Below are positions 1-34,122 of a stretch of DNA of 34,122 nt, in pieces; the stretch's first letter is position 1; the number at the start of each line of letters is the position of its first letter. The DNA comes from Leucothrix mucor. Lineage in GTDB: Bacteria > Pseudomonadota > Gammaproteobacteria > Thiotrichales > Thiotrichaceae. The DNA lies in the NCBI GenBank assembly GCA_015663245.1, contig DQSN01000170.1, forward strand, positions 1 through 34,122. The letters are read 5' to 3'. A model generated the notes under the pieces. The model had not been told where the DNA came from and did no database searches. It worked only from the letters and a program-made list of their open reading frames with translations. The translations under genes were made by a program, and so were the position numbers.

Positions 1-122
1 CCTTCCTCAGCGGTTATAAACTAAATACTTATGGATATTAATCACCTTCCTATACATTTTAGGTAATATCCCTATTAGTATACATAATGGCAGATGTTAA
101 CTATTACTGTCAACAAGACTAA

Positions 123-1358
<1,236 letters not shown>

Positions 1359-1396
1359 TACTTGCGGTGTCTCTCGTTTAAATCAAAGAATTTCCT

Positions 1397-1440
1397 AGCC
1401 AAACCTAGAACCTCCACAGGTGGAAACACTAGGTTTGGCT
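1397..1440. terminator. Hairpin between convergent tgt and clpP-like genes
   Basis: A perfect 12-bp inverted repeat (AGCCAAACCTAG at 1397-1408 and its complement at 1429-1440) encloses a second small hairpin (TCCAC-AG-GTGGA, 1413-1424). It lies between two convergent genes and could end transcription from both sides. Neither arm is followed by a run of T, so it is not a textbook Rho-independent terminator. Confidence 0.4.
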
Positions 1441-1526
1441 TGGCAAGGTGGCTTCCTCATCCGATATAGATGACTCCCTAACACAGGGTTTGTAAAATAT
1501 AATACTTCTTTAGCCACGCCCGCTGC

Positions 1527-2207
1527 CTACTTTCCTTTCTTTAATCGCTTTAAATATTTATTAGCTTTTATTTCCTTACCATTAATCAATACATGCGTAG
1601 CTATACCACGCTTACACATCTCTGGCGCTGTCATCCAATAATCCTTGCCGATTAACATGTGCTTAAATTCTTTTTTACTTAGAAATTTATGCTTTAAAAT
1701 AACATCTGCAAAAAACTCTCTTAAATGCTCAGTTTGATGCTTAAACTGTGACTCAATCTCACCACCTTTACCCCAAACAGCCCCCGCATAATCATGGAAC
1801 ATAATATCGCTTCTTGGCGTTATTATTCGCTTATCACCCATGCAAAAAGTTAAAGCTCCCATTGAGTAACCGCAAGTATCAAGTATCGTTGTGGTTCTAC
1901 CATTAAATTTATTCTTTATCACCGAGTAAAACTGACTCCCCTCATTGACAAATCCACCATACGAATTAATACGCAACTCCAAAGTATCATGCTCACCAGC
2001 ATTCCAAAGGTCATTAAACATCTCATGCAACCCCCTTTCATGCTCATGAAATGAGTTTATAAATACCCGATAACTTGCATGTTCAGGAACCTTTCGATAA
2101 GTATCTTTAGATACTTTAACCTCTTTAAGAGGGATCTTTGTTTTAAACAAAGTGTGATATTTTGAATTCAGCTTTTCTTTATCTGTCTTTTTGTCGTTAT
2201 ATTCCAC
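1527..2207 (-). CDS. Orphan ClpP-like serine protease (peptidase family S14)
   Basis: A 226-residue protein with the ClpP fold signatures: LRINSYGG (oxyanion-loop region, about 78-85), the nucleophile Ser115 in GYSMGA, His138 in MFHDYAG and Asp189 in GKDYWMTAPEMCKRG, which matches the ClpP Asp region. The triad therefore looks intact. A Lys-rich N-terminal extension of about 45 residues and a basic C-terminal tail (KANKYLKRLKKGK) distinguish it from housekeeping ClpP. It starts with GTG at 2207, preceded by an AGGGG ribosome binding site at suitable spacing. There is no clpX, lon or tig next to it and no phage structural genes are visible. It may be an accessory ClpP, a phage-type ClpP-like protease, or part of a mobile segment inserted after tgt. 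The family is clear; the substrate and ATPase partner are unknown. Confidence 0.8.
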   Translation of the reverse strand: MEYNDKKTDKEKLNSKYHTLFKTKIPLKEVKVSKDTYRKVPEHASYRVFINSFHEHERGLHEMFNDLWNAGEHDTLELRINSYGGFVNEGSQFYSVIKNKFNGRTTTILDTCGYSMGALTFCMGDKRIITPRSDIMFHDYAGAVWGKGGEIESQFKHQTEHLREFFADVILKHKFLSKKEFKHMLIGKDYWMTAPEMCKRGIATHVLINGKEIKANKYLKRLKKGK

Positions 2208-2257
2208 AATAAACCCCTAATATATTAATATTGAAATAAATTTTAGTATCACGCAGT

Positions 2258-2287
2258 ATAGTACAATTAATAAAAATACCACTTCAA
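2258..2287 (-). promoter_or_regulatory. Possible promoter of the clpP-like gene
   Basis: On the minus strand TTGAAG (2287-2282) and TACTAT (2263-2258) are separated by 18 bases, a plausible sigma-70 arrangement about 50 bases upstream of the GTG start. The region is AT-rich, so chance matches are common. Confidence 0.3.
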
Positions 2288-2365
2288 CCACGCTAAATCA
2301 TCTACCTGCTTCCAAGGGATTATCTCATCATATATAAAGAAAACATTGCCCTCATCATTATTTTA

Positions 2366-3091
2366 TTGATAACTATAAGCATCATCCTAGCAGCGGCATA
2401 TCAAGCACCAATAGCACAAGATAAAAGCTATCATCAATTTTTTGATAGCAATACAATTTTCAATATTCCCAATTTCTGGAATGTGCTATCAAACCTACCC
2501 TTTCTATTTGTTGGAATATGGGGAACGCTGTGGATAATTAAATCTGACACAACAAGCTATTTACATGAAATAAAGCTGGCTTATTTTGCATTATTTATAG
2601 GTGTAGGATTAGTTTCTATCGGCTCTGGCTACTATCACTTGTCACCTAATAACAACACGTTGATGTGGGATAGACTGCCGATGACAATTGCCTTTATGGC
2701 ACTATTTTCAATTATTCTCAGTGAGTTTATCCACATTCAACTCGGACGCATACTGCTATTGCCGTTACTCATTGTAGGCATATCATCAGTTATGTACTGG
2801 CATTTCTCCGAGCTGGCAGGACAAGGAGACTTGAGATTCTATGCGTTGGTGCAATTTTTACCCATTCTCATCATCCCTATTATTTTGATATTTTTTCAAA
2901 GTGTTTTTGACAGAAGAAATGCTTATTGGTTATTATTAGCTGCTTATCTGCTAGCCAAAATATTGGAATATTACGATGAAGAAACTCACCGTATTGTATT
3001 TTTTCTCAGTGGGCACAGCTTAAAACACATTGTCGCCGCAGCTGGAGTTTACCTACTACTTCGATCTTACAAGACAAGACTGAGATGCTAA
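2366..3091 (+). CDS. CREST-superfamily (alkaline ceramidase-like) membrane hydrolase
   Basis: A seven-helix-type membrane protein of about 241 residues with the conserved CREST residues (alkaline ceramidase, PAQR, Per1 superfamily): Ser87 and His91 in GSGYYHLSP, Asp102 in MWDRLP, and the C-terminal HxxxH (His217, His221) in GHSLKHI. These should form a membrane-embedded zinc site that hydrolyses an amide or related lipid bond; the true substrate is not evident. NFWNVLSNLPF near residue 36 is typical of bacterial members. The start is uncertain: no ATG lies in frame. TTG at 2366 is the first usual start, but the frame is open back to 2297 and an AAGGGA ribosome-binding-like sequence (2314-2319) points to ATC 2327 or ATA 2330. 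The stop overlaps the convergent metallo-hydrolase gene by 4 bases. Confidence 0.8.
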   Translation: MITISIILAAAYQAPIAQDKSYHQFFDSNTIFNIPNFWNVLSNLPFLFVGIWGTLWIIKSDTTSYLHEIKLAYFALFIGVGLVSIGSGYYHLSPNNNTLMWDRLPMTIAFMALFSIILSEFIHIQLGRILLLPLLIVGISSVMYWHFSELAGQGDLRFYALVQFLPILIIPIILIFFQSVFDRRNAYWLLLAAYLLAKILEYYDEETHRIVFFLSGHSLKHIVAAAGVYLLLRSYKTRLRC

Positions 3092-4041
3092 TTTTTTTCT
3101 TGTCGCTGCAACCAAACCTCCAAGCCTTGAGCGTTTAATCGGCTATCCGTCTGCAACCACTTTTTTTGCTCTGCTATCGACAAGGTGCAACTCCTAAGAC
3201 TTAACTCTTTTAATAGCCACTGCATAATCTGTCGTTCGATTCTCTCAACTCTCCCCTCTATATTGGCTTTTTCACTTTCTGCAATGGCAACAAAGGCACT
3301 GATTGATTTTAATAATTGCGTTGTAATATCCGCAGTTGGTTTGATTGCACCAAAATGGGTTAAGTACATAAGCTCAGGCTTAAAAGAAAGCAACTTACTA
3401 ATACTGTCACGCATAGCAGTAGGGTCAAAATGTACGGGCGTCGTTGTCGCAAAGATAAAGTCACCTTGCTCAGAGGCTAGTTTTTTGTAGACCAAGCCAA
3501 AAGTATCGCCTGTAAATATTCCCTTGCTCAATTCATCATAAATACAAAAGTGATGGTAGGCATGACCAGGCGTATCAATAAAATGAAAGACTCTGCCATT
3601 AAAATCCAGCTTAAAATCATTATCTGCAATCATCACTCGGTGTTCAGGAATTGCTTTTAAAGTGCCATAAAGTGCTCGATATTTTTCCTCTCCATACACA
3701 GCCATCGTTCCTGCCTCCAATCTTGCAGGATTGATCATGTGTTGCGCGCCGCGCGGATGGATAACTAACTGAGCATTAGGGCATTGCTCCATTAACTCCC
3801 CTGCCCCACCAGCATGATCTAAATGGATATGAGTAGGAATAATGTAACTCACATCATCAGGGGAAAAGCCCAGCTCATTGAGCGCTGATAAAATATAAGG
3901 AACACTATTAGCCGTGCCTGTTTCAATAATGCTGACCTTATTCCCTTGAGCAACTATATAAATACTTGCCACACCTAACTGTACATAATGCGCATCGAGA
4001 ACACTGACCCCATGCGGTAAATGACTTAGCTGATTATTCAT
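3088..4041 (-). CDS. MBL-fold metallo-hydrolase
   Basis: A 317-residue metallo-beta-lactamase-fold hydrolase. The metal ligands are visible: HIHLDH (His71, His73, Asp75, His76), His160 in TPGHAYHH, Asp179 in FTGDTFG and His229 in YLTHFGA. No signal peptide is present, so it is cytosolic. The last third is a helical extension of the kind seen in glyoxalase II-like and related MBL proteins; the substrate cannot be told from sequence. Its ATG overlaps the stop of the upstream GT51-like gene in an ATGA (4038-4041), implying translational coupling as the last gene of the creD operon. Its stop overlaps the end of the convergent CREST-family gene. Confidence 0.85.
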   Translation of the reverse strand: MNNQLSHLPHGVSVLDAHYVQLGVASIYIVAQGNKVSIIETGTANSVPYILSALNELGFSPDDVSYIIPTHIHLDHAGGAGELMEQCPNAQLVIHPRGAQHMINPARLEAGTMAVYGEEKYRALYGTLKAIPEHRVMIADNDFKLDFNGRVFHFIDTPGHAYHHFCIYDELSKGIFTGDTFGLVYKKLASEQGDFIFATTTPVHFDPTAMRDSISKLLSFKPELMYLTHFGAIKPTADITTQLLKSISAFVAIAESEKANIEGRVERIERQIMQWLLKELSLRSCTLSIAEQKKWLQTDSRLNAQGLEVWLQRQEKN

Positions 4042-4685
4042 AAGTTATAATATACATCGTTAATACCTTGGGGTTGGTAAGAGCCATCCAGTAGTTTTTT
4101 AATACGCACTACCCGCGCCTGATTTTTTTCGGGGTGATTTTTCACACTATAACCATCTGGTGCAATTAGCATTGCGACCAGCGCTAAATATTCATCCTGA
4201 CTCAATTGCTCAAATGATTTATCAAAGTAAATATTAGCGGCTTGAGCAAAACCTTTCACAGCTTTATTAGCAATTGTTCCAAAGTATGCCGTATTGATAA
4301 ATACGGTGAGCTGATCTTGTTTTGAGATCATAGGATTAACCGCGAGCCATGCTATTAAGCTCTGCTCTATTTTCATCATCCCAGAACGAAATTTCTCAAA
4401 GTATAAATACTTGACCATTGCTTGGGTGATAGTCGTTAAGCCTGCCCCCGCTGTATTAAAATCAATTCCACTATGCTCAAAGAATTTAGGGTCTTGCACT
4501 TTCAACAAATCATCTACTCTTTGTTGAGAAACTACTTCAAGTGATAGCTCCATCTCTTTTGAATTTAATATATTATTAAATTTTTCGATAGTAACTGAAC
4601 GTGCTTTGTATACTGCTACCGCTTCATAAGCAAATAGCATCGCAAGTGCAAGCAGGATAAGTTTTAGGATTTTTTTAATGTTCAT
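4038..4685 (-). CDS. GT51-like transglycosylase homologue lacking both catalytic Glu
   Basis: A membrane-anchored protein (hydrophobic segment about residues 5-25, counting from the ATG at 4685; a TTG at 4691 is also possible) with a single GT51 peptidoglycan glycosyltransferase domain, about the size of MtgA. GT51 motifs can be followed: VQDPKFFEHSGID, GLTTITQAMVKY, KIEQSLIA, SKQDQLTVFINTAYFG. The first motif normally begins with the catalytic Glu (EDxxFxxHxG); here it is Gln64 (codon CAA at 4496-4494). The second Glu, fourth residue of the KxxE motif, is Gln108 (codon CAG), although Glu107 sits beside it. It is therefore probably inactive as a polymerase and may act as a regulator or lipid II-binding protein. 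It lies 9 bases after the phosphatase gene and is coupled to the MBL gene. Confidence 0.8.
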   Translation of the reverse strand: MNIKKILKLILLALAMLFAYEAVAVYKARSVTIEKFNNILNSKEMELSLEVVSQQRVDDLLKVQDPKFFEHSGIDFNTAGAGLTTITQAMVKYLYFEKFRSGMMKIEQSLIAWLAVNPMISKQDQLTVFINTAYFGTIANKAVKGFAQAANIYFDKSFEQLSQDEYLALVAMLIAPDGYSVKNHPEKNQARVVRIKKLLDGSYQPQGINDVYYNL

Positions 4686-4719
4686 AAGCAATATTCATAA
4701 GTAATGTTCGTAAGTACTA
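4681..4719. repeat. Three tandem 13-bp repeats at a gene junction
   Basis: Three adjacent 13-base units, TTCATAAGCAATA (4681-4693), TTCATAAGTAATG (4694-4706) and TTCGTAAGTACTA (4707-4719), agree at 10-11 of 13 positions with their neighbour. They encode the end and stop of the histidine phosphatase and the start of the GT51-like gene on the minus strand, so copy number would alter the junction. Confidence 0.7.
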
Positions 4720-5258
4720 TATTCCCAATGTTCTCGGGGTGATTTTTTAGCGCCCTTCCAACCTCTACGCTTTAATTCTTTAGCTATAAAATGATTAATA
4801 AAACCATGCCCAACAAATAATAAGCTTTCATGTTGTTGTGCTATTTCTTCTAACTTATCAGCCGCAAGCTTTGCTCTTTTACGCGTCTTCGCAATTGACT
4901 CGCCATTTTGGGAATAACCAAAGAGCCACAATGTTCGGCAAATTAAAAACCATGTCATGGTATTTAAACGTGGATATGCCCAATTGCTACTGGGCAACTC
5001 CGCTTCACGAAATATTTCATCACTTAATAAAACACTCTGTTGCGTCAGCTTTTTTGCTGAGTCCAAAGAACGTGGTAGATGACTGCAAACAACTGCCTTA
5101 ATACTGTTTGCAGCTATCATTGATGATTCAGGAGGCATGCTATCCGCTGCTATCCCTGCAGCATCATAGCGAGTAATAAATTCAACAATCTCATTACTCC
5201 TAATTTTCTCTGGCACATCAATATCAGGTTTACCGTGCCTCAATAATATGATCTTCAT
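4695..5258 (-). CDS. Histidine phosphatase family protein (PGM-like)
   Basis: A 187-residue branch-1 histidine phosphatase. The phospho-acceptor is His8 in LLRHGKP, with Arg7; the second Arg is Arg63 in SHLPRSLDSA, the acid is Glu87 in REAELP, and the second His is His151 in FVGHGFINHF. No signal peptide is seen, so it is cytosolic. The hydrophobic stretch around 101-115 (MTWFLICRTLWLFGY) is unusual for the family and may be a surface or membrane contact. Its start lies inside the 3' end of creD (29-base overlap) and the GT51-like gene follows at once, so it is co-transcribed with envelope genes. The substrate cannot be inferred; this superfamily includes mutases, sugar phosphatases and protein phosphatases. 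Confidence 0.85.
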   Translation of the reverse strand: MKIILLRHGKPDIDVPEKIRSNEIVEFITRYDAAGIAADSMPPESSMIAANSIKAVVCSHLPRSLDSAKKLTQQSVLLSDEIFREAELPSSNWAYPRLNTMTWFLICRTLWLFGYSQNGESIAKTRKRAKLAADKLEEIAQQHESLLFVGHGFINHFIAKELKRRGWKGAKKSPREHWEYSTYEHYL

Positions 5259-6750
5259 TCTGTTCCGTCTTTTTACCTATATTACGCGTTAGATACATCA
5301 TTACAGCAAGAATCGCTAGTAATAAAATAGTTCCTACTAGTAAAGCATAATCTTCTAGTTTTAACAGTGAATATAAAATGGAGTACAAACCTGTTAGCAG
5401 TAATGCAATTAAAACGGTGCGTCCTAAACGCCGTATTGCGGCATAAGCATAGAGCGTGATCATCGTTATAATAAGAGCGGCAGCGGCAAGATAAGCTTTA
5501 AAGAAGTCGGCATGTTCTGCAACGGATAACAATGTCATATAAAACATCGACAACGCCAAGCCAATAATACCGTATTGAACAATATGCAAACGATGATTAA
5601 TACCTAGCTCAAAGATCAAAAAGGTAATATAGGTAAGCCCTAAAAACAACACACCATATTTAATCGCACGGGTGATTTGTGAATACAAGGAGACCGATTC
5701 AAACAAATTCACTCCTGCTTTAAACTCGTTAGTATCAAATGATTGCGACTCAAGCGTCCAAAGTTGCGGGTAGTTTCTAGCTAAATGTGGAATTGACCAA
5801 TTAGCAGTAAAACCTTCATCACTGATATTATGCTCATCAGGCAAAACATTGCCTTGAAAGCTAGGGTGAGGCCAATCTGAACTCAAAGTCACATGCGTTG
5901 TTTTACCGAACGGCTTAAAATAGAAACCCTGACTCCCTTTTATATCCATATTTAGAGAAAATTCATAGCTCGCTAACTCATCATCAATAACAAGCGGCGC
6001 ATGAAAGCCACTTTTTATAATATTCACAATGCGCGTACCAGGCTCAAAATCTATTTGGCTTGCATTCCACTGTAGACTTGAAACTTTGTTGATAGCTCTG
6101 GTATCAGAAATACCCAGTGAAAACCAGGATTGATCCCAATGAATTTTATCTACATGACTAGACAGGCTGCTTATATCAGGACGTGTAAAGTTACCTTTTA
6201 ACATCACCTCCGCCTTATAAACTAATGATTTATAAATACTACGCTGACGATGCTCGCCCTGTAGTTTACCATCTATAAATAGTTGCTCAGGCAAAACAAT
6301 CGCTGTTCTTTGTACATAGCTAGTTTTATCAACTTTGCGCTCATCGCCCTCTTTATCAATCAACACTTTTTCAGTAATAAACTTCTCGGTATACGGCACA
6401 ATAAGCACAGGACCAGAAATATTCTGCTGATGCCCCCAAGTATTCGCAATATCGTGAACTACCGATGAGTACAAACGACTACGCTCTGAAACCATCTCAC
6501 TCACCATCCCCAGCGGAATCGTCATTAATGATACTAAGATAGCAATAATACCAAAGCGAAACGCTAAAGAGTCTGATAACTTGGAAAAGTCTTTTAGCAG
6601 ACCTTTAAAACTATTTACCTGATTCCCCTCCTCATCAATAGGTGTATTTAACAAACCAATTTTACGCGCCATAAAAACGATAAACAGCACCACTCCTAGC
6701 AGTATAGCGATTAAAAACAACATGGAAATTAAACTAAAAATAAAACTCAT
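5230..6750 (-). CDS. creD: Inner-membrane protein CreD
   Basis: CreD-family inner-membrane protein of 506 residues. One predicted helix lies at the N-terminus (about 2-28), a second about 65-85 before the large periplasmic domain, and a cluster of four to six helices lies from about 355 to 490. Family landmarks include GPVLIVPYTEK in the periplasmic part, FLGLTYITFLIFEL and VQYGIIGLALSMFYMTLLSVAEH. In E. coli and others CreD belongs to the CreBC regulon and affects envelope integrity, colicin E2 tolerance and beta-lactam responses; no creB or creC is in this window. The protein is about 55 residues longer than E. coli CreD because of the extra N-terminal helix. I place the start at ATG 6750, with GAGGTG upstream, rather than GTG 6759. 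First gene of a four-gene operon. Confidence 0.9.
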   Translation of the reverse strand: MSFIFSLISMLFLIAILLGVVLFIVFMARKIGLLNTPIDEEGNQVNSFKGLLKDFSKLSDSLAFRFGIIAILVSLMTIPLGMVSEMVSERSRLYSSVVHDIANTWGHQQNISGPVLIVPYTEKFITEKVLIDKEGDERKVDKTSYVQRTAIVLPEQLFIDGKLQGEHRQRSIYKSLVYKAEVMLKGNFTRPDISSLSSHVDKIHWDQSWFSLGISDTRAINKVSSLQWNASQIDFEPGTRIVNIIKSGFHAPLVIDDELASYEFSLNMDIKGSQGFYFKPFGKTTHVTLSSDWPHPSFQGNVLPDEHNISDEGFTANWSIPHLARNYPQLWTLESQSFDTNEFKAGVNLFESVSLYSQITRAIKYGVLFLGLTYITFLIFELGINHRLHIVQYGIIGLALSMFYMTLLSVAEHADFFKAYLAAAALIITMITLYAYAAIRRLGRTVLIALLLTGLYSILYSLLKLEDYALLVGTILLLAILAVMMYLTRNIGKKTEQNEDHIIEAR

Positions 6751-6907
6751 CGGGCTCACCTCTTCCCTTAATTATTTGAAGAAAGTGTACTGAGTCGGCA
6801 TGTAGATTTTATGAGGAGTTTATGCAGATTGTGTGCAAAGATTATCTGAAAAGTTTAACACTGAAATGTATAAGCTGTGTATTGGCTGATACTTTAACTG
6901 AGAAGCT

Positions 6908-6932
6908 ATAAAGCTTTCACTCCTAGCTTTAT
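6908..6932. other. Inverted repeat downstream of truD
   Basis: An 8-bp perfect inverted repeat (ATAAAGCT at 6908-6915 and its complement at 6925-6932) with a 9-base loop lies just after the truD stop codon and before creD. It may end or stabilise the truD transcript; no T-run follows, so terminator function is uncertain. Confidence 0.3.
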
Positions 6933-7960
6933 TAGGGAGTACTGCTAATATCTCCCAATTCTCGAAATACCACTGTAGCAAAGCTACCTGCGGGTAGCAC
7001 AAAGCTTAGGGTAATTTTATTTGTTTCAAAATTGTATTCAAAACCCCCAACATTTAAACGCAGGGCGCGACGCTCTTGTTTTAGTCCGTGCTTAATTAAG
7101 CCTTGAGCTAAGCCTTCAAGCTCATCGGCTGTTTGTTGCTCTAATATCGCAACATCCCCTTTACTGGATAAATCGCCTTTTCCCCATAATGCACCTGTAG
7201 GGTGTAGTTCTTGCCGCTGTGTTCGCTCTTGTAAAGTGGTATCACCGTCATCAGGAAAGCAGGAATGTGATCCATTTAGCATGAACACATCACCTGATAG
7301 AGCTTGATTCCATGTACCTTGTTTAACACGTTGTGAGAGTAAATGATTGAATATCCATGATCTAGCAGCGGAGAGGTAGATGCTTCTTTTAGGGCGTGAC
7401 TTAGGTTTAAACTGACCTGAGAACCAATTTTTAGCACTTTCGATATTATTAAAATTACGTCCGAAGCGCTGCTCTCCGTAGTAATTGGGCACACCATTTT
7501 CTTTGATTTTTTGGCAAAGGTTTTTAGCTTGCTCAATATCACCTTCGATATCACGAATTATGAGAGTAAAGCGGTTGCCTTTTAAAGCTCCTCTACGGAG
7601 TTTTTTATCGTGACGAGTTTCTGCGAGCACTCTAATCGTATCTGGTAATTGCTCTTGCCAGTTGGGTGCTTCTCGTCCTGGTATTTGTACGCTAAACCAC
7701 TGAGTGGTGATGGCATGGCGGTCTTTCATACCTGCATAGCTAACATCTTTACGTGGTACTTCGGCTATTTTGGCTAATAAACCTGCCACCCAATCGGTAT
7801 TTTCGCCTGTCTTTTCAATGTGCAGATAGGCGTGCTCGCCTTCCCCTGATAGCTCAAAAGAGGATATCTCGTCGACTTTAAAGTCGCTGGCTTTGTTACG
7901 GATAGTGCCCCGCAACTGTTTACCTGTATCATTACTAAAGGCTTTGGCAAAACGGTTCAT
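6932..7960 (-). CDS. truD: tRNA pseudouridine(13) synthase TruD
   Basis: Makes pseudouridine-13 in tRNA(Glu). The 342-residue length fits the family (E. coli 349). The catalytic Asp80 sits in the TruD signature YAGMKDRHA; other hallmarks are NYYGEQRFG, SAARSWIFN and the C-terminal LSFVLPAGSFAT followed by FREL. The ATG overlaps the tsaB stop as ATGA (7957-7960), so truD is translationally coupled behind tsaB and yoaA. The last residues (GDISSTP) are shorter than the E. coli tail. In E. coli truD lies between surE and ispF, so the context here is different but still linked to tRNA modification through TsaB. Confidence 0.95.
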   Translation of the reverse strand: MNRFAKAFSNDTGKQLRGTIRNKASDFKVDEISSFELSGEGEHAYLHIEKTGENTDWVAGLLAKIAEVPRKDVSYAGMKDRHAITTQWFSVQIPGREAPNWQEQLPDTIRVLAETRHDKKLRRGALKGNRFTLIIRDIEGDIEQAKNLCQKIKENGVPNYYGEQRFGRNFNNIESAKNWFSGQFKPKSRPKRSIYLSAARSWIFNHLLSQRVKQGTWNQALSGDVFMLNGSHSCFPDDGDTTLQERTQRQELHPTGALWGKGDLSSKGDVAILEQQTADELEGLAQGLIKHGLKQERRALRLNVGGFEYNFETNKITLSFVLPAGSFATVVFRELGDISSTP

Positions 7961-8676
7961 TTAGCGGCACTTCTCTCTGCGATGGTTTGAGCGACTTTAT
8001 CACGTAGGTAGATAGGTTGAGCTTGCTCGGCAGAGACTGCCTTGCCTTGCTGCCAATCTTCTACAGCTAATCGGGCAATGTATTTTGCGGATGGAAACAC
8101 GTCATCTATTTTTATGATGTTATTGTAATTATCAAGCTCTAACTGCCCTGCATATTCATCCCAACCACTGCCTGCAACTGTCCAACTAATATCCCCTAAA
8201 ACATCTAGCAAAGCTTCGGGCTTGCTGACGGCTTCTTCACCTTGCAAGATCATCATGCCATTTTCAGACTTGTATTTTCCCCAGTACACTTCACTCATGC
8301 GCGCATCAATTGCAGCAATGCAATGGTTTGCGCCTTGCTCTTCATGCATTTGTTGAGCTATCGCGGCTAAAGTCGAGATGGGTAGCAACTGTTTATCGAT
8401 AGAGAGTGATACACCGTGCGCGACACCTGTGGCAATACGCACACCTGTAAAAGCACCTGGACCTCGTCCAAAGGCTATTGCATCGACTTGAGCAAGCTTG
8501 ATTTCTACTTCATTTAGCACTTCATCCATCATATTAAGAATGAGCTTTGTATGCTCCCGTGGCGCCATTTTAAAGCGAGTGATAATATTATCACCTTGAA
8601 ATAAAGCAGCTGAACAGGCTTCTGTAGCAGTATCAATAGCTAATATTATTGGCAGGACGGAGGTTTTATCATTCAT
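7957..8676 (-). CDS. tsaB: tRNA threonylcarbamoyladenosine biosynthesis protein TsaB
   Basis: TsaB (YeaZ) is the non-catalytic partner of TsaD in making t6A-37 on ANN-decoding tRNAs, working with TsaC and TsaE. The 239-residue protein shows the ASKHA-type N-terminus ILAIDTATEACSAAL, the family motif GRGPGAFTGVRIATGVAHG, and IAAIDARMSEVYWGKY. Both ends overlap neighbours by ATGA (with yoaA at 8673-8676 and truD at 7957-7960). The yoaA-tsaB (yoaA-yeaZ) adjacency is also found in E. coli. Confidence 0.95.
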   Translation of the reverse strand: MNDKTSVLPIILAIDTATEACSAALFQGDNIITRFKMAPREHTKLILNMMDEVLNEVEIKLAQVDAIAFGRGPGAFTGVRIATGVAHGVSLSIDKQLLPISTLAAIAQQMHEEQGANHCIAAIDARMSEVYWGKYKSENGMMILQGEEAVSKPEALLDVLGDISWTVAGSGWDEYAGQLELDNYNNIIKIDDVFPSAKYIARLAVEDWQQGKAVSAEQAQPIYLRDKVAQTIAERSAAK

Positions 8677-10595
8677 ATCTTATGTACTTTAAAAAAGCGT
8701 TCAACATCTTCTTGTTTGCTGGTACGTGGAACACGCGGTAGGCTGGCTAAAAATGTTTTGCCGTAAGATTTAGTGCGCAAACGTGGATCACAAATCATTA
8801 AAACACCTTTATCATTATCATCACGAATTAACCGCCCCACTCCTTGCTTTAAGGCAATGACTGCCTGTGGTAGTTGATAATCACCAAAAGGATTTCCGCC
8901 TGATTCTCGGATTGATTTAATGCGTGCTTCGAGGACAGGATCTCCTGGAGAGGAAAAAGGCAGCTTATCAATAATCACACAACTGAGCGCTGCACCGCGT
9001 ACATCCACACCTTCCCAAAAACTGCTTGTGCCGAGTAATACTGCATTTCCTAAATCACGAAATTTCTCGATCATATCGGCTTGAGATGAGTCGCCTTGCA
9101 CTAAAATTGGGTAATCAATTTCATCACGGAGTAATTCAGCTGCTTCGTTTAAGGCACGATAGCTGGTGAAGAGCATAAAGGTACGCCCTCCTGCGGCTTT
9201 TATCACAGGAATAGCGGCATCAACAACAGACTCTACAAAGTCGTGTTGCTGTGGCTCGGGCATATTAGGAGGGGCATAAAGCAAGGCATGATGCCAGTAG
9301 TCAAAGGGGCTATCTAACAATAATTCGGTAGGGTTTTGCATGCCAATGCGGTGTGTAAAGTGATCAAATGACTGCTGAACGGCAAGTGTTGCTGAGGTTA
9401 ATATCCACGCACAGGGCCATGCTTCTAGTTGCTTTTTAAAAGGCTCGGCAATATCTAAAGGTGTGGTGATTAAAGAGAAAGAGCGTGTGAAGGTTTCATA
9501 CCACTGCACAGTATTTTCTTTGGGTGTTTTTAGCTGGTCTAGCTTAATTTTCAGTATACCTAAGCGCTCATAACAAGACTCTAGTTCTTTACTGCGCTCT
9601 GCCGCAAGTCCCATTAGCTCTAGCAGCTCCTCCATTATCCCATCAAGATTTTTCATCTCTTGTTTGATAGCAGGCTTGCTACTGATTTTATACCAAGGTT
9701 CACGTAAGCCTGGCTTATCCATTGCGAGGCGAATATCTGCAACACATTTATCCAAGGCACGAAGTTTATCACGCAAATCTGGCATATCCGCAGCATTAGC
9801 AAGACTTTCCGCCAAAATATCGCGGGAGAGTTCTAATATTTGCCGACTGCTTACCACATCACTAAAAAAGGTTGAGGCTATTTCAGGTAACTGATGTGCT
9901 TCATCGAGAATAACTGCATTTGCACTAGGTAGTAGCTCACCAAAGCCTTCTTCTTTAAGGGCTAAATCGGCAAAGAAAAGATGATGATTAACCACCACAA
10001 TATCTGCTTCTTGAGCTTTTTTCCGCGCCAAAGCAACATAACATTCGGAGTAATTAGGACATTCTGCACCCAAACAATTATCAGCAGTCGAGGTAACAGC
10101 AGACCATATTTCTGCATCACGCGGGACACTGTTTAGCTCGGAAATATCCCCCGCTATGGTAATAGCAGACCAATCAACAATACGTTGTATATGGGTGATA
10201 GAGCGACGATCATTAAAACGCCCGTCCGACTGACTACGCTGCATACGATGTATGCAAAGATAGTTGGCACGACCTTTTAATAAAGCTGTTTTACTGCTAC
10301 TTTTAAGAGCTTTTTTTACTAAAGGAAGGTCTTTTAGATAGAGCTGATCTTGTAAGGTTTTACTACCTGTGGAAACAATAATTCGCCCACCAGATGCGAG
10401 TGCTGGCGCAAGATAAGCGAAGGTTTTACCAACACCTGTACCTGCTTCAATCACCGCCATTGAATAGCTTTTTATTGCTTCACCAACAGCACCCGCCATT
10501 GCTTGTTGCTGAGGGCGTACTTGAAAGTTAGAAATTTCATCAGCAAGCGGCCCTTCTTCCCCTAGTAAACCTTGCCAATCTATTTCATTTTGCAT
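8673..10595 (-). CDS. yoaA: ATP-dependent DNA helicase YoaA (DinG/XPD-like)
   Basis: An Fe-S superfamily 2 helicase of 640 residues, close to E. coli YoaA (636). Walker A is AGTGVGKT (51-58); four cysteines suited to an iron-sulfur cluster are Cys114, Cys174, Cys179 and Cys185; the DEAH box is at 231-234; late helicase motifs appear as GTSSFWEGVDVRG and QGVGRLIRD. YoaA works with the polymerase III chi subunit in E. coli to repair damaged forks and gives tolerance to chain-terminating nucleosides. Choice of YoaA over DinG rests on length and adjacency to tsaB. First gene of the yoaA-tsaB-truD unit, 110 bases after the TPR lipoprotein gene. Confidence 0.92.
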   Translation of the reverse strand: MQNEIDWQGLLGEEGPLADEISNFQVRPQQQAMAGAVGEAIKSYSMAVIEAGTGVGKTFAYLAPALASGGRIIVSTGSKTLQDQLYLKDLPLVKKALKSSSKTALLKGRANYLCIHRMQRSQSDGRFNDRRSITHIQRIVDWSAITIAGDISELNSVPRDAEIWSAVTSTADNCLGAECPNYSECYVALARKKAQEADIVVVNHHLFFADLALKEEGFGELLPSANAVILDEAHQLPEIASTFFSDVVSSRQILELSRDILAESLANAADMPDLRDKLRALDKCVADIRLAMDKPGLREPWYKISSKPAIKQEMKNLDGIMEELLELMGLAAERSKELESCYERLGILKIKLDQLKTPKENTVQWYETFTRSFSLITTPLDIAEPFKKQLEAWPCAWILTSATLAVQQSFDHFTHRIGMQNPTELLLDSPFDYWHHALLYAPPNMPEPQQHDFVESVVDAAIPVIKAAGGRTFMLFTSYRALNEAAELLRDEIDYPILVQGDSSQADMIEKFRDLGNAVLLGTSSFWEGVDVRGAALSCVIIDKLPFSSPGDPVLEARIKSIRESGGNPFGDYQLPQAVIALKQGVGRLIRDDNDKGVLMICDPRLRTKSYGKTFLASLPRVPRTSKQEDVERFFKVHKI

Positions 10596-10705
10596 AGCTC
10601 AATGCCTACTTAAAAACCTGATTGATATATCTGGCAGGAAATGTGTTTAAATATTGATGATGATTTATTGAATGGTAACCGCCCTCTTCCACTCAAGGAA
10701 AAAAA

Positions 10706-11488
10706 CTACCGTCTTTTATTATAATCATTTACTTCAGACATAGCGCGGCTATCACCTGATTTTTTGGCTACTTTAGAGATTAATTGCCAGTTTTTATCTT
10801 TCATCTGCTTATTACTGGATGAGAAGTTAATCGCTTTTTTAGCCATGGTAATGGCTTGCTGATAATTCCCAGATTTATAATGTAATTCCGCTAGTTGATT
10901 CCACAACTTAGGATTTTGTGGTTCTATGCGTAATCCACGTTCTAGCTTACTCATTGCGGCATCGGTACGTCCTAACTTAGCATCTGCATAAGCACGGACT
11001 AACAGTGCTTCTACCGCTGGAGAGCTAGCTTTAATTGCTTGTCGCCCTGTTCCGCTGCCATCTGCATTCTCAGGAATATTGGCATAAGGGTCTATATCCA
11101 ACCCTTCATCTTCTGGCTCTAGGGAAGTTTTGACCTCTTTCTTTACGATAGGCGTTACTACAGGCATTGTTTGAGGTGGAGTACTTGTTACTGATGGATT
11201 AACCTGCCTACTTGGTGCACCTGGATAACGCTGAACTTTTGGAGCCTTGTGCTTTGGAGCTTGATACCTTGGTCTAACAATGGCAGGTGGGCGCTTAATA
11301 ACCTTTGCTCCTGAATAAGCATATGGCCTTATAACTCGTGCTGGCTTGATTTCAGGAACAACAGGGGAAGGCAAAACAACACGAGCTTGCTGGGATTGTT
11401 GAGAACGGCTTGATCCAGCATCTAAACTGGCACAAGCACTTACTAGTAATATAAAGCTAGCAAGAGCAAACAAACGAAATAATTTCAT
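10706..11488 (-). CDS. TPR outer-membrane lipoprotein, candidate PBP1b activator (LpoP-like)
   Basis: A 260-residue lipoprotein. The signal peptide ends in a lipobox LVSAC, giving lipidated Cys19; Ala-Ser follow, so outer-membrane sorting is expected. Residues about 30-125 are a Pro-, Arg- and Lys-rich disordered linker, long enough to reach into the periplasm, followed by two TPR-like units (about 157-230; ALLVRAYADAKLGRTDAAM and LWNQLAELHYKSGNYQQA). It sits directly downstream of mrcB on the same strand. In Pseudomonas the TPR lipoprotein LpoP, encoded next to the PBP1b gene, activates PBP1b. The same architecture and position here make LpoP the best guess, by inference. A generic TPR lipoprotein (NlpI- or PilF-like) is the alternative. 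Confidence 0.7.
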   Translation of the reverse strand: MKLFRLFALASFILLVSACASLDAGSSRSQQSQQARVVLPSPVVPEIKPARVIRPYAYSGAKVIKRPPAIVRPRYQAPKHKAPKVQRYPGAPSRQVNPSVTSTPPQTMPVVTPIVKKEVKTSLEPEDEGLDIDPYANIPENADGSGTGRQAIKASSPAVEALLVRAYADAKLGRTDAAMSKLERGLRIEPQNPKLWNQLAELHYKSGNYQQAITMAKKAINFSSSNKQMKDKNWQLISKVAKKSGDSRAMSEVNDYNKRR

Positions 11489-11612
11489 ATTTTTATATTA
11501 ACTTGATTTGATTAACTGTTAAAAAATCTAGAATTAATTATGTGTCGATTGAGATCAAATAATCAGAAAAAATTCTGCGGATAGTTTGGTACCTTGTTAA
11601 ATATTTAGTCCA

Positions 11613-13964
11613 TTAGTGCATTAAATTATCAATCCATTTCCCTTCTGAATCTCGATTAGCAGCAGAAGGTGGATTATCATTTAATTTATCAACAGGTGAC
11701 ACTTTCGGTGCACAAAAACGTCGCTTACGTGGCTGCGTCCCTTTGAGGAAAGGCATCGTTACTGCGGCACCACAGTTGGGATTAAATAATAACCCCGACG
11801 CCTTATCAATTTTTACATATCTAATCTTACTAGGACGTTTTGGTTTCAATGGCTTAGTCGGTAACACTTTCATCAAATCGGCCCACACTCTTAGCGCCCC
11901 CGAACCACCTGTTAAAGTAGTCGGTTTATTATCATCCCGCCCTATCCAGACTGTTGCTACATGCTGCCCTGTAAACCCAGCATACCAGCTATCACGTTTA
12001 TTATTAGTAGTACCTGTTTTACCTGCTGAATTTTTCCATCTAGGCAGTACTCTAGAAAGGTATTTAGCCGTACCTGTCTTGGTAATTTCGTTCATAACGG
12101 AAGTTAACAAATAGGTAGAACCTGGTGATGCAACTTGCTTTACATTCAAAGGGTAGCGCTTTAATGTTTTACCGTAAGAGTTCATCACACTACGAATTGC
12201 GGTTAATGGCGTATACGTACCACCAGCGGCAATTGTTTGATACATCTGATGAACTTCTATTGGTGATAACTCTAATGCACCGAGCAATACCGAGGGATAT
12301 AGCGGAATATCGGAATGAATGCCAAGATCGTGTAACATTTTCACCACACGCTCCATGCCTAACTTAATACCAATGCGTACCGTCGGAGTGTTACGCGACA
12401 ATATTAAAGCCCGCCTTAAAGTAACCACTCCCATATCACGATGATCGTAATTACGTGGCTCCCAATTTTCTTTACGTGAAATGCGCACTTTGACAGGACC
12501 ATCACTTAACGTACTAGCTAGATTGAATTTCTTAGGGGTTTCCAATGCCGCCAAATATATCGCTGGCTTTACTACCGAGCCTATTTGTCGCTTTGCATCT
12601 AAAGCACGATTATAACCTGCATAGCGTGCATCGCGTCCGCCAACAAGTGCTAAGACTTCCCCACCTTGCACACTACTAATGACCATCGCGCCATTAAGTT
12701 TTCCACGCCGCATACGCTGAGAGCGTTCTAACGTCCGTACACGTCTGCTTAGTACGCGCTCACCCGTGAGCTGTATAATGGGATCCATCGCAGTGAAAAT
12801 TAACAAACCTTCAGTGCGCAAATCTTCTTCATTATAATCACGCTGTAACTGCTTGCGCACCAAGTCTAAATATGCAGGAAAGGGGCTAACGCTAGGTGGG
12901 GCAGTTTTACTAATACCTAAAGGCATTTGCTTCAAAACATTGAGATCAGATAGCTCAATCACCCCTTCTTTTGCCATCACATCCAATACTAAATTACGAC
13001 GTTTTGTTGCTCTTTCTGGGAAACGTCTAGGATTGTAATAAGATGCACCTTTAGCCATGCCAATTAACAAAGCAACTTGCTCTGCTTTTAACTCACGAAC
13101 AGGCCGATTGAAATAAAATTGTGATGCTAGGCCAAAGCCATGAATTGCTCGCTTCTTATTTTGTCCTAAATAAATTTCATTAATATAAGCTTCTAAAATT
13201 TCATCTTTTGAATAGTGCAATTCCAACAAAGAAGCCATCACCACCTCATTAGCTTTGCGTTTAATGCTACGTTCATTAGAAAGATAAAAGTTTTTCACCA
13301 ACTGTTGCGTTAAGGTACTACCACCCTGAACGGTATGACCTGCTTTTATATTAGCAAGCATCGCACGCCCGATGGAGCGTGGGTTAATACCAAAATGTTC
13401 ATAATAATGTTTATCCTCGACAGCAACTAAACCTTTTATGAGTAAGGGAGATACTTCATCTAAGCGTACTAACACGCGGTTTTCATTATGGCTCGGGTAA
13501 AAGTTACCAATCAGTGCGCGCTCCATACGCATAAGTGTTAGAGGACTTTGACTTTCTGCATTTGAGAGTGATTTAATACGGCCTTTTGCAAGTGTTATTT
13601 TAATTTTACGCTCTGGCTCTTTGTCTTCCGCAAACTGAAAGCCACGCGTATGAATTAAAAAGCTATTACCTTTACGCGTATATTGACCAGTATCGATTGG
13701 ATTATTCGTTTTACGATAGTGTAAAAGTTGTAATTCTTTTTCCAAGTCTTGCGCATAAAGACCTTTACCTACATACATTTCCAGAGGACGCGCAAATACT
13801 CGTGCAGGAAGTGCCCATCGCTTACCTTCAAACTGAGTACGCACATGATCATCCAGCTTCAATACATATGCAGCTGCGGCAAGTGCACCCAGTACAATAG
13901 CTATCAACAGGGCTATACGGAAAATGCGCCAAAAAACCTTAAATATTTTCAGAAGAATATTCAC
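11613..13964 (-). CDS. mrcB: Penicillin-binding protein 1B (bifunctional transglycosylase/transpeptidase)
   Basis: A 783-residue class A PBP that polymerises and cross-links peptidoglycan in the periplasm. Order: short cytoplasmic tail, helix about 12-35, a UB2H-like region (about 60-145), GT51 domain with catalytic Glu183 (VEDKHYYEHFG), GGSTLTQQLVKN (214-225), Glu240 (RKANE) and YINEIYLG, then the transpeptidase domain with nucleophile Ser463 in SVVK, SRN (523-525) and KTGT (649-652). All catalytic residues are present. The UB2H-like region and length mark it as PBP1b rather than PBP1a; UB2H is where LpoB binds in E. coli. The start is GTG at 13964. A candidate activator lipoprotein gene follows. 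Confidence 0.95.
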   Translation of the reverse strand: MNILLKIFKVFWRIFRIALLIAIVLGALAAAAYVLKLDDHVRTQFEGKRWALPARVFARPLEMYVGKGLYAQDLEKELQLLHYRKTNNPIDTGQYTRKGNSFLIHTRGFQFAEDKEPERKIKITLAKGRIKSLSNAESQSPLTLMRMERALIGNFYPSHNENRVLVRLDEVSPLLIKGLVAVEDKHYYEHFGINPRSIGRAMLANIKAGHTVQGGSTLTQQLVKNFYLSNERSIKRKANEVVMASLLELHYSKDEILEAYINEIYLGQNKKRAIHGFGLASQFYFNRPVRELKAEQVALLIGMAKGASYYNPRRFPERATKRRNLVLDVMAKEGVIELSDLNVLKQMPLGISKTAPPSVSPFPAYLDLVRKQLQRDYNEEDLRTEGLLIFTAMDPIIQLTGERVLSRRVRTLERSQRMRRGKLNGAMVISSVQGGEVLALVGGRDARYAGYNRALDAKRQIGSVVKPAIYLAALETPKKFNLASTLSDGPVKVRISRKENWEPRNYDHRDMGVVTLRRALILSRNTPTVRIGIKLGMERVVKMLHDLGIHSDIPLYPSVLLGALELSPIEVHQMYQTIAAGGTYTPLTAIRSVMNSYGKTLKRYPLNVKQVASPGSTYLLTSVMNEITKTGTAKYLSRVLPRWKNSAGKTGTTNNKRDSWYAGFTGQHVATVWIGRDDNKPTTLTGGSGALRVWADLMKVLPTKPLKPKRPSKIRYVKIDKASGLLFNPNCGAAVTMPFLKGTQPRKRRFCAPKVSPVDKLNDNPPSAANRDSEGKWIDNLMH

Positions 13965-14445
13965 GGTGCTTAATTATTCTGTTGCTTTTGATTATTGATA
14001 AAGATAGATGATGAAACGCTCTTCATAGTAACTCGAAATCCTTTTCTTTGGTTATAGGCAGCAAAAAACTTCCGCTATTTTAGCTTATTTAACAAAAAGA
14101 AGGGGAATAAATTGCAGTAGATCATCGTAATATTACAACATATCATCTGCCTCTCTAAGAACCTCCTCGAGAATAGAACAAACTACTGCAAACACATCTA
14201 AATGTACTTAAAATTTTCCGTTTAAATTTGTCAATTAAAGAACAAGCCCTTCATTTGAATAAAAAACTGTCAACAATCAGCCAAATTTTCACCACGCTTG
14301 CTACTAACTCGAACAGCCCCTTAGGCTTCCCCTATTAATATAATACGATTGAATCTAACTATTATAGTTTCAAATCAAAATAAAAATCAGACCACGCAAA
14401 AGAAAATGTTAATATCCTCTCATTAAAACACACACAAGCCATGTT
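13965..14445. other. Divergent intergenic region mrcB / darP
   Basis: 481 AT-rich bases between the divergent mrcB (minus) and darP (plus) starts. It should hold both promoters. A TATAAT occurs at about 14338-14343, without a convincing -35 at the right spacing. I see no open frame with a ribosome binding site, no RNA gene and no strong inverted repeat. Confidence 0.5.
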
Positions 14446-14952
14446 ATGAATGAAGAAGATAAATACGAATATGCTGTACGCCCCAATAAAGAAGGATTAA
14501 AGCGGGCGCTAAAAGCTAGCCACCAGTTAGGGCGAGAACTCGTTGCTTTGCCAGTATCTCACTTTCCTGCTATTCCATTATCCCCAAGAATCAAAGATCA
14601 GATTTTCGAGGCAAAAAAGTTTAAAAAATCAGCTTTACAGCGACAGTTACGCTTTATTTCATCACTGATGCAGGAGGAAGATCAAGAGGCTATTCGTGAA
14701 GCCTTACGCTTGATTAAATTACCTCACCAAGAAAGTGTTGATAAATTTCACCAGCTAGAAATATGGAGAGACCAGTTAATTGCGGGGGATAATGCAGTCT
14801 TTGAAGATATTATCAACAATCATTCAGCTGCAGACCGTCAATATATTCGCCAACTTATTCGCAATGCTAATAAAGAAGCAGCACAAAATAAAACACCAAA
14901 AGCGTCCAGACTGCTTTTTAAATACTTACAAGAATTAGGAGAAAACGAATAA
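14446..14952 (+). CDS. darP: Ribosome biogenesis factor DarP (YjgA)
   Basis: DarP binds late 50S assembly intermediates and supports maturation around the peptidyl transferase centre. The 168-residue, highly charged, helical protein matches the UPF0307 family: LKRALKASHQLGRELVALP near the N-terminus, KKSALQRQLRFISSLM in the middle and a C-terminal helix with ADRQYIRQLIRNANKE. It is slightly shorter than E. coli DarP (183). The stop TAA shares one base with the ATG of efpL (TAATG, 14950-14954), so the two are coupled. Confidence 0.93.
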   Translation: MNEEDKYEYAVRPNKEGLKRALKASHQLGRELVALPVSHFPAIPLSPRIKDQIFEAKKFKKSALQRQLRFISSLMQEEDQEAIREALRLIKLPHQESVDKFHQLEIWRDQLIAGDNAVFEDIINNHSAADRQYIRQLIRNANKEAAQNKTPKASRLLFKYLQELGENE

Positions 14953-15518
14953 TGCCAAAAGCAGGTGATTTAAAACGTGGAATGATTATTGAAATTAATA
15001 GCGTACCGCATGCCGTTAAAACAATAGAAGCCAAAAGCCCTTCATCACGCGGTGCTTCTACACTTTATAAAATCCGCTATAACAATCTAAAAACAGGTCA
15101 GAAGCTTGATAAATCCTATAAATCTGATGACATGCTTAAAGAAGCTGACTGTTCACGAGTTTCAGTACAATTTTCTTATTTAGATGGCGATAATTATATT
15201 TTCATGAACACCGATGATTATAGTCAGTACGAGCTAAACGCCGAGTCCATTGAGTCACAAACAGGCTATATCACAGATGGATTAGAAGGGATTACTGCCC
15301 TGCTTATGGATGGAAATATTTTGGGTATTGAGCTACCTGCCTCTATTATCTTGCAAATTACTGAAACGGCTCCAAAACTAAAAGGTGCTACAGCCGCAGG
15401 ACGCACTAAGCCCGCCATATTATCAACGGGTCTCGAAATTCAAGTACCTGAATATCTTGAAACTGATGATCAGGTACGAGTAAATACATCAACTGGAAAG
15501 TTTATGTCACGAGAGTAA
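14952..15518 (+). CDS. efpL: Elongation factor P-like protein EfpL (YeiP)
   Basis: A 188-residue EF-P paralogue with KOW-like, OB and C-terminal OB domains. The loop that reaches the peptidyl transferase centre reads SPSSRGASTLYKIR, with Arg33 at the tip where canonical EF-P has the lysine that is modified; this identifies EfpL/YeiP rather than Efp. EfpL helps ribosomes through difficult, notably proline-containing, sequences without needing the modification. Other landmarks are ETAPKLKGATAAGRTKPA and STGLEIQVPEYL. It is the second gene of a coupled darP-efpL pair, an arrangement that ties subunit assembly to elongation. Confidence 0.93.
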   Translation: MPKAGDLKRGMIIEINSVPHAVKTIEAKSPSSRGASTLYKIRYNNLKTGQKLDKSYKSDDMLKEADCSRVSVQFSYLDGDNYIFMNTDDYSQYELNAESIESQTGYITDGLEGITALLMDGNILGIELPASIILQITETAPKLKGATAAGRTKPAILSTGLEIQVPEYLETDDQVRVNTSTGKFMSRE

Positions 15519-15719
15519 GTTCTAGGTGCTGCTCATCACTATTCCAATGGTACGATATATAGCACTGTTATCAGATTAAGTTTTCAGTTTCCCTGCTATA
15601 TATAATGTCATTGAATAGTCACAGCACAGTACCTTCCCAATATCAGCCTGACAATTATAGCCATTGCGAATAGCCTACCTAAGCTTTAAGAATAAAGTTC
15701 CACCTCCCTTCCCGTGTCA

Positions 15720-15745
15720 CCTCTTTTCCTCTTTTCCTCTTTTCC
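15720..15745. repeat. CCTCTTTT tandem repeat
   Basis: Three perfect head-to-tail copies of CCTCTTTT (15720-15743) plus CC. It lies about 32 bases upstream of the FNR box and could be a slippage-prone spacer upstream of the promoter. Confidence 0.7.
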
Positions 15746-15776
15746 ATCCAAAAAAACATCATTTAAACAACATATG

Positions 15777-15790
15777 TTGATATAGATCAA
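15777..15790. promoter_or_regulatory. FNR/Anr-type binding site
   Basis: TTGAT-ATAG-ATCAA matches the FNR/Anr consensus TTGAT-N4-ATCAA at all ten defined bases. It lies 273 bases upstream of the penta-heme cytochrome start. A candidate -10 at 15808-15816 is at roughly the distance expected for a class II activated promoter. This predicts induction of the cytochrome operon at low oxygen. The site also matches CRP-family relatives such as Dnr. Confidence 0.75.
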
Positions 15791-15974
15791 AGCGCATCAT
15801 GATAACTTACGATAGGCGTAAAGAAAAAGAAGATAAATAGACAGCCTCGTTTGTTTTAAGAAATTATCATAAGGGGTTAAAAGCTCTTCGTTTTTTATCC
15901 CATAAAGTGCTATTTATCTTGAGAAAGATTAAAAACACCTGCAATTAAATTATATGTATTGCCTGAATATCTTG

Positions 15975-16035
15975 CTAGGAAGCTGACCGAGAATGGTAAG
16001 CGTCGCGAAAATTCCATTCTCGATCAGCCACCTAG
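15975..16035 (+). promoter_or_regulatory. Leader stem-loop before the cytochrome gene
   Basis: The arms GCTGACCGAGAATGG (15982-15996) and CCATTCTCGATCAGC (16014-16028) pair at 14 of 15 positions around a 17-base loop. After a 2-by-2 internal loop the stem continues with CTAGG (15975-15979) and CCTAG (16031-16035). No T-run follows and the ribosome binding site (TAAGGA, 16047-16052) is 11 bases beyond, so an mRNA-stabilising or regulatory leader element is more likely than a terminator. Confidence 0.6.
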
Positions 16036-16062
16036 GCTCATAACTGTAAGGAAAATTAAATA

Positions 16063-17586
16063 ATGAGAACAAAGTCATTGGTAACAATTGTTGGAGGCCT
16101 ATTAATTTTATCTGGCCTCATTAATATTGTACAAGCTGAGAGTACAAAACAGGTTAGCCCCCCGCCCACAGCAAAGACTGATGATGCTTCTAAGCTAGAG
16201 TTCAAACCATCTTATATGTCCGTTAAAGATCATCGAAAGTTAACCGTTAAAGATTGGACTGATCCAGAAATATGCGCCCAATGCCACCCTCGTCAATACG
16301 AAGGCTGGAAAGGATCTATGCATGCTAACTCTTTTAAAGATCCCGTTTTTCAAGCAGAGTGGGCGCTAGCAGAAAAAGCACTGGATGGAAAAATGATGAA
16401 CTATTGCGGCTCTTGTCATACGCCGATTGGTATTGCAACAAAAACCGTCGATTTTGATCCGAAAGAAAGTCAAGGCGCATTGCATGGCAAGTTCACCGCA
16501 CCTACTATTGCCTCTAAAGGTGTTTCTTGTGATGTCTGCCATACTATATCAGGCTCAAATGCTGATATAACAAAGATACAAGAACGTGGAAATGCCTCTT
16601 TTGAGATGGATCCTGGTCCTGTAAAGAGAGCAACATTAAAAGACCCCGATCCTGTATCACCTTTTCATAAAACAGAATATTCTGAGCATCATACCAGCTC
16701 ACAATTTTGTGGAAACTGCCATCAAATATTCCATCCAACCAACAACTTTCCTATAGAACGAACTTACGATGAATGGAAATTCTCTCCATATGCTCAGAGC
16801 AATGTGCAATGCATGGATTGTCACATGGTACCAGTGGCAACAGCAATTCGTGTTGCGGATGAAATGAAGCCTGCTAAAGAGCTTAAAAACTCTGAAATTG
16901 GTGGCTTCGCAGGGATTGGCGGACCACTTCGCAAAGTGGTGCATGACCATGGATTTGTGGGAGGCAATGCTGTTATAAGCGGATTGCTCAATGGCGAGTC
17001 AAATGAGAAAACTAAAAAAGAGGCTATCAGACGATTACAAAGCGCGGCTTCAATAAACCTATCAATTTTTCACCAAAATGGTCCGTTACATAAGTTAGTC
17101 GTTCGCGTCAATAATGACCGTGCGGGACATAATTTACCGACCAGCTTGGTCAATGTGCGTGAGCTTTGGTTAGAAGTTATTGTGACTGATGATCAAGGCA
17201 AAGAGTTAATGCGATCAGGAACAAAAACCAAAGGAAATGCACTGCCTCCAGGTACCGTTATATTTAATGCTAATGCCGTTGATAAAAATGGTAAGCACAC
17301 AACTTTTCCATGGGAAATCGATCACTTCACAGATATAAATACGATACCACCTAAAGGTCATAAAGATTCAAACTATGCATTTAACCTTCCTGAAGGTATT
17401 AAAGAAATAAAGGTAGTTGCTAAATTACATTATCGTTCTTTTTCACAGAAAATAGCGGACAAATTATTGGGTAAAAGCACTGTAATCGTTCCTTCTGTCG
17501 AAATGGTTGTCAATGAAACAGCCTTTCCTGTGATTGATAGCAAGGTGCTTGATAACAGATCAAAAAATAAAGAGTCAAGCAAATAA
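16063..17586 (+). CDS. Periplasmic penta-heme c-type cytochrome
   Basis: A 507-residue exported multiheme cytochrome. The signal peptide ends at about VQA (residue 25). Five CXXCH heme sites are at 71-75 (CAQCH), 115-119 (CGSCH), 156-160 (CDVCH), 216-220 (CGNCH) and 250-254 (CMDCH); additional His and Met residues offer sixth ligands. The heme-binding part resembles the cytochrome c554/NrfA-like fold class. From about 350 on there is a heme-free beta-rich domain beginning near DRAGHNLPTSLVNVRELWLEV. It probably carries electrons in the periplasm; no dedicated redox partner or substrate can be named. It heads an operon with a di-heme cytochrome and a Met-rich membrane protein, behind an FNR site. 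It has a good ribosome binding site. Confidence 0.85.
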   Translation: MRTKSLVTIVGGLLILSGLINIVQAESTKQVSPPPTAKTDDASKLEFKPSYMSVKDHRKLTVKDWTDPEICAQCHPRQYEGWKGSMHANSFKDPVFQAEWALAEKALDGKMMNYCGSCHTPIGIATKTVDFDPKESQGALHGKFTAPTIASKGVSCDVCHTISGSNADITKIQERGNASFEMDPGPVKRATLKDPDPVSPFHKTEYSEHHTSSQFCGNCHQIFHPTNNFPIERTYDEWKFSPYAQSNVQCMDCHMVPVATAIRVADEMKPAKELKNSEIGGFAGIGGPLRKVVHDHGFVGGNAVISGLLNGESNEKTKKEAIRRLQSAASINLSIFHQNGPLHKLVVRVNNDRAGHNLPTSLVNVRELWLEVIVTDDQGKELMRSGTKTKGNALPPGTVIFNANAVDKNGKHTTFPWEIDHFTDINTIPPKGHKDSNYAFNLPEGIKEIKVVAKLHYRSFSQKIADKLLGKSTVIVPSVEMVVNETAFPVIDSKVLDNRSKNKESSK

Positions 17587-17588
17587 AC

Positions 17589-17628
17589 ATTGCAGCAGGG
17601 TGGGTGAAGTTTGTCCTACCTCTGCAAT
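17589..17628 (+). other. Intercistronic hairpin
   Basis: ATTGCAG (17589-17595) and CTGCAAT (17622-17628) pair perfectly, with a further short, partly paired inner stem. It lies in the 78-base gap between two cytochrome genes and no T-run follows. It may protect or set the ratio of the two parts of the mRNA. Confidence 0.45.
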
Positions 17629-17664
17629 CGTTAAAACCTATAAAGCTCATAAAAGGAATATAAA

Positions 17665-18531
17665 ATGTATAAATTACATGCTAAGTTTTTAAAGCCATTA
17701 CTTATCGGATGTGTTGTTTTTTCTAATCAGGTATTAATTGCAGCAGACACCCCTTTGGAAACCATGATGAAAGCGGGTCAAGACACCTTGCAAAAAACAA
17801 TGGATATGGCGACCACTGCAGCAGAAAAAGCAAAGAAAGATGCACAGTCAGCAGTGGCTAGATTGCCGTCCTATTCAATCAATACTTTAACACAAAGTGG
17901 TGAGCCTCCAGAGCCTAGCAATGACTTTGTATGGACACAGGAAACACTATCTTTAGCACAAAAAGGTGATATAAAGCGTGGAAAGGAATTAGCAAAAAAA
18001 GGGAAGTGTCATAAATGCCACGGCGATACGGGTTTGAGTGATGAGGATGATACACCCAGTATCGCGGGACAAATCACAGCCTATTCCTTTAAACAGCTAC
18101 ATGATTATAAAGTTGGTTTACGAGAAAGTAAGGAAATGCTCAAAAAGGTTAAAAACCTAAGCCCCAAAGATATGGCTGATATTTCAGCTTATTATGCGAC
18201 TCAAAAGCCTGAAAAAAAGCTAGGGGTTAAAGTGCCTGTTCTCGCCGACAAAGGCGATCCTAAACGCTTTTTATTGGCCTGTAATTATTGCCATAATGAT
18301 GAAGCGATGGAGCGTGGCTATCAGACTCCCATTCTGGAAGGACAAAAAGTAGAATACTTTAAAGAAACCATGCTAGCGTTCAAAGAAGGCGATCGTGTCA
18401 ACGATCATTATAATTTAATGCGTGGATTGTCTGCAAAATTAACAGAAGAAGAAATAGATGAACTGGCTGAGTATTATTCGACAAAACCTATCGATGAAGA
18501 CGAAGACGAAGACGAAGACGAAAAGGACTAG
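17665..18531 (+). CDS. Di-heme c-type cytochrome (c4-like) with acidic tail
   Basis: A 288-residue periplasmic cytochrome. The signal peptide ends at about Ala27. Residues 33-65 form a charged amphipathic helix outside the heme region. Two class I-type heme domains follow, with CHKCH (115-119) and CNYCH (206-210); methionines such as those in KEMLKKV and NLMRGLSAKL are candidate distal ligands. This is the tandem layout of cytochrome c4-type electron carriers. The C-terminus (277-288) is an Asp/Glu run encoded by GACGAA repeats, likely an electrostatic docking tail of variable length. The gene has an AAAAGGA ribosome binding site and lies 78 bases after the penta-heme gene; the Met-rich gene follows after 22 bases. 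Confidence 0.85.
   Translation: MYKLHAKFLKPLLIGCVVFSNQVLIAADTPLETMMKAGQDTLQKTMDMATTAAEKAKKDAQSAVARLPSYSINTLTQSGEPPEPSNDFVWTQETLSLAQKGDIKRGKELAKKGKCHKCHGDTGLSDEDDTPSIAGQITAYSFKQLHDYKVGLRESKEMLKKVKNLSPKDMADISAYYATQKPEKKLGVKVPVLADKGDPKRFLLACNYCHNDEAMERGYQTPILEGQKVEYFKETMLAFKEGDRVNDHYNLMRGLSAKLTEEEIDELAEYYSTKPIDEDEDEDEDEKD
18493..18522 (+). repeat. GACGAA hexanucleotide repeat in the cytochrome tail
   Basis: One GATGAA followed by four perfect GACGAA units, encoding alternating Asp-Glu at the C-terminus of the di-heme cytochrome. Copy changes are in frame and would only lengthen or shorten the acidic tail. Confidence 0.85.
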
Positions 18532-18553
18532 TTAGCATCTATTTGGAGAGCTT

Positions 18554-19066
18554 ATGAATAAATCATCAGAAATCAAACAAACCCCTTTTTTTAACAATAC
18601 GCTTAGACTGTTTATTATTATTTTTATGGCAATTGCCTGTTATTTTATGGTGATGTTCATGGTGAATATGGGGGGCGATATGAACAAAATGACGACCTCT
18701 GTTGTTAGGATGAGCAATGACGTACATATAATGACAAAAGATATGACAGGCATGGCAAAAGAGATGACAACAATGGCTTCGAGTATGGTTGAAGGTCAAG
18801 AAAAGATGGGAAATGATTTTGCAGGTGTGGCTAAAAACATGAATATCATGACAGGCAGCATGAGCAATATGAGCAGAGACATGAATGGTCTTGGCATTAA
18901 TATTCACAGTATGAATACTAATATGGCACAGATGACGAAATCAATGGCACGTATGAGCCAAGATATGGCTGTTATGAATCAATCAATGGGAGGCATGGGA
19001 AAAGACATTAATAAATTCACTCGACCAGAATCAATAATGATGCCCTTTATGCCTAACATGCGTTAG
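18554..19066 (+). CDS. Met-rich membrane-anchored coiled-coil protein
   Basis: Not recognised as a named family. The 170-residue protein has a short basic N-terminus, one transmembrane helix (about 18-38) and, by the positive-inside rule, a periplasmic helical rod. Thirty-four of 170 residues are Met. From Met43 to Met148 one heptad register (every seventh residue, 16 positions) is filled by 12 Met, 3 Val and 1 Leu. The second core position is Met at +3 in the first half (46, 53, 60, 67, 74) and mostly Met at +4 in the second (96, 103, 110, 124, 131, 138, 145). This is a long coiled coil with a methionine core. Last gene of the cytochrome operon, with GGAGAG upstream. Possible roles are a scaffold for the cytochromes, an oxidant sink or copper binding; none is proven. 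Confidence 0.75.
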   Translation: MNKSSEIKQTPFFNNTLRLFIIIFMAIACYFMVMFMVNMGGDMNKMTTSVVRMSNDVHIMTKDMTGMAKEMTTMASSMVEGQEKMGNDFAGVAKNMNIMTGSMSNMSRDMNGLGINIHSMNTNMAQMTKSMARMSQDMAVMNQSMGGMGKDINKFTRPESIMMPFMPNMR

Positions 19067-19069
19067 AGA

Positions 19070-19327
19070 TTAGGGAGTACTCTCAATTAACCTTCAAAAC
19101 TTTGTTAAAGCTGAAAGCTCTGAATAAGCCAGTGAGGAGGAAATTAAATCACTCCAAGATAAACGGATAAATAGCGCAGCATAGCATGGCTTTCCACCTT
19201 CACCCGAGGTATCAACACTGCCTTCGCTTGGCAGCACTATTAGTACCTATATATCCCACAATCACTTTTTAGAGGACTAACAACGACCTTGACAAAACAG
19301 CGGAGGTTAATTGAGAATACTCCCTAA
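19070..19327. mobile_element. MITE-like element with 24-bp terminal inverted repeats
   Basis: The ends at 19070-19093 and 19304-19327 are inverted copies agreeing at 23 of 24 bases (outer end TTAGGGAGTA); weaker similarity extends another 15-20 bases inward. The ~258-bp body has no transposase frame and contains a small hairpin (CTGCC at 19218-19222 with GGCAG at 19230-19234). Both ends carry a TA next to GGGAG, which would fit TA target duplication as in Tc1/mariner-IS630 elements. It begins 3 bases after the Met-rich gene stop and ends 24 bases before the HAD-like gene. Confidence 0.7.
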
Positions 19328-19351
19328 GACAATTATCACGAGACGCATTAT

Positions 19352-19828
19352 ATGGAAATAGAAGAAGAAAAATTAACCTTCTACTACAGTGGTGACCAAG
19401 GAATAACATCTTTTCAAATACTACAAAACCTGCTGGATGAAAGGGGATATTATCTAGTTGAGTTTTATAATGAGTTCTTAATTGATATTTATGTCTTACT
19501 CGACAACCCTAATTCAAAACACATTGCTATTGATTGGGATAACACCATCAGTGCTGATCAAGAGTTCTTCAAAAATTTAATAAAACAACTACAATCGGAG
19601 GGTTACGAACCCTTTGTCTGCACTTTACGCTCTCCTGATAGAGAAAACATTGAAGAAATTCGCTCAATATTAGAAAAAACTAATATTGCTATCTATCTTA
19701 CCGATGGCAACCCCAAACGTGAATACATGAAAGAGTTAGATATCAGCGTCCACATGTGGATTGATGATTTTTATCCAGGCATCTGCCGAGAAACGTGTCC
19801 ACTATTAACGAGGAATAGCATCGAATGA
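19352..19828 (+). CDS. HAD-like phosphatase domain protein
   Basis: A 158-residue cytosolic protein. After an N-terminal region of about 55 residues of unknown type it shows HAD motif I as IAIDWDNTI (nucleophile Asp61, Asp63), a motif II Thr at 91 (FVCTLRSPD), Lys122 as a candidate motif III lysine, and an acidic motif IV-like WIDDFYPG (Asp138, Asp139). It resembles small HAD phosphatases, including phage-type ones, and is short with no obvious cap domain. Its stop overlaps the start of the next gene as ATGA (19825-19828). The ribosome binding site is weak. The substrate is unknown; the coupled kinase-like partner suggests opposing or sequential phosphate chemistry. Confidence 0.7.
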   Translation: MEIEEEKLTFYYSGDQGITSFQILQNLLDERGYYLVEFYNEFLIDIYVLLDNPNSKHIAIDWDNTISADQEFFKNLIKQLQSEGYEPFVCTLRSPDRENIEEIRSILEKTNIAIYLTDGNPKREYMKELDISVHMWIDDFYPGICRETCPLLTRNSIE

Positions 19829-20400
19829 ATTCACAACAAACACTGACACATTTTATTGCAGGTAAATATCCGCAAATACATTGTGATAAATGTGAAATGA
19901 CCTTTCTAACCAATGTTTTTGAATATGATGAGCAGTATGTTTTATTAGAAAAACGCTCACTTGGATTGGAATACTATTGCGGTGCTATTCATAATAAAAA
20001 ACTATTTAAAGTCCCAAATATTGAACGTATTGGCATCCTCGACGAGGAAGACAACCCTGTTGATGCACCCAGTAATGAAGAAATCTATTCTGGTGATGAA
20101 ACAGATTATCGTTTTATTTACATTATGGAAAAGTTACAACATCTGAACGATGAAGACAGCGCTTATTTCGACAATCACATCCAAAATTTAGATTGGAAAA
20201 ATAAAGAAAATAGAGAGGTAGCATTGCAAGAAGTAAGTGCTAGGTACAACCCTCAACTTGCGGAAGATATTGCCCAACTTTACCAATATTATAAAAAATA
20301 CCAAAACGTAATCGCGTGGGATTTGCATGGTGATAACCTTATGCGACGTATTGATAATAAAGAAATCGTTATTCTCGACCCCTATACACGCAGGGCGTAA
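19825..20400 (+). CDS. Minimal protein-kinase-like protein
   Basis: A 191-residue protein without a confident family name. The C-terminal part reads like a kinase catalytic core: IAWDLHGDNLMRR matches the HRDLKPEN pattern, with Asp166 as catalytic base and Asn171 as metal ligand, and VILDPYT places Asp185 where DFG lies. YRFIYIMEKL (95-104) resembles the hinge. The N-lobe is short: VLLEKR (39-44) may hold the ATP lysine, but a glycine-rich loop is not evident. HRD is changed to AWD and DFG to DPY, so it is an atypical member of the kinase/aminoglycoside phosphotransferase fold or a pseudokinase. It is translationally coupled to the HAD-like gene, and a probable terminator follows. Confidence 0.6.
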   Translation: MNSQQTLTHFIAGKYPQIHCDKCEMTFLTNVFEYDEQYVLLEKRSLGLEYYCGAIHNKKLFKVPNIERIGILDEEDNPVDAPSNEEIYSGDETDYRFIYIMEKLQHLNDEDSAYFDNHIQNLDWKNKENREVALQEVSARYNPQLAEDIAQLYQYYKKYQNVIAWDLHGDNLMRRIDNKEIVILDPYTRRA

Positions 20401-20440
20401 CTGACACGTAACTTAGTGATTGTGCCAGTGTTTATTTTTT
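20400..20440 (+). terminator. Probable intrinsic terminator of the HAD/kinase-like pair
   Basis: ACTGACAC (20400-20407) pairs with GTGCCAGT (20422-20429) at 7 of 8 positions, followed by the T-rich GTTTATTTTTT. It lies right after the kinase-like stop codon. Confidence 0.5.
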
Positions 20441-20636
20441 AACTTTCCCTTTTATCAAAAGTATCGAAAAAGTCCCCTTATAGCTTAACGCTGAGTTTGC
20501 GAAATCCAAAAGTGGTGTTATATCGGCTTTACTCCTCAACATCAACCTACAGTATTTATCTTTTACAATACCCTCTATCAAAGAGAGATTGAGTAGGGTT
20601 TTTCTTAATACTTGTCCAAAGCCCACTTTAAAATAT

Positions 20637-21548
20637 TTAGTACTTATGACTTTCTAAAGCAGCAATACGTTCCTCTAGTGGAGGGTGAGTCATCATCATT
20701 TTAGATAAGCCCGCCTTTAACCCACCAGAAATACCAAATGCAGCCAATTCTCCAGGAAGGTCGTGAGGTTGATTTACTGATTGCAAACGACGTAAAGCAG
20801 CTATCATTTTTTCACGCCCAGCTAGGTCTGCGCCGCCTTTATCCGCATGAAACTCTCTATAGCGAGAAAACCACATAACAACAAAATTTGCCAGAAAACC
20901 TAATAGAACTTGAGCCGCCATAGAAACAATGAAATATGTTACCCCATAAGCTCCTCCGCCCTCATTATTATTCCCTCTAGTAAGAGAGCCAACAATATAG
21001 GCAATAACACGTGAGAAGAAAATAACAAAGGTATTTAGCACACCTTGCAGTAGTGTTTGCGTCACCATATCACCATTTGCTACGTGTGATATTTCATGCC
21101 CCAGCACTGCCTCAACTTCATCAGGTGTCATATTTTCTAATAGGCCTGTACTAACTGCAACTAATGCCGCATTACGCCTAGCACCTGTCGCAAAAGCATT
21201 TGGCTCAGGCGTGTGGAAAATACCAACTTCAGGCATTTTAATACCCGCTTTATCGGCTTGACGCTGTACCACATCAAACAACCAGCGCTCCTGCTTAGTC
21301 TGAGGATGCTCAATAACCTGAACCCCCATACTACGCTTAGCCATACCCTTAGACATCAACAAGCTAATAAATGAACCCGCAAACCCAAGCACCAGCGACA
21401 TAACCGCAATATAACCAAATTCAGCAGGCATACCCATCTCGTGGAACATCGCAGTAATATCAAACATGGAATCCAAGACATTCCACACGATACCTAACAC
21501 TGCAATGACAGCAAAATTTGTTAGCATCAGCATAAAAATTCGTTGCAT
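20637..21548 (-). CDS. htpX: Membrane-bound zinc metalloprotease HtpX
   Basis: HtpX is an M48 protease of the inner membrane that degrades damaged membrane proteins together with FtsH. The 303-residue protein has N-terminal helices at about 5-25 and 45-65, the zinc motif GHEISHVANGD (His151, Glu152, His155), the third ligand Glu232 in YREFHADKGGA, and two further hydrophobic segments (about 168-190 and 203-227). NAFATGARRNAALVAVSTGL and MMMTHPPLEERI are family signatures. A GAGGG ribosome binding site precedes the ATG. A heat-shock-type promoter is visible upstream, consistent with the known sigma-32 control of htpX in E. coli. Confidence 0.96.
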   Translation of the reverse strand: MQRIFMLMLTNFAVIAVLGIVWNVLDSMFDITAMFHEMGMPAEFGYIAVMSLVLGFAGSFISLLMSKGMAKRSMGVQVIEHPQTKQERWLFDVVQRQADKAGIKMPEVGIFHTPEPNAFATGARRNAALVAVSTGLLENMTPDEVEAVLGHEISHVANGDMVTQTLLQGVLNTFVIFFSRVIAYIVGSLTRGNNNEGGGAYGVTYFIVSMAAQVLLGFLANFVVMWFSRYREFHADKGGADLAGREKMIAALRRLQSVNQPHDLPGELAAFGISGGLKAGLSKMMMTHPPLEERIAALESHKY

Positions 21549-21855
21549 TTTTAGTAACCCTCAAAATTAATCTTCAACTATAAAATATTGTGTTTTTTAT
21601 CAGTATTTCAAGATAGCTCTATGATTATTATATTACTTTTAATTAACTTAGGAGGCTGCCTGATGGCTAAAATCAATATCAATTGATCTGAAAAACACAG
21701 CCCATACTACATCTTTTCATTTATCACCATGCAAAAGAAAACAGAGTAAAGGTAGATCTTACAAGAAGACTTTATCATATAGAGTTACTGCTGGGGCATA
21801 TCGGTCACCTATGCAGCAGTAAATTTAGTATCCTAGAAAGCTGACTAAAACCGTC
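21549..21855. other. Intergenic region upstream of htpX
   Basis: 307 bases between htpX and the Acetyltransf_6 gene, both on the minus strand. It holds the putative heat-shock promoter and a 9-bp inverted repeat, TTACTGCTG at 21785-21793 and its complement at 21814-21822, just after the Acetyltransf_6 stop, which may end that transcript. No gene was found. Confidence 0.5.
21585..21612 (-). promoter_or_regulatory. htpX: Putative sigma-32 promoter of htpX
   Basis: On the minus strand CTTGAAA (21612-21606) is a perfect sigma-32 -35 core. After 13 bases CACAATAT (21592-21585) matches 6 of 8 bases of the CCCCATWT -10. It lies about 40 bases upstream of the htpX start. Confidence 0.5.
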
Positions 21856-22776
21856 CTAAGAAACAATCTCTATCTCAGCCTGTATATTAATAATCGATTG
21901 ATATAACCTTATCTCCTCAGGTATTACGTCCCATTTATATTGATGTCCTGCAAAGGTATTACCATAGAACCCTGGTAAGCCAAGATTATAACGCGCACCT
22001 TGGTAGTTTGGATTGCTTACATTATTGATAGCACTAATAATGCCTAATCCAGGCGCTGCTTCAACGTCGTACCATGTGAGATAGTCATCAATATGGGTAG
22101 TGCCATGAAATTCGTGTATGACACAGCAGTTAACCGCAACAGGCTTACCATCTAATAGGTATTTATCTATTTTCATGGTTGCCCTGCCAGATGCATCTAT
22201 CTTTTGTAGCCACCTAAGAACACGGCTTATGTGTTCGCTATCGTAAGCCCCACGCTTTTCCCAAACAGCTTTCATCCAAGACCAGCCTTGCTGTACATCC
22301 GCCATGCTTCCCTGCTCTATCGTATAGTTTTCAGCAGCTTTTAATTTACGCTTAAAGTCTTTACGCCGCGAGCGGGAGAGATAGAATAAATACTCTTCTA
22401 GTGGTAAACAATAAGCACTGGCAGTCTCTTCTAAGTAGGATGCCGAATAATTATTAGGCACTACATCAACATCAAAATATAGCATCGGTTGATTAAGTAA
22501 ATTATCAAGATCAGCGATGACGTTCGCAGCACCTGGTGTGTAGGTAGGAGAGATAGGTGGAGAAGGTGGAATGGCAGGAATATACGATGCCATTGTGCCC
22601 AATTGATTGTAACCTAAAGGGATATACCCCGTAGGTGTGCCTTGCTCATCACGACTCACTAAAAGGCAGGAATCACTTAAAAAAGGATAGCTAAACAGCT
22701 CATCAACAAGACTAGGGCTTGCATACAAAGTACCATCGTCTAAGAATTCGACAACAGCCAGATCTACATCATTCAT
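21856..22776 (-). CDS. GNAT/FemAB-like acyltransferase (Acetyltransf_6 type)
   Basis: A 306-residue cytosolic protein resembling the BioF2-like/Acetyltransf_6 group of GNAT-fold proteins. The signature is a basic helix (SRSRRKDFKRKLK, about 134-146) followed by LLDGKPVAVNCCVIH (about 207-221), the strand pair that holds the acyl-CoA or aminoacyl site, and a C-terminal YNLGLPGFYGNTFAGHQYKW. A Pro-rich stretch (about 66-80) interrupts the N-terminal half. Substrate unknown; relatives act in polysaccharide or peptidoglycan modification. It follows parB on the same strand after 178 bases but has no obvious functional tie to it. Confidence 0.65.
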   Translation of the reverse strand: MNDVDLAVVEFLDDGTLYASPSLVDELFSYPFLSDSCLLVSRDEQGTPTGYIPLGYNQLGTMASYIPAIPPSPPISPTYTPGAANVIADLDNLLNQPMLYFDVDVVPNNYSASYLEETASAYCLPLEEYLFYLSRSRRKDFKRKLKAAENYTIEQGSMADVQQGWSWMKAVWEKRGAYDSEHISRVLRWLQKIDASGRATMKIDKYLLDGKPVAVNCCVIHEFHGTTHIDDYLTWYDVEAAPGLGIISAINNVSNPNYQGARYNLGLPGFYGNTFAGHQYKWDVIPEEIRLYQSIINIQAEIEIVS

Positions 22777-22866
22777 TGATTCAATCAGCCCTTATGATTG
22801 AAAATTTAATAACACCCGAACACTAACTTGATTTTTCTCCCTCGCTTGAACACTTTCAGCTTGTTG

Positions 22867-22886
22867 AGGCACATAGCTATGCGCCT
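22867..22886. promoter_or_regulatory. 20-bp palindrome between parB and the acyltransferase gene
   Basis: AGGCACATAGCTATGCGCCT is a loop-less dyad (AGGC, mismatch, CATAG/CTATG, mismatch, GCCT) about 90 bases upstream of the acyltransferase start. It looks like an operator for a dimeric regulator. It does not resemble parS. Confidence 0.35.
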
Positions 22887-22954
22887 TCTGATCACACTCA
22901 ATCGGGAACAAAAATCCTGCATTATAGTTTTCGATATTATTAAACCCTCCGTCC

Positions 22955-23818
22955 TTATTTAATATGCTCTAAAATTCCATCTAGCTCATCTAGATTATTA
23001 TAGGCAATGACGAGCTTCCCTTTACCTTTTGCATTGTATTGAATATCAACATGCGCGCCAAGGGTTTCGCCGAGTGATTGTTCTAATTTACTAACTTCAA
23101 CAGGCTTTGTTTTAGCCTGTCCATTGTCAGGGTTTTCTAACTTATATAGAATATTCCTAACTAATCGCTCAGTATCACGTACCGACATTTCACGTGATGC
23201 TACTTTATGCGCAGCATCTAATTGCACTTGCCCTTTTAAGGCTAACAAAGCGCGTGCATGCCCCATATCAATTTGTTTGCTATCCAATAACTCTTTCGTT
23301 TCTTCTTCAAGTTCTAATAAACGCAAAAGATTGGTGACCGCAGTGCGTGAACGCCCTACTGCTTCAGCTGTTTGTTGATGCGTTAAACCAAATTCACTGA
23401 TTAAGCGACTCATGGCGATCGCTTCTTCTAGTGCATTTAAATCTTCACGTTGGATATTTTCGATCAGTGACATTGCCGCCGCTGCTTGATCTGGAATATC
23501 ACGGATGATTGCAGGAATATCATGCAACCCTGCTATTTGCGCTGCACGCCAACGACGTTCGCCCGCAATTAACTCATAAACCCCTGATTCAAGGCGGCGC
23601 ACAATAACAGGCTGAACTAAGCCTTGGGCTTTAATTGATTCTGCTAGTTCTTGCAAAGCATCGGGATCGATGTTTAAACGTGGTTGGTATTGTCCCTTTT
23701 GAATAGTTTCTATAGGTAGCTGCTTGAATTCTGTATCATTACCCGACTCATCCTTGCTTGATGCAACTGAGCTGAGCAACATATCCAAACCACGACCTAA
23801 GCCAGGCTTCTTTGCCAT
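22955..23818 (-). CDS. parB: Chromosome partitioning protein ParB
   Basis: ParB binds parS near the origin and uses CTP to slide and load the partition complex. The 287-residue protein starts MAKKPGLGRGLDMLL, has the CTP-binding motifs GERRWRA (86-92) and ENIQRE (120-125), a helix-turn-helix at about 145-170 (LTHQQTAEAVGRSRTAVTNLL), and the C-terminal dimerisation domain. It follows parA by 14 bases. Unusually, parAB here lacks the common neighbours mnmG, rsmG and the ATP synthase genes. Confidence 0.96.
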   Translation of the reverse strand: MAKKPGLGRGLDMLLSSVASSKDESGNDTEFKQLPIETIQKGQYQPRLNIDPDALQELAESIKAQGLVQPVIVRRLESGVYELIAGERRWRAAQIAGLHDIPAIIRDIPDQAAAAMSLIENIQREDLNALEEAIAMSRLISEFGLTHQQTAEAVGRSRTAVTNLLRLLELEEETKELLDSKQIDMGHARALLALKGQVQLDAAHKVASREMSVRDTERLVRNILYKLENPDNGQAKTKPVEVSKLEQSLGETLGAHVDIQYNAKGKGKLVIAYNNLDELDGILEHIK

Positions 23819-23832
23819 TATTTTTTATTCCT

Positions 23833-24615
23833 TTATGCTGCCGCTGCGCGACTTGAGTCTTTACGGATCATTTCTGCTGCTAATGCCAAATAAGCTAAAG
23901 CTCCACTAGAGCGCTTATCGTAGACCAAAACAGGTAGTCCATGACTAGGCGCTTCAGCTAAACGGACATTGCGTGGGATAGAAGTATTATAAACCTTATC
24001 ACCAAAATGCTGGTTAAGCTGTTGCGAAACATCACGCGCAAGATTGTTACGCGGGTCGTACATCGTGCGTAATATACCTTCGACCATTAAGTCATCATTA
24101 GCACTGTCACGAATCGTATTGATCGAACCGATCAATGCAGACAAACCCTCCAGTGCGTAATATTCACACTGCATGGGGACTAATACGCCATCAGCGGCGA
24201 CTAATGCGTTAACTGTCAAAATGTTTAGTGAAGGTGGGCAATCAATCAAAATATAGTCGTATTCATCACGAAGAGAGGATAACGCCGAACGCAAGCGAAA
24301 CTCGCGACGCTCTTCATTCATTAGGCTAATTTCCGCAATAGTAAGGTCGGGACCCCCCGCTAGCACATCAATAGTAAGATCTGGCACGGTTTGAATTGCA
24401 TCCCTTGTATTTGCCTTGCCTAGCAGCACATTGCTTAACGCCTCTGGTGGATTATGTTTATCAAAACCTAATCCAGTCGTTGCATTTCCCTGTGCATCCA
24501 TATCAATTACAAGGATTTTTCTCTTTACCGCCACAAGTGAAGCCGCAAGATTTACACTGGTCGTTGTTTTACCAACACCACCTTTTTGATTAGCTACCGC
24601 TAGCACTTTAGCCAT
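23833..24615 (-). CDS. parA: Chromosome partitioning ATPase ParA (Soj)
   Basis: A 260-residue ParA/MinD-type ATPase that dimerises on DNA with ATP and moves ParB-parS complexes. The deviant Walker A KGGVGKTT is at 11-18, followed by DMDAQGNATTGLG and the Walker B-like LIDCPPSLN. Without an N-terminal DNA-binding domain and paired with a chromosomal-type ParB, it is chromosomal ParA rather than plasmid ParA. AAGGA lies at a good distance upstream of the ATG. Confidence 0.96.
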   Translation of the reverse strand: MAKVLAVANQKGGVGKTTTSVNLAASLVAVKRKILVIDMDAQGNATTGLGFDKHNPPEALSNVLLGKANTRDAIQTVPDLTIDVLAGGPDLTIAEISLMNEERREFRLRSALSSLRDEYDYILIDCPPSLNILTVNALVAADGVLVPMQCEYYALEGLSALIGSINTIRDSANDDLMVEGILRTMYDPRNNLARDVSQQLNQHFGDKVYNTSIPRNVRLAEAPSHGLPVLVYDKRSSGALAYLALAAEMIRKDSSRAAAA

Positions 24616-25191
24616 GATGAAATCCTTAGATATGAGAATTGACTGAATCGAGGTATCTTTTGAGGGATAAAACAGTCAATCAAGTGACCTAAACAGTAGC
24701 AAAATCTCCTAAAAAAGGGAATCATTGAAATTGCTTGCTTCGCTTAAATCTCAAGCACCAACTTCATTTTTAACATTAACAAATAGGAGCAAGTAATTAA
24801 TTTATAAAATTTAATGATTGCTTTAAAAAACTTCAATTTCAGACAAAATGTAAAACAATCATAAACGATGAGCCGCATTATTATTTGCGGCTAATTGATC
24901 ACACTGCCCCTAATTCTAGTATACAAATATCTCGCTAGAATATTCAACAAATCACCCAGTTGTCGTCTGTTTTCGAGCCTTTAGCTACTTAGCTTCACCA
25001 GCACCACTTTACGCTGGACAATAGCTAAGTGAAACCGTACTATTTCGCCATTTTTTAATAATAGTGATTATTAGTCGGACAACAATCAAAAGTAGAAATA
25101 TACTACGACAGATTATTATCTCTCAAACATCAAAACTCAGGGTAATCAATCATCAAAGTGGATGCCCTCTTAACATATAACAGGTTGTATT
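24616..25191. other. Divergent intergenic region parA / aspS with several hairpins
   Basis: 576 bases with no gene. Three inverted repeats stand out: AGCCGCA/TGCGGCT (24871-24877 and 24886-24892, 8-base loop), ATTCTAG/CTAGAAT (24913-24919 and 24935-24941), and a compound stem ACTTAGCT/AGCTAAGT (24987-24994 and 25023-25030) with CCAGC/GCTGG inside. They sit between divergent starts, where terminators are not needed, so a small RNA or regulatory structures are possible. Confidence 0.4.
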
Positions 25192-26961
25192 ATGCGTAGT
25201 CACCGTTGCGGATCAGTTGACGAGTCCTTAGTGGATCAAGAAGTTACTTTATGCGGTTGGGTAAACCGTCGTCGCGACCATGGTGGCGTTATCTTTGTTG
25301 ATTTGCGCGATAGTAAAGGCTTGATACAAGTCGTTTTTAATCCTGATGACAATGAAATGTTCGGACTTGCAGAATCTATTCGTAATGAGCATATCTTACG
25401 ACTTACAGGTCGCGTTAATGGTCGTCCAGAAGGCATGATCAACGACAAGATGAAAAGTGGTAAAATTGAAATCATCGCAAACAAGTTGGAAATTCTAAGC
25501 GCATCAGATACCCCACCTTTTCAATTATCTGATGATGTAAATGAAGATACACGTTTAACATATCGCTATGTTGATCTACGTCGCCCAGAAATGCAGCAAC
25601 GCATGAGAACACGCGCTAAGATGACCTCTATTATGCGTCGTTTCTTAGACGATCGTGATTTTCTTGATATTGAAACACCCATGTTAACTAAAGCAACGCC
25701 AGAAGGCGCGCGCGACTATATCGTCCCAAGTCGTACACATCCTGGGAATTTCTTCGCACTCCCTCAGTCACCACAACTATTTAAGCAAATGTTAATGATG
25801 GGCGGTATGGATCGCTATTATCAAATTGCACGTTGTTTTCGTGATGAAGATTTGCGCGCCGACCGTCAACCAGAATTTACCCAAGTTGATGTTGAAATGT
25901 CGTTTGTAAATGCAGAAGACATCATGGGCAATATGGAAGAGATGATTCATCAGCTATTCAAAGAAATTAGTGATGTTGACCTTCCTAGTGAGTTTCCACG
26001 TATGACCTACGCAGAAGCAATGAATCGTTTTGGCTCCGACAAACCTGATATGCGTAATCCACTAGAGTTAATTGAAGTTAGCGAGCAAATGAAAGACGTT
26101 GATTTCAAAGTATTCTCGGGCCCTGCTAATGATGGTGGTAGCCGTGTAGCAGCATTATGTGTACCTGGCGGCTGTAGTCTCTCACGTAAAAATATCGATA
26201 ACTACACTAAGTTTGTCAGCAACTACGGCGCACGTGGTCTTGCTTACATTAAAGTAAATACCTTGGCAGATGGTGTTGAAGGCTTGCAGTCCCCTATTCT
26301 TAAATTTCTACCTGATGAAGTTGCAATGAGCATTATGGAAAAAGTAGGCGCGCAAGATGGCGATCTGGTTTTCTTTGGTGCAGATAAAACAAAAATCGTT
26401 AATGATGCCCTCGGCGCATTACGCGAAAAGCTTGCGAAAGACCTTGAACTACTAGAAGGTGATTGGGCACCTATTTGGATTGTTGACTTCCCAATGTTTG
26501 AGTGGAGCGAAAAAGACAATCGCTTCCAAGCTTTACATCATCCTTTCACTGCACCTACTTGTAGTGCAGAAGAATTACGTGCAAACCCAGCAGATGCCTT
26601 GTCTGATGCTTACGACATGGTCATCAATGGCTATGAAGTTGGCGGTGGTTCAATTCGTATTCATGATTCAGAAATGCAATCAACTGTATTTGATGTATTA
26701 GGCATCTCAGAAGAAGAAGCTAATACGAAGTTTGGGTTTTTACTCCAAGCACTAAAATTTGGCTGTCCTCCTCTGGGTGGATTAGCCTTTGGTTTAGATC
26801 GTTTAGTGATGCTAATTACACATACCGATTCAATTCGTGATGTTATCGCCTTCCCTAAAACACAGACTGCGGCATGCCCTTTGACCAATGCGCCAGCAGA
26901 TGTGCCTCGTAAACAGTTACGAGAGTTATCGGTACAAGTGAAACTACCTGAACAAGCTTAA
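25192..26961 (+). CDS. aspS: Aspartyl-tRNA synthetase
   Basis: Class IIb synthetase of 589 residues that charges tRNA(Asp). It has the N-terminal anticodon-binding OB fold ([19 protein letters not shown]), the class II motif 2 loop ([20 protein letters not shown]), the bacterial GAD insertion domain (about 290-415), HHPFTAP and the motif 3 [11 protein letters not shown]. Length equals E. coli AspRS (590). AGG lies before the ATG and a strong intrinsic terminator follows, so it is expressed alone. Confidence 0.97.
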
Positions 26962-26991
26962 CAGTACAGCTATAGATAAAAGACCATAAAG

Positions 26992-27019
26992 AAGAGGCCT
27001 CATTATTGAGGTCTTTTTT
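26992..27019 (+). terminator. aspS: Intrinsic terminator of aspS
   Basis: AAGAGGCCTC (26992-27001) pairs with GAGGTCTTTT (27008-27017) including two G-T pairs, loop ATTATT, ending in a T-run. Confidence 0.85.
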
Positions 27020-27349
27020 ATTGGCATTGATACCCTCCTTAATTACCATCACACTTTCACTGCAATGGAACCCCACTATTGTTATTATTGCTGGGCTTTG
27101 TACTTCTTGCAGGGATACTCTCCATGAAGCTTAGATCTTAATTAGTATTATTTTATCTCGACAAAATAATCCGCAGCTCCAGATTTTTGGAAAATTCCTT
27201 AATACAATAAAGCTTTGTTTATCCAAAAAATGTTCAATATTTGAACTACACTATTGAAAGTTATATTTATTCCCCTATTATATTAGTCAATAACAAACAG
27301 GCAGAAGTGTCTTTATAATTATTCATAAACCCACAAAGGAGAAAGAACA
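27020..27349. other. Intergenic region aspS / kbp
   Basis: 330 AT-rich bases between the aspS terminator and kbp. Apart from a promoter-like pair near 27254-27281 and the kbp ribosome binding site, I see no gene or strong repeat. Confidence 0.5.
27254..27281 (+). promoter_or_regulatory. kbp: Probable kbp promoter
   Basis: TTGAAA (27254-27259) and TATTAT (27276-27281) are 16 bases apart, about 70 bases upstream of the kbp start, in an AT-rich region between the aspS terminator and kbp. Confidence 0.4.
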
Positions 27350-27784
27350 ATGGGCCTATTTGATTTTGCCAAGAATTTTGGTAATAAGATTTTCGGTAAG
27401 GACGATGATGATGCTGGAGAGAAGTTACAAGCTCACATCGAAGAAGACAACCCAGGTGTAGAAGGCTTATCCGTTACGGTTGTAGACGGTGTCGCTACAA
27501 TTACAGGTGAGGCAGAATCTGCCAGTGCCTATGAAAAAGCTGTGCTAATGGCAGGTAATGCGCTTGGCGTAGATTCTGTAGAAGCAGCGGGCTTAACAGC
27601 ACCTGAGCAAACTTATGAAGTAACTTACTACGAAATTCAAAAAGGTGATAGTCTATGGAAGATTGCTGATAAGTTTTATGGCAATGGTAGTAAGTATGAG
27701 AAAATCTTTGAAGAAAACCGTGAGGTCATCAAAGACCCTGATAAGATTTTTCCAGGACAGAAAATCCGTATTCCAATGGATTAG
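27350..27784 (+). CDS. kbp: BON-LysM potassium-binding protein Kbp (YgaU)
   Basis: A 144-residue protein with a BON domain (about 25-85; LSVTVVDGVATITGEAES) and a LysM domain (about 92-142; YYEIQKGDSLWKIADKFYG and PGQKIRIP), the same order and size as E. coli Kbp (149). Kbp binds K+ in the cytoplasm and is induced by osmotic stress in E. coli. MGLFDFAKNFG at the N-terminus and no signal peptide agree with a cytosolic protein. AAAGGAGA is a strong ribosome binding site. An intrinsic terminator follows. Confidence 0.9.
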   Translation: MGLFDFAKNFGNKIFGKDDDDAGEKLQAHIEEDNPGVEGLSVTVVDGVATITGEAESASAYEKAVLMAGNALGVDSVEAAGLTAPEQTYEVTYYEIQKGDSLWKIADKFYGNGSKYEKIFEENREVIKDPDKIFPGQKIRIPMD

Positions 27785-27805
27785 CATTTAAAAAAATTAA
27801 CTTTT

Positions 27806-27836
27806 AACCCACACTAATCATAATTAAGTGTGGGTT
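27806..27836 (+). terminator. Intrinsic terminator of kbp
   Basis: AACCCACACT (27806-27815) and its exact complement (27827-27836), 11-base loop, followed by TCATTT. The T-tract is short, so read-through into the YidB-like gene 36 bases on is likely. Confidence 0.7.
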
Positions 27837-27872
27837 TCATTTACTCAATACACAAACACAGGTAAATATATT

Positions 27873-28322
27873 ATGGATATGGGCGATTTAATTAAGATGG
27901 GCGCAACAATGTTCATCAAAAGCAAAATGAGCGGCAATGCTGGTAGTGGACTTGATATGGGTAGCCTCGTATCAGCACTTTCAGGACTTGCTGGTGGCGG
28001 AAGTAGCAGTGGTGGCGGTCTAGATATCGGTTCTATCCTTGGTAAAATGCAAGACGGCGGAATGGGTGATATGGCAGCATCATGGTTGGGTGATGGTGAT
28101 AACCAAGATGTATCATCAAGTCAAATTACTGATATTTTTGGTTCAGATAAAATCTCTGAGTTTGCGTCTAAACTAGGTCTAAGCGAAGATGAAGCTGTTG
28201 GCGGATTACGTGAAGCACTTCCAAACATGGTTGACCAAGCAAGTAGCGGCGGATCTATTTTAGATTCAATCGGCGGTATTGGTGGTGCAATCAGTATGGC
28301 GAGCAAAATATTCGGAAAATAA
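27873..28322 (+). CDS. YidB-like (DUF937) protein
   Basis: A 149-residue, Gly/Ser- and Met-rich protein of the YidB/DUF937 family. The core WLGDGDNQDVSSSQITDIFG, then ISEFASKLGLSEDEAVGGL and LPNMVDQASSGG, matches the conserved helical repeats of YidB. The function of the family is not established. The start is the ATG at 27873 with AGGT upstream; a longer in-frame GTG reading would begin inside the kbp terminator stem and is unlikely. With no clear promoter of its own, it may depend on read-through from kbp. A very strong terminator follows. Confidence 0.8.
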   Translation: MDMGDLIKMGATMFIKSKMSGNAGSGLDMGSLVSALSGLAGGGSSSGGGLDIGSILGKMQDGGMGDMAASWLGDGDNQDVSSSQITDIFGSDKISEFASKLGLSEDEAVGGLREALPNMVDQASSGGSILDSIGGIGGAISMASKIFGK

Positions 28323-28340
28323 GTGAATTATTTTTGCTTT

Positions 28341-28371
28341 AAAAAGCCACCTCTTTTGTAGGTGGCTTTTT
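28341..28371 (+). terminator. Strong intrinsic terminator
   Basis: A perfect 12-bp stem, AAAAAGCCACCT (28341-28352) with its complement (28360-28371), 7-base loop, ending in five T. Confidence 0.92.
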
Positions 28372-28423
28372 AATGTGCTAAATAAGTTATACTCCACCTT
28401 TAATACTAATAAAAATAATACGC

Positions 28424-28825
28424 ATGGATTACTTTAATCTAACAACACTTTTCAATCTATTTTTCTCCTTAGCTGCCTTTGCATGCGTATTTTTTATTGC
28501 ACATATTCGCGGCATTATAAAAACACGCAATACACTTTTTCATAATGCGGAAACAACCACAGGAAAAGTTATTTCTGTCACTCATAAAAATACTTTAAGC
28601 TTGCCTGTTATTGAATATGAACATGAAGGAAAAACAATCCAATTTACCTCTGCCGTCACTGCCGCAAGTATCAAAGAAGGACAGTCCATTGAGCTACAGT
28701 TAGCCTCAGATGGCAGCGCTAGAGTCTCAACCCCACCCAGTAATTTCATGGTGCATGTATTGAGTGCTTCAATGCTGGTTTTTTTTGTATTAGGATGCCT
28801 ATTCGTTTACGATAAATTTTTCTAA
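28424..28825 (+). CDS. DUF3592-like membrane protein
   Basis: A 133-residue protein with a helix at each end (about 8-28 and 108-128) around a small extra-membrane beta domain. TTGKVISVTHKN followed by LPVIEYEHEGKTIQFTS is the DUF3592 pattern (a beta-sandwich between two membrane helices). No function is known for the family. No ribosome binding site is clear. yaeQ follows after 15 bases, so the two are probably co-transcribed. Confidence 0.75.
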   Translation: MDYFNLTTLFNLFFSLAAFACVFFIAHIRGIIKTRNTLFHNAETTTGKVISVTHKNTLSLPVIEYEHEGKTIQFTSAVTAASIKEGQSIELQLASDGSARVSTPPSNFMVHVLSASMLVFFVLGCLFVYDKFF

Positions 28826-28840
28826 AAGGCTCTTCCAAAT

Positions 28841-29374
28841 ATGGCTATAAGCGCGACCATTTACAAAGCTGACATTAATATTGCCGATATGGATCGACAC
28901 TATTATCAAAGCCATGAGTTCACTATCGCTCAACATCCTTCCGAAACAGAATTGCGCATGATGATTCGTCTCTGTGCCTTTATATTAAACGCCCATGAGC
29001 AACTCAGTTTTACCAAAGGACTAAGCTCTGATGATGAGCCAGATTTATGGCAGAAATCATTAACGGATGAAATAGAGCTATGGATTGATCTTGGGCAGCC
29101 AGAAGAAAAGCGCATTCGTAAAGCTTGTGGTCGTGCCAAACAGGTCATTATTTACACCTACAACAAACGTAGTGCAAATATTTGGTGGCAACAACAAGCA
29201 CCTAAACTAGCACGTTTTAAAAATTTGAAAGTCATTCATTTAGATGCTGATAATATTGAAAACTTAGTGCAAAAAAGCATGAGTTTGCAAGCTAATATCC
29301 AAGATACCGAGCTTTATTTAAGTAATGATGAAAATAATATTAGCGTCATACAAACACCATGGTCCTTATCGTGA
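28841..29374 (+). CDS. yaeQ: YaeQ family protein
   Basis: A 177-residue YaeQ, similar to E. coli YaeQ (181) along its whole length: MAISATIYKADINIADMDR, QHPSETELRMMIRL, KGLSSDDEPDLW, IELWIDLGQPEEKRIRKACG, and NIWWQQQAPK. The family has a PD-(D/E)XK nuclease-like fold, with Asp/Glu/Lys in DEIELWIDLGQPEEK-type positions, but its role is unsettled. The stop lies inside the start region of the next gene, indicating coupling. Confidence 0.92.
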   Translation: MAISATIYKADINIADMDRHYYQSHEFTIAQHPSETELRMMIRLCAFILNAHEQLSFTKGLSSDDEPDLWQKSLTDEIELWIDLGQPEEKRIRKACGRAKQVIIYTYNKRSANIWWQQQAPKLARFKNLKVIHLDADNIENLVQKSMSLQANIQDTELYLSNDENNISVIQTPWSLS

Positions 29375-30204
29375 ATAATCATATCGAAGAACACATAAGC
29401 GCAGTCAGCGATGGTCAATCTGCAGTTGATCTACTCTGTGAAAAAACAAATTTAAGCAAACAGCGCATCAAACTAGCTATGAAAAATGGTGCGGTTTGGA
29501 TAGAACGAGGCACACAAAAAGTGCAACGCTTACGCCGTGCAAAACAGATCATCAAAAGCGGTGAAATTGTACATATTTACTATGATGAGAAGCTGATTAC
29601 AACACCAGCCGTTGCCTCGGAGTTAATGTACGACAGGTCTGCTTATAGTATTTGGTATAAGCCACAAGGGATTTTATCGCAAGGTTCTAAATGGGGAGAT
29701 CACCACACTATCAACCGTTGGGCAGAGCAGAATTTACAACCTCAACGCCCTGCTTTCATTGTGCATCGCTTAGATAAAGCGGCATGTGGTTTGATGATTC
29801 TTGCCCACAAGAAAAAAACAGCGGCACAATTTTCCAACCTGTTTGAAAATCGTCAAATCGAAAAACACTATCAAGTTATTGTGCGTGGTACCTTTCCTAA
29901 AGAAACTCAAACTATCACCACTGATATTGATGAACGCAGTGCAATCAGCCATGCTAAGTTATTAAGCTATAACAAGGAAAAAAATCGTTCTTTAGTCGAT
30001 GTAAATATTGAATCTGGGCGAAAGCACCAAATACGTAAACACCTACAAGAACTTGGATTTCCTGTGATTGGTGATCGTTTATATGGCAACAAAGATGATA
30101 CGGAAGACTTACAGCTAGCTTCTTTCTCACTCTCTTTTATTTGTCCTGTTACGCAGGAACAAAAACATTACACACTACCTGAAAACAAACAACTTACGCT
30201 ATAA
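29359..30204 (+). CDS. RluA-family RNA pseudouridine synthase
   Basis: A 281-residue pseudouridine synthase. The RluA signature HRLDKAACGLM carries catalytic Asp139; NRQIEKHYQVIVRG and ESGRKHQIRKHLQELGFPVIGDRLYG are the other family blocks. The N-terminal part has an S4-like segment (SKQRIKLAMKNGAVWIE, with KSGEIVHIY). Target RNA and position cannot be assigned; it is closer to the small RluA/TruC/RsuA-like cytosolic enzymes than to RluB or RluF. The start may be ATG 29359 (16-base overlap with yaeQ) or GTG 29371, which would give a 4-base GTGA overlap. Confidence 0.85.
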   Translation: MVLIVNNHIEEHISAVSDGQSAVDLLCEKTNLSKQRIKLAMKNGAVWIERGTQKVQRLRRAKQIIKSGEIVHIYYDEKLITTPAVASELMYDRSAYSIWYKPQGILSQGSKWGDHHTINRWAEQNLQPQRPAFIVHRLDKAACGLMILAHKKKTAAQFSNLFENRQIEKHYQVIVRGTFPKETQTITTDIDERSAISHAKLLSYNKEKNRSLVDVNIESGRKHQIRKHLQELGFPVIGDRLYGNKDDTEDLQLASFSLSFICPVTQEQKHYTLPENKQLTL

Positions 30205-30236
30205 TCCACGCCTTTCTAATAATCACGCACACCTAC

Positions 30237-31430
30237 ATGAATCCTGACCTAGCCCGATTACAACCGTACCCCTTCCAACGTATCAATGAGTTAAAAGCAG
30301 GAATAACACCTCCTGCTGATATTCCCTTAGTCTCTCTTGCTATTGGAGAACCTAAGCACTCTACCCCTGAAATTATTCTTAATACAATGCGAGATAGTTT
30401 GTCGGGCTTAGCAAACTACCCCTTAACTAAAGGTAACGCAGAATTACGCGAGGCTATTGCTAATTGGCTAACACGTCGCTTTAATCTGCCTGAAAATTCA
30501 TTAGATATTGAAACACAAGTTGTACCTGTCAATGGTACACGAGAAGCCTTATTTTCCTTTGCTCAAGCAGTTGTAGATCGCACTAAAAATGCAAAGGTAT
30601 TAATGCCAAATCCGTTCTATCAAATCTATGAAGGCGCAGCATTTCTCGCTGGAGCAGAGCCTGTATACCTACCCTGCACTGCTGATAACAACTTCAACCC
30701 TGATTTTGATGCTGTTGATGATGCAACATGGGATGATTGCCAATTAATCTACCTATGTAGCCCAGGAAATCCTACTGGTGCAGTAGTCAGTGCTGAGCAG
30801 ATCAAGCAATTATTAGTCTTAGCAGAGAAACATGACTTTATTATTGCAAGCGATGAGTGTTACTCCGAGATTTATCTTAATGAAGATAAGCCACCTATTG
30901 GACTATTAGACGTTGCCGCTCAAGTTGGTAATACAGACTACAAACGCTGCGTGGTATTTCATAGTCTATCAAAACGCTCCAATGCACCTGGTTTACGTTC
31001 AGGTTTTATTGCGGGAGATGCAGAAATACTAACTAAGTTTTTACTGTATAGAACATATCACGGTTGTGCGATGCCACCACCCACACAAACCACCAGTATT
31101 GCAGCTTGGAATGATGAAGCGCATGTGCTGGATAATCGCAACCAATACCGTAAAAAATTCTCCGCAGTCTTAGATATTTTATCACCCATCATGGATGTAA
31201 AAGAGCCTGATGCTAGTTTCTATTTATGGGCAGGCGTTCCAACGGATGATGAAACTTTCACACGGGATATTTATGCTCAACAACATTTGAATGTTGTCCC
31301 TGGCAGTTATTTATCACGTGAAGTCAATGGCGTTAATCCTGGGGCTAACCGTATTCGCATGGCATTAGTCGCAACACTGGATGAATGTATCGAAGCAGCC
31401 AATCGGATTAAACATTTTGTAGAACAATAA
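30237..31430 (+). CDS. dapC: Succinyldiaminopimelate aminotransferase DapC
   Basis: A PLP enzyme of the lysine/meso-diaminopimelate pathway that converts N-succinyl-2-amino-6-ketopimelate with glutamate to N-succinyl-diaminopimelate. The 397-residue class I aminotransferase begins MNPDLARLQPYPFQRI, typical of proteobacterial DapC, and has SPGNPTGA (Asn178), Asp206 and Tyr209 in ASDECYSE, and the PLP lysine Lys246 in SLSKRSNAPGLRSGF with the carboxylate-binding Arg near the end (NRIRMALV). It follows the pseudouridine synthase by 32 bases and precedes a lipoprotein gene by 16. Confidence 0.92.
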   Translation: MNPDLARLQPYPFQRINELKAGITPPADIPLVSLAIGEPKHSTPEIILNTMRDSLSGLANYPLTKGNAELREAIANWLTRRFNLPENSLDIETQVVPVNGTREALFSFAQAVVDRTKNAKVLMPNPFYQIYEGAAFLAGAEPVYLPCTADNNFNPDFDAVDDATWDDCQLIYLCSPGNPTGAVVSAEQIKQLLVLAEKHDFIIASDECYSEIYLNEDKPPIGLLDVAAQVGNTDYKRCVVFHSLSKRSNAPGLRSGFIAGDAEILTKFLLYRTYHGCAMPPPTQTTSIAAWNDEAHVLDNRNQYRKKFSAVLDILSPIMDVKEPDASFYLWAGVPTDDETFTRDIYAQQHLNVVPGSYLSREVNGVNPGANRIRMALVATLDECIEAANRIKHFVEQ

Positions 31431-31446
31431 GGTCTCCACTAAAACA

Positions 31447-32574
31447 ATGAAAATAATAACAAAGTATCTCAGCCTTTTGCTCGCTCTCTTCTTTATTAGT
31501 GCCTGCAATAGCTCTACAGGGTTTAATAATCAAAAAGAAGGCACTACAACATCCTCAGGAGCATCTTCAGCGGGTGGCGCACTGACTGTCTTCTTTACAC
31601 AACCCGATGCCAACAATGCAAAAACATTAACAGGCGGCCCTGAAACACATTTAATCGCAGCCATTGATAAAGCACGAATTAGTATTGACGTTGCTATTTA
31701 CGAGCTATCACTTAAAAATGTCACACAAAGTCTAATAAGAGCACATAAAAGAGATGTAACTGTGCGTGTTTACACCGATAGCGATCATTTTTCATGGAAA
31801 GAATTTAAAGCACTCATCAAAGCGGGGATAGCCGTTAAAGGTGATAAACGTAGCGCCCTCATGCACAACAAATTCACCGTCATTGATAACAGCCAAGTTT
31901 GGACAGGTTCGATGAACTACACCTACAACGGCGCATATCACCATGACGAAAACCTTTTGCGACTCGATAGTCTAGCTGCCGCATTAAACTACACTGAGGA
32001 ATTTGCCCAACTATGGAAAGGCAATCACAGACAAGCCAACACTTCGGATAATGTCTTTAACATCAACAATAGCATCGTAAAAATACACTTTTCTCCTGAT
32101 GATCATTTTCGCAGTAACTATCTAATCCCCTTATTAGCCTCTGCTAAACAGTCTGTGCATTTTATGGCGTTTGCGTTTACCAGCACCGATATAGCAAACA
32201 CCCTTGTCACCTTAAAACAACAGGGTATTGAAATAAAAGGCGTATTTGATAAAAGCCAATCAGGACAGTCGTACTCACAATATGATGACTTAGCCAAACT
32301 AAATGTCGATGTACTACTCGATGGCAATTCTTACAAACTGCATCATAAAGTGATGATTATTGATCATCGCTATGTTGTCACAGGCTCTTATAACTTCACT
32401 CAAAATGCTGAAAGCAATAATGATGAAAATTCCCTTATTATCGATAGCACAAATCTTGCAGCTATCTATGAAAAAGAATTTTCACGTGTTTATCAACAAG
32501 CTAAAAATAAGCAAGCTCGAACCGCCAACAGCCATTATCATATTGATACTAAAGACCTATTAATAGCCTACTAA
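31447..32574 (+). CDS. Phospholipase D-like lipoprotein with two HKD motifs
   Basis: A 375-residue exported protein. The lipobox FISAC gives lipidated Cys20, and a Ser/Gly/Thr-rich linker (21-45) follows. Two PLD half-domains carry intact HxKxxxxD motifs: His140, Lys142, Asp147 (HNKFTVID, then TGSMNYT) and His299, Lys301, Asp306 (HHKVMIID, then TGSYNFTQNAESNNDEN). The two-domain, compact form is like bacterial PLD-type nucleases and phosphodiesterases (Nuc-like) duplicated, rather than cardiolipin synthase, which has membrane helices. The envelope position suggests action on periplasmic or external DNA or on phospholipids. It sits 16 bases after dapC and may share its transcript. Confidence 0.85.
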   Translation: MKIITKYLSLLLALFFISACNSSTGFNNQKEGTTTSSGASSAGGALTVFFTQPDANNAKTLTGGPETHLIAAIDKARISIDVAIYELSLKNVTQSLIRAHKRDVTVRVYTDSDHFSWKEFKALIKAGIAVKGDKRSALMHNKFTVIDNSQVWTGSMNYTYNGAYHHDENLLRLDSLAAALNYTEEFAQLWKGNHRQANTSDNVFNINNSIVKIHFSPDDHFRSNYLIPLLASAKQSVHFMAFAFTSTDIANTLVTLKQQGIEIKGVFDKSQSGQSYSQYDDLAKLNVDVLLDGNSYKLHHKVMIIDHRYVVTGSYNFTQNAESNNDENSLIIDSTNLAAIYEKEFSRVYQQAKNKQARTANSHYHIDTKDLLIAY

Positions 32575-32615
32575 TACCAATCCTAATAAATCCATATCTT
32601 AATTAAAAATAGGCG

Positions 32616-32655
32616 GTGGGACTTTAGCCCCGTTTTAGCGGGGTTAAAACCCCAC
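32616..32655. repeat. REP-like hairpin downstream of the PLD gene
   Basis: Two 17-base arms (32616-32632 and 32639-32655) match at 14 positions in inverted orientation around a 6-base loop; the core is GCCCCG / CGGGGT. With the preceding GGCGGTGGG it has the look of a dispersed palindromic repeat. It could also act as a terminator, but no T-run follows. Confidence 0.5.
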
Positions 32656-32827
32656 TTCCAAAATAGACTCAGGTAATAATATATTTGGTTTAGTACAAGG
32701 AACGTGCACAAAATATAAATATCCGAACAAATAATTGTAGTAGGGTCAGTGAAGTTTTATTGTAGGAAGATGGTGTGTTGAATTATTGATATACTCATAA
32801 TGACTCCAATCAAAACGGGCTACTTTT

Positions 32828-34122
32828 ATGCAAAATAACAGCAACCAAAATCCCGAGCAAATAGCCCGCGACCACATCGACACTCAGCTAGTCAATGCGG
32901 GTTGGTTGGTACAGGCTAAAAACAAAATAGACCTACACGCAGGCAAAGGTGTCGCCATACGTGAATATCAAACTGATATTGGGCCTGCCGATTACGTGTT
33001 ATTTGTTGATCAAAAACCCGTAGGGATTATCGAAGCCAAACGCGAAGAAGAAGGACAACACCTTACACAAGTAGAAGAACAAAGTGCAGGCTATGCCAAC
33101 AGCAAACTAAAATACCTGAATAACGACCCGCTCCCCTTTGTGTATGAAAGCACAGGCGTATTAACCCGTTTTACCGATTATCGTGACCCAAAACCACGCT
33201 CACGCCTCCTCTTTCACTTTCATCAACCAGACACCTTATCCGATTGGCTCAAGCAAGCCGAAACCTTACGCACTCGCTTACAAAATTTTCCTGCACTGGA
33301 TGAAGACGGTCTACGCCCTGCACAAATCAAGGCAATTAATAACCTTGAGCAATCCTTTAGCGATAATCGCCCCAAGTCACTCATTCAAATGGCAACAGGG
33401 GCAGGCAAAACCTTTACTGCTTGTACTTTTGTTTATCGTTTATTAAAACATGCCGATGCTAAACGTATTCTATTTTTGGTCGATACCAGAAACTTAGGCG
33501 AACAAGCTGAGCAGGAGTTTTTAAAATTCCAGCCCCGTGATGATAATCGTAAGTTCACCGAGCTATACAATGTGCAACGGCTTAGCTCCAGTTTTATCGC
33601 CTCCGATAGCCAAGTCTGTATCTCCACCATTCAACGTATGTATTCCATCCTCAGAGGTGAAGAGCTAGAGCAAACAGCCGAAACCGAAAACCCCAATGAA
33701 TCCAGTATTCAATGGCAGAAAAAAGAACCATTACCTGTTGAATACTCCGCACAGAACCCGATTGAGCAATTTGATTTTATTATTATTGACGAATGTCACC
33801 GCTCCATTTACAACCTGTGGCGGCAAGTGCTGGATTATTACGATGCCTTTTTAATTGGCTTAACCGCCACGCCTGATAAACGCACCTTTGGTTTTTTCAA
33901 TGAAAATGTGGTGAGCGAATACACCTATGAAGAGTCAGTCGCCGATGGCGTGAATGTACCTTATGATGTGTTTACCATTGAAACCGAAATCAGCAAGCAA
34001 GGGGCAGAAATTGCCAAACAATCCATAGAAAAACGTGAAAAACTCTCCCGTAAAACACGTTGGGATCGACTAGATGATGACTATCATTACACCGCCAACA
34101 AGCTTGATAAAGAAGTCGTCAA
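32828..34122 (+). CDS. hsdR: Type I restriction enzyme R subunit (HsdR), partial
   Basis: The first 431 residues of a type I restriction endonuclease subunit; the frame runs off the window. It has the N-terminal nuclease domain with Asp55 (GPADYVLFVD) and the Glu69-x-Lys71 of IIEAKRE, then the translocase: Walker A ATGAGKT (189-195), DECH box (321-324), LTATP (345-349). It resembles the EcoEI-type R subunits. HsdR cleaves unmodified DNA after ATP-driven translocation, with HsdM and HsdS; these are not in the window and may lie beyond its end. No ribosome binding site is evident before the ATG at 32828. Codon use is richer in C-ending codons (CCC, GCC, CGC, ACC) than neighbours, a sign of horizontal transfer. 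Confidence 0.9.
   Translation, partial: MQNNSNQNPEQIARDHIDTQLVNAGWLVQAKNKIDLHAGKGVAIREYQTDIGPADYVLFVDQKPVGIIEAKREEEGQHLTQVEEQSAGYANSKLKYLNNDPLPFVYESTGVLTRFTDYRDPKPRSRLLFHFHQPDTLSDWLKQAETLRTRLQNFPALDEDGLRPAQIKAINNLEQSFSDNRPKSLIQMATGAGKTFTACTFVYRLLKHADAKRILFLVDTRNLGEQAEQEFLKFQPRDDNRKFTELYNVQRLSSSFIASDSQVCISTIQRMYSILRGEELEQTAETENPNESSIQWQKKEPLPVEYSAQNPIEQFDFIIIDECHRSIYNLWRQVLDYYDAFLIGLTATPDKRTFGFFNENVVSEYTYEESVADGVNVPYDVFTIETEISKQGAEIAKQSIEKREKLSRKTRWDRLDDDYHYTANKLDKEVV

Follow-up and report, generated by a model that had tools for sequence, protein, structure and literature searches.

A predicted methionine-cored coiled-coil protein of Leucothrix mucor and its superfamily, nearly confined to sulfur-oxidising bacteria

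The window analysed here, the whole 34,122-nucleotide stretch of Leucothrix mucor DNA, holds a short gene for a Met-rich protein, P0001, whose coordinates, strand, length and Met count as given in the initial annotation all proved exact when the translation was checked again. The gene starts 22 bp after the stop codon of a di-haem cytochrome c gene, itself preceded by a gene for a penta-haem cytochrome c that is probably the first of the operon (Table 1). Relatives of the penta-haem cytochrome are 66% identical to it and have five CxxCH motifs; the cytochrome pair as a whole is found in four relatives at ~50-67% identity, with a Met gene beside the pair in none of the four. The di-haem cytochrome carries an N-terminal Met/Ala/Lys-rich, helical-looking stretch (17740-17860, and at L154:6124-7053), which has repeats in relatives, for example AAKDMMQQGKDTAKEMGQSAKDM, and might serve as a contact to the Met zipper. 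Just downstream of the Met gene an imperfect 39-nt inverted repeat (79%; 19070-19108 and 19289-19327) encloses 180 nt, and this MITE-like element is single copy in the genome.

Table 1. Genes of the locus and parts of the P0001 protein, with their positions in the window.
Feature	Position	Strand	Basis
Penta-haem c554-like cytochrome c, 507 aa, probable first operon gene	16063..17586	+	Pfam Cytochrome_C554
Di-haem cytochrome c, 288 aa	17665..18531	+	Pfam Cytochrome_CBB3/Cytochrom_C; weak PdsA model match; pair conserved in relatives
Met-zipper gene P0001, 170 aa, 34 Met	18554..19066	+	Translation, orthologs, unnamed superfamily
N-terminal segment, residues 1-17, predicted cytoplasmic	18554..18604	+	Sequence; predicted topology
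Single TM segment, residues ~17-38, LRLFIIIFMAIACYFMVMFMVN	18602..18667	+	Sequence; helix in both AlphaFold2 models
Predicted Met-cored coiled coil, residues 32-155	18647..19018	+	Register analysis, alignment A2, AlphaFold2
Conserved segment SMVEGQ..MG.DF..V...M, residues 77-96	18782..18841	+	Alignment A2
Conserved C-terminal tail DINKFTRPESIMMPFMPNMR, residues 151-170	19004..19063	+	Alignment A2; profile match to Magnetococcia group tail

Every seventh residue from 43 to 148 had been described as Met, Val or Leu throughout, and this register was found exactly so, with Met at 12 of the 16 positions, Val at the second, third and eighth and Leu at the eleventh. The hand-over of the register from one core position to the other is also real and consists of one stutter (3-4-4 spacing), the site of which is 88-92-96, slightly later than the residues 78-85 proposed, as the partner core position is at +3 up to 88 and at +4 from 92. 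The a and d positions of P0001 are residues 32, 36, 39, 43, 46, 50, 53, 57, 60, 64, 67, 71, 74, 78, 81, 85, 88 and 92 in the first half and 96, 99, 103, 106, 110, 113, 117, 120, 124, 127, 131, 134, 138, 141, 145, 148, 152 and 155 in the second, and Met occupies 27 of these 36 positions. With one register break allowed, all 26 Met residues within residues 36-156 fall at a or d, compared to a mean of 12.8 core Met (sd 1.2, maximum 17) in 500 shuffles of the same residues for which the register, again with one break, was re-optimised. Met-Met spacings of up to 20 residues are only 3, 4, 7, 10, 11, 14, 17 and 18, and the Met regularity is greater than the initial annotation described. Residues outside the core are for the most part Asn, Gly, Ser, Thr, Lys, Ala and Asp.

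An alignment of 11 ortholog rows (A2), in which the other orthologs are 33-48% identical to P0001, allowed free swapping of Met for Leu or Ile to be looked for among the homologues, and it was not seen: Met was kept in 91% of comparisons, compared to 68% for Asp, 65% for Phe, 53% for both Val and Ile and 35% for Leu, no residue other than Met exceeding 68%. In the ortholog genes Met stays at 15-20% over a GC3 range, computed without ATG codons, of 0.29 to 0.93, so that mutation bias does not explain the Met content, and chance or a composition artefact is ruled out by the shuffles together with this independence of GC3. Where coil lengths within A2 differ, they do so by whole heptads of 7 or 14 residues, all of them located in the second half, and hence the register is kept. 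The invariant residues G81 and D88 of the conserved segment occupy core positions, and the stutter lies within the same segment. These comparisons show that Met itself is under selection, beyond hydrophobicity. That the protein is an oxidant sink, its Met being oxidised by reactive species and then repaired as for MrpX with MsrP/MsrQ, would suit a Met-rich and presumably periplasmic protein, but it fits poorly because Met is nearly missing from the exposed faces, making up 0.5% of the non-core residues of the orthologs; the Met positions are moreover conserved residue by residue, and no msrP/msrQ or other Msr gene was recognised in the window or, by eye, near the orthologs, making this reading very improbable indeed.

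The N-terminus is predicted to be cytoplasmic because K3, K8 and R18 adjoin the TM segment (positive-inside rule), and the coil would then be mostly periplasmic and anchored in the inner membrane. Two AlphaFold2 runs predicted helix for residues ~12-155 with low-to-medium confidence, and an outcome with no helix, on which the initial annotation would have fallen, was not seen. The first run gave helices 12-85 and 90-155 (mean pLDDT 61, break at 86-89) and the second, using 20 sequences, helices 13-113 and 117-155 (mean pLDDT 68, break at 114-116); pTM was 0.25-0.30, these are single-chain models and the helix break differs between them. Confidence was highest in the TM region (pLDDT ~80-96 across both models, >90 in the second). 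A fixed antiparallel helical hairpin is unsupported, as the break is not reproducible and the heptad insertions and deletions lie in the second half only; this last point favours a parallel assembly, although the oligomeric state is our inference. Approximately 120 helical residues at 0.15 nm each give a coil of ~18 nm, which could therefore span the periplasm, and this length, together with the 119-147 residues that separate the TM segment from the C-terminus in extension-free superfamily members, suggests a periplasm-spanning rod.

Orthologs were found in one Thiotrichales metagenome-assembled genome and in whole genomes of the class from four further families (f16, f63, f102 and f134), including 6 of 6 genomes examined in f102; genome G345 (f33) has a more distant member. 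A close ortholog was absent from 62 other genomes of the organism's own family, so that loss or horizontal transfer is likely; plasmid or phage origin was considered and dropped, no match being present among plasmids or viral contigs. Weaker homologues include paralogs in the same genome (G000:C8, C142 and C57), and together these proteins form a previously unnamed superfamily with a shared plan: a variable, cytoplasmic N-terminus, one TM segment, a Met-cored coil and a conserved C-terminal tail, with forms such as RPxxFxxxFMPW, RPMSFINRFMPW, SSFTSPxxYM, NISxPLxxMNKFxPF and AAPMRxFNS. Counted over 96 members, 1653 Met residues are in the core and 48 off it; the members were gathered by Met content, which biases their Met share, while the split between core and off-core is unbiased apart from the register fitting, for which the shuffles control, and most members lie clearly above their own shuffles. 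A profile-profile comparison of A2 with the Magnetococcia group alignment (A3) gave 98.6% probability (E 5e-16) with the tail aligned, a score of the kind that heptads inflate. No Pfam or NCBIfam model matched P0001 above its cut-off, a PDB profile search returned weak coiled-coil matches only and no homolog with a solved structure, and a literature search on 'methionine zipper' and similar terms brought up no relevant work.

The distribution of the superfamily was surveyed in an even draw of 369 Gammaproteobacteria genomes, using the A2 profile (E <= 1e-6) for the superfamily and TIGR02061 for AprA, which found them in 66 and 109 genomes respectively. AprA was present in 51 of the 66 carriers compared to 58 of the 303 other genomes (odds ratio 14, Fisher p = 4e-19, kinship being ignored at this genome level), and when genomes were collapsed to families, the sole correction for phylogeny, in 27 of 32 carrier families compared to 28 of ~139 others (p = 1e-11). 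SoxZ was found in all 11 ortholog genomes and in 12 of the 15 carriers that lack AprA; among 27 controls with neither superfamily nor AprA, 6 had it. Carriers outside the class are Magnetococcia-like, with AprA in 21 of 26, and marine magnetic cocci without AprA combine reverse Dsr with Sox (PMC6783814). The superfamily is nearly confined to sulfur-oxidising bacteria; this is an association with sulfur oxidation and not in itself a function, but it points to a so far unrecognised component of sulfur metabolism in the periplasm, of which P0001 would probably be a structural part in the cell envelope. Such a component would occur in Thiotrichaceae-like bacteria, magnetotactic cocci and, judging from AprA among other grounds, probably SUP05-like bacteria.

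Several orthologs also lie beside sulfur genes. In one genome (G280, locus L049) soxY, soxZ and the Met gene are ~5 kb from sat-aprM-aprB-aprA (names by eye), the AprA at C34 being confirmed by the TIGR02061 search and the SoxZ by search as well; in another (G195, L051) the ortholog adjoins genes for an FccB-like flavoprotein and a di-haem cytochrome (fccA/fccB); and in six genomes of one genus it stands, by eye, in an operon-like arrangement beside a rhodanese-like gene, with a gene resembling D-aminoacyl-tRNA deacylase mostly on the other flank. In G034 (L154), one of the four relatives with the cytochrome pair, genes for soxY, soxZ, an RND adaptor and an RND permease come after the pair itself (names by eye). 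Four ortholog loci (L046, L047, L048 and L053) have no sulfur gene near the ortholog.

These four loci would be expected of a generic envelope rod, one that serves as a structural tether, has no role specific to sulfur and owes its distribution to lineage and habitat, and so would the varied contexts of the subfamilies, which include an RND efflux/ParA/dynamin-like operon, a MotA/ExbB-like gene (L096) and a divergent RND operon (L109); against this stand the AprA-positive state of 27 of the 32 carrier families and the SoxZ found in most AprA-negative carriers, and we consider a generic rod quite improbable. The first of these contexts is a conserved operon of one paralog subfamily (L100, L101, L102, L103 and L168), which comprises a divergent RND permease, a small unknown protein, a ParA/MinD-like ATPase, a TPR-like TM protein, the Met-zipper paralog and a dynamin-like GTPase, the RND being of the type that follows soxYZ in G034. 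The L096 locus (2383-5212) has a paralog from the same genome as P0001 after a MotA/TolQ/ExbB-like gene and two unknown single-TM proteins, ExbD-like by eye, a set that may form a proton-driven complex in which the rod contains Met. Two tandem Met-zipper genes come directly after the genes of an RND adaptor and permease in a Magnetococcia-like genome (L109:5390-6542). At a further locus (L105:5000-6816) the second Met-zipper gene of its genome, with 16% Met, lies immediately upstream of a gene from the di-haem cytochrome c peroxidase family.

The spacing of Met at i, i+3, i+4 and i+7 creates continuous MxxM/MxxxM motifs, which in principle might bind or conduct Cu(I) or Ag(I) along Met triads of a trimeric coil, as in Ctr1. 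This reading is weakened because no copper gene was recognised in the ORF list of the window or in the ortholog neighbourhoods; in addition, the best-scoring models for the RND encoded in the paralog operon are of the multidrug type and not CusA, and sulfide in such habitats would scavenge copper. Cu(I) binding is therefore very improbable, and like an oxidant sink it is less likely than a role in sulfur oxidation.

Our preferred reading, to which we give about an even chance, is that P0001 is a membrane-anchored Met-zipper rod acting as a scaffold of periplasmic sulfur oxidation. The protein would be anchored in the inner membrane and be mostly periplasmic, with a core made nearly all of Met, would most likely self-associate in parallel through the Met seam, and could present the conserved Pro/Phe/Met C-terminal tail at its far end, across the periplasm. 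It may there scaffold or tether Sox carrier proteins, flavocytochrome c sulfide dehydrogenase, rhodanese and c-type cytochromes. Met is probably retained for the flexible, polarisable and sulfur-compatible core that it forms amid weakly helix-forming Asn, Gly, Ser and Thr. Both the scaffold role and this reason for Met are what we infer from the regularity, the selection and the sulfur links described above, and the existence of a widespread family whose core residue under selection is Met turns 'why Met' into a testable question.

Met might instead be kept for its chemistry and not for packing alone, the thioether stripe itself binding zero-valent sulfur, whether as polysulfide, as S8 or at the surface of a globule, and tethering or guiding it at the membrane. 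Consistent with this, it is Met rather than hydrophobicity that is conserved, the superfamily is nearly confined to sulfur oxidisers and the products of neighbouring genes make or carry periplasmic sulfane sulfur; but protein binding of S8 or polysulfide through Met is not known to us, and Met would be unavailable if buried in an oligomer. Sulfur globules are present in many magnetic cocci (PMC6783814), but no globule gene was recognised nearby, and we regard binding of this kind as unlikely, though credible. The bolder form, in which a Met-only seam spanning the periplasm is a dedicated structural or sulfur-handling element whose thioethers contact zero-valent sulfur directly, is distinctly unlikely; if true, it would add a new mode of elemental-sulfur handling by proteins.

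Among known systems, the best sub-threshold library matches of P0001 were DUF948 (PF06103; 25.5 bits over residues 25-84, below the gathering cut-off of 37.2) and IcmG/DotF (NF038218; 28.3 bits, below the cut-off of 200), both of which share with it a single TM segment and a coiled coil; no Dot/Icm gene was recognised in the ORF list of the window. MrpX, a periplasmic peptide rich in Met, belongs to the hypochlorite response of MsrP/MsrQ; its gene lies next to msrP/msrQ and the genes of a sigma/anti-sigma pair, and no such neighbours were recognised in the same list. P0001 is likewise small, Met-rich and presumably periplasmic, but differs in having a TM anchor and in having its Met limited to the coiled-coil core and conserved residue by residue. 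Coiled-coil cores are normally built of Leu, Ile and Val; P0001 has a heptad likeness to Lpp, chemoreceptors and designed coiled coils in the PDB, with weak profile matches (best E 1e-5, to a designed coil). Helical surfaces lined with Met, such as those of the SRP54 M domain, calmodulin and the Ctr1 Met triads, make soft, adaptable or Cu(I) contacts, but these proteins have other folds, whereas P0001 presents a seam of ~27 Met on one predicted 120-residue helix.
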